NCBI GenBank assembly: GCA_029213195.1
Contig: JARGNI010000024.1
Location: 1-64,000, forward strand
Origin: Verrucomicrobiales bacterium
GTDB lineage: Bacteria > Verrucomicrobiota > Verrucomicrobiia > Verrucomicrobiales > DEV007
Direction: 5' to 3'
Length of the DNA stretch: 64,000 nt
Both the position numbers and the translations under genes were made by a program. Below, piece after piece: positions 1 to 64,000 of the stretch. Every line of letters starts with the position of its first letter. Within the stretch, counting starts at the first letter, position 1. Below the pieces are notes generated by a model. That model was not told the origin of the DNA. It made no database searches and saw nothing but the letters and a program-made list of their open reading frames with translations.

Positions 1-469
1 CATCGAGCCCGAGGCGGGAGAAGTAGTTGTCGGGCAAGGCGCCCTTGAGCGAGGCATTGCTCTTCTCGACGGCGGTGAGGGCGGAGTCGATCTTGATGGC
101 GATGTCGCCCTGCTTGGCCTGCTGCTGGATGTAGGACCAGCGGGAGGTCTCGGGCAGGTAGAAGACATTCTGCATGGTGTAGAACTCCACCATGTCGAGG
201 TAGTCCTCCTTGCCCTCAGCGACGAGCTCGGCCCGGCGCTCCTCGAATTTGTCAGAGACGAACTTGAGGAAGATCAGCGAGAGGACGACGTGCTTGTATT
301 CCGAGGACTCGACGGAGCCGCGGAGGTTTTCGCGCCCTTCGGGCACGACCTGCAGAGTGCCTTCGGATTCCAATTCCGCGCTACCGCGCAGGGCAGTGTT
401 GGCGGTGTCCCAGAGGGTTTCCTCGAAGGATTTTTGTTTCTTGGCGGCGGTCTTTTTTTTAGCAGGCAT
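1..469 (-). CDS. hsdM: Type I restriction-modification methyltransferase subunit HsdM, N-terminal part (cut by window edge)
   Basis: The minus strand reads from an ATG at 469 to the window edge without a stop, giving about 156 residues. After a lysine-rich start comes SFEETLWDTAN, then LRGSVESSEYKHVVLSLIF and KFVSDKFEERR, which is the helical HsdM N-terminal domain of type I (and similar) DNA methyltransferases. The subunit methylates adenine in the recognition site and joins HsdS and HsdR. The catalytic NPPF motif and any hsdS or hsdR gene would lie beyond position 1. No good ribosome site is seen just before 469. Bases 301-469 are repeated upstream at 572-743, so expression may be coupled to that broken copy. 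Family call is firm; whether the whole gene is intact cannot be seen. Confidence 0.85.
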   Translation of the reverse strand, partial: MPAKKKTAAKKQKSFEETLWDTANTALRGSAELESEGTLQVVPEGRENLRGSVESSEYKHVVLSLIFLKFVSDKFEERRAELVAEGKEDYLDMVEFYTMQNVFYLPETSRWSYIQQQAKQGDIAIKIDSALTAVEKSNASLKGALPDNYFSRLGLD

Positions 470-743
470 GGGGAGAAATCTAGCTGAGCTGAATGTGCTG
501 GAATTGATTCGCGCCGCCGCGCTCACCCTGCGGGTCCCGCGGCCGCGGGATCTCTGTCGCTCCGCTCCAGTCCGAGGACTCGACGGAGCCGCGGAGGTTT
601 TCGCGCCCTTCGCTCACGACCTGCAGAGTGCCTTCGGATTCCAATTCCGCGCTACCGCGCAGGGCAGTGTTGGCGGTGTCCCAGAGGGTTTCCTCGAAAC
701 TCTTGGTTTTCTTACCGGCGGCGGTCTTCTTCGTGGTGGGCAT
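301..743. repeat. Direct repeat pair, 301-469 and 572-743
   Basis: Bases 301-427 and 572-698 are the same apart from two adjacent-region differences (gggc against gctc), with an offset of 271 bases. Weaker similarity continues to the ATG of each copy (469 and 743). The intervening 470-571 is unique and contains a GC-rich palindrome around CCGCGGCCGCGG. Such a short, nearly perfect direct repeat can recombine and delete one unit, so the arrangement is either recent or selected. Confidence 0.85.
480..743 (-). pseudogene. Truncated duplicate of the hsdM 5' end
   Basis: This 87-codon reading frame starts at an ATG (743) with a good ribosome site (AGGAGA, about 11 bases upstream). Its first 55 or so residues repeat the start of the neighbouring hsdM almost exactly, up to LRGSVESS. 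After that the sequence changes to an unrelated tail (DWSGATEIPRPRDPQGE) and stops at 480, only 10 bases before the hsdM start at 469. The two starts are 274 bases apart and lie in different frames, so no fusion is made. It may be a remnant, or it may work as a translated leader that carries the only strong ribosome site in front of hsdM. The second idea is inference. Confidence 0.6.
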
Positions 744-870
744 GGAAAGTCAGCTTCTCCTAACCATGCCAGAACAATCCTGCAAAAAAAAGCAAACTCT
801 GCCGAAACGGCTCACGCCAATCCGTGTGTAACCTTCGCTCCCTCAGCGCCGGGTGCCTCTTCCGCCTCTC

Positions 871-1671
871 TCACTTCGCTTTCTCTCCCTCCATTACGAG
901 CCGAAACCCGAGATCGGGGAGACGCACATTGGGGGTGGCTGCGTCGCGGCGGAAAACATAGGACTCGTCTTCTTCAAATTCGTATCCCCCACCTCGCGTG
1001 ATCTTCATCTTCTTGGAGAAAGGTTTCTCCCAACCACCTTCCACCGGATTGGTTCGTGCGATACCCCGGTAGGGTTTCCCGGTGGCGTCGTCGTGGCAAT
1101 ACTCCCAGAGGTTCCCCGTCATGTCGTAGAGCCCCAGCTCGTTGGGCTTTTTCTTGCCAGACGGTTGAGGCCGGCCCTTGCTGTTCTCCGCATACCACGC
1201 GACTTCGTCGATCTCGTCGGAACCGCTGAAAAGGTAGCCTTTCGACTTGCTCCCGCCTTTCGCGGCATATTCCCACTCCGCTTCGGTGGGCAGTCGAAAC
1301 TGCTTTCCCGTGATCTCATGGAGCCGTTCGAGAAACAACTGGATGTTCCACCAACTGATGTTGTTGACCGGATACCCCTCGCCGGGAAAATAGCTGAGGT
1401 TCCACCCCATCACTTCCTCGAAGAGTTCCTGGCTCACCTCGAACTTCCCGATATAGAAACCTCGAAGCGTCACCTCGTGAGCCGGCCTCTCGAGGCGGGA
1501 GGCGGACTCGAGATCCGACCCCATCGTAAAGGTGCCCCCTTCCACCCAGACCATCTCCTCGAGGAGGCGCTTCTGCGACTCCGGGGAAAGGGTGCGCTCT
1601 TCCTTTTCCTCGGCCAGGGCCGGGGCAAGGAGGCATAGCAACACGAGAATCTGTCCGGAACTCGACATCAT
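871..1671 (-). CDS. Secreted formylglycine-generating-enzyme-fold (SUMF1/FGE-like) protein, probably not a true FGE
   Basis: A signal peptide (residues 1-20, ending LAPALA) is followed by an FGE-sulfatase domain from about residue 37 to the end. The family marks are MVWVEGGTFTMGSD, FRLPTEAEWEYAAKGG, GLYDMTGNLWEYC, ITRGGGY and DLGFRLV. True aerobic FGE oxidises the active-site cysteine of sulfatases and needs two cysteines just after the GGSY-like motif. Here that stretch reads RGGGYEFEEDESYVFRRDA and has none. The protein is therefore more likely one of the many family members with another role, for example ligand binding or another oxidation. The gene stands alone: the zeta-like gene upstream ends 138 bases away. 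The ATG at 1668 is an equally possible start. Confidence 0.85.
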   Translation of the reverse strand: MMSSSGQILVLLCLLAPALAEEKEERTLSPESQKRLLEEMVWVEGGTFTMGSDLESASRLERPAHEVTLRGFYIGKFEVSQELFEEVMGWNLSYFPGEGYPVNNISWWNIQLFLERLHEITGKQFRLPTEAEWEYAAKGGSKSKGYLFSGSDEIDEVAWYAENSKGRPQPSGKKKPNELGLYDMTGNLWEYCHDDATGKPYRGIARTNPVEGGWEKPFSKKMKITRGGGYEFEEDESYVFRRDAATPNVRLPDLGFRLVMEGEKAK

Positions 1672-1770
1672 CCCAAACTCTGCCGTCGAGGAGCGAGAAA
1701 GCCAACTCCTTCTTGTCTGCAGGGATGCCCGATTGAGGCTCCGTGGAAGGATGGAGATTCGAACGCTCGC

Positions 1771-1792
1771 GGACGACCGGGTTCGGTCGTCC
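1771..1792. repeat. Hairpin of the GGAC...GTCC family (copy G)
   Basis: A perfect 9-bp stem (GGACGACCG with CGGTCGTCC) closes a 4-base loop and is followed by CTACC. It resembles the other GGAC-hairpins in this window but has its own stem sequence. It lies between the end of the zeta-like gene and the start of the FGE-like gene, both on the minus strand, and could slow transcription there. There is no T-run. Confidence 0.6.
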
Positions 1793-1809
1793 CTACCGGA
1801 TCCCCCAAC

Positions 1810-2544
1810 CTATTCCGCCTGCGCTTCGGATCTGCCGTCCGACTCCGCCAGTCGAGCAACCACCGGCTCCAATCCAGCGGCGCGAGCCAGGGCGATCGCC
1901 TTTTCGGACGCTCGCTTGAGAGCGGCCTCGGCCCCGATGAAATCGGGATCATTCAAAGGAGTCACCGGGACGGCGGGACTGGTTGATTCCGTTTCGTAGG
2001 AGATGGCGTCTTCCATGAGATGTGGTGGCAACTGATGTTCACCCGTTTCGATAAGGACGGGAGGATTACGGGAGGCGTCGTAGATCGCCCATTCGTCGAC
2101 TTGGGAAATATAGTCGCTTTTTACATTTTCCCAACCCCGACCGAAGCGACGACGGATGGTCGGCTCCGGGATGGCATGACCGCCAAGAGCGACCCTTTGC
2201 GCCACCCGCTGGATAGCGAATTCTGGATCGGGGAGTTTGAGAAAGTAGAGCTTTATCCTGTAGCCGGCCTCTTTCCACTGCGGGATCAACCCCAAGTAGG
2301 TCCGGGAGGATAAGGTCGTTTCCAAAGCGAAACTCTTTCCGGAAGCTACCAGATCGCGCATTCGGCTGAGCATCAGTCGACCCGCAGTGAACGCGACGCT
2401 TTCGGGTTGGAATGGGCTGAGTCCCGAGGCAATGAGATCGGCGTTCACAAATTCGGAGCAATTCGCTTCGAGAGGTAGAAACTCCTCCGCGAAAGTCGTT
2501 TTCCCTGCGCCGTTGGGTCCAGCGATGATGAGGATTTTCTTCAT
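1810..2544 (-). CDS. Zeta-toxin-like P-loop kinase (AAA family ATPase)
   Basis: The 244-residue protein opens with IIAGPNGAGKTTFAEEF, a Walker A loop at residues 9-17. It continues with FVNADLIASGLSP (Asp36), SFALETTLSS (Glu75) and GGHAIPEPTIRRRF (about 121-134), the order seen in zeta-toxin/PezT-like kinases. Those enzymes phosphorylate UDP-N-acetylglucosamine or another sugar nucleotide; the substrate of this group is not known. The last 35 residues form an alanine-rich helix (AALKRASEKAIALARAAG). No small antitoxin gene is visible on either side: upstream 2545-2860 is non-coding and downstream is the FGE-like gene. It may be a solitary kinase or carry its control in the C-terminal helix. 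The ATG at 2544 begins right at the conserved strand. Confidence 0.8.
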   Translation of the reverse strand: MKKILIIAGPNGAGKTTFAEEFLPLEANCSEFVNADLIASGLSPFQPESVAFTAGRLMLSRMRDLVASGKSFALETTLSSRTYLGLIPQWKEAGYRIKLYFLKLPDPEFAIQRVAQRVALGGHAIPEPTIRRRFGRGWENVKSDYISQVDEWAIYDASRNPPVLIETGEHQLPPHLMEDAISYETESTSPAVPVTPLNDPDFIGAEAALKRASEKAIALARAAGLEPVVARLAESDGRSEAQAE

Positions 2545-2645
2545 ACAACCAGCCTGGAGGATCCCATAAAGGTGGGTTCAAAATCCAGACTGGATTTGCC
2601 TTTTCCGAAAGCGTCTAGCCTTTTCCCATCTGACCGACGAGCGGC

Positions 2646-2665
2646 GGACAACGGGGACGTTGTCC
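2646..2665. repeat. Hairpin of the GGAC...GTCC family (copy A)
   Basis: GGACAACG pairs perfectly with CGTTGTCC around a GGGA loop, followed by CTCC. Read on the minus strand this gives GGAGGGACAACG-TCCC-CGTTGTCC, which matches copies B (5624-5643) and E (49759-49778). Confidence 0.75.
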
Positions 2666-2697
2666 CTCCATGCGGAGGACGAACGGGTTCGGATTGG

Positions 2698-2841
2698 GAG
2701 AATGACGAAACGCCCAAATACCCAAAGAAGTCCGAAGTTAGAATTCCGAAATCACCGAGCCTCGTCCTTCACAACCCCTTCGGATTTCGGACCTTCGTCA
2801 TTCTTTCGAGCTTGGGAGTTTGGGTATTTCGACATTCTATC
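2698..2841. repeat. Imperfect long inverted repeat (possible small mobile element remnant)
   Basis: The left arm (2698-2752) has GAATGACGAAA, AAATACCCAAA and TCCGAAATC. The reverse complement of the right arm (2781-2841) has GAATGTCGAAATACCCAAA, GAATGACGAAG and TCCGAAATCCGAA. The same blocks therefore appear in both arms, though with gaps. The unit could fold into a long imperfect stem. Short blocks such as GAATGACGAA recur within the arms. No ORF lies inside. Confidence 0.5.
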
Positions 2842-2860
2842 CTCAACTCTGAACCGAAGC

Positions 2861-3385
2861 TCACCCCTCAATCGCCAGCCCGCGCAGGAGCTCATAAACC
2901 TCCTGGGGATGGGGAATATTCTTCAATACCGCCGATCGATTCGCCAATTTCCCCTGGCCCGAGGAAACCAATTACTGGGTGATGATGGTGATCGATCCCG
3001 CGCTCTTGCCCTGCCGAAGAACCCCTTCCGACAGGATTACATCGATGACCTGGTCGAATACGACGGTCCGTTGTTGGCGGTTCAGGAACCCCTCGGAATA
3101 CTCGAGCCGGTTTTCGAAGATCCGATACCGGGTCTTCGCAGGCTCTTTGAAGGCCTTGAGGTAGAGCAGATACATCCCGATCGCGAACGAGATCCCGTAG
3201 GCAATCAAACCGTAGATGACTACGGGATCGAAGGACTGGGCAATCATATTGCTGATGACGAACACGAACCCTCCCGGGAAAAGCGAAATGAATCCGGCCG
3301 CCAACGGAGCAAAGATCAAATATTGCATGGGGACGACCACGGGTTGCACTTCCCGGATCGGTTCTTCTTTCTTCGGATCACTCAT
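2861..3385 (-). pseudogene. Membrane PH-domain (bPH_2/YdbS-like) protein interrupted by an in-frame TAA
   Basis: From the ATG at 3385 the frame encodes two membrane segments (about residues 20-50 and 54-78) and the start of a bacterial PH domain (RYRIFENRLEYSEGFLNRQQ, then VVFDQVIDV). It stops at a TAA at 2974-2972 after GSITIITQ. The very same frame continues without another stop for 36 codons to a TGA at 2861 and encodes LKNIPHPQEVYELLRGL, the normal C-terminal end of this domain. A single stop codon thus splits an otherwise intact gene. It may be a recent nonsense mutation, a sequencing error, or a read-through stop. The 137-residue product alone would lack the last strand and helix of the PH fold. 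Confidence 0.75.
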
Positions 3386-3550
3386 CGTTGTGACTGCTAC
3401 CTTTGCCCGAACCGGACGGGCCGGCCATTACAATCCAGTTCCGAATTTCCAAGGGGTCCCGCCGGACGGCAGGTCCGCAAGGGGATGAGGATTCATCCCT
3501 TTCAGGGGCAACGGATTCAGGGCCAAAACCGCCTGAGCTTGGGAAACCGG

Positions 3551-3588
3551 TAAAAAGTCTTTCAAACACCAATTGCGGCTGTTTGAAA
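3551..3588 (-). terminator. Rho-independent-type terminator at the end of cluster 1
   Basis: On the minus strand TTTCAAACA and TGTTTGAAA form a perfect 9-bp stem (3588-3580 with 3568-3560) around an 11-base loop, followed at once by GACTTTTTA. It sits 24 bases after the stop of the 100-residue ORF at 3612 and before the next minus-strand gene at 3385. It marks the likely end of the long minus-strand transcription unit that starts near 16109. Confidence 0.7.
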
Positions 3589-3611
3589 CATCCAAACATA
3601 GACGTTTCTTC

Positions 3612-3914
3612 TTACCGCCAATGCTCCGGCACCTGCAACCCGTAGCTGTTTTCCACGGACCGCAACGTCATCAAAATCGACTGGTGCCGTTCCGCATCAT
3701 ACGCCTCCCCTTTCGCCCTCTGCTCCACCAACTCCTTCAACAAAGGCAAATCATACAGCCCTAGCTTGAACAGGTTCGTCCACGTCGGTTCGCCGAAGAG
3801 GCGGTATATGACTTCATTGTCATCGCGATCACTGACGAGGCGCTTCTCGCCAGCGAGGAGTTCCAAGGCGACTTCCGCCTCTGATTCGTCATCGTAGGTC
3901 ATGAGGAGTTCCAT
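3612..3914 (-). CDS. Hypothetical protein, 100 residues
   Basis: I do not recognise this protein. It is acidic, with YDDESEAEVALELLAGEK near the start and a likely amphipathic helix PLLKELVEQRAKGEAYDAERHQ later; no signal peptide or membrane segment is seen. It starts 21 bases after the stop of the sulfatase gene upstream, runs in the same direction, and is followed by a good terminator. That position makes a real last gene of the operon plausible. No ribosome site is visible, so a chance ORF cannot be excluded. The second methionine (residue 5) is another possible start. Confidence 0.5.
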   Translation of the reverse strand: MELLMTYDDESEAEVALELLAGEKRLVSDRDDNEVIYRLFGEPTWTNLFKLGLYDLPLLKELVEQRAKGEAYDAERHQSILMTLRSVENSYGLQVPEHWR

Positions 3915-3935
3915 TGCGAATTACAGTACAATGTA

Positions 3936-5474
3936 TCACTTCCCCTTCTGAGCAGGCTTCGCCTTTGCTTTCCCGTTGCCGTTGCCCTTCCCCTTCGCCT
4001 TTCCTTTGGGCTTGGCCTTCGATGCTCCCCCACCCTTCACAAACCCGGTCTCGGTCTTCACGGGATCGCTGTCGCCCCACTTCTCCAACCAGCTCTCCAA
4101 CGCCCCCTGCAACCGCTCCTGCACCTCGGCGTGCTCCGGATTTCCGAAGAGGTTCTTCAACTCCTTGGGATCGGAATCGCGATCATACAGGGCCCACTCG
4201 GGTCGGTGGTGGAGGCGCTTGACCAACTGCTCGTGCAAGGGCTCGCCAGAAGTTTCCAACTTCACCACCCAGGAGGCGGCGGGGTCGAATCCATCTTTGA
4301 CGTCCACATCATTGAGCAACGCCAATGCTTTCGTCAGGGTGGTGTTGGAGGTGATCTCCACCTCGGCCTTGGGGGACCAGAGCAGGGTGTAGCGCTCGTC
4401 GCGGATCGAGCGGATCGGGAAGATGCGGTCGCGGTTGTCGATGATGTTGCAATTGGAGAAAGCGCCGTAGGCGTAGTCTTGCACTTTCTCATTGGCGCCG
4501 GTGAAGTTGGTCCACTGGCTTTTGCCATCGAAGTCGTCGGGTTGGATTTCGCCTCCGGCCGCCTCGACGAGGCTGGGGGTGATGTCGCCGATCCAGAGAA
4601 TCCGCTCGCTGACGATGCCTGCGGGGATGACCCCGGGCCAGGCGGCGACGATGCCGGAAGCGAGGCCTCCGTCGAAGCAGGTCCACTTGGAAAAGGGAAA
4701 CTGGCTCCCCTGCTCGGAGCAGTAGAGGACGATCGTGTCCTCGGTCAAGCCCTGCTCGGCGATGAGCTCGCGGAGGCCGCCGAGAAGCTTGTCGAGATGG
4801 GTCACCTCCACGAAATTGCCCGCGAGTTCCTTGCGATACTCGGGGGTATCGAGCGCGTCCTCAGGAATCGTCAAGGCGGCGGGATCGTAGGCAGAGGGAT
4901 CGCCATGGGTGTGAAAGGGCGCGTGCCCGTCATGCGAAGCGACGACGAGGCAGAAGGGTTCGCCGGCGTCCTTTGCTTCCGAGATGTATTTTTCGGCTTT
5001 CTCGAGAGCGATGGGATTCGCGTCCCCTTTCTTGGGAATCTCCCCGAGCTTGTCGAAGGGGTAGGCCTGCTGCGGTCCGACGTGCCCCTTGCCAATGAGC
5101 CCCACCCGATACCCGAGCGGACGCAGGTAGTGAGGCAGGCTTTTCGTCTCGGGCTTCGACTTGGAGTGGTTCGGCATCGCACCCGTGCGCCACGGGGTGC
5201 GTCCGCTGTAGAGTTCCTGGCGAAAGGGGGCACACATCGCAACGGTCGCGTAGCAGCGATCGAAGCGAACGCCCTCGGCTGCGAGCTGGTCGAGATGAGG
5301 TGTGATTGCTTCCCCACCCCAAGGTCCCAGCGTATCGCGATCGATGTCATCCCCGATGAGGATGAGGATATTGGGGCGACGCTCGTCCTCGGCGTGGGAG
5401 GAGGTAAGCAGGCCGAACACGAGGATGGAGGCGAAAAGGGAGAACAGGAGTGCGCGACGGGGAAGGTTGGTCAT
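3936..5474 (-). CDS. Secreted sulfatase with unusual active-site motif and Lys/Gly-rich tail
   Basis: A 512-residue sulfatase starting at the ATG at 5474; the frame is open further upstream but that part is not sulfatase-like. It has a signal peptide (1-28, ending SSHA), the metal-site strand RPNILILIGDDID, and CAPFR at residues 81-85 where sulfatases have CxPSR. The cysteine and arginine are kept but the serine is replaced by phenylalanine. SGRTPWRTG and GLIGKGHVG follow. The last 40 or so residues are almost only Lys, Gly, Ala, Pro and Asn, which is odd for this family and suggests binding to a polyanion or surface. It would release sulfate from polysaccharides outside the inner membrane. 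It is the last enzyme of cluster 1, 211 bases after the DUF1501 gene. Confidence 0.88.
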   Translation of the reverse strand: MTNLPRRALLFSLFASILVFGLLTSSHAEDERRPNILILIGDDIDRDTLGPWGGEAITPHLDQLAAEGVRFDRCYATVAMCAPFRQELYSGRTPWRTGAMPNHSKSKPETKSLPHYLRPLGYRVGLIGKGHVGPQQAYPFDKLGEIPKKGDANPIALEKAEKYISEAKDAGEPFCLVVASHDGHAPFHTHGDPSAYDPAALTIPEDALDTPEYRKELAGNFVEVTHLDKLLGGLRELIAEQGLTEDTIVLYCSEQGSQFPFSKWTCFDGGLASGIVAAWPGVIPAGIVSERILWIGDITPSLVEAAGGEIQPDDFDGKSQWTNFTGANEKVQDYAYGAFSNCNIIDNRDRIFPIRSIRDERYTLLWSPKAEVEITSNTTLTKALALLNDVDVKDGFDPAASWVVKLETSGEPLHEQLVKRLHHRPEWALYDRDSDPKELKNLFGNPEHAEVQERLQGALESWLEKWGDSDPVKTETGFVKGGGASKAKPKGKAKGKGNGNGKAKAKPAQKGK

Positions 5475-5623
5475 GGGGGATTGGATATTGGTTTTTGGAT
5501 CTTTGTCCTGCAGACCTGGGATTGGCTCTGGTTTCTTGATTTTGGACAGATTCCGTGAGTTGTCACGAACCCGATTTGCGGAGAGGGGAAGAAATGATGA
5601 AACCGGTTGTCTACCGCATGGAG

Positions 5624-5643
5624 GGGCAACGTCCCCGTTGCCC
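5624..5643. repeat. Hairpin of the GGAC...GTCC family (copy B)
   Basis: GGGCAACG pairs with CGTTGCCC around a TCCC loop. Compared with copies A and E one base pair has changed on both sides (A-T to G-C), so the stem is kept. It lies in the 211-base gap between the DUF1501 and sulfatase genes of cluster 1. Confidence 0.7.
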
Positions 5644-5685
5644 GCTGAAGGACCGACTTTGCCATTCCCACGCCAGCACCCCCCG

Positions 5686-7188
5686 CTACGCCAACACATC
5701 CTTGATCACATGCCCATGCACATTGGTCAGTCTCCGCTCGAGACCATTGTGATAGTAGCTGAGTCGCTCGTGATCGAGTCCCATGAGATGTAGAATCGTG
5801 GCGTTGAAGTCGTAGATCTCGGTGGGGTTGACGGCAGCTTTGAAGCCAAACTCGTCGCTTTCCCCGTAGCTGATCCCTTTCTTCACTCCCGCTCCGGCGA
5901 GGAAGCAGGTGAAGGAGTCGGGATTGTGATCGCGACCCGTGCCATTCCCCTGGAGGAAGGGCATACGGCCAAACTCGGTGCACCAGACAACGAGAGTGTC
6001 ATCGAGCATCCCGCGTCGCTTGAGATCACTGATGAGGGCCCCAGTGGGCTGGTCCATGATCTCGGCCTGCATCGCGTGGGTGTCGGCGATATTGGAATGG
6101 GAATCCCAATTCGTGATCCCGTTGCCGCCACTGGGATCGCTGCCGTTGAAGAGCTGGACGACGCGGACGCCTTTCTCGAGGAGACGTCGAGCGAGGATGC
6201 AATTCTTCGCGTACTCGCGCTTCAGCTCGGTGCCCGTGTCGGTTCCGTATTCCTTCTGGACGGACTCGGGTTCCGAGGAGATATCCATCATCTCGGGGAC
6301 CGACATCTGCATCTGGCCAGCGAGCTCGTAGCTCGCGATGCGGGCGGCAAGATCGGCATCGCCGGGGAACTTCTCGAGGTGCTTCCCGTTGAGCCGCTGG
6401 AGCAAATCGACGGTGGCCTGGTCGTCGGACGCAGAGTAGCCGGCGGGACGCCTCAGGTTGGCGGGTGGATTCTTGGCATTGAAATCCGTTCCCTGGAAAG
6501 CGGCGGGGAGGAAACCATTGCCGAAATTGTTGCGACCGGAGCGAGCCAGACCTCGAGGATCATTGATCGCGACGAAAGCGGGGAGATCACTGCAATCCGA
6601 TCCGAGGGCATAGGTCACCCAGGCACCGAAGGAGGGGAAGCCCTCCATCGTGAAGCCGGTGTTGAGGAAATTCTCTCCCTGCGGATGGGCACTGGTCTGC
6701 GTGGTGAGCGAATGAATGAAAGCGAAGTCATCGACGAGACCGCCGAGATTGGGGAGAAGATCGGAGACCATTTTTCCCGATTTGCCCCGAGGTTTGAAAT
6801 CCCAGAACGGCTTCGCGATGTTTCCGGTCGGGCCTTCAAAGGTCACCGCGGGAATACCGGGAGGCTTCTGCCCGTGATATTTGTAGAGGTCCGGCTTGTA
6901 GTCGAAAGTGTCGACATGACTGACCGCTCCGGGGCAGAAAATCACGAGCACCTTTTTCGCCGGAACATCGAAGTGGCCCTGGCGGGGCAGGTAGGGATTG
7001 TCTGGATCGATCGAAGGACGGATCGGAGACTTGCCAGAAAACTCGGTGGGATTGTCGGCGGAGTAGCCGTCACCAGCGAGAAGCTGGGCGAGACCGAGAC
7101 CGCCGAGTGAGCCGGCGGTGTTCTTGAGGAAATTCCGACGATCAAGAAGTCGGCGGCCGAAAGGGGAGACGTGTTCTGGGGAGTTCAT
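5686..7188 (-). CDS. DUF1501 family secreted protein (cluster 1)
   Basis: 500 residues from the ATG at 7188. The N-terminus has DRRNFLKNTAG followed by a hydrophobic stretch, a twin-arginine-like export signal. The family marks follow: VLVIFCPGAVSHVDTFDYKP, then VWCTEFGRMPF and GRDHNPDSFTCFLAGAGVKKG, and near the end AAVNPTEIYDFNATILHLMGL. DUF1501 proteins resemble the alkaline phosphatase/sulfatase fold and are nearly always encoded with PSD1-type (DUF1549/DUF1553) proteins in planctomycetes and verrucomicrobia; the reaction is unknown. Here it lies between two sulfatases in a row of genes that also holds a PSD1 gene. The gap upstream (7189-7363) contains CTCTGCG-type repeats. Confidence 0.9.
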   Translation of the reverse strand: MNSPEHVSPFGRRLLDRRNFLKNTAGSLGGLGLAQLLAGDGYSADNPTEFSGKSPIRPSIDPDNPYLPRQGHFDVPAKKVLVIFCPGAVSHVDTFDYKPDLYKYHGQKPPGIPAVTFEGPTGNIAKPFWDFKPRGKSGKMVSDLLPNLGGLVDDFAFIHSLTTQTSAHPQGENFLNTGFTMEGFPSFGAWVTYALGSDCSDLPAFVAINDPRGLARSGRNNFGNGFLPAAFQGTDFNAKNPPANLRRPAGYSASDDQATVDLLQRLNGKHLEKFPGDADLAARIASYELAGQMQMSVPEMMDISSEPESVQKEYGTDTGTELKREYAKNCILARRLLEKGVRVVQLFNGSDPSGGNGITNWDSHSNIADTHAMQAEIMDQPTGALISDLKRRGMLDDTLVVWCTEFGRMPFLQGNGTGRDHNPDSFTCFLAGAGVKKGISYGESDEFGFKAAVNPTEIYDFNATILHLMGLDHERLSYYHNGLERRLTNVHGHVIKDVLA

Positions 7189-7218
7189 GATGGGAAAGTA
7201 TTGAATGGAATGGAAAGG

Positions 7219-7361
7219 CCTCAGGCAGAGGCGCAGAGGCTTGGTTGGGAAGTTTCCTTGAGGCTTATTCTGTGGAGAAGATTTTCGAAAGGTTGGAAAG
7301 CGAAATGCAAGCACTGGGAAAATATCTCTGCAGCTCTGCGGCTCTGCGACTCTGCGTGAGG
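7219..7361. repeat. CTCTGCG-type short repeats (two blocks)
   Basis: The block at 7219-7240 (CCTCAGGCAGAGGCGCAGAG) and the block at 7325-7361 (CTCTGCGGCTCTGCGACTCT, then GCGTGAGG) are in opposite orientation. They match the blocks at 8977-9005 and 9456-9504 that enclose the GxxExxY gene. They fill much of the gap between DUF1501 and the sulfatase. Confidence 0.65.
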
Positions 7362-7363
7362 CC

Positions 7364-9028
7364 CTATTCACTGGCGTTCAGTGGAATCACAATCGAGCGA
7401 AGCTTTTCTGACAACTTCGCCACGACCTCCGCATTCTCAGCCGCGATATTCTTCGTTTCGGTAGGATCGGTTTCGTGATCGAAGAGTTCGACGAAAACGG
7501 GGTCGGCGTCGAGATCGCGACTGTCGAGCCAGGTGACGAAGCGAAAGCGATCGGTGCGGAGGCTGTAGCCCATGAGGTGACTCTCGAAGAGCTCCCTATC
7601 CCAAAGATCGCCCTGCTGCTTGATGATGCGCTCCTCGACTTGCTCGATGAGGGGGCCAAAGAAGGTTTCTCTCATCTCGGGAGAGAGCGGATTCGCAGCC
7701 CACTCGCGAAGAGCGGGACTTGGGAACTGGCTCAGGGCAAAGTCCTTGATCTCCAGGTCAGGGTCATCGAGAAGCGCGGCAAAGCTCTTTCCGGCAAGAT
7801 GATCCGGCTCGGGCAGCCCGGCGAGTTCGCAGAGCGTCGGGTAGATGTCGACGAGCTCGACAAGGGCATTGGTCCCCTTCCCTTTCGCCTTCATGTCAGG
7901 GGTCGAAAGGATGAGAGGCACGCGGGTCGAGATCTCGTAGTTGGTCGCCTTTCCCCAGATCCCCATCTCTCCAAGATGCCATCCATGATCCCCCCAGACG
8001 ATGATGATGGTGTTGTCGCGAACGCCTGCCTCATCGAGTGCTTTCAGCATGTGGCCGACCTGGGCGTCGACATAGCTGACACTGGCGTAGTAGGCGTGAA
8101 GAAGGGTGCGAGAGAGATCTTCGCCCATGGGTCCGAACTTCGGAATGTTGGCGCGGACTCGCAATTCGAAGGACGGATGCAGACCGATCATGGCTCCGCC
8201 CTCGGGACCGACGGCCTGGGACGCGAGCTCGATCTCGTCGCGGTCGTAGAGATCCCAGTATTTCTTGGGAGCACACCAGTTGAGATGCGGCAGCTTGAAT
8301 CCGAGCGCGAGAAAGAACGGTTTCTCGTCCTCTTTCACCATCTCCTTGAGGGTCGCGATCGCGACCTGGGTATTCCACCCATCGATGTAGGCATGGTCGG
8401 GAACATCAGCACTCTCGTAGGCCGGTCCACTGGCAAGCCCTCGCTTCGAAGCTTCGCCATATTTCTCGAACATCTCCTTCCGCTGTTGCATGTGCAGTTC
8501 GTGATTCTCGGGGAGAGCGAATGTGTAGTTGGGTTTCTTGAAAGGCGTCTGCTTGATCGCCCGCCCCCGACTCCACGACTGGGGATCATCGTTGGGACGA
8601 TGGAAGATCTTTCCACTCGAGACGGTCTCGTATCCATGCGCCATGAAGTGCATGGGGATGGTGATCGCATCGGGATTCAAGTCTCGAAACTGAACGTAAT
8701 TGTGCGTGATCCCGGTCTCATCGGGTCTCATCCCGGAAAGAAGGCTGGCCCGCGAAGGAGAACAGATCGCCTGCTGACAATAGGCCCGCTCGAAGCGGAG
8801 TCCCTCGGCGGCGAGACCATCAAGGTTCGGGGACTTCACCGTCGGGGAGCCATAGCAGCCCAGCTCGGGACGGAGATCGTCGATCGCGATGAAAAGCACA
8901 TTCCGCTTATCGGCCGCTGATACTGCAGTGAGGGCGAGAACGACGAAGGAAATAGCGAAAGTAAGCTTTGCAATAACCTCACGCAGAGGCGCAAAGTCGC
9001 AGAGGCTCGGATAATTGTTTTTTTTCAT
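7364..9028 (-). CDS. Secreted sulfatase, iduronate-2-sulfatase-like
   Basis: 554 residues from the ATG at 9028. The strand NVLFIAIDDLRPELGCYG and the motif CSPSR (residues 89-93, in AICSPSRASLLSG) fit the iduronate-2-sulfatase/choline-sulfatase-like group. Further marks are TVSSGKIFHR, GFKLPHLNW, VWGDHGWHLGE and TRVPLIL. The cysteine becomes formylglycine in active sulfatases. The signal segment is long: MKKNNYPSLCDFAPLREVIA precedes a hydrophobic core ending in VSAA near residue 39. The first 20 residues are encoded by a copy of the CTCTGCG-type repeat (8977-9005), so this part was probably added by insertion and the original start may have been elsewhere. The GxxExxY gene ends 25 bases upstream. 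Confidence 0.9.
   Translation of the reverse strand: MKKNNYPSLCDFAPLREVIAKLTFAISFVVLALTAVSAADKRNVLFIAIDDLRPELGCYGSPTVKSPNLDGLAAEGLRFERAYCQQAICSPSRASLLSGMRPDETGITHNYVQFRDLNPDAITIPMHFMAHGYETVSSGKIFHRPNDDPQSWSRGRAIKQTPFKKPNYTFALPENHELHMQQRKEMFEKYGEASKRGLASGPAYESADVPDHAYIDGWNTQVAIATLKEMVKEDEKPFFLALGFKLPHLNWCAPKKYWDLYDRDEIELASQAVGPEGGAMIGLHPSFELRVRANIPKFGPMGEDLSRTLLHAYYASVSYVDAQVGHMLKALDEAGVRDNTIIIVWGDHGWHLGEMGIWGKATNYEISTRVPLILSTPDMKAKGKGTNALVELVDIYPTLCELAGLPEPDHLAGKSFAALLDDPDLEIKDFALSQFPSPALREWAANPLSPEMRETFFGPLIEQVEERIIKQQGDLWDRELFESHLMGYSLRTDRFRFVTWLDSRDLDADPVFVELFDHETDPTETKNIAAENAEVVAKLSEKLRSIVIPLNASE
8977..9005. repeat. CTCTGCG-type short repeat inside the sulfatase 5' end
   Basis: CCTCACGCAGAGGCGCAAAG, then TCGCAGAGG, is the same repeat as at 9456-9476 and 7325-7361. 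It lies inside the reading frame of the sulfatase that starts at 9028 and is translated as part of SLCDFAPLREV. Confidence 0.7.
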
Positions 9029-9053
9029 TTTCTTTCTGTTCTCGTGCGGGGCT

Positions 9054-9449
9054 TTACTCTTCCGGGAGTTGGTTGGCGATTCGGTGGATTCCGTCCTTGA
9101 GGAGCGGGGCACCAAAATTGATGAGGAGACCGAGTTGGATCTTGGAGAGTTTCAAATAAGTGAGGACCTGTTTCTTGTGGACGGATTGAAGCGTTTCGAG
9201 GGACTTCAGCTCAACAAGGATATTGTCATTCACGATCAAATCTGCTCGGAAGCTTTCGTCGATCACATTCCCATCCCACTCCACCGGAATCGGCACCCCG
9301 GTTGCGACTGACAAACCAGCCTTGCGCAACTCATATACGAGAATTCGCTGATACAATGATTCAAGGAGCCCGGGCCCTAACGCCTGATGGATCTTGATCG
9401 CCCGATCCACAATTACACCAGAGAGATCATTAATCTTTAGATCCTTCAT
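9054..9449 (-). CDS. GxxExxY family protein (PD-(D/E)XK nuclease fold)
   Basis: 131 residues from the ATG at 9449. The naming motif is present as GLLESLY (27-33, in IHQALGPGLLESLYQ). A nuclease-type core follows: FRADLIVNDNILVELKSLE has Asp70, then Glu80 and Lys82, the D...ExK pattern. VLTYLKLSKIQLGLLINFG ends the domain. The family is small, widespread and of unknown function; a nuclease is likely from the fold. The upstream frame is open but encodes only repeat DNA, so the ATG before DLKINDLSG was chosen. No ribosome site is clear. It interrupts cluster 1 between PSD1 and a sulfatase and has CTCTGCG-type repeats on both sides, which looks like an insertion. Confidence 0.88.
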   Translation of the reverse strand: MKDLKINDLSGVIVDRAIKIHQALGPGLLESLYQRILVYELRKAGLSVATGVPIPVEWDGNVIDESFRADLIVNDNILVELKSLETLQSVHKKQVLTYLKLSKIQLGLLINFGAPLLKDGIHRIANQLPEE

Positions 9450-9455
9450 AAGTCG

Positions 9456-9504
9456 GGTCTCTGCGCCTTTGCGTGGCTCGGGCCACACCGCTCTGCGTGA
9501 GTTA
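9456..9504. repeat. CTCTGCG-type short repeat upstream of GxxExxY
   Basis: CTCTGCGCCTTTGCGTGG, a short spacer and CTCTGCGTGAGTTA run right up to the end of the PSD1 gene (stop at 9514). Together with the copy at 8977-9005 it encloses the GxxExxY gene. Confidence 0.65.
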
Positions 9505-9513
9505 CTTTCACGA

Positions 9514-12255
9514 TCACGGCAGGAAGGCAAATTCGTTGGAGTTGATCAGGCTGCGGGTCACGATGTGAAGCCCTTCGCTCTTTGCCACTTCGACGCAGGC
9601 CGCCAGTTCGTCTTCGCTGGGCTGCCTTGTCAGGGTCAGTTCGAAGGCACGCTTCACGGCGGCTTCGATCCCTTCGCCGGACTCTTCTTTGGCGCGGTCG
9701 GCGATAAACTGGGACTGCTCGACGACGAAGTCGCTGTTGAGAAGATTCAGCGCCTGCAATGGAGTCGTCGAAACGGGGCGCTTCGCCCTGACCTGGCCAC
9801 AATCCGGGAAGTCGAATGCGGTGAACATCTGGTCGTCGACGCGACGCATCCGCTCCTGGTAGATCATGCGACGCCAGGTTTCGGGCCCATGGTTGTCGAC
9901 CACTTGCCATTGCGAGTAGGTTTTCTTCACGTTGTGAATCCGGAAGCTGCGCCCTCCCAGCGTCGGGTCGAGCTTTCCGGAGGCCTGGAGGATGCCGTCC
10001 CGAATGACCTCGGCCTCGACGCGCATCGGCGGGTAGCGCCAGAGAAGAAGAGACGCGCCATCCACTTCCATGCCCTGGTCGGTTGGAGAACTGGAACGGC
10101 GGAAAACATCGGAAAGGACGATCTGGCGAATCATCGTTTTCATCGACCACTCCCGATCGACAAACTCGGCGGCAAGCCAATCGAGAAGTTCGGGATGGCT
10201 GGGATAGGCCCCGGCATGACCAAAGTCGCTCGCGGTCGGGACGATGCCAGTGCCGAAGAGATGGTGCCAGATGCGATTCATCATGACCCGGGCAGTGAGC
10301 GGATGGTCGTCGCGGGTGAGCCACTCGGCATAGGCGAGCCGACGCTCGGAATCCAGTGACGACGAATCGACTCCGAGATCCCCCTCCATAATGCTGAATC
10401 CGGCGGGAACGACTTCGTCGCGGGGATTCTCGGGGCTACCTCGGTGAAGGACTCGGGTGACCTCGGGCTTCTTCGTGAAGCTCCCGACAAAACTGACCTG
10501 TGGCCCCTCTTCCTCGAGGACGGCGATGTGCTGATGAAGCCGCTCGTGGGCTCTCTTCAGCTCTGGATTTTTCGCGAGAAGCTGCTTCGCCCATCCGCTG
10601 TTCCCCACCTGCTTCCAGGTGCCATCAGGCTGGAGCGCAGAGATCTTGTAACCGGGAGCGTTGTAGTTCCCCTTCCGCTCAAGATAGTCGGTCTCGAAGT
10701 AGTATTCGCGGTTGCTGCTGAAGCGGAAGCGATTGACCTCCTGCTCGCCGGAAAAGTGTACTTCGACCCAGGGGCGCGCGTCCCCTTCCTTGGGAGCAGC
10801 AGCCCGCCACGCCATCGTTCCGAAGACGCCGTCGTTGGCCTTGTGGACCTCGGATCCGGGCTTCGTCATGGCTTCATCTGCAATCAACTTGGTTCCGTTT
10901 TTCGCGAGGGCGAGATTCTCCGAATAAGCCTCCGGGCCGTAGACCTGGAGTTCATCGATCCCTACATTGCGAGAAGCGAACTCGATCCGAAGCACCCTGG
11001 TCTTGGTCGAGGGAAACTGGAACTCAACAAACCCGCCCCAGTCTTCCTGCCATTGGCGAACGCCTTCGCGGAGCTTCTTCCTTTCCTTGAACATCTCGCT
11101 ACGAATCTCCTTGGCGCGCTGCTGGCGGGGGTGATCTTCGGAGAACTCCGGGTAACGCCCTCCGAACTCGACCCCCTGGAAAACGGCGGTCATGGCGTAG
11201 TAATTCTGGATCGAAATGGGATCGAACTTGTGGTTGTGACAACGTGCGCAGTTCACGGTCATCCCGAGCATGGAGGCTCCGATCGTCTGCATGACCTCGT
11301 CGACCCGATCCGCCCGCGCTTGGCGAATCGCGGAAGGCTCCCGACCGACGGTGGCCGCAGGAACATGTGGGCCCGCAACGAGAAACCCGGTCGCCTCCCC
11401 CACTCCATACTGATCTCCGGCGAGCTGCTCGCGGACAAACTGGTCGTAGGGCAGGTCCTGGTTGAAGGCACGAATCACGTAGTCGCGATAGACCCAGGCG
11501 TTCTTTCGATAGAGGTTCGCCTCGGAGCCATTGGTCTCCGCCCAGCGGATCACATCGAGCCAGTGCTGGGCCCAGCGCTCTCCAAAGTGGGTCGAGGCGA
11601 GCAACTCATCGACGAGGGCAGAGTAGGCTGCCGAGGAATCTTTCTCGTAGTCTGCGAGAAACGACTCGACCCTCTCAGGTGTGGGAGGCAACCCTGTTAG
11701 AACGATGGAAGCCCGCTTGATGAGCGTGTGAGGATCGGCTGCCCCGTTGGCTTCGAGGCCTGACTTCTCGAGGTCGGCGAGCAGAAAAGCGTCGATGGGA
11801 TTCTCCGCCCCCTCGGGAACCTCGGGGCGCACCACCGGATGAAAAGACCAGAAGTCGGTTCCTTCGTCGACGACGGCATCCATTTGACCCGGCCAGTCCG
11901 CACCAGCGTTGACCCACTGCTTGAGCAGCTCGATGTCTTCGTCCGAGAGCTTGTCTCCTTTCGGAGGCATCGCCATTTCTTCATCGAGATGGGTGACCAC
12001 CTCCATGAGATAACTCTTCTCCCAGTCGCCAGGAATGAGAGCCGGGAAACCGGTGTCGCCCCCCTTGATCATGATGGCGCGCTGGTCGACACGGAAGCCG
12101 GATTTGTCTTTGTCAGGGCCGTGACAGTCGAGGCAGTTGGCTTCGAGGATGGGACGAATGTCCTGCTCGTAGTCGACCGCGGCAAGCTTGTGCAGGGGTA
12201 ATGAGGCACAGAGAGCGAAAAGGAGGAAGGGGATGACTCGGGGATGGTTCATCAT
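9514..12255 (-). CDS. PSD1 protein: cytochrome-like domain plus DUF1549 and DUF1553 (cluster 1)
   Basis: 913 residues with a signal peptide (1-26, ending KLAA). The first domain has CLDCH at residues 41-45, a c-type haem site, in the planctomycete cytochrome domain (IRPILEANCLDCHGPD, AMPPKGDKLSDEDIELLKQW). DUF1549 follows (LTGLPPTPERVESFL, HFGERWAQHWLDVIRWAET). A second cysteine pair lies in NCARCHNHKFDPIS. The middle holds a discoidin-like insert (about 410-530). DUF1553 closes the chain (HPLTARVMMNRIWHHLFGTG, FGHAGAYPSHPELLDWLAAEF, RPVSTTPLQALNLLNSDFV). Such proteins are exported and go with DUF1501; electron transfer is inferred from the haem sites. The gene is 48 bases after a sulfatase gene. 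The ATG at 12252 is also possible. Confidence 0.92.
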   Translation of the reverse strand: MMNHPRVIPFLLFALCASLPLHKLAAVDYEQDIRPILEANCLDCHGPDKDKSGFRVDQRAIMIKGGDTGFPALIPGDWEKSYLMEVVTHLDEEMAMPPKGDKLSDEDIELLKQWVNAGADWPGQMDAVVDEGTDFWSFHPVVRPEVPEGAENPIDAFLLADLEKSGLEANGAADPHTLIKRASIVLTGLPPTPERVESFLADYEKDSSAAYSALVDELLASTHFGERWAQHWLDVIRWAETNGSEANLYRKNAWVYRDYVIRAFNQDLPYDQFVREQLAGDQYGVGEATGFLVAGPHVPAATVGREPSAIRQARADRVDEVMQTIGASMLGMTVNCARCHNHKFDPISIQNYYAMTAVFQGVEFGGRYPEFSEDHPRQQRAKEIRSEMFKERKKLREGVRQWQEDWGGFVEFQFPSTKTRVLRIEFASRNVGIDELQVYGPEAYSENLALAKNGTKLIADEAMTKPGSEVHKANDGVFGTMAWRAAAPKEGDARPWVEVHFSGEQEVNRFRFSSNREYYFETDYLERKGNYNAPGYKISALQPDGTWKQVGNSGWAKQLLAKNPELKRAHERLHQHIAVLEEEGPQVSFVGSFTKKPEVTRVLHRGSPENPRDEVVPAGFSIMEGDLGVDSSSLDSERRLAYAEWLTRDDHPLTARVMMNRIWHHLFGTGIVPTASDFGHAGAYPSHPELLDWLAAEFVDREWSMKTMIRQIVLSDVFRRSSSPTDQGMEVDGASLLLWRYPPMRVEAEVIRDGILQASGKLDPTLGGRSFRIHNVKKTYSQWQVVDNHGPETWRRMIYQERMRRVDDQMFTAFDFPDCGQVRAKRPVSTTPLQALNLLNSDFVVEQSQFIADRAKEESGEGIEAAVKRAFELTLTRQPSEDELAACVEVAKSEGLHIVTRSLINSNEFAFLP

Positions 12256-12303
12256 GATAACACTGTCGGAGGGAGGAAATTCTAACGGATGTTTCGGAAA
12301 AAA

Positions 12304-13812
12304 TCAGCGAAGCCCGAAAGTTTTCGGGTATTTCGGCATCTCGTTCTCTTCCCAGCTTTTTGCACCAGCCTCGGTATCGTGCCATTGCGGCTCTTCGAGG
12401 GTCCGGCTCCACTCGAGCCCATCGGCCACGAGCGACTCGATCATCGCGGGGTGTTCCCTTGCGAGATCGCGGGTTTCGCCGGGATCGCCAGCCACATCAT
12501 AGATTTTCCAGCGACTAAACTGCTTCCGATAAGCCTTGAGATTGCCTCGTCGAATCGCGACTTCGTTGCCTCCGCCATGATGCCGAAGCCAGAACATGGT
12601 CTCATCGGAACGAGGGTTTCTGCCCTCGAGGAACGCTGGCCAGACGTTTCTTCCATCGAGTTGCTTGTCTTCGGGAATCTTCGCTTCAGCAAGCGCCGCG
12701 AAGGTCGGGTAGAAGTCGAGAGCGAGGAAAGGGTGATCGTAGACCTGACCCGATGGAACGACCCCGGGCCAATACGCAAACATCGGGACACGAATCCCAC
12801 CCTCGCAGGTCGAACCCTTGTCATCCTTCAGCGGGGCATTGTTTCCGGCCTGGAGAATCTTTCCTCCATTGTCGCTGAGAAAAACGATCAAGGTATTCTC
12901 GGAGATGGAGTCGCCTTCGTTCCCATCCCGATTCGGATCTTCGAGGACCTCTCGGAGTTTCTTCATCCCGCGGTCAACGGAGTAGACCATCGCGACGTAA
13001 TTTTGCCGCTTCTCGTAATCTCGATAGTCGACCCCGTTCCGTGGATTTTCCGGCTCGTGGATGGGATAGAGAAACTGAAGATCCTCCGTTTTTCCCTGCA
13101 GCGGAGAATGCGGAGCGTTGTAGGAGAGAAATACGAAGAAGGGCTCCGACTCTTTCGCGGTCGCAGTCCTCGCAATAAAGTCGACCGCTTCATCGGTAAG
13201 CATGTCAGTCAGATAGGCTCCCTCGGGTGAGAGAATGTCTTCGCCATTTCGCTCAAGGAAATACTGGTAGTCGTTGATCTTCGGCTCGACCTTGTCGGTC
13301 ACCGACGGAAAATACTGGTGCCCTCCCCCAAGGAAGCCAAAGAAGTGATCGAATCCGCGGACGTTGGGATGGAAGGGCTCCGAATGACCAAGATGCCATT
13401 TTCCGATGCAAGCGGTCGCGTATCCGGAATCCTGCAGAACACGACTGAAGAGCATCTCGCTCACGGGGATACCTTTCGTGTTGTAGTCGCGGAGATTCTT
13501 CGCCTCGTCCGGGAGGTTTTTCTGACCGCCATAGGCGTGTGGCATACGCCCCGACATCAGCGCCATGCGGCTCGGCCCACAAAAGGGATGCGCCACGTAA
13601 GCCTGCTTGAAGATCGTTCCCTCCCCAGCAAGAGCGTCGATATTCGGTGTGAAGACATCGGTTTCGACCCCGAACAGTTTCGCATTGTACCCGACATCGG
13701 CGTAGCCGAGGTCATCGCAGAGAACAAGGACGATGTTGGGCCGAGATTTCTCAGCCCCGGTTGCAAAAGCGGACGAGACAAGAAGAAGGAGAATAGGCAA
13801 AAGAGGTTTCAT
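12304..13812 (-). CDS. Secreted sulfatase (cluster 1, first sulfatase)
   Basis: 502 residues from the ATG at 13812; a TTG nine bases upstream also opens the frame. Signal peptide 1-20. The metal site is RPNIVLVLCDDLGYADVGYN and the formylglycine motif is CGPSR (78-82, in HPFCGPSRMALMSGRMPH). ATACIGKWHLGH, VFLSDNGG and STCEGGIRVPMFAYWPG complete an arylsulfatase-type enzyme. It follows the FecR/LamG gene after 30 bases and precedes PSD1, so all four genes are probably one transcript driven by the ECF sigma factor. Substrate unknown; sulfated algal polysaccharide is the usual guess for such loci. Confidence 0.92.
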   Translation of the reverse strand: MKPLLPILLLLVSSAFATGAEKSRPNIVLVLCDDLGYADVGYNAKLFGVETDVFTPNIDALAGEGTIFKQAYVAHPFCGPSRMALMSGRMPHAYGGQKNLPDEAKNLRDYNTKGIPVSEMLFSRVLQDSGYATACIGKWHLGHSEPFHPNVRGFDHFFGFLGGGHQYFPSVTDKVEPKINDYQYFLERNGEDILSPEGAYLTDMLTDEAVDFIARTATAKESEPFFVFLSYNAPHSPLQGKTEDLQFLYPIHEPENPRNGVDYRDYEKRQNYVAMVYSVDRGMKKLREVLEDPNRDGNEGDSISENTLIVFLSDNGGKILQAGNNAPLKDDKGSTCEGGIRVPMFAYWPGVVPSGQVYDHPFLALDFYPTFAALAEAKIPEDKQLDGRNVWPAFLEGRNPRSDETMFWLRHHGGGNEVAIRRGNLKAYRKQFSRWKIYDVAGDPGETRDLAREHPAMIESLVADGLEWSRTLEEPQWHDTEAGAKSWEENEMPKYPKTFGLR

Positions 13813-13842
13813 ACCGCTCAATACTTCCGGATCAGAACAAAC

Positions 13843-15546
13843 CTAACGTCGTCCCGCCCTGCTCCGCTCGTGTAGAGCAGCGATTTCCGTTTCGTCGAGG
13901 GCGGCATCGAAGATGGCGATCTCGTCCATGCGCCCGTTCAGGTTCCGGATCGAAAACCACGGATCCTCGCGAAAGGGTTGTCCCCAGTTTCCGATCTCGG
14001 CATTGCCGATTCGCAACTGGTCGACGAAAAATCGGTCCTCGATCTCCTGGGTGGAGATCTGTTCTCCATTCACGTAGTGAGCAACCGCTCGATTCCCGGG
14101 GTCGAAGACGGATACGAGGAAAAGCCACTCACCGCTCTTGGAGATATCCCACATTGGAGGAGAAAAGTAGACTCGGTGAAATCCGGCGTCCTCCGGCGCA
14201 TTCGGATTCGGCCGGGTATCGTCGACCATGACCGAAAGCATCATCTTCCCATCGTCACGGATCTGCCAATGAGGCTCCCCGGTCTCGTAGCCATCCCCCA
14301 TGAAAAGGGCATTGTAGCGACGGTCTAGACTATCGATCCGGACCCAAGCGGCGAAGGTGAAGGCAGAAAATTCTCCCGGGATGTTGGCCCGGACCCGGGC
14401 TCCGGGGCGTCGAAATTCGAGGGCCGACTTCCATCCGGGCCAGCGACCCGCCACCGGCTCGGCGAGAATCTTCGCTCCATCGAGTTCCGTATTTCGGGGC
14501 AGTGAAAGATCGGTCACCGTTCCACCGGGCCTGTCGTCGAAAGTGTAGTAGGCAATGAGCCGTTCGTCCCCAGCCAGCTGATCCCGGTGCGATTCCCATC
14601 GCTGAAAATCCGCGGCGATCGCTTCGAGGGAACGCTCTGTGAAGCGACCCGTATCGGGAAAGTCGACCTGGCCGCTCTCGGTGACGACGGAGTCCTCATC
14701 GGCGGTGAGCACAAGAGCGTCATCCTTCTGAAGCAACTTCTCGTTCTCGGAGCGGTGACGCACGGCGATCTCCCCATCGATGACCTCGACATGCCCTTCG
14801 CCGTCCCGAACCACCAAGCCGAACTCGGTACCGAGATCGATGATCTCGGTCGAAGGGGCCTGGAGCTTGAAGCCACGAGCCGCGGGAGGGACTTTCATCC
14901 GGACCGATCCTTCCCGGCAGATGGCTTCCCAGGCGGACTTCAACTCGATCTCGGCAGGACCTTCGACAATCATGCTGGCGCCGGAGAAAAACTGGATCTC
15001 GGCAATTCCGGACTCGAGTTGGAAAACTTCGCTCCCGAGGAGAGCTCCCTCCCGCTTCCCGGAAATTCCCTCTGACCAGACCACATCGAAAAGCTGATCG
15101 ATCACGGCAAAACCTTCCGCCTGCGGTTCGCTTTCAGAGCCACCCGCCAGACCCGAATTCTCTCCCATTCCTCCCCCACCGAAATACATGACAAGGGATC
15201 CAAGAAGGAAGGCCACCGCGGCGGCCGCGGCGAGGAGCCCAATGGAGGGGAAACGAAGAACCTTGCCCCTGTCGGGCTCTTCCTCGACGGATCCCGAAGA
15301 ATCGCCGAGCTCCAGTCCCAACCAGGGAGTGACCGCCCCTTCGGAGTCGGGTTCGAACGAATGGCTTTCTTCCTGAAGGGTATCATCGAGAACGAGGTAG
15401 CGGCGCATCACGGCACGAAGCGGAGCGCTCTCCATCATTCGATCCTGGAGAGCTTCAAAGGCTTCGGGCTCGATCGTTCCATCGAGATAGGCGTCGAGCC
15501 AGTCCTGCTCCTGGTCGTATAGATCGGAAAAGTGGGGCGAAGACAT
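13843..15546 (-). CDS. FecR-like membrane protein with C-terminal LamG domain, putative anti-sigma partner
   Basis: 567 residues. The N-terminal 90 residues (LYDQEQDWLDAYLDGTIEPE...) resemble the short cytoplasmic region of anti-sigma factors. One membrane segment follows (about 98-118, alanine-rich). The outer part has a FecR-like domain (EFGLVVRDGEGHVEVIDGEI near 240) and ends in a LamG/concanavalin-like domain (about 330-560: LIAYYTFDDRPGG, FTFAAWVRIDS, MDEIAIFDAALDETEIAALHE), a likely carbohydrate sensor. Its ATG (15546) shares one base with the stop of the sigma factor gene, a sign of coupled translation. Together they would pass an outside signal to the sigma factor. The frame is open far upstream inside the sigma gene; the overlap start is the natural one. 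Confidence 0.88.
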   Translation of the reverse strand: MSSPHFSDLYDQEQDWLDAYLDGTIEPEAFEALQDRMMESAPLRAVMRRYLVLDDTLQEESHSFEPDSEGAVTPWLGLELGDSSGSVEEEPDRGKVLRFPSIGLLAAAAAVAFLLGSLVMYFGGGGMGENSGLAGGSESEPQAEGFAVIDQLFDVVWSEGISGKREGALLGSEVFQLESGIAEIQFFSGASMIVEGPAEIELKSAWEAICREGSVRMKVPPAARGFKLQAPSTEIIDLGTEFGLVVRDGEGHVEVIDGEIAVRHRSENEKLLQKDDALVLTADEDSVVTESGQVDFPDTGRFTERSLEAIAADFQRWESHRDQLAGDERLIAYYTFDDRPGGTVTDLSLPRNTELDGAKILAEPVAGRWPGWKSALEFRRPGARVRANIPGEFSAFTFAAWVRIDSLDRRYNALFMGDGYETGEPHWQIRDDGKMMLSVMVDDTRPNPNAPEDAGFHRVYFSPPMWDISKSGEWLFLVSVFDPGNRAVAHYVNGEQISTQEIEDRFFVDQLRIGNAEIGNWGQPFREDPWFSIRNLNGRMDEIAIFDAALDETEIAALHERSRAGRR

Positions 15547-16109
15547 CAGGCAGATTCTCCCGGTTGAAGTTTCGATTCCATGCAGTGCATGAGTTGTCGG
15601 CGGAGTCGCTTGAGTCGCATGTAGAAAGCCGCTGCAGAAGATCCTGCCTCGGCGGCCAACTCTTTGACCTTCACTCCCGGGGTGTAGGCCAGGGTGAGAA
15701 ACTGTCGCTGCTTTTCGGGCATGGCGAGGAGACAAGCTTCGAGCGCCTCGTGCTCGGAACGGCGGCTGTCCAGTTCCTCCGCGCCCTCTTCTGCCATGAG
15801 GTCGAGCACATCCTCGCGAAAGACGAGTCGATCCCGGGCCATCTTTCTCCGGTAGGCGAGCGCCTCGAAACGGGCAATGACACAGGCCCACTTCATGAAA
15901 TGCGTATCGGGATCGTATTGGTCGAATTTCCGCCAGATCACGATGGCAGTCTGTTGCAACACCTCGTCCGCATCATGCACGGTGGGCAGCAGCGACCGAA
16001 TAAAACGCCGAAGATCAGGTTCGTGATGAGCGAAGAGCGCGACAAAAGTCTCGTAGCGCTGATCTTCGTTCAGACGATCTTTGCCGGGTTGTTCGGAGGA
16101 AGGATTCAT
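15546..16109 (-). CDS. ECF sigma factor heading cluster 1
   Basis: 187 residues. Region 2 is ETFVALFAHHEPDLRRFIRS, DADEVLQQTAIVIWRKFDQY and HFMKWACVIARFEALAYRRK. Region 4 is ACLLAMPEKQRQFLTLAY, VKVKELAAEAGSSAAAFYMR and LKRLRRQL. This is the ECF type common at the head of sulfatase/PSD1/DUF1501 loci in planctomycetes and verrucomicrobia. It is the first gene of the minus-strand unit and overlaps the FecR-like gene by one base. A 9-bp inverted repeat (16341-16389) and hairpin repeats lie further upstream. Target promoters are not identified; the operon itself is the obvious candidate. Confidence 0.93.
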   Translation of the reverse strand: MNPSSEQPGKDRLNEDQRYETFVALFAHHEPDLRRFIRSLLPTVHDADEVLQQTAIVIWRKFDQYDPDTHFMKWACVIARFEALAYRRKMARDRLVFREDVLDLMAEEGAEELDSRRSEHEALEACLLAMPEKQRQFLTLAYTPGVKVKELAAEAGSSAAAFYMRLKRLRRQLMHCMESKLQPGESA

Positions 16110-16340
16110 GGGCTCTCTACCTGATGACTGCCGCTGCCTCGAAAAGTTAACGCCTCAACGGAAAATTCGGAAGGGGAAACGCGCAGTCCTGAATTTCAGT
16201 GCATTGAAGGTGTGGCTTGGTTCCTTGCACAGACAGGGAAGGATCCGCACAGATTGGCCCTTCGTCGCCGGCTCGTGCAACGCTCACGCCGCTCCGCATC
16301 GCCCTGTTTTCCCGAACGCATCAAGCTGTCGGTTCGGGAG

Positions 16341-16389
16341 CTTTGATTCTCTGATTCCTGGGTCACCCCAAAGAGGGTGTGAATCAAAG
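16341..16389. promoter_or_regulatory. Inverted repeat CTTTGATTC...GAATCAAAG
   Basis: A perfect 9-bp inverted repeat (16341-16349 and 16381-16389) encloses a smaller stem (CACCC with GGGTG). It lies about 230 bases before the sigma factor start and may be an operator, an attenuator hairpin or part of a repeat. The function is not known. Confidence 0.4.
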
Positions 16390-16435
16390 TGGAGGACAAA
16401 ACCAAACCACCAGAGGTCCCGTTGCCTCAAACGAG

Positions 16436-16532
16436 GGAGGGACATCGTCCCGCGGACCGCGTCCCCGATGTCCACAGAGCAGGATATTGCGGACCGTGCA
16501 GAGCGAACGGACCGCGAGGACGCGGTCCCTCC
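16436..16532. repeat. Composite GGAC-hairpin element (copies C and D)
   Basis: The element begins GGAGGGAC and ends GTCCCTCC, an 8-bp terminal inverted repeat. Hairpin C pairs GGACATCG (16440-16447) with CGATGTCC (16466-16473); hairpin D pairs GGACCGCG (16509-16516) with CGCGGTCC (16521-16528). Between them is a stretch with GAGCGAACGGACC. The same design occurs at 49755-49896. Confidence 0.7.
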
Positions 16533-16631
16533 ATTCAGGAATATCGTCCTCCAGTTTTATTCACACCCCAAAGATGGAAACTGGAGAAAAAGTCGGAACT
16601 GGATTACCTTTTCCCTTCCTTCCCGTCGCCC

Positions 16632-17174
16632 GTGAATCCAGGATACATCTACATCCTACAAAACCCGTCGCTCGACGAAACCCATCTCAAGATTGGTCGC
16701 ACGACTCGCGATCCGGACGAGCGGGCTGCCGAGATATCCAGTTCCACCGGGGTCCCCACCCCCTTCGAGGTTGCCTGGTGGAGCGAATCGGTCGATTGCC
16801 ATCGCGCGGAGTCGATTCTGCATCATCACCTGACCCCATATCGCACCAACACGGCCCGTGAATTCTTCGAACTGGATCTCGACGAGGCCATCCGCTTCGC
16901 CCGAGGCGCGATCCGGGAATCCGGTGGGAGGACCGGCGGTCTCGCTTATCTCCTGCGACGCAGTGTCGACTGGATCTTTCACGGGATCATCCGACCGCTT
17001 CTCCGACTCCCCGTTCAAACCGTGCTGCTCGCGGGGTTGCTCACCTGGTGGGCTGTGAAATTCTCCACACTCGCCGCCTGGTATTTGGTGCGTCTCCTAC
17101 TCGGGACATTCTCGGGAATCTTCTCCGCTCTCTTTGGTTCCACCCCTTCCCGAAAACGGAAGCGAAGACGATAG
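16632..17174 (+). CDS. T5orf172 (GIY-YIG-like) domain protein with C-terminal membrane segments
   Basis: About 180 residues from a GTG at 16632. The N-terminal domain is T5orf172/MUG113: GYIYILQNPSLDETHLKIGR, TTRDPDERAAEISSSTGVP, RAESILHHHL and REFFELDLDEAI. This domain belongs to the GIY-YIG superfamily and occurs in phage and accessory proteins of unknown action. The C-terminal third has two hydrophobic stretches (LPVQTVLLAGLLTWWAVKF and LAAWYLVRLLLGTFSGIF) and a very basic end (PSRKRKRRR), so it is probably membrane-bound, which is unusual for the domain. The GTG was preferred over the ATG at 16389 because related proteins begin just before GYIYIL and the upstream frame runs through repeat DNA. 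No ribosome site is clear. Confidence 0.7.
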   Translation: MNPGYIYILQNPSLDETHLKIGRTTRDPDERAAEISSSTGVPTPFEVAWWSESVDCHRAESILHHHLTPYRTNTAREFFELDLDEAIRFARGAIRESGGRTGGLAYLLRRSVDWIFHGIIRPLLRLPVQTVLLAGLLTWWAVKFSTLAAWYLVRLLLGTFSGIFSALFGSTPSRKRKRRR

Positions 17175-17184
17175 GATTCACGCC

Positions 17185-17340
17185 ATGGCCGCGCGAAGGG
17201 ATCGAAACTACGGAAAGGAAATCATCGGAGCGATGATGTGGATCGCCCTGATCGCCTACCTCTTCTGGGGGGATGGGATCCTGGGATGCAGCGAGGCCGA
17301 CTCCACGAATCTTCGTGGGGCGGAGGAGACCAGCCCATGA
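17185..17340 (+). CDS. Possible small membrane protein, 51 residues
   Basis: The frame starts at an ATG 10 bases after the T5orf172 stop. It reads MAARRDRNYGKEIIGAMMWI, then ALIAYLFWGDGILG, and a polar end. There is one membrane segment after a basic N-terminus, so the topology would be N-in. Its position right after another membrane-anchored protein suggests co-expression. It is not recognised and could be chance; coding support is only the close spacing and the hydrophobic profile. Confidence 0.4.
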   Translation: MAARRDRNYGKEIIGAMMWIALIAYLFWGDGILGCSEADSTNLRGAEETSP

Positions 17341-17359
17341 TCTGACCCGTGACCGAGAA

Positions 17360-19414
17360 CTACGCTCCTGCAGGAGCGAGTTCACCGGAAAAGTCCCCGT
17401 CGTCTTCCTTCTCCTTGTCCTCCACCACGGGAGTCTTCTTCTCTTCCTCGGGAAGATCCGGAGGAGTCGGAGCGGAGGGAGGATTCTGGATCTCCCCGTG
17501 TTCCATGATTTCCTCGATGTGCTTCCCGTCGATGGTCTCGTAGAGAAGCAAGGCCTTCGCGATCGCTTCGAGCTTGTCCCGGTTCTCAGTCAGAAGACGG
17601 GTCGCCTCGGTGTAGGCATCGTCCGTGAATCTTTTGACCTCTTCGTCGATCTGCTTAGCGGTCTCTTCCGAATAGTTCCGGGGAGAGGAAATGTCGCGAG
17701 CGAGAAAGACTTCACCCTGACCTTCGCCGTATTCAATCATCCCGAGCTTGTCGCTCATGCCCCAGTTGCAGACCATCTTGCGAGCGATCTCACTGGCTTG
17801 CCGGATGTCACCGGCAGCACCGTTGGTGACATCGCCGAAGACGAGTTCCTCGGCGACCCGACCGCCCATGATGAGAATGAGTCGGTCGAGAAGATACTGC
17901 TTCTTGTAGCTGTGCTTGTCTTCGACAGGAAGATACATCGTCACACCGAGGGCGGGGCCCCGAGGAATGATCGTGACCTTGTGAACCGGGTCGGTGTCCT
18001 TGACCAGCATCCCGAGCAGGGCGTGACCGGCTTCGTGATAGGCGGTGAGTTCCTTTTCTTCTTCACTGAGGGCAAGGCTGCGACGCTCTTTCCCCCAGCG
18101 AACCTTGTCGCGGGCCTCTTCCAGCTCGGCGTTGGTGATGGCCTTGAGTCCCTTTCTCGCCGCGAGGAGAGCGGCCTCGTTGATGACATTCGCGAGCTCG
18201 GCACCGGAGTAGCCGGGAGTTCCACGGGCAATGACCCCCATGTCGACATTCTCGGCGAGCTTCACCTTCTTGGAATGCACGTTGAGGATTTCCTCACGTC
18301 CTTTCACATCGGGCAGACTCACGGTGATTTCCCGGTCGAATCGGCCGGGGCGCAGAAGAGCCGGGTCGAGAACGTCGGGTCGGTTGGTGGCGGCGATGAT
18401 GATGACTCCCTCCTGGGTGTCGAATCCATCCATTTCGACGAGGAGAGCATTCAGGGTCTGCTCGCGTTCGTCGTGACCTCCCCCGAGCCCGTGACCCCGG
18501 TGACGTCCGACGGCATCGATCTCATCGATGAAAATCAGGCAGGGCGCGTTCTTTTTCCCCTGTTCGAACATGTCACGAACCCGGGAAGCCCCCACCCCAA
18601 CAAACATCTCGACGAAGTCGGATCCACTGATGGAGAAGAAGGGCACGTCCGCCTCACCGGCGATGGCCCGCGCGAGAAGAGTTTTTCCCGTTCCCGGCGA
18701 CCCCACCATGAGAACTCCTTTCGGAATGCGGCCACCCAGTTTCTGGAATTTCTTCGGGTCCCGGAGGTATTCGACGATCTCCCAGACCTCTTCCTTGGCT
18801 TCCTCGACACCCGCGACATCCTTGAAAGTCACCTTGTTCTTGTCCATGGCCATGAGCTTGGCCTTGCTCTTGCCAAAGCTCATCGCGCCCTTGCCCGCAG
18901 CCTTGATCTGGTGACGGAAGAGGAAGTAGAGAAGGATGAGCAGAAAGAAAATCGGGAGATAGAAGGACATCAGCATCATGCCGAGGCCGTCGGAATCGGT
19001 GGGAAGATCGGAAATCTCCAGGTTCTTCTCGGAGAGTACCGTTTTCAATTCCTCCCCGGCAAACTCGAGAATGATAGGCGTGGAGAACTCGCTGTATTTG
19101 TTCCCGTTGTTTTCCTCGGGATTCTCGACTGCATACCAACCGGTGACGAATTGCTTCGAACTTCCATCCTTCTGGACGAGTCGGAGCAACTTCGGCGGCT
19201 TGGCGGTCTCGTCGACATAGATCCGATCCGTGGCGACGAGTTGCTTGAACTCGGCGAACGTCAGGTTCTTGGAGGAATCAGAAAAGCTTTTCGACCAGAG
19301 CGCGAGGCCGAAAAGGCTCATCGCCACGAACAGCAGGATGAGCCCCTTCCAGTTGAAGCCTCCCTCGCTGCCGTTCGGCTGCTCGTTGTCGTTTTTATTC
19401 TCGTTGTCTTGCAT
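17360..19414 (-). CDS. ftsH: ATP-dependent zinc metalloprotease FtsH
   Basis: 684 residues. Two membrane segments (about 23-41 and 146-167) enclose the periplasmic domain. The AAA domain has Walker A GSPGTGKT (238-245), Walker B IFIDEID (294-300) and the second region of homology [15 protein letters not shown]. The zinc site is HEAGH (460-464), with the third ligand expected in the [14 protein letters not shown] region. FtsH removes misfolded and regulated membrane proteins. The acidic N-terminal extension ([13 protein letters not shown]) and the acidic C-terminal tail are specific to this protein. It is transcribed alone; its 19 bases from the small ORF at 17340 are 3' to 3'. The ATG at 19414 opens directly before the extension. 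Confidence 0.97.
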
Positions 19415-19758
19415 GAAATGTTTCGCGTTGAAGGATCGGATCCCCGTCGGAATCGATAGCGGCAGGTCCGAGGGGCAGGCAAACTACCACACCGTGATTC
19501 CTCGCGCAATCGATGGAAACCGCAGTCGCACTCTCTCTTTACCGACCTCCGCTCGCCCCGATTGTTCGAATTCTGAGGGGAGGAAAAGAAAAAGTGAAAC
19601 GGCCACGAGGTTCAATACGCTCAAGAGCCCGGCAACATCTCTCCCTTTGAAAAAAAATCTGCGTGCTTATCTGGCTTATTTGGCGGATTCCCTAAATTAG
19701 AATTTCTAATAGTAAATTATATTGAAACCGTTTTGGATCAAAATAAGTATACTTGATA
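19415..19758. promoter_or_regulatory. AT-rich divergent promoter region between ftsH and an ECF sigma gene
   Basis: 344 bases without a gene. The half next to the sigma factor (19640-19758) is far richer in A and T than the rest of the window, with runs such as GAAAAAAAATC, the 11-base palindrome TAGAATTTCTA (19698-19708) and TATACTTGATAAT just before the start codon. Promoter elements for the sigma gene are likely here (a TTGAAA at 19722 and TATACT at 19748 are spaced too far for a textbook site), so I do not assign boxes. Confidence 0.5.
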
Positions 19759-20349
19759 ATGAAAACGAATCCTGATGGCAAACCCGCCTACGATGACGAG
19801 GCGGATGGGAAGATGATTCGAGGCATAGCGAATGGCGATCGCGAGTGCTTCCGCAAACTGCACGAGAGATATGATGGGCTCCTCTTTACGACGATTCAGA
19901 AAGTGCTGAACGATCGCGAAGACTCGGAAGAGGTTCTCCAGGAGGTGATGAGCTCTCTCTGGAGGAAAGCGCATCTCTATCACCCGGGACGAGGACGCCC
20001 CATTACCTGGCTGGCGTCGATGGCAAGAAACCGGGCGATCGACCGGCTGCGTTCCAAGCAACGTCAATCCCGTTTGAAATCGGCCTACTCGGACGAAGTG
20101 GATGTGAATCCACGCACCTCTCCCAGCCCCACAGGTCCCGAGGCGGCGGCTCGACGTGACACCTGTCGCGTGGTTCGCAGCGCGGTGATGGAACTGACGG
20201 AGGTACAGCGAGAGGCGATCGAGAAGGTCTACTTCGAAGGGCTCACCCAGCAGGAGATCGCAGACCAGCTCGGAGAACCTCTCGGAACCGTGAAGGCACG
20301 GATCCGCCGAGGCCTCGCCAAGTTGAGAAAAACCGTGGATATCAACTGA
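19759..20349 (+). CDS. ECF sigma factor without a linked anti-sigma gene
   Basis: 196 residues from the ATG at 19759 (a TTG six bases earlier also opens the frame). Region 2 is CFRKLHERYDGLLFTTIQKV, DSEEVLQEVMSSLWRKAHLY and ITWLASMARNRAIDRLRSKQ. Region 4 is VMELTEVQREAIEKVYFEGL, TQQEIADQLGEPLGTVKARI and RRGLAKLRK. It is closer to the general RpoE/SigK-like type than to the two sigma factors that head the sulfatase clusters. The next gene, rph, is convergent and only 10 bases away, so the sigma gene forms a single-gene unit and any anti-sigma factor is elsewhere. Confidence 0.92.
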   Translation: MKTNPDGKPAYDDEADGKMIRGIANGDRECFRKLHERYDGLLFTTIQKVLNDREDSEEVLQEVMSSLWRKAHLYHPGRGRPITWLASMARNRAIDRLRSKQRQSRLKSAYSDEVDVNPRTSPSPTGPEAAARRDTCRVVRSAVMELTEVQREAIEKVYFEGLTQQEIADQLGEPLGTVKARIRRGLAKLRKTVDIN

Positions 20350-20359
20350 TCACTCCGAC

Positions 20360-21127
20360 CTAGGAGAGACGGGAGAGGATTTCGACATTGGCCGTGGGGT
20401 CGAAGGCGTCGGAAACCTCTTTCTGTTTTTCGACAATCTCGGCCACTCCCTTTTTCCCCAGGTGGAGCATCTCCATCATCTGCTCCTCGGTAAAGGTCGC
20501 CTCTTCGCCCGTCCCCTGGACCTCGATCATCTCGAGATCCTCAGTCATGGCATAATTGAAGTCGACGGCAGCGTCCTTGTCCTCGTGGTAATTGAGATCG
20601 AGGACACAGGCATCCTCCCAGACCCCGGCGCTGATCGCAGCGGCCCACTTCTTCAGCGGTGATTCCTTGATCTTGCCCGCTGCAAGAAAGCGCTGGAAGG
20701 CGAGTTCCACAGCAAGGCAAGCTCCGGTGATCGAAGCGGTCCGGGTTCCGCCATCGGCCTGCATGACATCGCAATCGATCCACAAAGTCCTCTGGCCCAG
20801 CGCCTTGAGATCGACCACGGCACGGAGCGAGCGCCCGATCAGCCGCTGGATCTCCGAGCTGCGACCATCCAGTTTCCCACGGGAAATGTCCCGAGGTTTC
20901 CGCTGCAGGGTCGAGTAGGGCAACATGTTGTACTCCGCGGTGAGCCAACCACCCTGGACATTCTGGTGCATCATCCAGCGCGGCACTCCCTTTTCGAGCA
21001 TCGCCGAGCAGAGGACACGGGTGTTTCCAAAGTTGACGAGGACGCTCCCGTGAGCATGAGGGGCGATGTCGACCTGGAAACCCAGTTCGCGCAATTGATC
21101 CGGCTCGCGGCCGTCGATTCGAGTCAT
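20360..21127 (-). CDS. rph: Ribonuclease PH
   Basis: 255 residues, the usual length. The protein opens RIDGREPDQLRELGFQVDIA and has HGSVLVNFGNTRVLCSAML, GGWLTAEYNMLPYSTLQRK, DGRSSEIQRLIGRSLRAVVD and IDCDVMQADGGTRTASITGA, all hallmarks of RNase PH. It trims the 3' end of tRNA precursors with phosphate. The phosphate-binding arginine region (GRSSEIQRLIGRSLR) and the metal-site aspartates in LWIDCDVMQADGG are present. It is divergent from lpxK, with 100 bases between the starts. Confidence 0.97.
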   Translation of the reverse strand: MTRIDGREPDQLRELGFQVDIAPHAHGSVLVNFGNTRVLCSAMLEKGVPRWMMHQNVQGGWLTAEYNMLPYSTLQRKPRDISRGKLDGRSSEIQRLIGRSLRAVVDLKALGQRTLWIDCDVMQADGGTRTASITGACLAVELAFQRFLAAGKIKESPLKKWAAAISAGVWEDACVLDLNYHEDKDAAVDFNYAMTEDLEMIEVQGTGEEATFTEEQMMEMLHLGKKGVAEIVEKQKEVSDAFDPTANVEILSRLS

Positions 21128-21227
21128 ATTCTACGTGTTGCGCTTTTCCGGGGAAGAATGCAAGCATTCACATTCGCAGTTGCTTCCCGTTCAGGAATTG
21201 CGATCCTATCCGCCCCCGGAATTCTTC

Positions 21228-22418
21228 ATGAGTCAAAACAGAGAACAGCTCGAGCAGTTCGTGGTCGATGTCATTCTCGACAAACGACAGGGTGTCCGCG
21301 CGAATCTCTTGAGAGGCTTTCTCCGTGGTGCCTCGAAGCTCTACGAAGGAGCGGTCAACAGCCGCCTCTGGCTCTACCGCAACCGGATCATGCGTGAGCG
21401 CAGCCTCGGGTGTCTCGTCGTCAGCATCGGAAACTTGACGGTAGGCGGAACGGGAAAAACTCCCGTCGTGGAGAAGTTTGCTCGTTCCCTGCAGGATGGT
21501 GGACGCCGGGTGGCCATCCTCAGTCGTGGTTACAAATCGGTAAAGCAGCCGTTTCTCAAGCGGCTCGTCGGGAAAATCCAGGGGAAGAACGAAATCGATC
21601 CCCCTCGTGTCGTCAGCGATGGCAAATCCCTTCTCCTCGATTCGAAGACAGCAGGCGACGAACCCTACATGCTGGCGGCCAACCTTCGAGACATTCCCGT
21701 GGTCGTCGACAAGGACCGGGTCAAGAGCGGACGGCACGCCATCGGCGAACTGAACTGTGACACACTCATACTCGACGACGGACTCCAGTATCTCCGACTC
21801 AAACATCGACTCGACATCGTCCTCGTCGATCGATGGCAGCCCTTTGGCACCGAGAAGCTCCTGCCCAGGGGGACCCTGCGCGAGCCGCCTCGCAACCTGA
21901 AACGAGCCTCCTACATCTTCATCACGAAGTGCAACGGAGAACCGAACGATGAACTCATCGAAAGGATCCGGCTCTACAATCGCACCGCAGAAATCATCGA
22001 GTGCGAACACCGTCCGCGTCATCTCCAACATATCGAGACCCGGGAAACTCTCCCTCTCGATACCTTGAAGGGGAAAAAAGTCGGAACGGTCAGTGCCATC
22101 GCGGTCCCGGAGAGCTTCGAGGACGGCGTTCGCAGACTGGGGGCTACGGTCGAGGCCACCTGTCGGTTCATGGATCACCACCGATTCACGGAGCAGGAGA
22201 TCATCACGTTCATCAATTGCTGTATCGAATCCGAAGTCGACATGATCATCACCACCGAGAAAGACGCGGTGAGGTTTCCCCGACTCGGGCGCATGGATGT
22301 CCCGATCTACTTTCTCCGCGTCGAAATCGGGATTCTCAGCAATGAGGAAAGCTTCGACCAGTGCATTGCGAGGATCTGCAAACCCCGCACCGAGACCTCG
22401 GCGCGACGGTTCTTCTAG
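21228..22418 (+). CDS. lpxK: Tetraacyldisaccharide 4'-kinase
   Basis: 396 residues from the ATG at 21228; the open frame before it overlaps the rph promoter region. The P-loop is in [20 protein letters not shown] and is followed by RVAILSRGY, the pattern of LpxK, which adds the 4' phosphate to lipid [21 protein letters not shown] (with the LDDG aspartates), [10 protein letters not shown] and a C-terminal HHRFTEQEI complete the family. The N-terminal membrane-associated helix is present ([20 protein letters not shown]). The gene shows that the cell makes lipid A. The next gene (DUF456) begins 83 bases downstream in the same direction. Confidence 0.95.
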
Positions 22419-22501
22419 CCTCGGAGCCTTCCGAGACGTTCCAATCTTCGATCGGATTTCTACTCGCTGACGCTGGCGAGCCGCACTACGATCTCACCAC
22501 T

Positions 22502-23044
22502 ATGACGCTCCTCGCCGGTATCTTTGATTTCCTGACCTCGGAAGCAATGGTCGACTCCATGAAATGGGCGCTCATCGTCGCATTGATCGTGATCGGTTTC
22601 TTCGGAACCTTTCTCCCCATCCTGCCTGGGACGACGCTCATGTTTGTAGGATTCGTCCTGCACTACTTCCTCTTCGGGATGGAAGAATCCCGTCTCACCT
22701 GGCAGGGGCTGGTGGTCATCACTCTCCTCTATATCGCCTCGCTCGTTCTCGACTGGATCAGCGGGGCCATAGGCGCCAAGTGGTTCGGCTCGAGCAAGTA
22801 TGGTGTCATCGGGGCGATTGTTGGCGGGATCATCGGTCTGTTCTTTTCGCTGCCAGGCCTGATCATCGGCCCCATCATCGGGGTTTTTGCCTTCGAGATG
22901 ATTTTTGCGAAGAAGGAAGTCAAAGAAGCCTCCAACTCGACCGTCGGCACGGTCGTGGGAGGAATCGCGGGCGTCTTTGCCAAGGTCCTGCTCGCACTGG
23001 GGATGGCCGGCTGGTACGTCGTCGACGTCTTCCTCATGAATTGA
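22502..23044 (+). CDS. DUF456 family membrane protein
   Basis: 180 residues from the ATG at 22502; the frame before it overlaps the lpxK end. Four to five hydrophobic segments are visible: MKWALIVALIVIGFFGTFLP, ILPGTTLMFVGFVLHYFL, LVVITLLYIASLVLDWISG, a glycine-rich GVIGAIVGGIIGLFFSLPGL and a last helix. The LPGTTLMF and GAKWFGSSKYGVIGA stretches are typical of DUF456. The function is unknown. It lies between lpxK and the NADH dehydrogenase on the same strand, with gaps of 83 and 69 bases. Confidence 0.88.
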   Translation: MTLLAGIFDFLTSEAMVDSMKWALIVALIVIGFFGTFLPILPGTTLMFVGFVLHYFLFGMEESRLTWQGLVVITLLYIASLVLDWISGAIGAKWFGSSKYGVIGAIVGGIIGLFFSLPGLIIGPIIGVFAFEMIFAKKEVKEASNSTVGTVVGGIAGVFAKVLLALGMAGWYVVDVFLMN

Positions 23045-23113
23045 GTCGAAATTTCCCCAATGGGAAAGGAATTGCGGCTTGCGGTCGGTACAGGACTAGC
23101 TTTTGGGTAGGGC

Positions 23114-25195
23114 ATGCGTCCCTCCGAAGAAGTCACGACCCGCACCGGCCCGGCCCCCCATCGCATTTCGATCGAGGTCGCCATCCTCGGGGGCGGTTTT
23201 GCCGGGGTCTACTGCGGACAGAGAATCGGCAAACTCCTACGTCGGGCGGAACTGGACCGGAAAGACGCGGCGATCGTCTCGGATCAGAACTACATGGTCT
23301 TCCAGCCGATGCTCGCCGAGGTCGCGGGAGCTTCGATCCAGCCGCGACATGTCGTGAACCCGATCCGACAGCTGTGTCGGGGACTTCGCGTCTTTCGAGG
23401 CGAGGTGATCTCGGTTGACCTGGAGAAGCGAGAGGCCCTCATCGATACCGGAAACTTCTCTGCCGGAGTGATTCTCGAATACAAGCATCTCGTTCTCTCC
23501 ATGGGAGCCGAGATCGACCTGAGTCGAGTCCCCGGAATGCCCGAGCATGCGCTGCTGATGCAGAATGTGGGTGACGCGATGATCCTGCGAGCCACGATTG
23601 TAAAACGGATCGAGGAAGCCAACGCCGAGTATCGCGAAGAAGTCCGCCGTCGCCTGCTCACTTTTGTCATCGTCGGGGGCGGTTACTCCGGGGTCGAGAC
23701 GGCCGGAGAAGTCCTCGATATGCTCCACGAGGTGGCCAAATTCTACACGAACATCTCCCGCGACGAAATTCGCGTAGTACTCGTCCATAGCCGGGACCGG
23801 ATTCTCAACACCCTCAGTGATGAGCTCGGAGACTATGCCGGAAGGAAGCTGGTCGACCGCGGCCTCGAGCTTGTGCTCGAAGAAAGAGTCAGCGCAGTCA
23901 CCGCGACCAAGGTCTACTTGAAATCGGGAAGAGAAATCGAAACCGCCACCGTCGTCTCCACGGTCGGCACCGCTCCCAACCAGGTCATCCGAAAGCTCTG
24001 CGAAGACGGTGACCTTCCTCACGAGCGACTCCGCATCCGGACCAATGAGTTTCTCCAGGTGGAGGGTTGTGAAAATGTCTGGGCGGCTGGCGATTGCGCC
24101 TATGTTCCTCTCGCAGAGAGTGAGGGCGAATGCTGCCCCCAGACGGCACAGTTCGCGATGCGGCAGGGAGCCACCCTCGCCGAGAATATCGGGCGATCCC
24201 TGAAGGGACAGGAACTGAAACCGTTCACCTTCAAAGGCCTCGGTGAGCTGGCCTCGATCGGTCACCAGACCGCAGTGGCGAACATCATGGGACTGCAGTT
24301 CTCCGGTTTCATCGCCTGGTTCATGTGGCGTTCGATCTACCTCTCGAAGCTGCCCGGGATCGATCGGAAGCTCCGTGTCGTGATCGACTGGACCCTCGAT
24401 CTTTTCTTTCCTCGCGATATCAACCTGCTCAACCCTCGCTACACGAAGCTTTTCCAACAGGTCCACCTCGAACCCGACGACAAGCTCTTCAACCGGGGCG
24501 AACCCGCCTTCTCTCTCTATGTCGTCCAACAGGGACAGGTCGATCTGCAAGATGAAACGGGCCGGGTCGTCCGCTCCATCGAAGAGGGCGATTTCTTCGG
24601 AGAGCGTGCCCTCGTCCATGGAGGCGGCTATCTCTACGACGCGGTTTCCCAGGGCCGAACCGAGCTTGTCTCTCTCAGCGGGGAAGTCGTCCTCCCCTTC
24701 TTCAAGAGCAGCCGTCGATTTCGCCGGGTTCTCGCCAAGACCACGGCGCAGGTTTCTGCCGAGGGGGAATATGATGCCATCGTCGCCAAGCTCGATTCCG
24801 AAATCCTCGAGGAGCAGGTCCGCGAAGTCATGCACACCAACGTCGCAACCCTGCGATCCGACCAGACGATCGGGGACGCACTAGAGTTGTTCCTGCAACG
24901 CCGCTTCAGTATCTACCCCATGGTCGATGCGGAGGGAAAACTGACCGGAGCGCTCAGTCGCGAGGACCTCTTCGATTTCATCAAGCGAGACGGAGTCGAC
25001 AACGACACCCCGCTCTCGGAGATCGACCCGACTCACCTTCCCACCAGCGAAGCAGATCAGACCGTCGGTGCCGCACTCGAAAAGATGATCCGATACGGGC
25101 GCTACAAGTGCATGATCACCGACAGCGAAAATCGCCTCCTCGGAATCGTCGCGGTGATGGACCTGATGGGAGAAGCCGCTCGGAAGAAGCTGTAG
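23114..25195 (+). CDS. Type II NADH dehydrogenase-like flavoprotein fused to a cNMP-binding-like domain and a CBS pair
   Basis: 693 residues. Residues 20-440 are an NDH-2-like FAD/NAD(P) oxidoreductase: GGGFAG (26-31), a second nucleotide loop in VIVGGGYSGVETAGE, TVVSTVGTAPN, and NVWAAGDCAYVP. The segment FIAWFMWRSIYLSKLPG fits the membrane-binding part of NDH-2. Residues about 447-570 form a cyclic-nucleotide-binding fold (FNRGEPAFSLYVVQQGQVDL, GDFFGERALVHGG), but the arginine that normally holds the cyclic phosphate is missing (YLYDAVSQG). The last 120 residues are two CBS domains, which usually bind adenine nucleotides. The enzyme would oxidise NADH to reduce quinone, with activity tuned by the nucleotide-binding parts; that control is inferred. 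Start: ATG at 23114 after a short leader. Confidence 0.9.
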   Translation: MRPSEEVTTRTGPAPHRISIEVAILGGGFAGVYCGQRIGKLLRRAELDRKDAAIVSDQNYMVFQPMLAEVAGASIQPRHVVNPIRQLCRGLRVFRGEVISVDLEKREALIDTGNFSAGVILEYKHLVLSMGAEIDLSRVPGMPEHALLMQNVGDAMILRATIVKRIEEANAEYREEVRRRLLTFVIVGGGYSGVETAGEVLDMLHEVAKFYTNISRDEIRVVLVHSRDRILNTLSDELGDYAGRKLVDRGLELVLEERVSAVTATKVYLKSGREIETATVVSTVGTAPNQVIRKLCEDGDLPHERLRIRTNEFLQVEGCENVWAAGDCAYVPLAESEGECCPQTAQFAMRQGATLAENIGRSLKGQELKPFTFKGLGELASIGHQTAVANIMGLQFSGFIAWFMWRSIYLSKLPGIDRKLRVVIDWTLDLFFPRDINLLNPRYTKLFQQVHLEPDDKLFNRGEPAFSLYVVQQGQVDLQDETGRVVRSIEEGDFFGERALVHGGGYLYDAVSQGRTELVSLSGEVVLPFFKSSRRFRRVLAKTTAQVSAEGEYDAIVAKLDSEILEEQVREVMHTNVATLRSDQTIGDALELFLQRRFSIYPMVDAEGKLTGALSREDLFDFIKRDGVDNDTPLSEIDPTHLPTSEADQTVGAALEKMIRYGRYKCMITDSENRLLGIVAVMDLMGEAARKKL

Positions 25196-25248
25196 GACTG
25201 CGAAGGCCGATTGCGATTGCGTTCTGTACCTCGAAGAAGCCCACCAGA

Positions 25249-25312
25249 GTTCGGATCTCTTGCGAGCTCCGCTACAGGCATTCGAAGTAGCGGAAGATGC
25301 AAATCTTCCGCC
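25249..25312. repeat. 64-bp paired GCAA-loop hairpin element (copy 1)
   Basis: Two hairpins face each other with an 11-base spacer. Each arm, read outward from the spacer, is GTAG-CGGANNNN-GCAA-NNNNTCCG. The right arm pairs CGGAAGAT with ATCTTCCG perfectly. The left arm has one mismatch. The element lies between the 3' ends of the convergent NDH-2 and glycyl-tRNA synthetase genes. A second element of exactly the same length and spacing is at 57022-57085. Confidence 0.75.
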
Positions 25313-25342
25313 CCCAGCGCGCCTTCCCTCTCATGATCCGAT

Positions 25343-26926
25343 CTACGCGATCCGATCGAGGAGAAAGTTTCTCAGATCTGCGATCGCGATGCGCTCCTGC
25401 TCCATCGAATCACGATGACGGAGGGTGACGGTATCTTTCGCCTCGTCACCACTCTCGCCGAGGGTGTCGAAATCTACGGTGACGCAGAAAGGCGTTCCAA
25501 CCTCATCCTGGCGACGGTAGCGACGACCGATGGCCGCGGTTTCGTCATAAAACACATTCATGAACGGCGAAAGCATGGCCTGGATCTCCCGCGCCTTTTC
25601 GACGAGCTCGGGCTTGTTCTTGAGGAGGGGGAAAACCCCCACCTTGATCGGTGCCATGCGGGGAGAAAAGCGCATCACGGTGCGCACTTCTTGTTTCCCT
25701 TTTTCGTTGGTCACCGTCTCTTCGTCGTAGGCCTCGCAGATCAGGGCCAGGACCGTCCGGTCGCAACCGGCACTCGGCTCGACGACGTGAGGGATCAACT
25801 TCTCCTTGGTCTCGTCATCAAAGAACTCGAGCGGCTTTCCGCTGTGTTCCTTGTGCTTGCTGAGATCGTAATCGGTCCGATAAGCCACCCCTTCCAACTC
25901 CTGGATCCCGAAGGGAAACGCGTATTCAATGTCGTAGGTCTTCTTGGAGTAATGGGCTCTTTCGCCATCTGGAACATCGAGCACGTGAAGATGCTCCCGG
26001 GGGATTCCGATCTCCTCGTAGAAGGTGAGGCGACGCTCCAACCACTCTTCGGTCAGCGCGAGACCGTCTTCTCCACGACAGAAGAATTCGATTTCCATCT
26101 GCTCGAACTCACGGGATCGGAAGGTATAGTTCCGCGGATTGATTTCGTTTCGAAAGGATTTTCCGATCTGGGCAATTCCAAAGGGAAGCTTCACTCGGTT
26201 GGTCTCCGCCACGTTTTTGAATTGAACAAAAATGGACTGAGCCGTCTCGGGACGAAGGTAGGCCACACTGCTCTCATCACCATCATCCGCGGAAGCACCC
26301 ATGTGGGTTTTGAACATGAGATTGAATTCCCGTGGCTCGGTGAGAAGCGATCCGTTCTCCGGATTGTAGTGCGTCGAGTTCTCGACCGCCTCCGTAGTTT
26401 CCCCAGCCAATTCGAGTTTCTTGGGTGAGATCTGCTTGTCGGTCAGAAACTGGGCGTAGTAGAGTCGAGCGGTTTTTTTCGCCTTGTTCGGGTCCTGACC
26501 TTCCTGCAGCAAAACCGAATACGGACGATCGACCGACCACCCGGATTCTTCATGCGATGCTCCGGTATAGTGATAAGCCGTTCCAGACTGGGGCTCGATC
26601 TGATCGGCACGCAGACGGGCCTTGCTGAGAAGACAATCACACATCGGATCGGAGAATCCTCCGACGTGACCGGATGCCTTGAGAACATCCTGGTGCGTCA
26701 GGATCGATCCATCAAGACCGAGGATATCTTCCCGCTCCTGCACATTCTTGCGCCACCAGTATTCCTTGAGATTGCGTTTCAACTCCGCTCCGAGGGGACC
26801 ATAGTCCCAGCAGCCATTGAGGCCCCCGTAGATCTCTGCGGATTGGAAGATAAAGCCGCGTCTCTTGCTGAGACTTACGATCTTCTCCATCAGGGCGGTA
26901 TTTTTCTCGGAGACTGCGTCACTCAT
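25343..26926 (-). CDS. glyS: Glycyl-tRNA synthetase, single-chain class II type
   Basis: 527 residues from the ATG at 26926; the frame is open to 27085 but that part has no family similarity. The opening VSLSKRRGFIFQSAEIYGGL, then GCWDYGPLGAELKRNLKEYW, is typical of the homodimeric (eukaryote/archaea/Gram-positive-like) enzyme, not the two-subunit one. Class II motifs 2 and 3 are seen in FGIAQIGKSFRNEINPRNYT with FRSREFEQMEIEFFC, and in VVEPSAGCDRTVLALICEAY. The anticodon-binding domain forms the C-terminus (APIKVGVFPLL, FCVTVDF). It charges tRNA-Gly. The gene is convergent with the NDH-2 gene and divergent from rpmB. Confidence 0.96.
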   Translation of the reverse strand: MSDAVSEKNTALMEKIVSLSKRRGFIFQSAEIYGGLNGCWDYGPLGAELKRNLKEYWWRKNVQEREDILGLDGSILTHQDVLKASGHVGGFSDPMCDCLLSKARLRADQIEPQSGTAYHYTGASHEESGWSVDRPYSVLLQEGQDPNKAKKTARLYYAQFLTDKQISPKKLELAGETTEAVENSTHYNPENGSLLTEPREFNLMFKTHMGASADDGDESSVAYLRPETAQSIFVQFKNVAETNRVKLPFGIAQIGKSFRNEINPRNYTFRSREFEQMEIEFFCRGEDGLALTEEWLERRLTFYEEIGIPREHLHVLDVPDGERAHYSKKTYDIEYAFPFGIQELEGVAYRTDYDLSKHKEHSGKPLEFFDDETKEKLIPHVVEPSAGCDRTVLALICEAYDEETVTNEKGKQEVRTVMRFSPRMAPIKVGVFPLLKNKPELVEKAREIQAMLSPFMNVFYDETAAIGRRYRRQDEVGTPFCVTVDFDTLGESGDEAKDTVTLRHRDSMEQERIAIADLRNFLLDRIA

Positions 26927-27161
26927 TGCTGGGATATCCGACTCTTTCTGGTCGGGGGAGGACAAAATAGCCGTCAGCCCCTGTCCGCAAGGGGAAATTG
27001 GTGTCACCTGACGTCTCCCCACCTCAACCACGGCGGGAAACAACTTCCCCGAAAGCCTCTCGGAATTTCCCTTGACCAAACGCAAATAATGCGGAAATTG
27101 CCCGCCCGCAGGTTAGAACCGCTCTGGATCGACCTGCCCTCAATTAACACGGAGCTTCACG

Positions 27162-27425
27162 ATGGCAAGAGTTTGTAAAATTACCGGTGCAAAAGTCACT
27201 TCTGGTCGCCGCATCCACCGCAGTGGTAAGGCGAAGAAAAAGGGTGGTATCGGTCGTCACGTGACCAAAACCGTCAAGCGTCAGTTCAAGCCCAACCTGC
27301 GTCAGAAGCGCATCTGGGTTCCCGAGCTTGGTCGCTACGTCCGTGTCAAAGTAAGCGCTCGTGGTCTCAAGACCATCGACAAGAACGGTGCTTACAAGAC
27401 GTTGAAAGAGGCTGGACTCATCTAG
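27162..27425 (+). CDS. rpmB: 50S ribosomal protein L28
   Basis: 87 residues, basic, beginning ARVCKITGAKVTSGRRIHRS. WVPELGRYVRVKVSARGLKT, then IDKNGAYKTLKEAG, is the normal C-terminal half. The zinc-type cysteine pairs known in some L28 proteins are absent apart from Cys5. A ribosome site (ACGGAGC) lies 8 bases before the ATG. rpmG, which often follows rpmB, is not here; a gene of unknown function and clpS follow instead. Confidence 0.97.
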   Translation: MARVCKITGAKVTSGRRIHRSGKAKKKGGIGRHVTKTVKRQFKPNLRQKRIWVPELGRYVRVKVSARGLKTIDKNGAYKTLKEAGLI

Positions 27426-27473
27426 TCGCCCTCTTTCCGATCGCACTGATTCTTTCTTTTCTGGTGTCGCCGC

Positions 27474-28091
27474 ATGGACACCCTCACTCTCGTCGATCCG
27501 GATCACGACGAGTCTTTCGAGCATTTCGTCTCCCTTCTTGGGATCGAACCCCGTCTTTCCGGCACTTTTTCGGCAGGCCCGAAAACCAGCCTGCAAGAAG
27601 AATGGGATGCGTGGCGACAGTCGCTCTTTCTCCCTCTCCTCGCGCCGAGTTTCGTTCAAGCTTACGGCTGTGGCATCCGTGCCCGGACGCAGGAACTCCA
27701 GGAGATTGATCAGAAACTGGACGAAAACCTCCCTTCATCGATCCGCAAGAGAAGCGTCAAGGCGGCCGCTCCATTCTTCGAAGGAAAATCCCAGATGCAG
27801 GGAAATCGAGAATGGTTGAAGTATCAGGAGCGAGTCGAAAACGGCGATACCCCCGGACATCTTGCGATTGCCTTTGCCCTGCAGAGCGCACTCTACCATG
27901 TCGCCCTCATCCCTGCTCTCTCGAGCTACGCCTGGTTCGAGTTTCGTTCGCGTGAAGGGAAAGGAATTTCCGCCGCCCCCACCGAGGAGGAAGTCCGTAT
28001 TTTTGCAGCGATACTTCCCGATGTCTCAGTTGCCCTGTCAGGGGAAAGAGACGATTCTACCGGAGGCGAGCATTCCCTGCGTGTCCTCTAG
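27474..28091 (+). CDS. Hypothetical protein between rpmB and clpS
   Basis: 205 residues, not recognised. It is soluble and probably mostly helical. Notable parts are EEWDAWRQSLFLPLLAPSFV, a charged middle (KRSVKAAAPFFEGKSQMQGN), and a hydrophobic helix HLAIAFALQSALYHVALIPA. There is no signal peptide. It starts 48 bases after rpmB and ends 12 bases before the clpS start on the same strand, so it is probably translated from the clpS transcript. A link to ClpS-ClpAP proteolysis is possible from position only. The alternative starts inside the frame are less likely because the first residues are well formed (TLTLVDPDHDESFEHFV). Confidence 0.75.
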   Translation: MDTLTLVDPDHDESFEHFVSLLGIEPRLSGTFSAGPKTSLQEEWDAWRQSLFLPLLAPSFVQAYGCGIRARTQELQEIDQKLDENLPSSIRKRSVKAAAPFFEGKSQMQGNREWLKYQERVENGDTPGHLAIAFALQSALYHVALIPALSSYAWFEFRSREGKGISAAPTEEEVRIFAAILPDVSVALSGERDDSTGGEHSLRVL

Positions 28092-28103
28092 CGAGTCCGA
28101 ACC

Positions 28104-28388
28104 ATGGCGGCCGATACCGAAGAAATCACCATCACCGAAACGGAGACCGACCTCGATACTCCGTGGAATGTCATTGTCTACGATGACCCGGTGAACCTGA
28201 TGCATTTTGTCACCCTCGTCCTGCAACGCGTTTTCGGGTACCCGAAAGAAAAGGCGGAAACCCTCATGATGGAAGTCCACAACCTGGGCCAATCGGTGGT
28301 CTGGACGGGAGAACGAGAAAAAGCGGAACTCTATGTGCAGCAGCTGCAAAGTCACCAACTGCTGGCTGCGATGAAAAAGTCTCAATAG
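28104..28388 (+). CDS. clpS: ATP-dependent Clp protease adaptor ClpS
   Basis: 94 residues. The core PWNVIVYDDPVNLMHFVTLV, then LQRVFGYPKEKAETLMMEVH and REKAELYVQQL, is the ClpS fold. The residues that hold the N-terminal amino group of substrates are present (DDPVN and H in MEVH). ClpS brings N-degron proteins to ClpA. The acidic leader (ADTEEITITETETDLDTP) is the usual flexible tail. A 7-bp hairpin follows the stop. Confidence 0.95.
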   Translation: MAADTEEITITETETDLDTPWNVIVYDDPVNLMHFVTLVLQRVFGYPKEKAETLMMEVHNLGQSVVWTGEREKAELYVQQLQSHQLLAAMKKSQ

Positions 28389-28389
28389 T

Positions 28390-28409
28390 CTCGTCAGCAC
28401 CGTGACGAG
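28390..28409 (+). terminator. Hairpin after clpS, possible weak terminator
   Basis: CTCGTCA pairs with TGACGAG around a 6-base loop, directly after the clpS stop codon. No T-run follows, so termination would be weak or Rho-assisted. The rest of the 281-base gap to 28669 shows no convincing gene. Confidence 0.4.
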
Positions 28410-28669
28410 AACCCAGGAAGACTTGGGGAGTCATCAGGAGATGATTTCGACCGTCACCCAGACGGCAAAGAGAATCAGTGATACATAGTTCATTACGTTC
28501 ACTGGGTAGGACGAACTATCGGGCAATTCATGACAGGAAACTTCACTGGCCCTTCTATTTCGAAAGGCTATCCATCCTGGGCCGAAGGTTGGAACTGAGG
28601 CGAAAGACCTCCCTTGGAATACCGTCTTGTTCTTCTCCCGCTTGCGGCAGCAACCGCTTACCGTCCATC

Positions 28670-29245
28670 TCAGGAGTCCCCTGGGAGATAGCGATAGTGC
28701 CCCACGATCTTCCACTGATCGATTCCCTGATCGAGGACAGGACCACCTCCGATATTGTGCACAAACCGATCGGGGCCAACGACGATTCCGATGTGCCACA
28801 ATCCGTTCCCCGTCAGATCCCAGGCGACGAGATCTCCTGGCTGGTATTTCCCATCCTTGATCTCGGCTCCCTTTCTCTCGAAATACCGCTGCAGGTTCGG
28901 CACCCGGCGATGATCGATGTTCTTGTCCGCCCGCTTGAGGCCCCAGTTTTTCGGATACTTCGAAAAATGAGCCCGCATGTCCTCGTGAACCCGCTTCTGC
29001 AAATCGATTCCAAGCACACGATAACTTCGAATGACGACGTCCGTGCACACCCCCGTATCCGCAGGGACATCCCCTCCGGGATAGTCGAGAACGACATAGG
29101 CAGGATCATACCGAACCGCCTGGGTCGTCCGGTGAAGCGCAGCATCGACAAGACGCTGATGCAGACCCGACACTTTCTGGTCCTGCGCGAAAAGGAGATC
29201 TGCGCCGACCCACAATCCGAAAACCACGAAGAAAAGGTATTTCAT
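28670..29245 (-). CDS. DUF1287 secreted protein (NlpC/P60-like amidase fold)
   Basis: 191 residues from the ATG at 29245, which has a ribosome site (AGGGAAG); a longer frame starting at 29275 is less likely. The signal peptide is MKYLFFVVFGLWVGADLLFA. The domain has YPGGDVPADTGVCTDVVIRS, with the cysteine in the place of the amidase nucleophile, then NLQRYFERKG, YQPGDLVAWDLTG and HIGIVVG, with the histidine, and VHNIGGG. DUF1287 proteins are predicted cell-wall amidases or peptidases; no substrate is proven to my knowledge. It follows the DUF389 gene after 33 bases on the same strand. Confidence 0.88.
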   Translation of the reverse strand: MKYLFFVVFGLWVGADLLFAQDQKVSGLHQRLVDAALHRTTQAVRYDPAYVVLDYPGGDVPADTGVCTDVVIRSYRVLGIDLQKRVHEDMRAHFSKYPKNWGLKRADKNIDHRRVPNLQRYFERKGAEIKDGKYQPGDLVAWDLTGNGLWHIGIVVGPDRFVHNIGGGPVLDQGIDQWKIVGHYRYLPGDS

Positions 29246-29278
29246 CTTCCCTGATACGGCTGAGTCGGCATTCATCTT

Positions 29279-30910
29279 TCAATTTTCTTCCTGCCCGGAG
29301 ATCGGCAAACCTCTCGACTCGATCTGGTCTTTCTCTCCCGGATCATCCCCATCGGGCTCGGAAGCCGACTTCACGAGCACAGCGGCGAGCGGAATCATGA
29401 GCAAGGCGAGGAGAATGAGAAGAAATACCACGACGCGGCGAACCCACAGCATCTTGCTCCCCGTCTGCCCACGGATCCCCATCGCGAAGAAAGTCAGGGA
29501 AGAGGCCAGGATGATCGTAACCACGTTCGTCCCGAAGAGGAGCGCAGCTCCCTCGGCATTTCCCCATTCGCGCAAAGTCAGCGAGATTCCGACCGTGGCG
29601 ATGGGAGGCACCAACGCCGCGGCAATCGCCACGCCCGCGAGGGCCGAACTCAAGTTGGGTCGCGCGATGCAATAGCTGGCCGCGAAGCCGGAGAGTGCCG
29701 CCACTCCGAAGTCGAGGGCACTGGGATTCCCTCTCGCGAGGAGTTCCGAATTCAATTCACTCAACGGAGAAATCCAGCCGAAAATCGCCCCCATGGTCAA
29801 TGCGGCAAAAAAGCCGAGAAAGATCGACCTCAGGCAGGTTCGCATCAGCGGAAGATTGCCCTGCACGAGAGACAAACCACTTCCCAGTAAAGGGGTCATC
29901 AGCGGAGCCACCAGCATCGCACCGATGACCACGGCGGGACTGTTCTGGATCAACCCCAGTGCGGCAATCCCGGTCGCGAGTATCATCAAGGCCATGAAGT
30001 CGAAGCTCCATTTCGACTGGGTCTGGAGGCGGTCGAACAGCGCGATCCGCGCCTCTCTCTCCAACTGAGGGACCCTCAACTGGAAGAAACGCTCCAGGGA
30101 ATCCCGGATGCGATGGGCCACAGGATGCCGACGACGAATCACGGCGACGGCCATGCCCTCCTCTCCCTCCAGCATCCGATCAGGAAGAGCGCCGAAGAGT
30201 TTTCGTTTTACCGAAAGACTGTTCGACGCTCCTACGAGAACGATATCGAAATTCCCCTCATGAGCGGCTTCGCGAATCCCCTTGAGAACCCCGTTCGCCA
30301 CGACGACTCGGGGTTGGATGTGCTCCTTGTCCTCCGGATCGAGACCGGCATCGACGATCACCCTGCCCAGCACTCGCTGGCCAACCGCCTCGCCTTCGTC
30401 CTCTCCGATTTCCGGCTCGATGTAGAGAGGATGGATGACCCCGGCAAATCGTCTCGCAATGCGGCTTCCAAGGCGGAGCGCAAGGCAGGAATGCACGCCA
30501 CCTGCCGATGGGATGAGAACGCTGTCGCATTCCTCCACTCTTCCTGAACCCAGGCGAATAAGAACCGAGTCGCAGACAGCCCGGTCAAAGATCTTCCGAT
30601 TCAATCGCAACCGATCCTGACCCAGCCATCGATTCTGCCCGAGGATGGCAAGACGGACAAAAGGTTTGCGCAACGCATCGAGAAGATCGTCGTCATCCGC
30701 ATTCGCCGGGTAGGACGAAATTTCCAACTCGGGAAGACTCGGATGCTCCTCCGCCCATCGATCGAGATGGTCTTGAATTTCCTGCCCCGGAAGCTCGGGA
30801 GAATGAAGGATCTGCAAACGCTCGTCCCCCATCGCGAGGGCAAAAAGAAGCGACCACCGGATCAGGCCTTCCGCCTCTTCCGAAGCGTGAACAATCGTGA
30901 CGACGGCCAT
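29279..30910 (-). CDS. DUF389 membrane protein with N-terminal universal-stress-like domains
   Basis: 543 residues from the ATG at 30910; a GTG at 30943 would add 11 residues and touch the stop of the previous gene. The first 270 residues look like two universal-stress-type domains (AVVTIVHASEEAEGL near the start; GNFDIVLVGASNSLSVKRKL later). The second half is a DUF389 membrane domain with about six segments and the marks NSPAVVIGAMLVAPLMTPLL, LGSGLSL, ALSGFAASYCIARPNLSSAL and AAALVPPIATVG. The role is unknown; a stress-controlled transporter or channel is one idea. The acidic C-terminal tail is soluble. It lies between the lipoprotein gene and the DUF1287 gene. Confidence 0.88.
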   Translation of the reverse strand: MAVVTIVHASEEAEGLIRWSLLFALAMGDERLQILHSPELPGQEIQDHLDRWAEEHPSLPELEISSYPANADDDDLLDALRKPFVRLAILGQNRWLGQDRLRLNRKIFDRAVCDSVLIRLGSGRVEECDSVLIPSAGGVHSCLALRLGSRIARRFAGVIHPLYIEPEIGEDEGEAVGQRVLGRVIVDAGLDPEDKEHIQPRVVVANGVLKGIREAAHEGNFDIVLVGASNSLSVKRKLFGALPDRMLEGEEGMAVAVIRRRHPVAHRIRDSLERFFQLRVPQLEREARIALFDRLQTQSKWSFDFMALMILATGIAALGLIQNSPAVVIGAMLVAPLMTPLLGSGLSLVQGNLPLMRTCLRSIFLGFFAALTMGAIFGWISPLSELNSELLARGNPSALDFGVAALSGFAASYCIARPNLSSALAGVAIAAALVPPIATVGISLTLREWGNAEGAALLFGTNVVTIILASSLTFFAMGIRGQTGSKMLWVRRVVVFLLILLALLMIPLAAVLVKSASEPDGDDPGEKDQIESRGLPISGQEEN

Positions 30911-30943
30911 GGACGAGGCGAATCGGAAAAACGATCGATCCAC

Positions 30944-31825
30944 TCAGGGAAACATAACTGTGATCTCGTCCGAGAGTTCGATCGTCATCGCCTCGATCTT
31001 TCCAAAGAGTTCTTTCACCGCCTTGTCCGTCACGGTATCCGGGTCCTCCACCACCTTGTCGATGAAGGCAATGAAATCGGGATCCTGCATCACTTTGGAA
31101 ATCTCGGCGTCGCTCATGATAATAAGATTCCCGGTGACATGCTCGGCATCGGTCTCGGCAATCCCCGGGTCGATCCGAAGGAAAATCCCCGCTCGCATCC
31201 CCTCCGTCGAAGCGGCTGCAGCCTGCATGGCTTCCGAGGGTTTGACCCCCATCTCTTTGGCGGCCGCGAGCTGGTCTTCATCGATGATTTCTTCGGCACT
31301 CGCAGAAGCCAGCGTCGAACTCACCGTCAGCTTTTTGCCTTCGAGTTGGAATGAGAGAGAGCCTCCTTCATCCAGATCCATCTCCTCGCCCGAAGCCTCG
31401 ACCAGTTCCTTGGCCTTGGCGGGGATCGTGTTCTGGTTGAGCGTCAGCTTTCGGACATCCTTGAACTGATAGACGACGGTATAGCCATTCCATCCCTCGC
31501 TGTCGGAACCTTTTTCATGCCTCGCATAGGTGACCCCTTCTCCGTAGCTCTTGGCATCGGCGACCAGAGCCTCCTTGTCGGGAGAGACAATTTCGCGAAT
31601 CATCCCGATATTGGCCATCAACTCGGGAGCTTCAGCCTCTGCCTGAAATCCTCCCAGCGCTTCCATCTGGTCGACCATTTCGAGGACCTGGGGAGAGAAA
31701 TAATAGCGAGAAGTGATCTCGCCACTGCCGTCCGCCTTGATCTTCACCACAGCAGAAGTGCGAAAGCAGGCCGTGGAAAGCAGGGCAACCGCAAGAACCA
31801 GAATCAAGGCAAGTGGACGGATCAT
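30944..31825 (-). CDS. Lipoprotein, LppM-like
   Basis: 293 residues. The signal ends in LLSTAC, a lipobox, so the mature protein starts with Cys20 and is lipid-anchored. The next stretch FRTSAVVKIKADGSGEITSR resembles LppM-type lipoproteins, which share a beta-rich domain of unknown function. The rest is acidic with short helices (EEIIDEDQLAAAKEMGVKPS). No other domain is recognised. Its stop is 33 bases before the DUF389 ATG chosen here, and would touch the longer GTG version, so the two are probably co-translated. Confidence 0.8.
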   Translation of the reverse strand: MIRPLALILVLAVALLSTACFRTSAVVKIKADGSGEITSRYYFSPQVLEMVDQMEALGGFQAEAEAPELMANIGMIREIVSPDKEALVADAKSYGEGVTYARHEKGSDSEGWNGYTVVYQFKDVRKLTLNQNTIPAKAKELVEASGEEMDLDEGGSLSFQLEGKKLTVSSTLASASAEEIIDEDQLAAAKEMGVKPSEAMQAAAASTEGMRAGIFLRIDPGIAETDAEHVTGNLIIMSDAEISKVMQDPDFIAFIDKVVEDPDTVTDKAVKELFGKIEAMTIELSDEITVMFP

Positions 31826-31896
31826 GGCACCATCCTAGCGATCGCTATAGTTCGAAGCAAGCACGCGTCTCCGTCGAGTTCCCGCCGCAAAAAGGG

Positions 31897-34263
31897 CTAT
31901 CGCCGATTGAAGAGTCGACTGAAAATTCCTCCCCGGCTGGGACGCTGAGGCTGCTGGGGCTCTGGCTGGGCCTGTTCCTCTTCCGGGATAATTTCGCCGA
32001 CAAGCTCCCCCTGAGAGCGCCCTCGAAAAATGGATGGCATCGCATCGCGATAGGAAAAATCCTCCACATCGCTCACGTCATTCTCCTTGAGAACGTTCGC
32101 CGCATCTCGAACCCGATTGTAGTTCTCCTCGGTGAGATAGCGCTCCAGAAATTCACCGACGACTGGAGCGGCATTTTTTCCTCCACCCACTTTTTCGCCG
32201 GGATCTCCTTCGTAGATGACCGCAAAGGAATAGATCGGATACTTCGCAGGGAAATAGCCCGCAAACCAGGCCACGTTCTGTTCGTTGGCTACCTTCCACT
32301 GTCCTGTTCCCGTCTTCCCCGAGACCGTGATCTTGTGGTAGGCCGCCTTCCCCGTCCCATTTCCCGCGTTCACGACATCATACATTCCTCGGCGAACGGC
32401 ACGAAGAGAGTAGCCGTCCACATTCAGTGAATTTGAAACTTCCACGGGAAACGAACGGACGATCTCGTGATTGACGTCCTGGATCTGCTTCACGAGACGA
32501 GGTTTCAGCACCTGCCTGCCATTGCCGATCCCCGCCATCATCCGCGCAATCTGAATCGGTGTCGTTTCGACCTTGCCCTGGCCGATGCTCATCACTGCCT
32601 CCTCACCATCGGACATCATGTAACCATACTTGTCGAGCCACCACCGATTGCTCGGGATGAAGCCCTCCACCTCGTTGAGAGGCAAACCGGTCTTCTGCCC
32701 CAGGCCCAGTCGCGTCGCCATGTAGCTCATGGAGTCGGCCCCTGCACTCGTCGCGACCTCGTAGAACCAGGTATTGCAGGACCGGGTCAAGGCACCGATG
32801 ACATTCATCAGCCCCTCTCCGTTCTTGTTCCAGTTCCGCATGACGAGGTTTCCGACCTGCCAAGATGACGGACAGGGATAGAGATCACTCGCGGAGATGT
32901 ATCCGCTCTCGAGAAAGCCAAGTGCGACGGGCACCTTGAAGGTGGAAGCCGGCGGATAGGCAGCTCGGAAAGCACGCGGGAAAAGAGGCTTCTCCGGATC
33001 CTGCACCAATTCGCTGTATTTCTCCTGGGAAATCGAAGGGATGAAATCATTCGGATCGAACTGCGGAAAGCTGGCCATCGCCATGACGTCGCCATTCCGC
33101 ACATCCATGATCACCATCGCGCCTCGCTTGACCTTCTCGGCAAGAATGTCTTCACAGATCTGCTGCATCTCGAGATCGATGGAGGTCACGACGTTGTAAC
33201 CGGGACTGGGACGGGAAAGAACGTCTTCCTTGGTCTTGGTGCCGTCGGCCTCGAAGAGCACATTGACCCGACCCGGCTTGCCGCGCAGGTCAGTCTCGAA
33301 GGCTTCCTCCAAACCGTCGACTCCCATTCCCTGCCCCCAGAGTGCCTCGTCGTTGACGATGGGGCCAGTCGTGCGAGGCGGGCGTTTCCCAACGTAGCCC
33401 ACCACATGCGAAAGGGTCGGTCCCTGTGGATAGTGACGGATGTAAACCGGGTGAAGCATGAGCCCCTCCATTTTCTGACGATTCAGTTCGTCGACTTCCT
33501 CGGGAGTAAGCACCGAGGAAAAGGTCAGGGGAACCCAACGGCGATCCTTGTAGTGCTTGAGCACGACATCCGTCGAAAGTGTCCAATCCGATCCAAGGAC
33601 TTTGTTCACATGGAAAATGCGTTCCGCCGCATATCGCAGCACCTGGTCATCGGCCACATTCCCTCCGAGGAAGGGGAAACTGATTGAGGCATAGTAGGCT
33701 ACCTTGCTCTGCGCGAGAGGGTATCCATTGCGATCGAGTAGCTGCCCCCTGGGTGCGGGAATGGAGAAGGTAAAGGTACGAGCCTCGGTCCGCGTCATGA
33801 TGGAGGAACCCACCTGGCCCGGCTTGGTCGGAGTCGACTTCGCGCGAAGCTCTTCCGCCTTGAGCGGAGCCTCGGTGATAGGCAGGCTCTCGATCATTTT
33901 GACGACCGAGTCCTTCTCGTCGACTTTCTCTTCCACCGTAGCATCCTCGGCCATCACCGATTCCTCTTCGGTTGGAGCATCCCCAATCAATTCTTTCGGG
34001 ATCTCGACGGCTTCCACATCGGGAACGACCATGGTGTGAGATTCGGTGATCACCTCGGTATTGGGCGCAGCGGGATCATTCTCGAATCGAGGAATTGCGA
34101 TCGTATCCGGAATCGCAGGAGCATCGGAAACTGCGGGAGTATCCTCGATCACAAATCCCGTTTCCGGAATTTCCTGCTGCGCCTCGAGGCGAGCTGAGCC
34201 GAGAAAGAAAAGCCCCGCCACCGCGGCCACGAGGGGAAATGTATTTCGAAAGAAAAGACTCAT
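31897..34263 (-). CDS. mrdA: Penicillin-binding protein 2 (transpeptidase) with long acidic N-terminal insert
   Basis: 788 residues from the ATG at 34263. The three transpeptidase motifs are STFK (440-443), SCN (495-497) and KTG (650-652). The dimerisation domain starts at APRGQLLDRNGYPLAQSKVA (170-189) and HYPQGPTLSHVVGYVG fits PBP2. This enzyme cross-links peptidoglycan during cell elongation. Unusual is the region 30-160 between the N-terminal hydrophobic segment and the first domain: it is rich in Glu, Asp, Pro and Thr (EDTPAVSDAPAIPDTIAIPR) and looks disordered. The hydrophobic segment ends in SARLEA, so it could even be cleaved. The C-terminus is a short Gln/Pro-rich tail with a basic end. 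mreC and mreD are not nearby. Confidence 0.92.
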   Translation of the reverse strand: MSLFFRNTFPLVAAVAGLFFLGSARLEAQQEIPETGFVIEDTPAVSDAPAIPDTIAIPRFENDPAAPNTEVITESHTMVVPDVEAVEIPKELIGDAPTEEESVMAEDATVEEKVDEKDSVVKMIESLPITEAPLKAEELRAKSTPTKPGQVGSSIMTRTEARTFTFSIPAPRGQLLDRNGYPLAQSKVAYYASISFPFLGGNVADDQVLRYAAERIFHVNKVLGSDWTLSTDVVLKHYKDRRWVPLTFSSVLTPEEVDELNRQKMEGLMLHPVYIRHYPQGPTLSHVVGYVGKRPPRTTGPIVNDEALWGQGMGVDGLEEAFETDLRGKPGRVNVLFEADGTKTKEDVLSRPSPGYNVVTSIDLEMQQICEDILAEKVKRGAMVIMDVRNGDVMAMASFPQFDPNDFIPSISQEKYSELVQDPEKPLFPRAFRAAYPPASTFKVPVALGFLESGYISASDLYPCPSSWQVGNLVMRNWNKNGEGLMNVIGALTRSCNTWFYEVATSAGADSMSYMATRLGLGQKTGLPLNEVEGFIPSNRWWLDKYGYMMSDGEEAVMSIGQGKVETTPIQIARMMAGIGNGRQVLKPRLVKQIQDVNHEIVRSFPVEVSNSLNVDGYSLRAVRRGMYDVVNAGNGTGKAAYHKITVSGKTGTGQWKVANEQNVAWFAGYFPAKYPIYSFAVIYEGDPGEKVGGGKNAAPVVGEFLERYLTEENYNRVRDAANVLKENDVSDVEDFSYRDAMPSIFRGRSQGELVGEIIPEEEQAQPEPQQPQRPSRGGIFSRLFNRR

Positions 34264-34331
34264 AAAGAGAGGGGATGAGTAACCAAGAGTAACACAAAAA
34301 CACCTGCTGGCCCACACCGAATACGGAGGTC

Positions 34332-35942
34332 TCAGCCGTGAGTTTTCAAAAAATGCGAGATTTCTTCGGCGAGCGCCTCGTTGATTCCCGAAACCTCGGC
34401 GATTTTCTCAACCGAAGCCTTCCGCAATCGGCTCACCGATCCGAACTTTTCGAGAAGACGCTCCTTCCGGGCACGACTGATTCCCGGGCAGTCATCGAGA
34501 ATGCTCTCCTCGACTCGACGCTTCATGAGAAGCTGGTGATAGCCATTGGCAAAGCGGTGAGCTTCGTCCCGAATCCGCTGAAGCAGCTTGAGCGCCCCTT
34601 TGTCATGAGGGATGAGGAGGGGCTCCGACTCTCCGGGGCGAAAAACCTCTTCCCGCTGCTTGGCGAGTCCGATCACGGGAAGGTCGTGGAGTCCGAGACG
34701 ATTCAGTTCCTTCACCGCCATGCTGAGCTGACCCTTTCCTCCATCGACGATGACGAGATCGGGAAGTCGAACGAAGGGCTTTCTTTTTTTGACAGGCTTT
34801 TCTCCTCCCTCCCCGTCTTCCGAAAGCTCGATCTCGAGGCGTCGCATCGCATCGAGAGGATTTTCCTGGCTGGCATCGGCCACCTCCTCCCCGACCCGCT
34901 CCCGGGCTTCGAGCAGGATCCGGGAATAGCGTCTCCGAATCACCTCCGCCATGCTCGCAAAGTCATCCTGCCCCTTCACCGTCCGGATCCGGTAGCGTCG
35001 ATAATTGCTGTTGTCCGAGACCCCGTTTCGAAATCGAACCATCGAGGCGACGATGTGATTCGAGGAAATGTTCGAGATGTCGAAACACTCCATCACCGTG
35101 GGCTCTCGCTCGAGCCCGAGGTATTCCTGGAGTTCTTTGACATCGGCCTCCGGATCGATCGCTTTCCCAGGCACGCCACGCTTCCGAAACTGGCGGGTCG
35201 GTCGCAGCGTTTTCTTCAGATTGTCGATCATATCCCGGAGCTCAGCCGCACGCTCGAAATCGAGATCGGCGGCGGCTTTCTCCATATCCTCCTCGATGGA
35301 GCGGACGAGATCCTTGGAGTGCCCCTTGAGGAAATCGCAGGCCTGGTCGATCCGAGCGAGATATTCCTCCCGTGTGATTCGACCAATACAGGGAGCGGTG
35401 CAGTTCTTGATCACATCGTCGTGACAGTGCGCATAGTCCTTCTCTCCCGGACGCATCGGTCGGCAATTGCGCAGTCCAAACTCCCGGTTCATCCAGGAAA
35501 TGGTTCGGCGAAGAGCCCCGGAATGGGCGAAGGGACCGAAATAGCGTCCGCCATCCTCTTTCTTGAGCCTCGTCAGCTGAAACCGTGGCCACGGTTCTTC
35601 CATGTGAACCTTCACGAGGAGGAAGCGCTTGTCGTCACGGAAGGCCACGTTGTACTTCGGGCGGTATTCCTTGATCAGCTTTCCCTCGAGGAGGAGCGCT
35701 TCGGGCTCGTTTCGCACCTCGTGAATATCGAAGTCCCAGATACTCTCGATCAAAGCGCGGGTCTTGTGCTCGGCCATCCGCTGCCGGGACGGAGTGAAGT
35801 AGGAGGCAAGACGTTTTCGCAAATCTCGCGCTTTCCCCACGTAGATCACGGTCCCAAAGCGATCACGATGCAGGTAAACTCCCGGCTTGTGAGGCACATC
35901 GCGGAGTTTTTTCTGGAGATCAGGTTTGGCGTCGGAAGGCAC
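34332..35942 (-). CDS. uvrC: UvrABC system protein C
   Basis: 536 residues from a GTG at 35942. The GIY-YIG nuclease domain is at the start (HKPGVYLHRDRFGTVIYVGK, then ARDLRKRLASYF). The cysteine cluster is present as RNCRPM, AHCHDDVIKNCTAPCIGRI. The UVR motif is DLDFERAAELRDMIDNLKKT. The C-terminal RNase H-like nuclease has ECFDISNISSNHIVASMVRF and LPDLVIVDGGKGQLSMAV, and tandem helix-hairpin-helix motifs end the chain (CPGISRARKERLLEKFGSVS). It cuts on both sides of DNA damage. At 536 residues it is a little shorter than the E. coli protein. The GTG start is the only one before the nuclease domain. Confidence 0.96.
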   Translation of the reverse strand: MPSDAKPDLQKKLRDVPHKPGVYLHRDRFGTVIYVGKARDLRKRLASYFTPSRQRMAEHKTRALIESIWDFDIHEVRNEPEALLLEGKLIKEYRPKYNVAFRDDKRFLLVKVHMEEPWPRFQLTRLKKEDGGRYFGPFAHSGALRRTISWMNREFGLRNCRPMRPGEKDYAHCHDDVIKNCTAPCIGRITREEYLARIDQACDFLKGHSKDLVRSIEEDMEKAAADLDFERAAELRDMIDNLKKTLRPTRQFRKRGVPGKAIDPEADVKELQEYLGLEREPTVMECFDISNISSNHIVASMVRFRNGVSDNSNYRRYRIRTVKGQDDFASMAEVIRRRYSRILLEARERVGEEVADASQENPLDAMRRLEIELSEDGEGGEKPVKKRKPFVRLPDLVIVDGGKGQLSMAVKELNRLGLHDLPVIGLAKQREEVFRPGESEPLLIPHDKGALKLLQRIRDEAHRFANGYHQLLMKRRVEESILDDCPGISRARKERLLEKFGSVSRLRKASVEKIAEVSGINEALAEEISHFLKTHG

Positions 35943-36012
35943 GCTAGAGGTTACGTCACGAACCGGGCTTTCCGCAACTGGAGGAAATCACTCCCGCGCC
36001 GGGCTATCGCCT

Positions 36013-36774
36013 CTACTTTCCTCGCTTCAGCTCTCGAAACTGGGTCGGAGAAAATCCCGTCGCCGACCGGAAGGCTCGCGTAAAGGCGCTGTGATCACTG
36101 AACCCACAGGCCATGGCGATTTCGGAGACGGTTTCCTCGGTATCCTCGAGCAGTCGGGTGGCCGCCTTGATCCTCGTCCGGGTGATGTATTGAGAGGGCG
36201 TCAACCCGAAGACCCGCTTGGTCACGCGCGCAAATCGATGGGCGGACATTTGCGAACGCTCCGCCAGTTGCGAAGGAGAGACCCTTTCTCCAGGATCCGC
36301 CTCGAATTCGTCGAGCACGAGAGCCATGGGAGCGGGAATCGTATCGATCGGGATGGGATCGCGAAGGTCTCGGGAAAACCCGACCAGCCCGACGATTTTC
36401 CCCTTCTCATTCCGAAGCGGAAACTTCGAGGTGAGACACCAACAGGGTTCATGGGGTCGCAGCCACTGGATCTCGAGGTGATTGTGGAACGAGGCGCCAT
36501 CGATCAGCACCTTGGAATCCTGCCTCGTCGGCACCTCCCCCATCGAACCCGGAAACACATCGATCGGACGCTTGCCGATCAGATCGCTCTTCCGCGAAAA
36601 GCCATGCCTCTCCACAAGGGATTGATTGACGAAAAGATAATACCCTTCCGAATCCTTGACGAAAAACGCCAGATCCTCGGCTTCATCGAAGAGAGACTCG
36701 AGAATAGGAAGCCGAAGCAGCCATTCCCCATCCTGCTGAAGAAGGTCGGCGGCTTTGCGGATGGATTCACTCAT
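36013..36774 (-). CDS. AraC-type regulator with N-terminal PAS domain
   Basis: 253 residues from the ATG at 36774; the open frame upstream is the shadow of the divergent gene. Residues 30-125 form a PAS domain (EDLAFFVKDSEGYYLFVNQS, HGFSRKSDLIGKRPIDVFPG, LRNEKGKIVGLVGFSRDLRD). The C-terminal 90 residues are an AraC DNA-binding domain (LAERSQMSAHRFARVTKRVF, GLTPSQYITRTRIKAATRLL, IAMACGFSDHSAFTRAFRSA). A family of such PAS-AraC proteins is common in verrucomicrobia. The PAS domain would bind a small ligand. The start is 84 bases from the divergent gene at 36859, an obvious candidate target. Confidence 0.92.
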   Translation of the reverse strand: MSESIRKAADLLQQDGEWLLRLPILESLFDEAEDLAFFVKDSEGYYLFVNQSLVERHGFSRKSDLIGKRPIDVFPGSMGEVPTRQDSKVLIDGASFHNHLEIQWLRPHEPCWCLTSKFPLRNEKGKIVGLVGFSRDLRDPIPIDTIPAPMALVLDEFEADPGERVSPSQLAERSQMSAHRFARVTKRVFGLTPSQYITRTRIKAATRLLEDTEETVSEIAMACGFSDHSAFTRAFRSATGFSPTQFRELKRGK

Positions 36775-36858
36775 AGCCCGGGTATCGATTTCATCAATGA
36801 TCTCGCAAATCGAATCAATTTCGGCGAGATCTCTACTCTTGCTAATCTGCTCCTGCTC

Positions 36859-37440
36859 ATGAAGAAATCCACGCTCATTCTCCTCATCGTCGTCGTCGCA
36901 GTCTGCACCCTTATCCCGATCGCGTTCAAGCTCCTCCTGATCGGCTTTCATTCGACCGGGGATGCCACCGAAAATCTGGAGTTGTGGGGCGGGTATCAAC
37001 CCGAAACCGAATATGTCCTAGTCCGCGATGTCTTTCTCCAGGGAACTTCGGCCGATATGGCAGGCAGACGACTCGTCCTTGTGCCCGAGGGAGAATCCGG
37101 TCTCGGGATTCGATTTGAATCTGCTCCCGAGACGGTGGCCGCCTTTCGGGAAGACCCCGAGCAGGCAGTGAAGGATGCGGGGCTCTGGTTTCAGAAAGTT
37201 CACGGAATTGTGGAGAAGGGAACGAAACTCCGAACCATGAAGCTGGAACATCACCAAGGTTGGAGCGCTTTTTTTGGAAGTGTCCAGACCCTGACTCCCT
37301 ACGCCGAAATCCTCGATGGAGAATTCGCAGGAAAGAAGGTCGATCTCTCGGATGTTTCGTGGTTTTTCGGAAAGAAAGAAGACTTCGGAGTGATTCGTTA
37401 CAAGCCGGAAGAGAAATTGCTTCAGGCCATAAAGCCCTGA
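36859..37440 (+). CDS. Membrane-anchored hypothetical protein
   Basis: 193 residues from the ATG at 36859. One hydrophobic N-terminal segment (KKSTLILLIVVVAVCTLIPI) is followed by a soluble outer part that I do not recognise. It contains YQPETEYVLVRDVFLQGTSA, RRLVLVPEGESGLGIRFESA and WFQKVHGIVEKGTKLRTMKL. The small beta-rich pieces suggest a single folded periplasmic domain. It is divergent from the PAS-AraC gene and convergent with the metallo-hydrolase gene, 6 bases apart. Regulation by the AraC protein is likely from position but not shown. Confidence 0.75.
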   Translation: MKKSTLILLIVVVAVCTLIPIAFKLLLIGFHSTGDATENLELWGGYQPETEYVLVRDVFLQGTSADMAGRRLVLVPEGESGLGIRFESAPETVAAFREDPEQAVKDAGLWFQKVHGIVEKGTKLRTMKLEHHQGWSAFFGSVQTLTPYAEILDGEFAGKKVDLSDVSWFFGKKEDFGVIRYKPEEKLLQAIKP

Positions 37441-37446
37441 CCGCGC

Positions 37447-38304
37447 CTACCCGAAGGCAAATTCAGCCCCCAACGGCAACACCACCGAAGTCGCCCCCGT
37501 CTTCTCGATCGCTTCGACGAACTGCGGGAGCGCAACCCCCGGCAGACAACGCGGCTCTTTCTCATATCCCCGGAAGAACCAGTCCCAGTGACAGGGGATC
37601 ACGAATCGTGGTCGGAGCAACTCGATTGCCTTCCTGACATAGTCGGGGCGAGATTGCCACCCCACCGCGCAGAGACACAGGACGTCGACTTCGATCCCGG
37701 CGAGTTCTTCCTCCACGAAATCCGCCGAGTCGATGTGCATGATGCGGATGCCTCCCATCGTGACGAGCCAGTCGAGGACCAGCCCATGACGCAGCTTGGT
37801 AAATCGCACCGGCCACTCCGAGAGTTCGGGGATATCGCCCGGAAGTGGAACCCTCCCCATCACTTTCCCATGGAAAGAGGCAAAGCCACGCACCGTTGTC
37901 GTTTCGCCGCAGGCAATATCTTCTCCGCCGGAAGTGGCGATGAGTTGCTCCTCGGGCAGTCCGGCAGCTCGACCGACCACGCGAGTCGAATGAGACCCGA
38001 TGAGTCGGGCGCCGGTTTGATGACACAACTCGGGAGCGTCGAGAATATGATCGTGATGAGAATGCCCGATGAGAACCTCATCGGCGCGAGGGATCGCTCT
38101 TCGAATCAATTCCGAGTCCGAGTCCAGTTTGCAAAAGAGCGTCTTGAGGATGCCGGGACGAGTCAGGAAAGGATCCAAAACGACTACCCTTTCCTCAGTC
38201 TTGAGAACGAAGCCGGCTGTCCCGAGGTACTCGATCGTGACCTTCCCGTCCACTGGCGCTTCTCTAGAATAATAGAGGGAAGGATCGACACAAGAGAGAA
38301 ACAT
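37447..38304 (-). CDS. Metallo-beta-lactamase-fold hydrolase
   Basis: 285 residues. The metal motif is HSHHDH (in VLIGHSHHDHILDAPEL). Further ligands are likely in the FASFHG stretch, in MHIDSADFV and in VIPCHWDW. The layout, with TIEYLGTAGFVLKTEERVVV at the start, fits the UlaG/L-ascorbate-lactonase-like side of the superfamily. No signal peptide is clear; the first 18 residues before the domain are not typical and a later start is possible. The substrate is unknown. The next gene upstream is rhombosortase, 66 bases away. Confidence 0.85.
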   Translation of the reverse strand: MFLSCVDPSLYYSREAPVDGKVTIEYLGTAGFVLKTEERVVVLDPFLTRPGILKTLFCKLDSDSELIRRAIPRADEVLIGHSHHDHILDAPELCHQTGARLIGSHSTRVVGRAAGLPEEQLIATSGGEDIACGETTTVRGFASFHGKVMGRVPLPGDIPELSEWPVRFTKLRHGLVLDWLVTMGGIRIMHIDSADFVEEELAGIEVDVLCLCAVGWQSRPDYVRKAIELLRPRFVIPCHWDWFFRGYEKEPRCLPGVALPQFVEAIEKTGATSVVLPLGAEFAFG

Positions 38305-38370
38305 GGAGAACGGGGTTTTCAGTAGAAACGTCTCATCAACTCCGTCTCTTGGAAAAATCCGAAAACCTCC

Positions 38371-39030
38371 TCAGCTCAGCTCCCTGAGCACGGCAGGCTC
38401 CTCCGCGATTCTGGAACGCCCGACCCGATGGCCGGACCAGGCAGAGGGTCGCTTGACGAGTCCTGCGAAAAGTCCGCAGACCAACCCAACCACATGAGCC
38501 GAAGTCACAGGAATGAATTCCTGGTTGGTCCGATCGACAAAAAACGTGTCACCCGTGGTCCATTCGAAGAGGGTCTTTGCGAGAATTCCGACCAGACCAG
38601 AAATCGCCAACCATCGCCCTGCGCCCTTTCTCTGCCACAATCCTGCCAGGACCAATCCAAAGAGCGCCGAGTCCACTCCCGAAAGTCCCCGATAGGTCGC
38701 AAACTCCGGACGAAACCAGGCGATCTCGATTGGAATCGCGAGAGCCGAGAGAAGCAAACACAGCAGCACTCGACCGGGGAGAATGCGGATGGCCGCATCG
38801 CCCAACCCGACCAAAGCCGCGACATCCCAGAGAAGGTGATCCCACGACCAGTGGGTGAGATGGCCCGTCAAGGCGGTCAGTCCGCTCTGCGGAAAGGAGA
38901 GCGAACGCTGCCATTGCAGTACCTCCCCGATCGCGGGGAAGCACTGAATGAAGATGGAAAGCAACGCCAGGCTGCCGATCACGACCCCGCTGACAAGAGG
39001 GGTCGAAGGGAGGTCCACTCGAGTTTTCAT
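38371..39030 (-). CDS. rrtA: Rhombosortase (rhomboid-family intramembrane serine protease)
   Basis: 219 residues with about six membrane segments. The catalytic serine motif is GLSG (115-118, in YRGLSGVDSALFG) and the catalytic histidine is His179 in SAHVVGL. The early stretch LTALTGHLTHWSWDHLLWDV is the mark of the rhombosortase group. Rhombosortases cut proteins that carry a C-terminal GlyGly-CTERM signal and help to anchor or release them. Such a protein is encoded just upstream on the same strand (VIT/VWA, ending at 39054), and the two genes are 23 bases apart. The pair is therefore probably an enzyme with a dedicated substrate. The C-terminal 30 residues are basic and soluble. Confidence 0.88.
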   Translation of the reverse strand: MKTRVDLPSTPLVSGVVIGSLALLSIFIQCFPAIGEVLQWQRSLSFPQSGLTALTGHLTHWSWDHLLWDVAALVGLGDAAIRILPGRVLLCLLLSALAIPIEIAWFRPEFATYRGLSGVDSALFGLVLAGLWQRKGAGRWLAISGLVGILAKTLFEWTTGDTFFVDRTNQEFIPVTSAHVVGLVCGLFAGLVKRPSAWSGHRVGRSRIAEEPAVLRELS

Positions 39031-39053
39031 GGCGCTGCCAGTGTCTTGAGAAA

Positions 39054-41090
39054 CTACGCGTCCTTGCGAATCCCCAACTTGGCCGCAAGTCCCGAGAAGA
39101 GCAGCAGGAGAACCACAGCGAAAGGAGGCAGAGCACCGCCGCCTCCGCCACCACCGGAAATCCGGGGAGCATTGCCGGGAGTGAATGGCTTCGCTTTATC
39201 GACTCGATAGGAAGTCGGAGTCGGAGCCGCTGCCCGAGCCGATTGCGCCGCATTTTCCCGAGCGACCCGATCCCGGTTCTTTCGGGAAATCCCGTGACGC
39301 TCGAAGGCGTCGTCCGCAAGAACCAACATGGCCGTTTCATCCGTCACGAGCTGGTATTCGAGACCGAGGTCGCGGATCGCATCTTCCGACTCACGCACGG
39401 GCATTTCGCCCTGGTTGGCACGGAGCTCGATCTGCTCGATCTGGTCCAGAGCCCAGAGGCGTTCGATCTCAGGATTGGCCGTATCGACGTCCGGGAATTC
39501 GAACTCGGTGTGATAGGTCTTGTCCTCACCCGTGAGCCGGGCTTCCAGGGTCAGCTCGGCCTTCCCTCCTTTTTCATACTGACCAAACATGACCAGCTGT
39601 TCGCCCCGATAGATCTTGCCCGGCAGTTTTCCGGATACGTTGAAGGTCTTCACTCCCTTGATCGAGAACTCGGCGTCGTGCAGCGACTCGTGAACGATCT
39701 TGCTCTTCGCCTGGAGAATCTGCCCCATGATGTCGTCGGCATTGGAGACTCCCGCATAGAATCCTCCACTGCCTTCGCAGACCGTGCGCATCAGCGGCCA
39801 GTTGGCACTGTTGCCGAGAAGAAATCCAAAAATCCGGATGTCGTGCTGCTTGGTCAACTCGTGAAACTTTACAGGATCGACGATCCCCCGGTTGGTCACG
39901 CCGTCCGTCACAAGCACCACGCTGGTCGCCCGGTCATCATCAAGTTTCTTCATCGCGAGGTCGAGCCCAGCGTAGATGTCCGTGCCGCCGTTCGTCCGCA
40001 GTCCCTGGATTTTCTTCACCGTCTTCTCAACATTTTCCGGAGTGGCCGTGACCCATCCTCCGGTAAAATCTCTCGCACTGTCGGAGAAGGTAACGACTCG
40101 AAAGCGGTCCTTCGGCGACATGTTGCCGATAACCCGGGTGACCCCGTCGGTGAGGGTATGAATCTTCGAAGCCATGCTTCCCGACGTGTCGAGGACATAG
40201 ACGTAGTCCGCCCCATTCTCGATCGGCTTGAGATCGATCCCCGGAGTCACGACCATCATGAAGGTCCCTTCCTTGGCTCCCTCTTCCCGGAACGGAACGA
40301 CCTCGACTCGCCCCGGCAGATCCTGCGCGAGTCGGTAGTAGACGACGAGATCCTGATTCAACGCCTGTCCCTGTTTCTCGAGAAGCATCCGGTAGTGACC
40401 GTCCTGCAGTTTCTCCGTCGTCGTCTCGTTCTCAAACCCAGGGATGCGAACCTGCTCGATCGGCCAGGCTGATTTCAGGATGACTTCGGCCGAGAAATTT
40501 CCTTCCACAGCATCGTGGACCGGATTCCAGAAGCTGAAGGCTGCCGGGTCGTCGGTGCCCCCTTCTTCGAGCGGATAAAGATACCGCCCGATCCCGGTAT
40601 CGATGGGAACCGGCTGGTAGTAGACGACGCGGATCCGAGTTTCGTCGTGAGCCTTCACCGGATGAACCCGAAACTCGAAGGCCTTGAAGCTATCCTTCGT
40701 CGCGAGACCGACATCGCTGCCTGCCTTTTTCTCACTCTCATAGATCGTCTGCGCTTTCTGGCGTTCGACGACTTCGCCGTGAATGTCGCGCTCCCCCATG
40801 GTGAGCGTGACTTCCGAGAGACTGGCGCTCTTCGGAAGAGGACAGCGATACACAGCCTCCAGGTCGATATCGTTGGGATTGTAAAAGGTCTGGAGGACCT
40901 CCGTCTTCGCGAAGCCATTGTTGATCGTGACTTTCACGTGATGATCGCGAATCGCGATCGGGGCATGCGGCGATCCTTTCGGAGTCAGCGTGCCGGCGGC
41001 AAAGGCGCCTGAGGTGGTAATGACGAGAGCAGCGGTCGCTGCGACAGCAATTGCTGCGGGTTTCGTGATGAAGCGATGGAATGTTTTCAT
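39054..41090 (-). CDS. VIT and von Willebrand A domain surface protein with GlyGly-CTERM-like tail
   Basis: 678 residues from the ATG at 41090. Signal peptide 1-31. The VIT domain is about 45-165 (VKVTINNGFAKTEVLQTFYN, ERQKAQTIYESEKKAGSDV). The VWA domain starts near 296 and has a full metal-ion site: DTSGS (301-305), a threonine in TNGGTDIY and VLVTDGVTNRG. The end has a Pro/Ala linker, then ISGGGGGGG, a hydrophobic run FAVVLLLLFSGLAAKLG and the basic end IRKDA, the layout of a GlyGly-CTERM sorting signal. VIT/VWA proteins of this kind are known as targets of a marine sortase; here the adjacent processing enzyme is a rhombosortase. It would be displayed on or released from the outer surface. 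Confidence 0.9.
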   Translation of the reverse strand: MKTFHRFITKPAAIAVAATAALVITTSGAFAAGTLTPKGSPHAPIAIRDHHVKVTINNGFAKTEVLQTFYNPNDIDLEAVYRCPLPKSASLSEVTLTMGERDIHGEVVERQKAQTIYESEKKAGSDVGLATKDSFKAFEFRVHPVKAHDETRIRVVYYQPVPIDTGIGRYLYPLEEGGTDDPAAFSFWNPVHDAVEGNFSAEVILKSAWPIEQVRIPGFENETTTEKLQDGHYRMLLEKQGQALNQDLVVYYRLAQDLPGRVEVVPFREEGAKEGTFMMVVTPGIDLKPIENGADYVYVLDTSGSMASKIHTLTDGVTRVIGNMSPKDRFRVVTFSDSARDFTGGWVTATPENVEKTVKKIQGLRTNGGTDIYAGLDLAMKKLDDDRATSVVLVTDGVTNRGIVDPVKFHELTKQHDIRIFGFLLGNSANWPLMRTVCEGSGGFYAGVSNADDIMGQILQAKSKIVHESLHDAEFSIKGVKTFNVSGKLPGKIYRGEQLVMFGQYEKGGKAELTLEARLTGEDKTYHTEFEFPDVDTANPEIERLWALDQIEQIELRANQGEMPVRESEDAIRDLGLEYQLVTDETAMLVLADDAFERHGISRKNRDRVARENAAQSARAAAPTPTSYRVDKAKPFTPGNAPRISGGGGGGGALPPFAVVLLLLFSGLAAKLGIRKDA

Positions 41091-41125
41091 AACCCTGAAA
41101 ACATGACCCGCTTCCAAACATTTAC

Positions 41126-41158
41126 TAAATCGATATAATTTTTCTTACCATCGATTTA
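41126..41158 (-). promoter_or_regulatory. Inverted repeat and possible promoter of the VIT/VWA gene
   Basis: TAAATCGAT (41126-41134) and ATCGATTTA (41150-41158) form a perfect 9-bp inverted repeat with a 15-base spacer, 36 bases before the VIT/VWA ATG. On the minus strand a TTTAAA and a TATATC lie 17 bases apart and overlap the two arms. A repressor or activator that binds the repeat would cover the promoter. The surrounding 80 bases are AT-rich compared with the genes. Confidence 0.5.
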
Positions 41159-41202
41159 AATGATTCTATATCTACCGAGCTTTGAGCTTTCCACACCGCT
41201 GT

Positions 41203-42696
41203 CTAAGCCAGGATGGAGTCGAGCACCTTGGCATGTTCGACACCGGTCAATCGTTGGTTGAGTCCGCGAAACTTGAAGGTGAACCGCTCGTGATCGATCC
41301 CGAGAAGATGAAGGATGGTCGCATTGAGATCGCGAATATGAACCGGATCTCTGGCGATGTTGTAGGCGTAGTCATCGGTTTCGCCGTAGTCGAAGCCAGC
41401 CTTGGTGCCACCTCCTGCCATCCAGGTCGTGAAACAGCGGCCGTGGTGATCCCGACCCGAGGTGGGTGCCCCGAACAGTCCCTGGCTGTAGACCGTTCGA
41501 CCAAACTCCCCTCCCCAGATCACGAGGGTATCCTCGAGCATTCCGAGCCGTTTCAAATCCTTCACCAACGCGGCCGATCCCTGGTCCACATCCTGACACT
41601 GTCTCGGCAGTTGATTGCGGATGGAGATATGCTGATCCCATCCACGGTGAAAAAGCTGGATGAATCGGACCCCTCGTTCCGCCATGCGTCGGGCCATGAG
41701 ACAGTTGGCCGCGAAGGTTCCCGGACGCCGTGCCTCTTCTCCATACAGCTCAAAGGTCGACTCGGGTTCATCGGAAAGATCGGTCAGGTCGGGCACCGAG
41801 GTCTGCATGCGATACGCCATCTCATAGGCCTCGACCCGAGCGAGGGTCTCGGGATCTCCCGCCTCCTCGGAATAGCGACGATTCAGATCCCCGAGGGTAT
41901 CGAGCAATCGACGACGGGCATCGGAGGAGACACCCGGAGGATTCTTCAGATAGAGAACGGGATTCGCCCCCGGGCGGAGCATGACTCCTTGATGGCTCGA
42001 AGGCAGGTAACCGCTCCCCCAGAGGCGGGAGAAAAGCGGCTGACCGGGATTCTTTCCTGTACCCTGGCTGAGCAGGACCATGTAGGCGGGAAAATTGTCA
42101 TTCTCTCTTCCGAGACCATAGCTGAGCCAGGCACCCATGGACGCATGCCCCATCTGCTGGGAACCGGTGTTGATGTAGGTGACCCCTGGATCGTGATTGA
42201 TCGCTTCGGTCCACATCGACCGAATGATCGTCATGTCATCGGCGATCCCTTGGATATGCGGAAGAGGGTTCCCGATCCAGGTCCCGTGATCGCCACACCG
42301 CTTCCCGCCCCAGAGTGGCTTCACCACCGGGAAACTCGCCTGCCGCGCTGTCATCCCTGTGAGCCGCTGTTCTCCGCGCACCGAGGCCGGGAGATCAGAC
42401 CCGTGGAACCGATCGAGGGACTCCTTGTGATCGAAAAGATCGACGTGACTCGGGCCGCCCGACTGAAACAGGTAGATGACCCGCTTCGCTTTGGCGGCGA
42501 AGTGAGGCAATCCCGGAAGCCCTTCGCCAGAGCCTGCTTCGCGCAGGGGAGAAACGGCACCCTGGGAGTCTGCAGCCATCATCTGCCCCAAGGCGAGACC
42601 GCCCAACCCGGCCGCGCCGCGACCGAGAAGCGATCGCCGAGTCATGGCCTGGCGTTGTTGTTCGTCAAGAGTATCCAGCAACGAGATGCGTTTCAT
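41203..42696 (-). CDS. DUF1501 family secreted protein (cluster 2)
   Basis: 497 residues. It begins [20 protein letters not shown], then [20 protein letters not shown], again a twin-arginine-like export signal. Family marks are [55 protein letters not shown] and [20 protein letters not shown]. It is closer in length and motifs to the cluster 1 DUF1501 protein than to the one at 58643. It is the last gene of the tight cluster 2 operon, 6 bases after the sulfatase. Confidence 0.92.
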
Positions 42697-42702
42697 AAAA
42701 GG

Positions 42703-44022
42703 TCAGGGTTGGGGAAAGGTTTGCAGGAGAAGAGAACGAAACCGTTCGACCCGTTCGGACTCCTCGTCCGCGAGGTTGGTTTCTTCGTCAGGATCGGAAG
42801 GCAGGTGAAACAGCTGAACGGGAACCCGATCCCACTCCTGCACCGTCCGATAGCGAGTCGTGTCACTGCCCTCGTGGCGAAGGAGAAATTTCCAATCCCC
42901 CTCTCGAAGCCAGCTGTATTGGAGGGTCTCGAACGGCTTCCCCGGTGTCATGTTGTGAATCGAGTACGCAGCTCCCGCGACTCGCTCCCGTTTCTCACGG
43001 GTCAGATCAATACCGGGCAGGCCCTCCGGCGGATCCAACCCACAGAGGGAAACAATCGTCGGGAAAAGATCGAGGGAACTGGCGAAGGTTTCCGGTCGAC
43101 TCGGCTCGATCTTTCCTTTCCACGAAAAGAAGATCGGGGTCCGAACCCCCAACTCGTAGGGAGAACCCTTCGACTTGGGAGCGAAGCCGGGCCACCACCC
43201 CTTCGGCAGCGGGATCTTCGAATCCGCAGCGGCGAGCCAGCCGTTGTCACACACGCAGAAGATGAGGGTATTTTCCCGAATCCCGCGTCGATCGAGGGAG
43301 GCGAGCAATTCCCCACAAGTGGCATCGAACCACTCGCACATCGCGAAATACCGAGCCGTCGCCTTGCTGAGTCCTTTGTCCTCGTAGGGCTCCAGGAACC
43401 GGGCCGGAGGATTGTGGGGCGTGTGGGGAAGAAACGGAGCATACCAGAGAAAGAACGGCTTCTCTTCTTCCGCCGCCGTATCGAGAAACGCATCGATCTG
43501 CGCCATCCCCTTGCGTCCGATCGCGAGACCGGCGTCGCCATGTCGTCCCCCTTTCGAAGCATCTCCGTGGGTCATTCCATGGGTAAACCCTCCGTCCTTC
43601 CAGGAGCCTTCCCACCATTTCCCGGACTGGAAAGCGAGATACCCTCGCTCGGTGAGGAACCGGATGAGACTGGGGTGGGAATGAAATGCTTCTCGGACTG
43701 GGCGATCCTCACGGTCACGTTCTGCCCTCTTCGCAGGACTGACATCATTCCCAACGACTCCATGTCGATGAGGAGGCAACCCGGTAACGATCGATGCCAG
43801 AGAAGGCCGACACAGCGGCGAGACCACGTAGCCCTTCTCGAACAGCAGCGACTCCTTGGCCAACTGATCGAGATGAGGAGTGCGAACCACCTCGTGCCCC
43901 ATGAATCCATAATCCGTCCATCCCTGGTCATCGGAGAGAATCAGAACCACATTGGGGCGATCTTCCGCTGCCGTGGCGGGCGAAAGGATCAGGGCCAGGA
44001 AAACCAACAAGAGCGCTCTCAT
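42703..44022 (-). CDS. Secreted sulfatase with CRPSL motif (cluster 2)
   Basis: 439 residues, shorter than the other sulfatases here. Signal peptide 1-19. The metal site is RPNVVLILSDDQGWTDYGFM. The active-site motif is CRPSL (71-75, in VSPLCRPSLASIVTGLPPHR), with leucine in place of the usual arginine that supports the formylglycine. This CRPSL variant is seen in a number of planctomycete-type sulfatases, so the enzyme may still be active, but its chemistry is less certain. AFQSGKWWEGSW replaces the common GKWHLG. VCDNGWLAA and GVRTPIFFSW follow. It is one base after PSD1 and six bases before DUF1501. Confidence 0.88.
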   Translation of the reverse strand: MRALLLVFLALILSPATAAEDRPNVVLILSDDQGWTDYGFMGHEVVRTPHLDQLAKESLLFEKGYVVSPLCRPSLASIVTGLPPHRHGVVGNDVSPAKRAERDREDRPVREAFHSHPSLIRFLTERGYLAFQSGKWWEGSWKDGGFTHGMTHGDASKGGRHGDAGLAIGRKGMAQIDAFLDTAAEEEKPFFLWYAPFLPHTPHNPPARFLEPYEDKGLSKATARYFAMCEWFDATCGELLASLDRRGIRENTLIFCVCDNGWLAAADSKIPLPKGWWPGFAPKSKGSPYELGVRTPIFFSWKGKIEPSRPETFASSLDLFPTIVSLCGLDPPEGLPGIDLTREKRERVAGAAYSIHNMTPGKPFETLQYSWLREGDWKFLLRHEGSDTTRYRTVQEWDRVPVQLFHLPSDPDEETNLADEESERVERFRSLLLQTFPQP

Positions 44023-44023
44023 A

Positions 44024-47000
44024 TCAGTGCCTCGTCAGGGTTTCACTCAGGTTGAAAAGCAAGGCGGAAACCTGCGTCCACGCCGCGAGATCGACCACGG
44101 GAAGGGTTTCGTCCAAGGGGGCTTCGCCGACGGCAACGGCCAGGGCAGCTGCCTCGCGGTCCTGCTCGAAACGAGAAAACTCATCCGTCAGGAAGGAGGA
44201 CAGGGCATTGATCTCGGCGTCGGCTGGAAGTCGTCCCGTGATCTTTTCGAAGGCGATCTGCAAACGCTGCCGCTCATCGCCATCGCCGGACTCCTGGAGC
44301 AAGTTCTCAGCAAAGACCCGAGCGGCTTCGGCGAACTGTGGATCATTCAGCGTCACCAACGCCTGCAGCGGAGTATTGGTCACCCCTCGTTCCGTGATGC
44401 ACATCTCTCGGTTGGGAGCATCGAAAGCGGCCATGCTGGGATGGGGACTCGTTCGCTTCACGATGGTGTAGAGACTGCGTCGATAGAGTTTCTCTCCTCG
44501 ATCCTGAACAAAGACCTGCTTCGTCGCCGGAGTGCTACCGAAGTGACTCACCTCTTTCCAGAGACCAGGAGGTTGATAGGGCTGCACACTGGGACCTCCG
44601 ATTCTCGGAACGAGGAGACCACTGAGCGAGAGCGCCTGGTCACGGACAAATTCTGCCGCGAGACGGAAACGAGGACCTCGGGCGAGTAGCTCATTGTCAG
44701 GATCTCGCTCCAACTCTTCGGGAGTGGCCTCGGAGCTCTGGCGATAGGTAGCGCTGCTCACGATCTTTCGAATCAGTTCTTTCTGATCCCATCCACTTTC
44801 CACGAACTCCACCGCCAACCAATCGATCAGGTCCGGATGCGACGGCCACGATCCCTGCGAACCAAAATCGGCGGTCGTCGTCACGATTCCCTGACCGAAA
44901 AACAACGCCCAGATTCGATTCACCGCGACTCGCGCCGTCAAGGGGTGATCGGGTTGCGTCATCCAGCGGGCCAGGTCCAACCGCGTCGCTTTCTCTTCCG
45001 CCTGCAACGGAGGGAGAATCTTCGGTGTCGTTGAATAAACTTTCTCGGTGGGCGCATCGTACTGCCCCCGATCGAGAATGAAGGTCTCTCTCGGCTTGGG
45101 CGCGGCATCCATCACGAGCGCGGAATGTTTCTTTGTCAGGACGTCTATTCGCTCCTCGAGGTTCGCGATCCGAATCCGGGCTCTCTCGAGGGAAGGAGCC
45201 TCTTCCCGAAAGGCGGCCAGGACTTGCTCACGTTCCTGCTCTGTCCAATCCGATTCCGTTTTTCGCAGGATCTCCGACAGGTCGGAAGCAAACCGGCTAT
45301 CGGTGTCATTCCCCTGGAAGGCTTCGATGCGCCACTGAAATGGAAGCGACGCCGGGCGCCCATAGAACACCATCGCAGTCAGGTAGGGGGTTTCTTCCGG
45401 AACGATGGGGTCCGCAAAAGTGATCGTCAGATGCGGGTTCTCATCCCCGGACTCCGGCTGCCACCAATGGAGATTCCGTTCATCAAGAACATGAGCCGGC
45501 GAGTTCCCCTCTCCCGTCGAACTCGCGGTCGCCTGGTCGATCACCGATTGGTTGTAGAACTCGACCTGCTTCGCGGCCTGTTTCCCCGCCGAAACCAAAA
45601 CCGTGGTCACCTTCGGGACTCCATCCGGGTGAGGCGTCAATTTCCCGCTCTCGGAATCGGGAACGAAATGAATCCGGATACCATGGACGGCGTCGACCTC
45701 CGGCAACTTCAAGGCATGACTAAAGGCATTGAGACCTTTCCCTGGTTGCGTCACGACGACGGCACCATCCTCCGCGATTTCGTAGGGCCCCGGACGGTTC
45801 GGACTGGAGGCATCGAGCGTTTCCATTCGTTGGAGGGAAAACCCTTCGCCACGATTTCGTTCTTCCTCCTGCACCTCGGCAAGCCACTCGGCAAACCCGT
45901 CCCGGGTCTCCTCGAGATAGGACCGCAATGACGCAAGTTCCTGCCTCACCTCGTCCAACTCACCATCGGGAATCACGGTATGCGCCAGGATGCTCGGCTT
46001 CGCATTCACCCCTGCATTTCCATCGAGTCCCCGATCGCTCAGCTCGTTGAAGAAGGAAAAGAACTCGTAGTATTCGCGAATCGAAATGGGATCGTACTTG
46101 TGATCGTGACATTGAGCGCAGGCCATGGTCAGACCGAGAAAAACCTCGCTGGTCGTTTTCACTCGATCCGCAGCATAGTTCGTCAGGTTCTCGGCCGGGA
46201 TCGTTCCGCCCTCGTGAGTGATCATGTGGTTCCGGTTGAATCCCGTCGCCACGATCTGCGCTGGAGTCGCCTCGGGGAGAAGATCTCCCGCGATCTGTTC
46301 GATCGTGAACTGATCGAAGGATTTGTTCTCGTTGTAGGCCTGGATGACCCAGTCCCGCCACAGCCACATGTCCCGCCCCCCGTCGATCGAATAGCCATTG
46401 GTGTCCGCATACCGGGACTGATCGAGCCATGGCACCGCCATCCGCTCGCCAAAATGGGGTGAGGCCAACAAGCGATCCACCGTCGCAGCCCAGGTCGACT
46501 CGGCGTCCTGCTGATACTCCGAAACAAATTTCCTGACTTCCTCCCGAGTCGGAGGCAAACCGGTCAGGTCGAAGGTCAGTCGCCGGATCAGGGTGCGGGG
46601 ATCGGCTTCCTCCGACGGCTTCATCTCCTCCTCCCTGAGGCGTTCGAGAACAAAGGTATCGATCGGATTCTTCATCCAATCCGAAGTGATCCGTGGGAGC
46701 AAGGGACGCTGGGGCGTCTCAAAAGCCCAGTGGCCTTCATACTCGGCGCCTTCTTCGATCCAGCGTTTCAGAGTCTTTTTCTGCGCTTCGGTCAGCACGA
46801 GGTGGGACTTCGGAGGCGGCATCAACTCATCCGGATCGTCGGAAACAATCCGGAGCCAGGCTTCACTCTCTTCCGCGTTTCCCGGAAGAATGGCCTGATA
46901 CCCCCCGAGATCCGCAAGCGCTCCCTCGAGGGTATTGAGCCGAAGATCTGCCTTCCGTCCGTGTTCGTCGGGTCCATGGCAGTGAAAACAGGTTTCCGAG

Positions 47001-47101
47001 AGAATCGGACGAACGTCTCGGTTGAACTGAATCGTTTCGGTCCGAGCCAGGGAGGGCCCCAAAACGAGAAGCGGGATGAGAGGGAAAAGAGTCGACTTCA
47101 T
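44024..47101 (-). CDS. PSD1 protein: cytochrome-like domain plus DUF1549 and DUF1553 (cluster 2)
   Basis: 1025 residues. Signal peptide 1-20. The c-type haem site is CFHCH (in LSETCFHCHGPDEHG), followed by LMPPPKSHLVLTEAQKKTLK. DUF1549 has LTGLPPTREEVRKFV and HFGERMAVPWLDQSRYADTN, then ACAQCHDHKYDPISIREYY as a second cysteine pair. DUF1553 has HPLTARVAVNRIWALFFGQG, FGSQGSWPSHPDLIDWLAVE and GVTNTPLQALVTLNDPQFAE. The middle insert differs from cluster 1: it is longer and includes VVVTQPGKGLNAFSHALKLP. The start ATG overlaps the stop of the gene before in an ATGA, so translation is coupled. Electron transfer is inferred from the haem motifs. Confidence 0.92.
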   Translation of the reverse strand: MKSTLFPLIPLLVLGPSLARTETIQFNRDVRPILSETCFHCHGPDEHGRKADLRLNTLEGALADLGGYQAILPGNAEESEAWLRIVSDDPDELMPPPKSHLVLTEAQKKTLKRWIEEGAEYEGHWAFETPQRPLLPRITSDWMKNPIDTFVLERLREEEMKPSEEADPRTLIRRLTFDLTGLPPTREEVRKFVSEYQQDAESTWAATVDRLLASPHFGERMAVPWLDQSRYADTNGYSIDGGRDMWLWRDWVIQAYNENKSFDQFTIEQIAGDLLPEATPAQIVATGFNRNHMITHEGGTIPAENLTNYAADRVKTTSEVFLGLTMACAQCHDHKYDPISIREYYEFFSFFNELSDRGLDGNAGVNAKPSILAHTVIPDGELDEVRQELASLRSYLEETRDGFAEWLAEVQEEERNRGEGFSLQRMETLDASSPNRPGPYEIAEDGAVVVTQPGKGLNAFSHALKLPEVDAVHGIRIHFVPDSESGKLTPHPDGVPKVTTVLVSAGKQAAKQVEFYNQSVIDQATASSTGEGNSPAHVLDERNLHWWQPESGDENPHLTITFADPIVPEETPYLTAMVFYGRPASLPFQWRIEAFQGNDTDSRFASDLSEILRKTESDWTEQEREQVLAAFREEAPSLERARIRIANLEERIDVLTKKHSALVMDAAPKPRETFILDRGQYDAPTEKVYSTTPKILPPLQAEEKATRLDLARWMTQPDHPLTARVAVNRIWALFFGQGIVTTTADFGSQGSWPSHPDLIDWLAVEFVESGWDQKELIRKIVSSATYRQSSEATPEELERDPDNELLARGPRFRLAAEFVRDQALSLSGLLVPRIGGPSVQPYQPPGLWKEVSHFGSTPATKQVFVQDRGEKLYRRSLYTIVKRTSPHPSMAAFDAPNREMCITERGVTNTPLQALVTLNDPQFAEAARVFAENLLQESGDGDERQRLQIAFEKITGRLPADAEINALSSFLTDEFSRFEQDREAAALAVAVGEAPLDETLPVVDLAAWTQVSALLFNLSETLTRH

Positions 47102-48030
47102 CGGGGAGTGGATTCAGGAGAAGGAGAATCGAGGACGATCCACGAGGCTTCGATATCGTCCATGTAATGATCGGTACGGCCCGAGACCGGACCTGGTGTA
47201 TTCGAGCCCAGCGTAATGACGAGAGTGCGGGCCTGCAAAGGCACCTCGACTTCCACCGTAATGGTTTGCCACCCGGTTTCGTCAGCGGTCGGGAAAATCG
47301 CGCGGTGTGTGGAAGACAGGGCCGAGGTCGTCATCATTCGCCAATTGGATTCCCACAGGTCGGGGATCGCGGACGGGGTCTCCGCGAAGGTGCTCGCGGC
47401 CAGGAGATAGTGCTCTCCCCGCCCGGCTTCCGAGGCATGAAAACGAGCGGTGACCTCGATCTTCTTGGACCGACCGAAGGAGCCCGGCCGGCTCTCGGTG
47501 AGATCGGCCATGACACTGGCAAAGTAACCTTTTCCCTCGGGAGCCGGTCCCAGCCGCAGCATCTGCTGTCCGTTGCGAGCCTTGGGTCTCTCCCCTCCTC
47601 CGGTCACAATTTCCGTGTCGAGCCCCGACCATTGCCCTGCCGTCGGCACGAGGTTCACTTGCGGGAGTTCCTCCGCGGTTTCAAATCCTGGATTGGCAAT
47701 GGGAAGGAGAAATCGCTGGACCCCGCCACTTCCGCCTACCAACAGCGAACTACCAAAGAGGCCTATCAAAATCCCGGCAGCTGCGGCCGTCATCGGTCTC
47801 CACTGGAACCAGGAAGAACGTCTCCCTTTGGTTCCAACGGACATTTTCTCTGAATCCGACAACACCGCGAGATGACTCGCTGCCGTTTCGCGAAGCACTC
47901 CCGTCCCGACCAATCGAGTCCGGGCCTCGGGAGACGCTTCGAGAAGAGCGCTCAACTCCTCCATTTCTCCCGGGGAGAGGAGGTCCTCCTCGAAACCAAG
48001 GAGCAATTCATCGAGTCGATCGGATTTCAT
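47098..48030 (-). CDS. Single-span membrane protein, putative anti-sigma partner with outer sugar-binding-like domain (cluster 2)
   Basis: 310 residues. The first 75 residues are a small helical part (LDELLLGFEEDLLSPGEMEE) like the cytoplasmic domain of anti-sigma proteins in such loci. One membrane segment follows (about 80-102, MTAAAAGILIGLFGSSLLVG). The outer part (PIANPGFETAEELPQVNLVP, GWQTITVEVEVPLQARTLVI, MDDIEASWIV) looks like a jelly-roll carbohydrate-binding domain. It takes the place of the FecR/LamG protein of cluster 1 but is much shorter and has no FecR domain. It overlaps the sigma factor and PSD1 genes by an ATGA at each end. Confidence 0.78.
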   Translation of the reverse strand: MKSDRLDELLLGFEEDLLSPGEMEELSALLEASPEARTRLVGTGVLRETAASHLAVLSDSEKMSVGTKGRRSSWFQWRPMTAAAAGILIGLFGSSLLVGGSGGVQRFLLPIANPGFETAEELPQVNLVPTAGQWSGLDTEIVTGGGERPKARNGQQMLRLGPAPEGKGYFASVMADLTESRPGSFGRSKKIEVTARFHASEAGRGEHYLLAASTFAETPSAIPDLWESNWRMMTTSALSSTHRAIFPTADETGWQTITVEVEVPLQARTLVITLGSNTPGPVSGRTDHYMDDIEASWIVLDSPSPESTPR

Positions 48031-48596
48031 GACGGAAAAGGGGTCGTGGTTTCACGGCGTCGCACACAATCTCCGAGAGACTTGCGGACGCGACAGAGAG
48101 CGGTCTTGATACTGCCTTCGGTCCGCCCGAGGGCCTGGGCAATCTGGGCAACGGATTGTTCGCGGTGGTAGAAACGGGAAACCAATTCCCGGGATCGCTC
48201 CGGCAAGGCCTCGAGACAGACGGCAAGGGCGGAGCGGTGGGCTTTCCAATAGTCTTCCCGGCCATCCTGCTCGGCATAGGCCTGATCGACGAGCTCGGAG
48301 AGTTTGGATTCGGCAAGAGAAAGCTCTCGTCCCTGCTTCCGCCAACTCTCGAGAGCGACGAGTCGAGCCGCGGCCCGACACCAGGCGGTGACATTCTCGA
48401 TCTGTTCCCCACGGCGAGTCACTCGTTCAAACCGCATCCAGACTTCCTGGAAGAGATCATCGGCGAGACTCGCGTTCCGAACCAGGGATCGGATATGAGC
48501 CTGGATCATCGATCTCGATTCGAGGAAACACCTCACCTGCGCATCGAGGGCATCTTCCTCGATGGATTCAACAGGTTCGCTGGGGGAATCGGACAT
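48027..48596 (-). CDS. ECF sigma factor heading cluster 2
   Basis: 189 residues from the ATG at 48596; a GTG at 48614 would add six. Region 2: AQVRCFLESRSMIQAHIRSL, ASLADDLFQEVWMRFERVTR, TAWCRAAARLVALESWRKQG. Region 4: VCLEALPERSRELVSRFYHR, EQSVAQIAQALGRTEGSIKT, ALCRVRKSLGDCV. It is another member of the ECF group linked to sulfatase/PSD1/DUF1501 loci, but differs much from the cluster 1 factor, so the two clusters are probably switched separately. The upstream 100 bases hold a small inverted repeat GTCAC-N6-GTGAC and an AT-rich palindrome TTTTTCGAAAAA (48651-48662), which may belong to its promoter. Confidence 0.9.
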   Translation of the reverse strand: MSDSPSEPVESIEEDALDAQVRCFLESRSMIQAHIRSLVRNASLADDLFQEVWMRFERVTRRGEQIENVTAWCRAAARLVALESWRKQGRELSLAESKLSELVDQAYAEQDGREDYWKAHRSALAVCLEALPERSRELVSRFYHREQSVAQIAQALGRTEGSIKTALCRVRKSLGDCVRRRETTTPFPS

Positions 48597-48696
48597 GGGC
48601 AGTCTGGTGGTCACAGTGTAGTGACACGAGACTGCAAAAGGTTACTCGTTTTTTTCGAAAAATTTCGATCTCCTCCTCACGTCATCTCGGAAGGAG

Positions 48697-49641
48697 CTAC
48701 TTCCATTCCCACAAATCGGCCTCGACCAGCTTGGCATCCTCTCGAACCTTCTCCGACTGCAGCCACTTCCTAGCGTCAGCATTCTCCCGGAGATACGCAT
48801 CCCAGAAACGAGTGCTGATCATCTGGATCGCCGGATGATGATGAGGAATCCGATTGCGCGCGCCGAGACGATTGTCGCCAAAGGCATTGTGCTCCGCGCC
48901 CTCGAAGACAAGATGATACTTGTCGCCCTCGGGAAGAGCACCATAGACCTGCATCCGCTTCTCCGGAGTCGTGTCCGGGGTGATCACGCTGGCGTCCTTG
49001 GTTCCGGTCATGAGGAGGACAGGGGCTTCGATATGCCCAAAGGAATCCACAGGATCGAGACGCTTGTGCGGAGACGGGCTCATTGCGAAGAACGCCTTGA
49101 TTCTCGAATCGCTGACCGTCCGATTGCCGGGAAACTTCTGCCCCATCATCGCCTGGGTGGTATGAGCCCCGAAACTGTGCCCGCACATTCCCAGCCGTTT
49201 CAGGTCGAGCCGTCCTTGCAGAGGGTGGCCTTCCTCGACGGACCATTTCTCCAACTGATCGATCACAAAAGGAATGTCTGCATACCGATCCAAGGCGGCC
49301 TGGACTCCGGCTGCTTTCTTCATCGCCGAAAGTCGTTCCCGCGGGGGAACCGATTTCCAGACCTCCTCATCACTCCCCGCATGCTGCACGAAAACGGCGA
49401 CATATCCTGCCTCCGCCCAATGCTCGCCCAGGTAAACCTTGGTATTCCGGGAGCCTCCGAGACCATGGGAATAAAGGATGACGGCAGTCGGTTTCTTCTC
49501 GGCTGGGAGATAGACCTTGATCGGAACAGTGCGATCCCGTTTCGCGTCAACCGGATCCAGGAGGATCGTTTCGGCTGCGGCAGCAGGAGAAACCGACGAA
49601 AGAAGGAAACTGAAGCAGAGAAGACCGGGGAGAAGTTTCAT
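48697..49641 (-). CDS. Secreted alpha/beta hydrolase
   Basis: 314 residues. Signal peptide 1-23 (ending AAAA). The fold is visible in TAVILYSHGLGGSRNTKVYL, GHSFG (nucleophile serine, in RLGMCGHSFGAHTTQAMMGQ), VLLMTGTKDASV (acid) and EGAEHNAFGD (histidine). The layout with the oxyanion motif SHGLGG resembles the chlorophyllase/PAF-acetylhydrolase-like group that includes predicted dienelactone hydrolases. The substrate is unknown. It lies just upstream of the cluster 2 sigma gene on the same strand, with 100 bases between, so it is probably a separate unit. Confidence 0.87.
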   Translation of the reverse strand: MKLLPGLLCFSFLLSSVSPAAAAETILLDPVDAKRDRTVPIKVYLPAEKKPTAVILYSHGLGGSRNTKVYLGEHWAEAGYVAVFVQHAGSDEEVWKSVPPRERLSAMKKAAGVQAALDRYADIPFVIDQLEKWSVEEGHPLQGRLDLKRLGMCGHSFGAHTTQAMMGQKFPGNRTVSDSRIKAFFAMSPSPHKRLDPVDSFGHIEAPVLLMTGTKDASVITPDTTPEKRMQVYGALPEGDKYHLVFEGAEHNAFGDNRLGARNRIPHHHPAIQMISTRFWDAYLRENADARKWLQSEKVREDAKLVEADLWEWK

Positions 49642-50032
49642 GATTCACTCTAACCCCGATTGCTCATTGGAGTTTCCGTCTGGGAACAGGTTTCCCTATT
49701 TCGAGTTTGAATGAAACTGGGAGACGGGGGCACCGAGGACGGAGCACGAGGATCGGAGGGACAACGTCCTCGTTGTCCGCGGAACCTAGTCCGTTCGCTT
49801 TGCTCGGACCCAGAATCGCGGTCCGTGGAACTCAACCCGTTCGCTTTGCGCGGGCCCAGACTCGTCGACCGCGGACCGCGGGGACGCGGTCCCTCCAGCG
49901 CATTTGCCCTGGGGACGTATCCTCCACTTCGATCCCCCTCAACGACCTGTTCTTGCCAAGCTTTGCGAAAAGTGCGCAAACTGAACCATTCTTTCGCTGT
50001 AGTTTCGAAAAGAGACCTCCACCTTTGCCCCC
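49642..50032. other. Intergenic region filled with hairpin repeats
   Basis: 391 bases between the divergent hydrolase and sulfatase genes. The centre is the composite hairpin element 49755-49896. The last 130 bases before the sulfatase ATG should contain its promoter; no clear boxes are seen. The ORFs that cross this stretch encode only repeat sequence. Confidence 0.6.
49755..49896. repeat. Composite GGAC-hairpin element (copies E and F)
   Basis: The element starts GGAGGGAC and ends GTCCCTCC, like the one at 16436-16532. Hairpin E pairs GGACAACG (49759-49766) with CGTTGTCC (49771-49778). Hairpin F pairs GGACCGCG (49873-49880) with CGCGGTCC (49885-49892). Inside is a direct repeat: CCGTTCGCTTTGC occurs at 49791 and 49837, each time as the loop of a small stem. 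Confidence 0.7.
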
Positions 50033-51643
50033 ATGAAACCCTGCCTCCTGGCCATCGCTCTTACCACCGCCTTCCTTTCATCCGTTCAGTCCGCGGAGAA
50101 ACCCAACATTCTCTACATCCTCGCCGATGATCTCGGCTTCAGCGATCTCGGTTGTTTCGGAGGAGAAATCGAGACCCCAGTCCTCGACTCCCTCGCCGCC
50201 GAAGGAGTTCGCCTGACCCAGTTCTACAACACCGGTCGCTGCTGCCCCTCCCGCGCTGCCCTGCTCACGGGTCAGTATCCGCACAAGGTCGGGCTCGGTC
50301 ACATGGCCGGAAAAGGCATCGATCATCCCGGCTACCAGGGCACGGTGTCACCCGACGCCAAGACCATTGCCGAAATGCTCGTCCCTTCCGGGTATCGGAG
50401 CTTCATCTCCGGGAAATGGCATCTCGGAACCGAGGATCCGACACAACATGGATTCGAGGAGTTCTACGGCACGCTCGTCAGTGCGAAGCGCTTCTTTGAT
50501 CCCACGCACCTCATCCGGCTGCCCGAGGATCGCGAAACCCGCAGCTATCCCGAAGGAGAATTCTATGCCACCGACGCGGTCACCGATCACGCCCTCGATT
50601 TTCTCCAACTCGCGAGAGAAACCCCGGACCGGCCCTGGTTTCTCTATCTCGCCTACCACGCCCCCCACTTTCCTCTCCATGCGCCCAAGGAGGAGATCGA
50701 CAAGTATGCCGATCGCTATCTCGATGGGTGGGATCAGCTGCGCACCGAGCGACTCGAGCGCATGAAGCAACAGGGTATCGTCCCCGACTCCACCCTGTTG
50801 AGTCCGCGCTCGACCTGGCGAAACTATGGCGAAACCGAGACGGGAACCAATCCCGCCTGGGACAGTCTTTCCGAAGACCGCCAGAAAGATCTCGCCCGTC
50901 GCATGGCGATCTACGCGGCGATGATCGATCGACTCGACCAACAGATCGGCCGTGTTCTCGAGGATCTCAAGAAAGCAGGAGAATGGAAAAACACGCTCAT
51001 CGTTTTCACCTCAGACAACGGGGCCTGTTTCGAATGGGATCCCTTTGGTTTCGATATCAAGTCGAGCAACCAGAACATTCTCCACACCGACGAAGAGATC
51101 GAGGCCATGGGAAGCGCTGGCACCTTTCACAGCGTCGGATCGGGTTGGGCCAACGCCTCAAACACACCCTGGCGAATGTACAAGCACTTCAATCACGAAG
51201 GAGGAATCGCTTCTCCCGGGATCGTCCACTGGCCGGTGGGTCTCGAAGCGGAGCCGGGTTCGATCGACCGTCGCCCCGCCCATCTTCTCGACCTCGCACC
51301 AACTGCCCTCGCCGCCGCGGGCGAAGGCGTATCCGAGCTGCTTCCCGGCACCGACCTGATCGCACAGTTGAACACCGAAGCAACGCCCGAGCGAATGCTC
51401 TTTTTCGAACACCAGGGAAACCGGGCCGTGCGCATGGGACAATGGAAACTGGTCGCCTTCGATGACGAGCCTTGGGAACTCTACGACTTCAGCAACGACC
51501 GAACCGAGATGAACAACCTCGTCGAGAAGCACCCTGACATAGCCAAACAACTCGACAAGGCGTGGACACTCTGGGCGGAGGAAAACCAGGTCACGCCGCT
51601 GCCCAAAGACTACGGGGTCAAGTATCTCAGGGTCGATCCGTGA
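50033..51643 (+). CDS. Secreted arylsulfatase
   Basis: 536 residues. Signal peptide 1-20 (ending VQS). The metal site is KPNILYILADDLGFSDLGCF and the formylglycine motif is CCPSR (70-74, in TGRCCPSRAALLTGQYPHKV). RSFISGKWHLG, LAYHAPHFPLHAPKEEIDKY, VFTSDNGACFEWDPFG and EGGIASPGIVHWPVG are those of the large arylsulfatase A-like group. It is alone on the plus strand, outside the two sigma-headed clusters, and is convergent with the patatin gene. Substrate unknown. The ATG fits the signal peptide and there is no better start. Confidence 0.93.
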   Translation: MKPCLLAIALTTAFLSSVQSAEKPNILYILADDLGFSDLGCFGGEIETPVLDSLAAEGVRLTQFYNTGRCCPSRAALLTGQYPHKVGLGHMAGKGIDHPGYQGTVSPDAKTIAEMLVPSGYRSFISGKWHLGTEDPTQHGFEEFYGTLVSAKRFFDPTHLIRLPEDRETRSYPEGEFYATDAVTDHALDFLQLARETPDRPWFLYLAYHAPHFPLHAPKEEIDKYADRYLDGWDQLRTERLERMKQQGIVPDSTLLSPRSTWRNYGETETGTNPAWDSLSEDRQKDLARRMAIYAAMIDRLDQQIGRVLEDLKKAGEWKNTLIVFTSDNGACFEWDPFGFDIKSSNQNILHTDEEIEAMGSAGTFHSVGSGWANASNTPWRMYKHFNHEGGIASPGIVHWPVGLEAEPGSIDRRPAHLLDLAPTALAAAGEGVSELLPGTDLIAQLNTEATPERMLFFEHQGNRAVRMGQWKLVAFDDEPWELYDFSNDRTEMNNLVEKHPDIAKQLDKAWTLWAEENQVTPLPKDYGVKYLRVDP

Positions 51644-51749
51644 TCACTGTGCCGAAAAAGCTTTCCCCACCGCCGCACCCCATCCAGGTCGAGGAGAATT
51701 TCGCAACTCGATCTCGGTGGATCAATCGCCGCCGATCGGATCGATCCTC

Positions 51750-52589
51750 TCATCCGCCTCCCTTCGACTCGAGCAAAGCTTTCAAATCTTCCCGAAAGCG
51801 ATCGATCGATTCGTCGGTCTGCTGGTAAACCTGTTCGATCTTGTCGAAATCGAGCGTGCGAACCCCGTGAAGATCGGGGCGATAGTAGATATCCGGAGGC
51901 GACTCGCGCAGCTTGAATCTCACCACCTCATTCATCAGTGAATCGAACATCCCCATGACCGAATCGGTCAGGCTCGGTGGGTCCGTTTCTTCCGGGTCTC
52001 GCGAAGGAATCACGTCGACGGCGATCACGGCATCGCACTCCTTTTTCAAATCTCGATAGGGCAGGTTGTTCACGACTCCGCCATCGACGAGAACCCTGCC
52101 TTCGTGAACGACCGGCTCGAAAACTCCGGGAATCGACATACTTGCCTTGATGGCAGGCAGAATATCTCCCGAGGAAAAAACGACCTCCTCCTCTCGATAG
52201 AAATCCGTGGCGATGGCACGGAAGGGAATCTTGAGTTCTTCAAAGGTCTTGACCCCCATGTTCTCCAGCAGAAATTCGAGGAACCCATTCGGCGAAAGCA
52301 CGGCCTGTCGTCCGTTCTTCAGTCGGAAGAACTGAAACCATTTGAGGAGAGAACTCTTTCTCCGCCAGAGATCACCCGGCCGATCTTCCTTGCTGATGAT
52401 CAGCTCTCGCACTCCTTCGCGAAGTTGGCTTCCCGAATAACCGGCCGCATACATCGATCCGACAATCGCGCCCATACTGGTTCCGACGATCAGCGAAGGC
52501 TTCACCCCCATTTCATCGAGAACCTCGAGAACCCGGAGGTGCGCCAACCCACGCACTCCGCCACCGCCTAACGCCAATCCAATTCTCAT
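51750..52589 (-). CDS. Patatin-like phospholipase (RssA/NTE type)
   Basis: 279 residues. The oxyanion loop is GGGGVRGLAHL, the nucleophile elbow is GTSMG (in IVGTSMGAIVGSMYAAGYSG) and the catalytic aspartate is in DGGVVNNLP. These are the complete Ser-Asp dyad of bacterial patatins. There is no signal peptide, so it is probably cytoplasmic and acts on lipids at the inner membrane. The last 60 residues (IYYRPDLHGVRTLDFDKIEQ) are common in the RssA branch. The next gene upstream, a secreted hydrolase, ends 6 bases before the start, so the two are co-transcribed. Confidence 0.93.
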   Translation of the reverse strand: MRIGLALGGGGVRGLAHLRVLEVLDEMGVKPSLIVGTSMGAIVGSMYAAGYSGSQLREGVRELIISKEDRPGDLWRRKSSLLKWFQFFRLKNGRQAVLSPNGFLEFLLENMGVKTFEELKIPFRAIATDFYREEEVVFSSGDILPAIKASMSIPGVFEPVVHEGRVLVDGGVVNNLPYRDLKKECDAVIAVDVIPSRDPEETDPPSLTDSVMGMFDSLMNEVVRFKLRESPPDIYYRPDLHGVRTLDFDKIEQVYQQTDESIDRFREDLKALLESKGGG

Positions 52590-52595
52590 TGTCCT

Positions 52596-53909
52596 CTATT
52601 TGGATGAGAGAAGTCCCAGGGTGTTCTTTGAAATCACCTCGTAACCCTCTACCGACTTCGCAGGGTTGGGATCGATGAACTCCATCTTCTCGAGAGGAGG
52701 CTTGGGGGTATCGCTGTACTGCAACCCCTGGAACAGTGGACGACCAAAGGGATTGCGATTCTCCTCCGGCAATTCCGCAATGACTTTCCCCGCCCGCTTG
52801 ATGACAAACCCTGCCAAACCGCTCTCGAGATCGGCGTGCGCTTTCCAGGAAAGTTTACCATCGGCAAACTGCAAATCGAAAGGAGCAGGCGGAGGAGTGG
52901 CGTCGGCAATCGAAGTATCCTCGACATAGGTCTCCCAGGCTTCTCCCAATCCGGGAGTCGGGAGCCACCCCATTTGCGTGGCATCGCCTTCGAACTCCGA
53001 GACCGAGATCGCCTTCCCCTTGTGAAATGGGACAAGGACTCCGGCGTCCCGATCCATCACGCGGAGGGGGGCGCCCACCGACTTCGGGAGACGGGCCTCG
53101 AGGCAGACATCGAACCAGGGCATCGCAAGATAGCGCTGATTCCCACACTGATGATCCGTGAGCGGGTCGATCGAGATCGCTCCCAAACCATTCTTCTCCC
53201 GGACATTCTCCATGAACTTCTTCGCCGCGGGCCAGACGCCGGAAAACCGTCCTTCTTTCACCGTGACTCCCTCGCCGGTCCCGAGGTTGACCATCATCGG
53301 CACCGACAACATGAGCTCGTTTACTTCATGGAGCGTGACCGGCTCACGATTCGGGCGCTGTTCGATCGGGAGAACGCCCGACCGCATCCACGTCGCCGCA
53401 ACTCTCTCCGGGTAGAGCGCGGTCATGATCCCCACCCAGACGCCCCCTCCACTGTGACCCCACAGGGCCCAGGGAACTTTCTCCAGTTCCGGATGCCCCG
53501 AAAGCTTTCCGAGATCACGAAGCCCCTCTTGGAAAGCCTGCGCCGATCCCTGCTCGGGATCGCACCAGAGACGGCAGGACTTGCCCTCCTCGTATTCGTA
53601 AACCGGGGAAAGCAACGCACAGTCATGCTCCCGGGCCAGGGCCTGCCAATGCAGATCGAAGGCTCCCGTCAGTCCTGACTTCGCTGAGCCCGTTCCGCAT
53701 CCGTGTTGATGCACGATCACACCTCGCAAATTCTCAACCACTTCGGGAATCCAGACAGTGTACTGCACGGCAAACTTCAGGCCGTCCTCTGCCTTCGAGG
53801 CCTCGTAGCGGACCTGGTAATAGGGAGGCTCTACTTCGGGGCCGATATAGTCTTCCGCATGACCGAGACAAGAGGCGAGGAGAGGAATCAGGAAAAGAAG
53901 TCTTCGCAT
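52596..53909 (-). CDS. Large secreted alpha/beta hydrolase
   Basis: 437 residues from the ATG at 53909; the frame is open further up but the signal peptide (RRLLFLIPLLASCLGHA) fixes the start. The hydrolase fold shows in RGVIVHQHGCGTGSAKSGLT, GHSGGG (nucleophile, in PWALWGHSGGGVWVGIMTAL) and possibly a histidine in PLTDHQCGNQRY. The C-terminal 100 residues have FDLQFADGKLSWKAHADLES, like a fibronectin III-type module. The protein is similar in layout to predicted secreted esterases of planctomycete-type genomes. The substrate is not known. It is directly upstream of the patatin gene. Confidence 0.8.
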   Translation of the reverse strand: MRRLLFLIPLLASCLGHAEDYIGPEVEPPYYQVRYEASKAEDGLKFAVQYTVWIPEVVENLRGVIVHQHGCGTGSAKSGLTGAFDLHWQALAREHDCALLSPVYEYEEGKSCRLWCDPEQGSAQAFQEGLRDLGKLSGHPELEKVPWALWGHSGGGVWVGIMTALYPERVAATWMRSGVLPIEQRPNREPVTLHEVNELMLSVPMMVNLGTGEGVTVKEGRFSGVWPAAKKFMENVREKNGLGAISIDPLTDHQCGNQRYLAMPWFDVCLEARLPKSVGAPLRVMDRDAGVLVPFHKGKAISVSEFEGDATQMGWLPTPGLGEAWETYVEDTSIADATPPPAPFDLQFADGKLSWKAHADLESGLAGFVIKRAGKVIAELPEENRNPFGRPLFQGLQYSDTPKPPLEKMEFIDPNPAKSVEGYEVISKNTLGLLSSK

Positions 53910-54176
53910 GGACTTACTCTTCTCCAGGAAGACAAATCGACAAGTTCCGGATGCCCGCCTCTGGGGCGCGTGCGCCGAAAGGATCCGATCCCTCCTGGTT
54001 TCCGCCCCATCGAGAAGCCAACTCATGCGAAGCGAATCCCAAGAAACTCGATGCTGCGTGTGCAGACTACGGTCATCCTGAAGGAGTAGTAAAGGTTCTG
54101 GATCCCTGTGCCAGCCGGATGGAGAAGAGGTCGAAGCTCATCCCTGCCGAGGGGCAAAGGATTCTCCTTTCCCCCG

Positions 54177-56894
54177 ATGAGCGATAACCCGACAACCGAA
54201 AAGACTTCCCATCACTTGGAAGCGAACGAGGCAACGCGCCTCCTCGAATGCGACCCACAACAGGGACTTTCTCCCAAGGAGGCTGCAGAGCGTCTCGATC
54301 GCTTTGGACCCAACATGGTTTCGAGCCGGGGGGGAATGCCGGCCTGGAAGCGCTTTTTTCTCCAGTTCCATCAACCGCTGATCTACATCCTCCTCGCGGC
54401 GGTTGGGATCACCGCAGCTCTCGCCGAGTGGGTCGATTCCGGGGTCATCTTAGGTGTGGTCATCGTGAATGCGATCATCGGTTTCATCCAGGAAAGCAAA
54501 GCGGAAAAAGCGATCGAAGCACTGAGCCGGATGGTGACGACCCAGTCGGTCGTTCGACGGGGCGGAGAGAAAGTGCGTGTCCCCGCCTCGGAACTCGTTC
54601 CGGGTGACGTCGTATTGCTCCAGTCGGGCGATCGTGTTCCGGCGGACCTTCGGCTCCTCGAGGTGCACAATCTTCACTGCGACGAGTCCGCGCTGACCGG
54701 TGAATCTCTCCCTGTTTCAAAACATACCGATCCGCTTCACATGGAAATCGCACTCGCCGATCGGAAAAACCAGGCCTACGCCGGCAGCCTGGTAACGGCC
54801 GGCCAGGGCGAAGGGATGGTCTGGGCCACGGGGGATCGAACCGAGACGGGGCGAATTGCCTTTCTCATCTCGGAAGCGGTGGAGATTTCCACTCCCCTGA
54901 CCCGCAAGATCACTCAGTTCAGTCAGTTGCTGCTCTGGGTCATTCTCGGACTCGCCGCCCTCACGTTTGCGGTCGGAGTGAGCCGTGGCGAATCCGCCGT
55001 CGAGATGTTCATGGCTGCCGTGGCGCTCGCGGTTGGAGCAATTCCAGAGGGACTCCCGGCCGCGGTCACCATTGTCCTCGCGATCGGCGTCTCCCGGATG
55101 GCGAAGCGTCGTGCCATCATCCGCAAGCTCCCAGCTGTGGAAACACTGGGGAGCACGACCGTGATCTGCTCCGACAAGACGGGAACCCTAACCGAGAACC
55201 AGATGACCGTTCTCGCCGTCTACGCTGGTGGAGAAACCTATGAAGTCACCGGTGGCGGCTACGACCCGGAAGGAAAGATTTGTCTCGACGGTGAGATGAT
55301 CGATCCACTCGAACATCCCGCCCTGCGAGAATGCCTTCGTGCCGGGTTGCTCTGCAACGATTCTCAAATTCTCGAAACCGACGGGCGACACCAGGTCCAG
55401 GGAGATCCCACCGAGGGCGCACTTCTCGTTTCCGCTGCCAAGGCGGGGCTGGCTCATGCAGAAACGCTCAAGCAAGCCCCTCTCATCGACATGATCCCTT
55501 TCGAATCGGAGCACATGTTCCGGGCCACCCTGCACGGAGGAGGATCGACAGAAGGCACTCGTGTCATTTACAAGGTGGGCGCGGTGGAGCGCCTCCTCGA
55601 TCGCTGTGAAGACCGGATGGGTGCCGATGGACAATCCCTACCTCTCGACCGGGAAGCCATCCTGGAAGAAGTCGACGCCCTTGCCGCGAGAGGGCTCCGT
55701 GTGATCGCCTTTACCCGCCTCCATGCTCCCGTTACGCAAGCCATCCTGGACCATGAACATATTCAAGGGGGGCTCACGTTTCTTGGCCTGCAGGGAATGA
55801 TCGACCCGCCTCGAAAGGAAGCGATCGAAGCCGTCGCCAACTGCCGTCGCGCGGGAATTCGAGTGAAGATGATCACCGGCGATCATGCCATCACCGCCGG
55901 GGTCATCGCGAAGCAGGTCGGCCTCGTCAGCGAGGGGACCCAGGTCGATGTCATCACCGGTCGCGAACTGGAGAATGTTTCCAACGAAGATCTTCCGCGG
56001 ATTGCAGAAGAGACCGAAGTCTTTGCCCGGGTCGCCCCCGAACAGAAACTGCGTCTCGTCCAGGCGCTGCAGGCACGCGGCCAGGTCGTCGCGATGACGG
56101 GAGACGGAGTCAACGATGCCCCCGCTCTCAAGCAGGCCGACATCGGGATCGCGATGGGAGTCACCGGAACCGACGTCGCCAAGGGGGCCGCGGACATGGT
56201 CCTGACCGACGACAATTTTGCCTCGATCGAGGCCGCAGTCGAAGAAGGCCGCAGCATCTTCGGAAACTTGACCAAGTTCATCGTCTGGACCCTCCCGACC
56301 AACCTGGGGGAGGGCGGCATCATCTTCGTTTCCATCCTTCTTGGTCTCACCTTGCCCGTGCTTCCGGTTCAGGTACTCTGGGTCAACATGACCACGGCCT
56401 TGCTGCTTGGCTTGATGCTTGTCTTCGAACCCAAGGAGCCAGGCTTGATGAATCGCCCACCGCGAGACCCGAAACGCCCGCTCCTGACTTTTCCTCTCTT
56501 CATGCGGACGGGACTGGTCTCGCTGATCATCGTGGGGGGTGGGCTCTGGCTGTTTCAGAACCAGAGCCAACTTGAGGGAAACACGACCGCCGAGGCGCGG
56601 ACCGCGGTGATCAATACCATCGTCTTCGTGGAAACAGCCTATCTCTTCGGTTGTCGTTCGCTCTCTCGCTCTCTCTTTGCTGTTGGCCTCTTCACCAACC
56701 GGCTTCTCCTTCTTGGCGTAGCAACGATGATCGGACTGCAACTGCTCTTTACCTACCTCCCGATCATGAATCAACTTTTCCACACCACTCCACTTGGGGC
56801 GGACACCTGGCTTCAGATCATTGGGATCGCTCTATTCGCCTTCGTGGCGGTCGAGGTCGAAAAGTGGATCCGGTTTGGAAGAAAGCGGAGCTGA
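54177..56894 (+). CDS. P-type cation-transporting ATPase (P2-type)
   Basis: 905 residues from the ATG at 54177. The actuator motif is TGES (in CDESALTGESLPVSKH), the phosphorylation site is DKTGT (in VICSDKTGTLTENQM) and the hinge is TGDGVNDAPAL. The membrane motif IPEGLPAAVTIVLAIGVSRM places it with P2 pumps (calcium, sodium/potassium and related). The N-terminal cation ATPase domain is present (HHLEANEATRLLECDPQQGL). The C-terminal six-helix domain has LWVNMTTALLLGLMLVFEPK. The ion is not certain; calcium or manganese is the common case. The frame upstream of 54177 is open but unlikely to be coding. It stands alone on the plus strand. Confidence 0.92.
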   Translation: MSDNPTTEKTSHHLEANEATRLLECDPQQGLSPKEAAERLDRFGPNMVSSRGGMPAWKRFFLQFHQPLIYILLAAVGITAALAEWVDSGVILGVVIVNAIIGFIQESKAEKAIEALSRMVTTQSVVRRGGEKVRVPASELVPGDVVLLQSGDRVPADLRLLEVHNLHCDESALTGESLPVSKHTDPLHMEIALADRKNQAYAGSLVTAGQGEGMVWATGDRTETGRIAFLISEAVEISTPLTRKITQFSQLLLWVILGLAALTFAVGVSRGESAVEMFMAAVALAVGAIPEGLPAAVTIVLAIGVSRMAKRRAIIRKLPAVETLGSTTVICSDKTGTLTENQMTVLAVYAGGETYEVTGGGYDPEGKICLDGEMIDPLEHPALRECLRAGLLCNDSQILETDGRHQVQGDPTEGALLVSAAKAGLAHAETLKQAPLIDMIPFESEHMFRATLHGGGSTEGTRVIYKVGAVERLLDRCEDRMGADGQSLPLDREAILEEVDALAARGLRVIAFTRLHAPVTQAILDHEHIQGGLTFLGLQGMIDPPRKEAIEAVANCRRAGIRVKMITGDHAITAGVIAKQVGLVSEGTQVDVITGRELENVSNEDLPRIAEETEVFARVAPEQKLRLVQALQARGQVVAMTGDGVNDAPALKQADIGIAMGVTGTDVAKGAADMVLTDDNFASIEAAVEEGRSIFGNLTKFIVWTLPTNLGEGGIIFVSILLGLTLPVLPVQVLWVNMTTALLLGLMLVFEPKEPGLMNRPPRDPKRPLLTFPLFMRTGLVSLIIVGGGLWLFQNQSQLEGNTTAEARTAVINTIVFVETAYLFGCRSLSRSLFAVGLFTNRLLLLGVATMIGLQLLFTYLPIMNQLFHTTPLGADTWLQIIGIALFAFVAVEVEKWIRFGRKRS

Positions 56895-57021
56895 GACTGT
56901 CGACCTGCAGAGTAACGACATTGGGACGCTGCCCACCTTCCTGAGCCACGATCAAAACCGATCTTTTTTCCTCGGGCACGAAGACTCTGACCGGGATGGA
57001 AATGGTGTAGTATCGCGAGGG

Positions 57022-57085
57022 GTCGGAGTTCTTGCGACCTCCGCTACTTCTTTGCCCTGTAGCGGAATTTGCAAAAATTCCGATA
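57022..57085. repeat. 64-bp paired GCAA-loop hairpin element (copy 2)
   Basis: As in the copy at 25249-25312, two hairpins in opposite orientation are separated by exactly 11 bases. The right arm pairs CGGAATTT with AAATTCCG perfectly around GCAA. The left arm has one mismatch. Stem bases differ from copy 1 but remain paired. The element lies between the 3' ends of the convergent P-type ATPase and sulfatase genes. Confidence 0.75.
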
Positions 57086-57086
57086 A

Positions 57087-57111
57087 CGGGACCAGTTTGA
57101 CTCAGGTCCCG
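57087..57111 (-). terminator. Hairpin after the sulfatase stop, possible terminator
   Basis: On the minus strand CGGGACC pairs with GGTCCCG around an 11-base loop, 6 bases after the sulfatase stop at 57118. TTATCGGAATTTTTGC follows, which is T-rich but not a clean run. Confidence 0.45.
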
Positions 57112-57117
57112 CCCCCT

Positions 57118-58536
57118 CTACTGCCCCGTGATTTTCTCCACCAGCTGATCCGGATCGGAGTCGGCGGTATCCTCGAGGTGGGCTTTCAGCTTGGCCTGGA
57201 GATCGGCGACGACCTCGGGATGCGTTCTGGCGACGTTGTAGGCCTCCGAAATATCCGCGGCGAGATCGTAGAGTTCAGGCTCTTTCAACTCGACGGCTCT
57301 TCCGTAATTCACCGGCTCGCGTTGCTTGATATGGAGCTTCCATTTTCCGGATCGAATCGCGTGAATCTCCGCCCGGGTCCAATAGTGGAAATCCGTCCGC
57401 GGGCTCTTCCCCTCACCTTTCAAAACGGAAGACAAATCGTAGCTATCCATCTTCCGATCGGTCGGTGACGTCACTCCCGCCATCGTCGCGAAAGTCTTCA
57501 TCAGGTCGAGAGTCGATCCCATCTCGGTCACCATGCCTGGTTCGACGATGCCCGGTCCCCAGAAGATGGTGGGAACCCGCTGGCCGCCCTCGAAGGTGGT
57601 GCCTTTCCCGGCACGAAGAGGCCCTGCCGATCCGCCGTGCGTCTTGAAGCTCAACCACGGTCCGTTATCGGAACTGAACACGACGATGGTGTTCTCGGAG
57701 AGCCCCGTTTCCCTCAGCTTTTCCAGCACCTGCCCGACACTCCAATCGATCTCCTCGATGACATCGCCGTAGAGGCTGCCGAGCGATGTCCCGCGAAAAT
57801 CAGGGTGACAGAAAAGGGGAATGTGAGGCAGCGAATGAGCGAGGTAGAGAAAGAACGGGCGATCCTGGTTTGCCTCGATGAACTCGACCGACTTCTCGGT
57901 GAAACGTCTCGTGATCGTATTCTGATCGGCAGGACGCTCGATCACTTTCTCGTCCTGCATCAGGGGAACATTGTAGTGCTCCGTATCCGGATACCAGTTC
58001 GGATCCTCCGCCATCTTGCGATAGTTGTCGGCTCCCTGGACTCGGTCCATGTCGTTCGAATAGGGAATCCCGTAGTAGGAATCGAATCCCTGGTTGGTGG
58101 GAAGAAAATCAGGCAGGTGACCCAGGTGCCATTTGCCCACCGCTGCGGTGGCATAGTCTCTTTTCTTGAGGACCTCCGCGATGGTCACTTCCGACGGAGC
58201 CAACCCCTTGGCCGAATCCGGAAAGAGAACCACTCGGTTGGCCGAGGTCATCCCATTGCGGATCGGGTAGCGCCCGGTAAGAAGACCCGCCCGACTGGGC
58301 GTGCATACCGGCGACGCGACATAGAACTGGGTCCATTTCTGCCCCTCTGCCGCCATGCGATCAAGATGGGGTGTCTTGATACTCGGATTCCCAAAACAGG
58401 AAAGGTCCCCGTAGCCGAGATCATCGCAGAAGATGACGACGAAGTTGGGCGGTCTCGTGTCCTCAGCGGTCCCCACCAAGGGCAGGCTGATTGAAAAGAG
58501 AACCAGGGCGAAAAATGGGGAGAGCAACTTCGTCAT
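57118..58536 (-). CDS. Secreted arylsulfatase A-like enzyme
   Basis: 472 residues from the ATG at 58536. Signal peptide 1-24 (ending GTA). The metal site is PNFVVIFCDDLGYGDLSCFG and the formylglycine motif is CTPSR (78-82, in VASPVCTPSRAGLLTGRYPI). AAVGKWHLGHLPDFLPTNQG, LYLAHSLPHIPLF, VFSSDNGPWLSFKTHGGSAG and TTFEGGQRVPTIFWGPG are classical for arylsulfatase A/N-acetylgalactosamine-6-sulfatase-like enzymes. It follows a DUF1501 gene after 106 bases on the same strand; a PSD1 gene is missing. Substrate unknown. Confidence 0.93.
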   Translation of the reverse strand: MTKLLSPFFALVLFSISLPLVGTAEDTRPPNFVVIFCDDLGYGDLSCFGNPSIKTPHLDRMAAEGQKWTQFYVASPVCTPSRAGLLTGRYPIRNGMTSANRVVLFPDSAKGLAPSEVTIAEVLKKRDYATAAVGKWHLGHLPDFLPTNQGFDSYYGIPYSNDMDRVQGADNYRKMAEDPNWYPDTEHYNVPLMQDEKVIERPADQNTITRRFTEKSVEFIEANQDRPFFLYLAHSLPHIPLFCHPDFRGTSLGSLYGDVIEEIDWSVGQVLEKLRETGLSENTIVVFSSDNGPWLSFKTHGGSAGPLRAGKGTTFEGGQRVPTIFWGPGIVEPGMVTEMGSTLDLMKTFATMAGVTSPTDRKMDSYDLSSVLKGEGKSPRTDFHYWTRAEIHAIRSGKWKLHIKQREPVNYGRAVELKEPELYDLAADISEAYNVARTHPEVVADLQAKLKAHLEDTADSDPDQLVEKITGQ

Positions 58537-58642
58537 CGACGGGACTATGCTCCCAACTCCGATCTCTCGCAAAAAGGAACCCGAAAAGAGTGGGCCGAAT
58601 ATACGTATCCCCTCGACAACGAATCCGAAGGAGAAATCCTTT

Positions 58643-59962
58643 TCAGGAGAAGAACTGATCAATGGGTGCGCCACGGGGAACGATCTCGTCGGTGGCCAGG
58701 TCCTTGCGATGCCCCGCGATGAGGAAGGGACGTCCCGAGGGCGAGTAGATCACTTCATCCAGCGGCATTCCGGTGGCCTTGGCAATAGTGGCGTTGAAAT
58801 CGACCTGCGGACAAACATTCTCCGCTGGAGCATGGCCTTTCTCATCCGAAGCTCCGTAGACCTGTCCACCGACAATCGGCCCTCCGGCCAGCATCGCCGA
58901 GAAACAGGCCGAGTGGTGGTCACGACCGGCATTGGCATTGATGCGAGGGGTGCGCCCGAACTCGGTCGTGAGAACGAGCAAGGTTTCCTCGAAAAGTCCT
59001 TCCGCCTTGAGATCCTCGATCAACGCGGAAATCGCCTGGTCGAGTTCACCGGCACGCTGGGGAATCGCAGTCCAGAGATCGTTGTGCATGTCCCACCCTC
59101 CTTTGACGACTTCGACAAAGCGGATGCCGTTCGAAACCAGCCTCTTGGCGAGAAGCAATCCCTGGGCAAAACGGCTGTCCCCATATTTCTCCCGCTTTTC
59201 CTGCGGCTCCTTGGAGAGATCGAAGACATCAAGGTCTTCGCTCGACATGAGGTTGAGCGCATTGTCGTAGAACTCGTTGTATGCTTTGACCTCGTCGTTC
59301 TGGAATTTGCTGTCGAACGCCTTGTTGAACTCATTCATCATGTCGTAGCGCGTCTCGAACAGTTCCTCATCCACATCCGCTGCGTAGGTCGAATTGGGAA
59401 GACCTCCGTTGGGATCGCCGAGCGGAAGCGGAGCATAGGTCGGGCCGAGAAATCCACCTCCCGGATGGAGTCCACCTCCCCCGATGACCACGGAGGAGGG
59501 CAACACCTCATGCGACTTACCGAGGAGGCGTTGTCCCCACGCGCCAAGGCAAGGGTGAATGATTGTAGCCCGACGATTGTAGCCGGTGCGCATCCAGTAG
59601 GAAGCCCCTCGGTGATCTGCCGTGAGTTGCTGCATGGACCGAACTACGGCAATGTCCTTGAAATTCTTCGCGAGGTTGGGAAGAAATTCGCTGAGCTCGA
59701 CCCCGGGTACTCCCGTGGAGATCCCCTGCGTTGATCCGCCGTTCTCCGTCCCCGGTTTCGGATCAAAGGTATCCATGTGGGTCATCCCGCCTGACATGAA
59801 CATATAGATGATGTGCTTGGCAGGTTTCCCGACCGTAGTCGCATTCTGTGCCATGACCTGATCGGTGAATGGCATCAGGGAAAGCCCAAAGGCAGCTTTC
59901 GCGGTGCGTTCCACAAAAGCGCGGCGGGACAGGTCATCGAGGGAGTTGAGTTCTTTCTTCAT
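58643..59962 (-). CDS. DUF1501 family secreted protein (third copy, without PSD1)
   Basis: 439 residues. The export signal is LSRRAFVERTAKAAFGLSLM, twin-arginine-like. The family marks are HIIYMFMSGGMTHMDTFDPK, GIRFVEVVKGGWDMHNDLW, VLTTEFGRTPRINANAGRDH and QVDFNATIAKATGMPLDEVI. It is shorter than the DUF1501 proteins of clusters 1 and 2. No DUF1549/DUF1553 gene is next to it: the upstream neighbour is a divergent MEMO-CapA fusion. It may share a PSD1 protein made elsewhere, or act only with the sulfatase that follows. Confidence 0.92.
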   Translation of the reverse strand: MKKELNSLDDLSRRAFVERTAKAAFGLSLMPFTDQVMAQNATTVGKPAKHIIYMFMSGGMTHMDTFDPKPGTENGGSTQGISTGVPGVELSEFLPNLAKNFKDIAVVRSMQQLTADHRGASYWMRTGYNRRATIIHPCLGAWGQRLLGKSHEVLPSSVVIGGGGLHPGGGFLGPTYAPLPLGDPNGGLPNSTYAADVDEELFETRYDMMNEFNKAFDSKFQNDEVKAYNEFYDNALNLMSSEDLDVFDLSKEPQEKREKYGDSRFAQGLLLAKRLVSNGIRFVEVVKGGWDMHNDLWTAIPQRAGELDQAISALIEDLKAEGLFEETLLVLTTEFGRTPRINANAGRDHHSACFSAMLAGGPIVGGQVYGASDEKGHAPAENVCPQVDFNATIAKATGMPLDEVIYSPSGRPFLIAGHRKDLATDEIVPRGAPIDQFFS

Positions 59963-60044
59963 TCTTCCGGGGGATGTTTCTGACTACTGGTCTCTATCAT
60001 CCCGTCCCGAACGAAATCCCGCTAAGCGCCAATTGAGGTCGGCC

Positions 60045-60081
60045 GTGCAGATGTTGCGGTAGCCTTTCGCAATATCTGCAC
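60045..60081. repeat. Strong hairpin between divergent genes
   Basis: GTGCAGATGTTGCG and CGCAATATCTGCAC form a 14-bp stem with one G-T pair and a 9-base loop. It lies between the starts of the DUF1501 gene (59962, minus) and the MEMO-CapA gene (60203, plus), so it would be in a leader or promoter region, not at a gene end. Confidence 0.55.
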
Positions 60082-60202
60082 ACATCAGGAGAGGTAGATC
60101 GTGGCAGATCCCGCCCCCCGGAGTTTCTTGGGGACGGGACAGGCGACCCTACAAAATGACTGACAACCGACCCGCACAGAGAGACAATGAAGAGGAAGGT
60201 TG

Positions 60203-61921
60203 ATGAAGAACACCAGCATTCAGTTCCACGCGAGCCACTGCAGAAACATCTGGCGTTCCCAGGTGCTTTCCGGGTTCGTTCTCCTTCTATTGACCGGAAA
60301 CGTCCTCGCCGAGAATCCGGCAGTTCCAATCCCCTCGCTTTACCAGAAAAAGGACCTCTTCGAGGAGGCAATCACGGCAGGCAAGTTCGAACGCTCCCCG
60401 AACCGGAGGGTCACGGGAATCACGGTTCCCCATCACCTCCTCGCCCCGGATCTCATTTCCCTCGGATTCCACTCCGCTGCGGGAGGATCCTACGAAAGAG
60501 TCCTCCTGCTTTCTCCCGATCATTTTCGCAGGGCCCGGAAACCCTTTGCCACGACGACTCGCGATTTCCTGACGGTCCTCGGAGAAGTTCCCACCGACGT
60601 GGAAACAGTGAAGACACTCTGTCTTCGCAACCATCTTGTGGAAGAGGCCGACCTTTTCGACCGGGAACATGGAATCCAGACCATGCTGCCCTTCGTCGCC
60701 CACTTCTTTCCCAACGCCAAAGTGATCCCCCTGGCGATCCGGGCAGACAGCGATTCGCAGGATTGGCGCGAGTTGGTGGATGTGCTGAAGCCCCTGATCA
60801 GCGAACAAACCCTGATCGTCCAATCCACCGATTTTTCTCACTACCTCACCGAATCGGTTGCGAACCGAAGGGATCAGGAAACCATGAACGTCATCTCCGG
60901 TGGAAGCTTGGACGAACTCTCCCGACTCCAGCAACCTCAACATCTCGATGCGCTGGCCGCCCAATGGATTCACCAGGCGCTCCAGGCAGAGGTATTTGGT
61001 GCCAGGCCGACCGTTGTGGCCCACCGGAATTCCAATCACTATACGGCCACGCCCCAGCGGGAAACAACCAGCTACCTGGTGCAGGTCTTCGAGAAGGAAT
61101 CCTCGATCAATCCCCCGTGGCCGGCGCAAGAAGGAGACGCTCTTTTCTTTTTCGCAGGAGATACGTTTCTCGGGAGAAACTTTCTCCCCATCGTGTCTCA
61201 CCCCGATTCCGCCGCTGAAATTCAGCAACGGATCAGCCTTCTTACGGGTGGGGCTCCCCTCATTCTCAATCTCGAAGGGGTGCTTTCAGAAGAGGCTTCC
61301 ACCGATCAGGAAGAGAATACCCTCCTCATGCCTGACACCCTCACCCTCGACTGGCTGCGAGCCCTGAATGTGGTCGGAGTCAGCCTCGCGAACAACCACT
61401 CACACGACCGGGGACAAATCGGCTGGGAGCGTTCACGCCGCAAACTGGAAAAGCATGGAATCGCGGTCGTCGGCGATCAGGAAACGCACGACTTTGGTCC
61501 TTTCCGACTCGCCGCCTTGACCGATCTTTCCAATCAGGTGAAGCCCTACACGCAACGGCTGAACCGAGAGATCATCCTTTCGGCACTTCCTGAAAAGACG
61601 CCCGATCCGCTCTTCTGCTTTCTTCACTGGGGACGCGAATGGATGGGAGAACCCGGAGCGAGGGAGGAGCAGCTCACCCGCCACTTCTTCGAAGGAGGAG
61701 CTTCCGTCATTCTCGGAGCCCACCCTCACACGGTCAGCAAAGGAGTCGAAGCGCTCAGGGGGGGACGAAACGCACGAGTCTACTCGATGGGCAACTTTCT
61801 CTTTGATCAGCGCAGCCCCAAAGCCTCTGGTGCACTCATCGAAGCGCGCTTCTTCCAATCCGGAACCTACGCTCTGCGCTGGATTCCACTGGAGAATCCC
61901 TACGAGCCGAAAGCCCCCTGA
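60203..61921 (+). CDS. Secreted MEMO-like (AmmeMemoRadiSam B) and CapA-family fusion protein
   Basis: 572 residues from the ATG at 60203, with a clear ribosome site (GAGGAAGG). A hydrophobic segment (about 20-37, ending NVLA) suggests export. Residues 65-300 are a MEMO-like domain: VTGITVPHHLLAPDLISLGF, VLLLSPDHF, TDFSHY. Residues 305-560 are a CapA/PgsA-type metallophosphatase-like domain: FFFAGDTFLGRNFLPI, LILNLEGVLSE, GVSLANNHSHDRGQIGWE, LHWGREWMGEP, VILGAHPHTV and YSMGNFLFDQ. Both domains keep their metal-binding histidines and aspartates. CapA proteins serve in poly-gamma-glutamate or other capsule work. The joint role of the two domains is unknown. It is convergent with the MORN gene. 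Confidence 0.88.
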   Translation: MKNTSIQFHASHCRNIWRSQVLSGFVLLLLTGNVLAENPAVPIPSLYQKKDLFEEAITAGKFERSPNRRVTGITVPHHLLAPDLISLGFHSAAGGSYERVLLLSPDHFRRARKPFATTTRDFLTVLGEVPTDVETVKTLCLRNHLVEEADLFDREHGIQTMLPFVAHFFPNAKVIPLAIRADSDSQDWRELVDVLKPLISEQTLIVQSTDFSHYLTESVANRRDQETMNVISGGSLDELSRLQQPQHLDALAAQWIHQALQAEVFGARPTVVAHRNSNHYTATPQRETTSYLVQVFEKESSINPPWPAQEGDALFFFAGDTFLGRNFLPIVSHPDSAAEIQQRISLLTGGAPLILNLEGVLSEEASTDQEENTLLMPDTLTLDWLRALNVVGVSLANNHSHDRGQIGWERSRRKLEKHGIAVVGDQETHDFGPFRLAALTDLSNQVKPYTQRLNREIILSALPEKTPDPLFCFLHWGREWMGEPGAREEQLTRHFFEGGASVILGAHPHTVSKGVEALRGGRNARVYSMGNFLFDQRSPKASGALIEARFFQSGTYALRWIPLENPYEPKAP

Positions 61922-61924
61922 CAC

Positions 61925-63904
61925 TTATCGACTTTCGTAGCTCCGAATGGCTTCGATATTCGCCCGTTCGGCAGCATTGAGGAGCGGCTCGATTTCATCG
62001 ATCCCTCCCACGGGCTGATAGAGATCCCCCAGGCTCTCGGCGAGTTCCTTTCCGCGATCCGAGCCAAAGATGTAGCCTCTTCTTGCGAAGATCTCGTTCC
62101 TCGCTCTCCAAAGATCATCCCTCGTCAGCTGGCTCAACTCGTCGTCCCCGAGGAGTCGTTCATGCGAGTCGGGGAACAGGTAGGGGGAGTCGCCCGGCAT
62201 GATGATCTCACCACCGCCTCCGTCGATTCCATGCAACTCAAAATCGAGATCTCGGGGGCGGAAAAGGTGAACGCGACAGACTGGCGAGCGAAGCATCGTT
62301 CCATCCGAACAGTGAAGAAGAACCCGAAACCGGTGGTGAGAACTACGCTCCACATTCAGGTCGAGACCGAAACGCGCATCCTGGAAAGGCTCCACTCGTT
62401 GGGAGAACGGAAACGGAAGCCGGTAGTTCTCCCCCTCGTACTGAAGCGCGACGTCATACTTGGCATTCCCGCCCATCGCATCCCCTCCCTCGACGAGGTA
62501 GATCAGTTGAATGAATCCTTCGTAGAGAACGGAATGCGAATGGGTCTTCCCCCTGGCATCGGTCCATTCGTAGCTGAGACGAGCATGGAGGCCTACCGAA
62601 GCACTATCAAGAAACCCCTTGTCGTCATACTTTGCGAAGCGTCCATAGACCGCATCCCCCTGATCCCGAGTCCACTTGCCCCGGAAGTTCATCGAGTCGT
62701 ACTCGTGTTCCCGAGCAAAAGCAACATCAACGCCGCATTCCTCGAATGCCTTGGTCATGTCCACCTTGAGAAGACGCTCTTTAAAATCTCCCAGCTGGAT
62801 CTGGAATTCGTAGGTTTCATCTGTTCCCGGTTCAGGTCCCTCTCCGTAGCGATGGAGATTGAAGTCGAAAACGCAGTTCCGCGCTCCGCCCCATCCGGCA
62901 TTGGCTAGATCGAACTGAATTTCCGATGCACCGAGCCGAGGAACAATGTAGGGAGACAGGTCTGGGATACTCTCGATGACCTCCACCTCTCCCCGCTCGA
63001 TCACGACCTGGCGCGTTTCCTGGTTCTCGAACGCCATCTCCATGAAGAGAGAACCGATCGCCGGCATCTCAGAGCGGACCAACCCACCTTCCCGGTAACT
63101 CTCAAGCATATCCGCTACAGGTCGGAAACCGAACTCGCCCTCCTCGTAGTACGATTCGTAGGTGACCGAATCCAAGGTCGCCCTGCGAAAGTATTCGTTC
63201 TTTGCCAGGGAACTCACGAGCCCGAATTGGATCGCCTCCTCGGAAGCGGCAATGCGTTCGAGAGCCGTCTTGCGACGAGTCAAGGATTCCGGTGTCTCCA
63301 ATCCATTGACCCACTCGGATTCATACCTGACTCCGCCGGGCCATTCCACGGTCCCCTCTCCGTTGCGCTTCCCGCCCTTGAAGGTGCCCTCATAGACTTC
63401 CATTCCATGACGCGCATACATTCCCTTTCCTTCCATCTTTCCTGCCGAGAAGTATCCCTGGTAGTAATCTCCATTCGCATACCAGAACTCACCCCATCCA
63501 TGGGGGAGATCATTTTCCCAGGCTCCTTCATACTTCTCACCGTTCGCAAAGCGGATCTTTCCTTTTCCGGTCCGCTTCCCGGCATCGAGAAATCCGGTAT
63601 AGACCGAAAGCAAGCCCTCGGGACCGTAGTCGGGTGCGCCTTCCTCTCTCCAGCGGAGCTTTCCCTTCCCAGTCGCAAAACCCGCCTCATCGACGTCCCC
63701 TTCCCAGTAGAAATTTCGATTCCGCTCCGGCTGCAAGTCCCACACCTTGATCGTTGTCTCGAATTCCTCCTGTCGTTCCTGATCCCACCCGACGACAACG
63801 GCTTCATTCCAGGCTCCCTCGGACGGGTTGCCATTCAGGGATAGGAACGGAACTCCGGCAAGCAGGCCTGCGACTAGCGGAACAATACTATGAATAGTTT
63901 TCAT
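61925..63904 (-). CDS. MORN-repeat protein with C-terminal YARHG domain
   Basis: 659 residues. Signal-like N-terminus (KTIHSIVPLVAGLLAGVPFL). About residues 66-205 hold several MORN repeats (YTGFLDAGKRTGKGKIRFAN, KYEGAWENDLPHGWGEFWYA, YYQGYFSAGKMEGKGMYARH, VYEGTFKGGKRNGEGTVEWP). The middle 350 residues are not recognised. The last 65 residues are a YARHG domain (LTRDDLWRARNEIFARRGYI and a closing AERANIEAIRSYE), an extracellular module of unknown role. The combination suggests a periplasmic or surface protein. Its ATG overlaps the stop of an upstream gene (ATGA). Confidence 0.87.
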   Translation of the reverse strand: MKTIHSIVPLVAGLLAGVPFLSLNGNPSEGAWNEAVVVGWDQERQEEFETTIKVWDLQPERNRNFYWEGDVDEAGFATGKGKLRWREEGAPDYGPEGLLSVYTGFLDAGKRTGKGKIRFANGEKYEGAWENDLPHGWGEFWYANGDYYQGYFSAGKMEGKGMYARHGMEVYEGTFKGGKRNGEGTVEWPGGVRYESEWVNGLETPESLTRRKTALERIAASEEAIQFGLVSSLAKNEYFRRATLDSVTYESYYEEGEFGFRPVADMLESYREGGLVRSEMPAIGSLFMEMAFENQETRQVVIERGEVEVIESIPDLSPYIVPRLGASEIQFDLANAGWGGARNCVFDFNLHRYGEGPEPGTDETYEFQIQLGDFKERLLKVDMTKAFEECGVDVAFAREHEYDSMNFRGKWTRDQGDAVYGRFAKYDDKGFLDSASVGLHARLSYEWTDARGKTHSHSVLYEGFIQLIYLVEGGDAMGGNAKYDVALQYEGENYRLPFPFSQRVEPFQDARFGLDLNVERSSHHRFRVLLHCSDGTMLRSPVCRVHLFRPRDLDFELHGIDGGGGEIIMPGDSPYLFPDSHERLLGDDELSQLTRDDLWRARNEIFARRGYIFGSDRGKELAESLGDLYQPVGGIDEIEPLLNAAERANIEAIRSYESR

Positions 63905-64000
63905 GGTTTTTCGTTAGGGTTTGGTTGAAAGGAAGAAGCTTCCGTGGTTTCAAAAATCCCGAGACGCTCTGCCCAGGTATCGGGAGAACAGGGGAGAAAG
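63901..64000 (-). CDS. C-terminal end of an unidentified gene (cut by window edge)
   Basis: The minus strand is open from the window edge to a TGA at 63903-63901 and encodes about 33 residues (CSPDTWAERLGIFETTEASS and a polar end). The stop overlaps the MORN gene start in an ATGA, the usual sign of translational coupling, so I take it as the end of a real gene. The piece is too short to identify. Confidence 0.45.
   Translation of the reverse strand, partial: FLPCSPDTWAERLGIFETTEASSFQPNPNEKP

What the first reader, a model, noticed from the sequence alone, without database searches (positions are those of the whole stretch)
38371..41090. Rhombosortase next to a single VIT/VWA protein with GlyGly-CTERM-like tail
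The enzyme and its probable only substrate are neighbours, 23 bases apart. VIT/VWA proteins of this kind are better known as partners of a marine sortase. Here a membrane-embedded serine protease seems to have taken that place. The VWA metal site is intact, so the surface protein may bind a ligand or form filaments.
Basis: partly seen in the sequence, partly recalled or inferred. Interest (0 to 1): 0.7.

Follow-up and report, generated by a model that had tools for sequence, protein, structure and literature searches.

The report
Dedicated rhombosortase with one VIT/VWA target
A bacterium of the Verrucomicrobia carries a two-gene unit in which a membrane-embedded protease sits next to the one surface-type protein whose tail it probably cuts; this kind of pair was described in 2011, but here it belongs to a distinct branch in which the enzyme, its partner and the partner's tail motif stay together across many species.

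Summary
Window 38371-39030(-) encodes a rhombosortase (TIGR03902, 92.2 bits, cut-off 84). Exactly 23 bases upstream, 39054-41090(-) encodes a VIT/VWA protein with a signal-peptide-like start, an intact MIDAS and a tail of seven Gly, a helix and basic residues.

Dedication is well supported. The draft genome has one rhombosortase above cut-off, and three tail models find no other C-terminal Gly tail. In a 387-genome phylum sample, 29 of 31 VIT/VWA genes scoring over 400 bits lie within 0.9 kb of a rhombosortase; the other two end at contig edges. Thirteen lower-scoring VIT/VWA proteins show neither tail nor neighbouring enzyme.

It is not a new kind. Haft and Varghese (2011) reported dedicated adjacent pairs, and VIT/VWA proteins with GlyGly, LPXTG or PEP tails. 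The variation is in the details: curated models miss the tail, and the enzyme lacks the His said to mark the family. In relatives, nine genomes have two rhombosortases beside different substrate families. Cleavage, lipid attachment and surface location are inferred, not shown.

The parts
38371..39030 (-). rhombosortase (rhomboid-family intramembrane serine protease), 219 aa
   Evidence: TIGR03902 92.2 bits > 84; GlpG fold, best Foldseek E 3.2e-05, TM-score by target 0.67
38680..38682 (-). codon of catalytic Ser117 in YRGLSGVDSALFG (Ser, not His, at Ser+4)
   Evidence: invariant Ser in 47 of 47 paired enzymes
38494..38496 (-). codon of catalytic His179 (SAHVVG)
   Evidence: invariant in 47 of 47 paired enzymes
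39031..39053 (-). 23-base gap between the two genes
39054..41090 (-). VIT/VWA protein with C-terminal sorting tail, 678 aa (ATG at 41090; an in-frame TTG lies at 41117)
   Evidence: Pfam VIT 6e-27, VWA_2 2e-14; start shared with relatives
40998..41090 (-). signal peptide region (MKTFHRF...AFAAG; read by eye, not predicted by a dedicated program)
   Evidence: sequence; AG after it is invariant in 17 aligned sequences
40620..40949 (-). VIT domain
   Evidence: Pfam PF08487
39756..40202 (-). VWA domain with intact MIDAS (DTSGSM, T370, D396)
   Evidence: Pfam PF13768/PF13519; conservation
39057..39155 (-). sorting tail: seven Gly, hydrophobic helix (predicted 656-677), basic end

Best explanation
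A dedicated one-enzyme-one-substrate C-terminal sorting unit. The VIT/VWA protein is exported by its signal peptide and folds outside the inner membrane while its C-terminal helix stays in that membrane (inferred from sequence). The neighbouring rhombosortase, using Ser117/His179, cuts at or beside the Gly-rich stretch before GA[LIVMF] (inferred from the family). By analogy with Vibrio cholerae VesB, the new C-terminus is then probably joined to an ethanolamine-containing lipid and the protein is delivered to the cell surface through a type II-like secretin (both inferred). There the intact VWA site can bind a metal-dependent ligand (inferred). Shown here: the pair, its order, its co-inheritance, the conservation of tail and active site, and the absence of another recognisable tail in the draft genome.
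For: Enzyme over the family cut-off with a GlpG fold and invariant Ser/His. One rhombosortase over cut-off in the genome; tail searches find only this tail. In 56 related genomes (42 of them at least 90% complete) the orthologous VIT/VWA gene (65-100% identity) and a rhombosortase of 80 bits or more occur in the same 5 genomes and are adjacent in all 5. In the 387-genome phylum sample 31 genomes have a VIT/VWA match over 400 bits: 29 have a rhombosortase within 0.9 kb, G227 is split over two contig ends, G220 is a contig-end fragment. 27 of 61 fetched phylum rhombosortase loci have a VIT/VWA gene within 6 kb, in all 27 upstream on the same strand (the gap is unreliable for L183, whose ORF start is overextended). 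13 lower-scoring VIT/VWA proteins lack both the tail and a neighbouring enzyme. Enzymes of the non-gammaproteobacterial VIT/VWA pairs with GGGA tails fall on one side of a branch of the enzyme tree (35 rows, support 99), 34 with the partner beside them and the 35th at a contig end. Three relatives of the genus share flanking genes with each other, but the window shares only these two genes with them. Surface delivery, T2SS need and a modification consistent with glycerophosphoethanolamine are experimental for VesB (PMC6219818, passages).
Against: No cleavage, lipid or localisation data for this lineage were found. TIGR03501 does not recognise the tail. The His at Ser+4 that the 2011 paper calls a mark of virtually all rhombosortases is Ser here. 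Secretins matching the GspD model occur in all 31 genomes searched (two of them carry the pair), none over the GspD cut-off, so T2SS involvement is compatible but not discriminated. Two gammaproteobacterial relatives (L040, L042) have a Gly tail but their rhombosortase lies elsewhere, so adjacency is not universal. The genome is a draft (95.4% complete, 115 contigs), so a further substrate could be missed.
Confidence: 0.75

Rival explanations
1. Release, not anchoring: the rhombosortase simply sheds the VIT/VWA ectodomain from the inner membrane into periplasm or medium, possibly on a signal, and no lipid is attached.
For: The 2011 authors propose regulated release as one option (PMC3237569 Discussion); [quoted passage not shown]
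Against: For VesB, rhombosortase cleavage leads to cell-surface retention. Nothing tested here separates the two.
Confidence: 0.17
2. Not dedicated: the enzyme also processes other proteins whose tails differ too much to be found by the models used.
For: Several substrates per genome are common in Vibrio and Shewanella (PMC3237569 Table 1); tail models are short and insensitive; genome 95.4% complete.
Against: Three tail searches found no second C-terminal Gly tail; adjacency marks single-target genomes in the 2011 survey; enzyme clades follow the partner.
Confidence: 0.15
3. Stable membrane-anchored VIT/VWA protein; the adjacent rhomboid is inactive or acts on something else, and adjacency is co-regulation.
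For: No direct cleavage data; the residue that stacks on the catalytic His in GlpG (Tyr205) is Ser here.
Against: Catalytic Ser and His invariant in 47 of 47; of the lower-scoring VIT/VWA proteins without a tail, 0 of 13 have an enzyme beside them, while those with a tail do.
Confidence: 0.06
4. Chance adjacency or annotation artefact.
For: None.
Against: Same order in 29 of 31 genomes of the phylum sample and in Phycisphaerae and gammaproteobacterial loci.
Confidence: 0.01

Closest known systems
GlyGly-CTERM / rhombosortase dedicated pairs (Haft and Varghese 2011, PMC3237569)
   Same: Rhombosortase over TIGR03902 cut-off next to its single tail-bearing target; [quoted passage not shown]
   Different: Tail missed by TIGR03501 and under the TIGR03867 cut-off; Ser instead of His at catalytic Ser+4; the larger survey here shows a distinct VIT/VWA-linked enzyme clade.
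VesB / RssP of Vibrio cholerae (PMC6219818)
   Same: Tripartite C-terminal tail, rhomboid-family enzyme, exported substrate.
   Different: Several substrates for one enzyme; substrate is a protease. The RssP sequence was not compared here.
Marine proteobacterial sortase target (TIGR03788) with its dedicated sortase
   Same: VIT/VWA substrate beside a dedicated C-terminal sorting enzyme.
   Different: Score 207.7 against cut-off 551.65; no LPXTG motif in the tail; the enzyme is a rhomboid protease, not a sortase.
Inter-alpha-trypsin inhibitor heavy chains (ITIH1, ITIH4)
   Same: Same VIT-VWA architecture along most of the protein: PDB 6fpy Foldseek E 2.7e-33 over 597 columns; 9c4f by sequence profile E 8.5e-47.
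   Different: Animal plasma proteins. That their C-terminus is cut and then linked to a glycan is recalled, not tested; at most an analogy.
Rhombotarget lipoprotein (TIGR04179) pairs
   Same: Another substrate family found beside a different rhombosortase clade in the same phylum.
   Different: Unrelated substrate, different tail and catalytic-loop motif.

Membership tests
Rhombosortase (TIGR03902) | Model score over curated cut-off | tested here: met
   92.2 bits against 84
Rhombosortase (TIGR03902) | Rhomboid fold with catalytic Ser and His | tested here: met
   GlpG fold; Ser117 and His179 invariant in 47 of 47 paired enzymes
Rhombosortase (TIGR03902) | His at catalytic Ser+4 (2011 SIMBAL mark) | tested here: not met
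   Ser121; non-His in 38 of 47 pairs and in 34 of 34 phylum enzymes without a VIT/VWA neighbour; present in 29 of 29 top-scoring gammaproteobacterial enzymes that could be read, of 30, so a mark of part of the family
Rhombosortase (TIGR03902) | WRxxS/T motif before the first His segment | tested here: not met
   Window reads LTALTGHLTH at that place; only the Thr (T55) is kept (by eye)
Rhombosortase (TIGR03902) | Cleaves a GlyGly-CTERM tail | not testable with these tools
   Needs an experiment
GlyGly-CTERM (TIGR03501) | Tripartite tail: Gly motif, one helix, basic end, at the extreme C-terminus, no Cys in the motif | tested here: met
   Sequence; helix 656-677 in the model
GlyGly-CTERM (TIGR03501) | Model score over cut-off | tested here: not met
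   No match at E<=10; window not among own-genome hits; TIGR03867 13.8 bits, cut-off 19.7
GlyGly-CTERM (TIGR03501) | Signal peptide at the N-terminus | tested here: inconclusive
   Present by eye (MKTFHRF...AFAAG); no signal-peptide predictor was run
Marine sortase target (TIGR03788) | Model score over cut-off | tested here: not met
   207.7 against 551.65
Marine sortase target (TIGR03788) | LPXTG tail and adjacent sortase | tested here: not met
   Tail has no LPXTG; the neighbours are a rhomboid and a DUF1501 gene
VIT/VWA (ITIH-like) proteins | VIT and VWA domains with intact MIDAS in one chain | tested here: met

The most novel reading that the evidence does not exclude
In Verrucomicrobiota, rhombosortases have split into several insulated one-enzyme-one-substrate lanes that run side by side in one cell. 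Each enzyme clade sits by its own substrate family with its own tail motif: VIT/VWA with GGGA[LIVMF] and mostly loop YRGLSGxD[STCM]; VIT/VWA with GPVG and loop GLSGxxHG; a matrixin-type protein with GGG[AS]PSx[WA]F and mostly loop GLSA[VL]NLGL; rhombotarget lipoprotein with PGY[TSI]G and loop GLSG[LV]xxG. The residues after the catalytic serine would then be part of a specificity code that keeps the lanes apart. The window holds the VIT/VWA lane alone.
Probability: 0.45. Interest if true: 0.6.

Novelty: new member of a known kind. Interest (0 to 1): 0.36.

Why it matters
Rhombosortases are known mainly as one enzyme serving many substrates, and how they recognise a tail is open. Natural one-to-one pairs, and genomes that seem to keep two or three such pairs apart, give ready-made sets for finding which residues of enzyme and tail decide recognition. 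The VIT/VWA pair also shows the animal ITIH-type architecture handled by a bacterial C-terminal sorting enzyme outside Proteobacteria.

Tried and rejected
Tail-loop covariation as independent evidence: across 47 pairs the tail type matches the Ser+4 residue without exception (38 of 38 GGGA with non-His, 9 of 9 GPVG with His), but on the VIT/VWA tree (46 rows) this is one change only, one independent pair, so it cannot be counted as repeated co-evolution. The tail classes were also defined after seeing the tails. Outside adjacent pairs, L040 has a GGGGGALDL tail in a genome whose best rhombosortase is of the His type, and L042's best rhombosortase has Tyr at Ser+4.

Second substrates in the own genome: the hits of TIGR03501, tail model A3 and tail model A6 other than the window (10 loci read; two also) were internal helices, other reading frames or N-termini. 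One of them (L258) is a hydrophobic-basic end of an open frame, but it has no Gly motif and lies opposite a longer ORF. None is a C-terminal Gly tail. The second rhomboid match of the genome (C101, 41.7 bits, below cut-off) is a longer protein, 428 aa.

T2SS as a discriminating partner: secretins matching GspD are in 31 of 31 genomes searched, none over cut-off, so this says nothing about the pair. No sigma-70-type promoter match was found in 38200-41300. Plasmid records gave only distant VIT/VWA relatives, all 20 under 60% identity. An earlier count of gammaproteobacterial loops rested on 16 of 30 loci, one of them wrongly extracted; redid it.
Full report
What is there. On the minus strand, 39054-41090 encodes a 678-aa protein with VIT (6e-27) and VWA (2e-14) domains, and 23 bases downstream 38371-39030 encodes a 219-aa rhomboid-family protein over the rhombosortase cut-off (92.2 against 84 bits). 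The ORF list starts the first gene at a TTG at 41117, but the ATG at 41090 is the start shared with relatives. The protein begins with a signal-peptide-like stretch (by eye), keeps the MIDAS residues D301, S303, S305, T370 and D396 (positions assigned from recalled knowledge of VWA domains) and ends in seven glycines, a hydrophobic helix and basic residues. The Gly run uses mixed codons, and in four genus members the tail is as conserved as the core (0.82 and 0.82 mean identity) and more than the linker (0.70); in all six pairwise comparisons synonymous codon differences in it outnumber replacements. AlphaFold2 gives the enzyme a GlpG fold (mean pLDDT 86; best PDB match 2o7l E 3.2e-05), and the partner (mean pLDDT 79) the VIT-VWA architecture of ITIH1 (6fpy E 2.7e-33 over 597 columns) with a terminal helix at 656-677.

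Is the enzyme dedicated? The window's genome (5.9 Mb, 95.4% complete, 115 contigs) has one rhombosortase over cut-off; the next match, 41.7 bits, is a longer protein. TIGR03501 finds no tail over cut-off anywhere in it, and misses the window's tail too. A model from five orthologous tails and one from 27 diverse tails both find the window's tail (5.8e-19, 1.8e-9) and nothing else that is a C-terminal Gly tail (hits read).

Do the two genes belong together? Among 56 related genomes (42 at least 90% complete), seven have a TIGR03902 match at E<=1e-12. Five of these have 80 bits or more; the other two (54 and 50 bits) are well under the cut-off, and at that threshold three of the 14 control genomes also ring, none over cut-off. 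Six genomes have a VIT/VWA match at E<=1e-40: the same five, plus G023 at 25% identity, whose protein has no Gly tail and which has no rhombosortase match. In the five the genes are adjacent in the same order. A scan of named genomes gave 18 loci, of which one matches over 168 residues only (L046) and one is cut before the tail (L041). In a 387-genome phylum sample 31 genomes have a VIT/VWA match over 400 bits; 29 have a rhombosortase within 0.9 kb, including two divergent ones that the first threshold had missed, G227 has the two genes at two contig ends, and G220 is a contig-end fragment. Thirteen further VIT/VWA proteins at 290-343 bits end without a Gly tail or terminal hydrophobic stretch (by eye) and have no rhombosortase in the flanks read (the enzyme model used there was built from the GGGA lane and could miss distant ones). 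Seen from the enzyme side, 27 of 61 fetched phylum loci have a VIT/VWA gene within 6 kb, always upstream on the same strand. In the genus, three relatives share flanking genes with each other but only these two genes with the window in the 15-19 kb read, so the pair is kept while its place changes. In G050, of another family, a DUF1501 gene about 5 kb from the pair is 40% identical to the window's neighbour, but this is a common gene family.

How it most likely works. Shown by sequence: export signal, VIT-VWA body, removable tail, membrane protease with complete catalytic dyad, consistent pairing. Inferred from the family: cleavage at the Gly stretch. Inferred from VesB of V. cholerae, where rhombosortase cleavage, a C-terminal modification consistent with glycerophosphoethanolamine, and T2SS-dependent surface display were reported (PMC6219818, passages read; also PMC13393428, passages): attachment to a lipid and surface delivery. 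Secretins matching the GspD model exist in the own genome and in all 31 genomes searched, none over cut-off, so they do not discriminate. A ligand for the VWA site is possible; filaments are not supported by anything found here.

What is known. A 2017 paper names three further tail or target models (PMC5300114, passages). I saw no later paper on the VIT/VWA pair in the listings of the searches (the library lacks most subscription journals).

Where it departs. The curated tail models do not catch this tail. The 2011 paper gives His at catalytic Ser+4 as the mark of virtually all rhombosortases; the window has Ser, and 38 of 47 pairs have S, C, T, N or M there. Among gammaproteobacterial enzymes, the 30 highest-scoring have no VIT/VWA gene in flanks of up to 1.5 kb, and 29 of 29 that could be read have His; of 19 lower-scoring ones, 4 have a VIT/VWA neighbour and Asn, and 10 of the other 15 have His. 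In the phylum, 34 of 34 enzymes without a VIT/VWA neighbour also lack His (one of them, L198, aligns poorly), so the absence of His is not special to the VIT/VWA lane. The tail motif GGGA[LIVMF] goes with non-His loops in 38 of 38 pairs and GPVG tails with His in 9 of 9, but on the tree this is a single split and so is not independent proof of co-evolution.

Side result: parallel lanes. The enzyme tree of 109 rows (short search, 186 columns) separates by partner: a GGGA VIT/VWA group (35 rows, support 99), a GPVG VIT/VWA group (8 rows, 100), a gammaproteobacterial VIT/VWA group (4 rows, 99), a group of 14 (100) in which 11 have a neighbour with a GGG[AS]PSx[WA]F-type tail, and a group of 17 (93, not starred) in which 12 have a neighbour of the rhombotarget-lipoprotein family by BLAST (two of the latter confirmed by TIGR04179 and two of the former by the matrixin model). 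In the group of 14 no target was found for L145, L154 and L171, and for L153 the target gene is convergent, not upstream. In the group of 17 none was found for L152, L167 and L187, the lipoprotein ORF beside L172 does not end in the usual tail, and L141 and L150 stand in tandem with an enzyme of the other type beside a matrixin-type gene. Twelve of the 51 phylum genomes with a match carry two or three rhombosortases; in nine of these (G135, G148, G182, G215, G229, G241, G329, G385, G412) two enzymes have different target families beside them, in eight of the nine with both tails recognisable (not G182). The 2011 survey knew one genome with two rhombosortases. This is the most novel reading, and it rests on neighbourhoods, not on cleavage.

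Verdict. Real, well conserved and functional-looking, but a new member of a published kind. Interest lies in its distinct branch and in the parallel lanes of its relatives.

Noticed in passing
L143/L153 (G148), L146/L159 (G412), L147/L168 (G385), L148/L169 (G241), L156/L170 (G229), L173/L174 (G329), L165/L180 (G135), L163/L175 (G215), L164/L172 (G182): Nine genomes of the same phylum carry two or more rhombosortases, two of them beside different target families with their own tail motifs (in G182 one tail is not recognisable).
   Followed up: partly
L180:6576-8036, L157:3078-5891, L160:4305-5771 and others: Matrixin-type (Pfam M10 in L180 and L157) proteins with a GGGGGAPSLWF-like tail upstream of rhombosortases with the loop GLSA[VL]NLGL; the NCBIfam scan of L180, L160 and L157 gave no match over cut-off.
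   Followed up: partly
L232-L244: A second VIT/VWA group (290-343 bits) without C-terminal tail, many ending in a similar soluble stretch (YFxLL...LG); no rhombosortase found nearby.
   Followed up: partly
L141:5956-7268 and L150:5431-7221: Two rhombosortases of different loop types in tandem beside a matrixin-type gene.
   Followed up: no
L185:6587-8842: VIT/VWA gene interrupted by a stop codon in one draft genome, with the rhombosortase ORF beside it open.
   Followed up: no
window 41203-47101: DUF1501, sulfatase and PSCyt1/PSCyt2/PSD1 genes upstream of the pair on the same strand, a common planctomycete/verrucomicrobial cluster (commonness is recalled).
   Followed up: no
window 36013-36999: PAS plus AraC-type regulator near, but not next to, the pair; a metallo-beta-lactamase-fold gene (37447-38304) lies between.
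   Followed up: no
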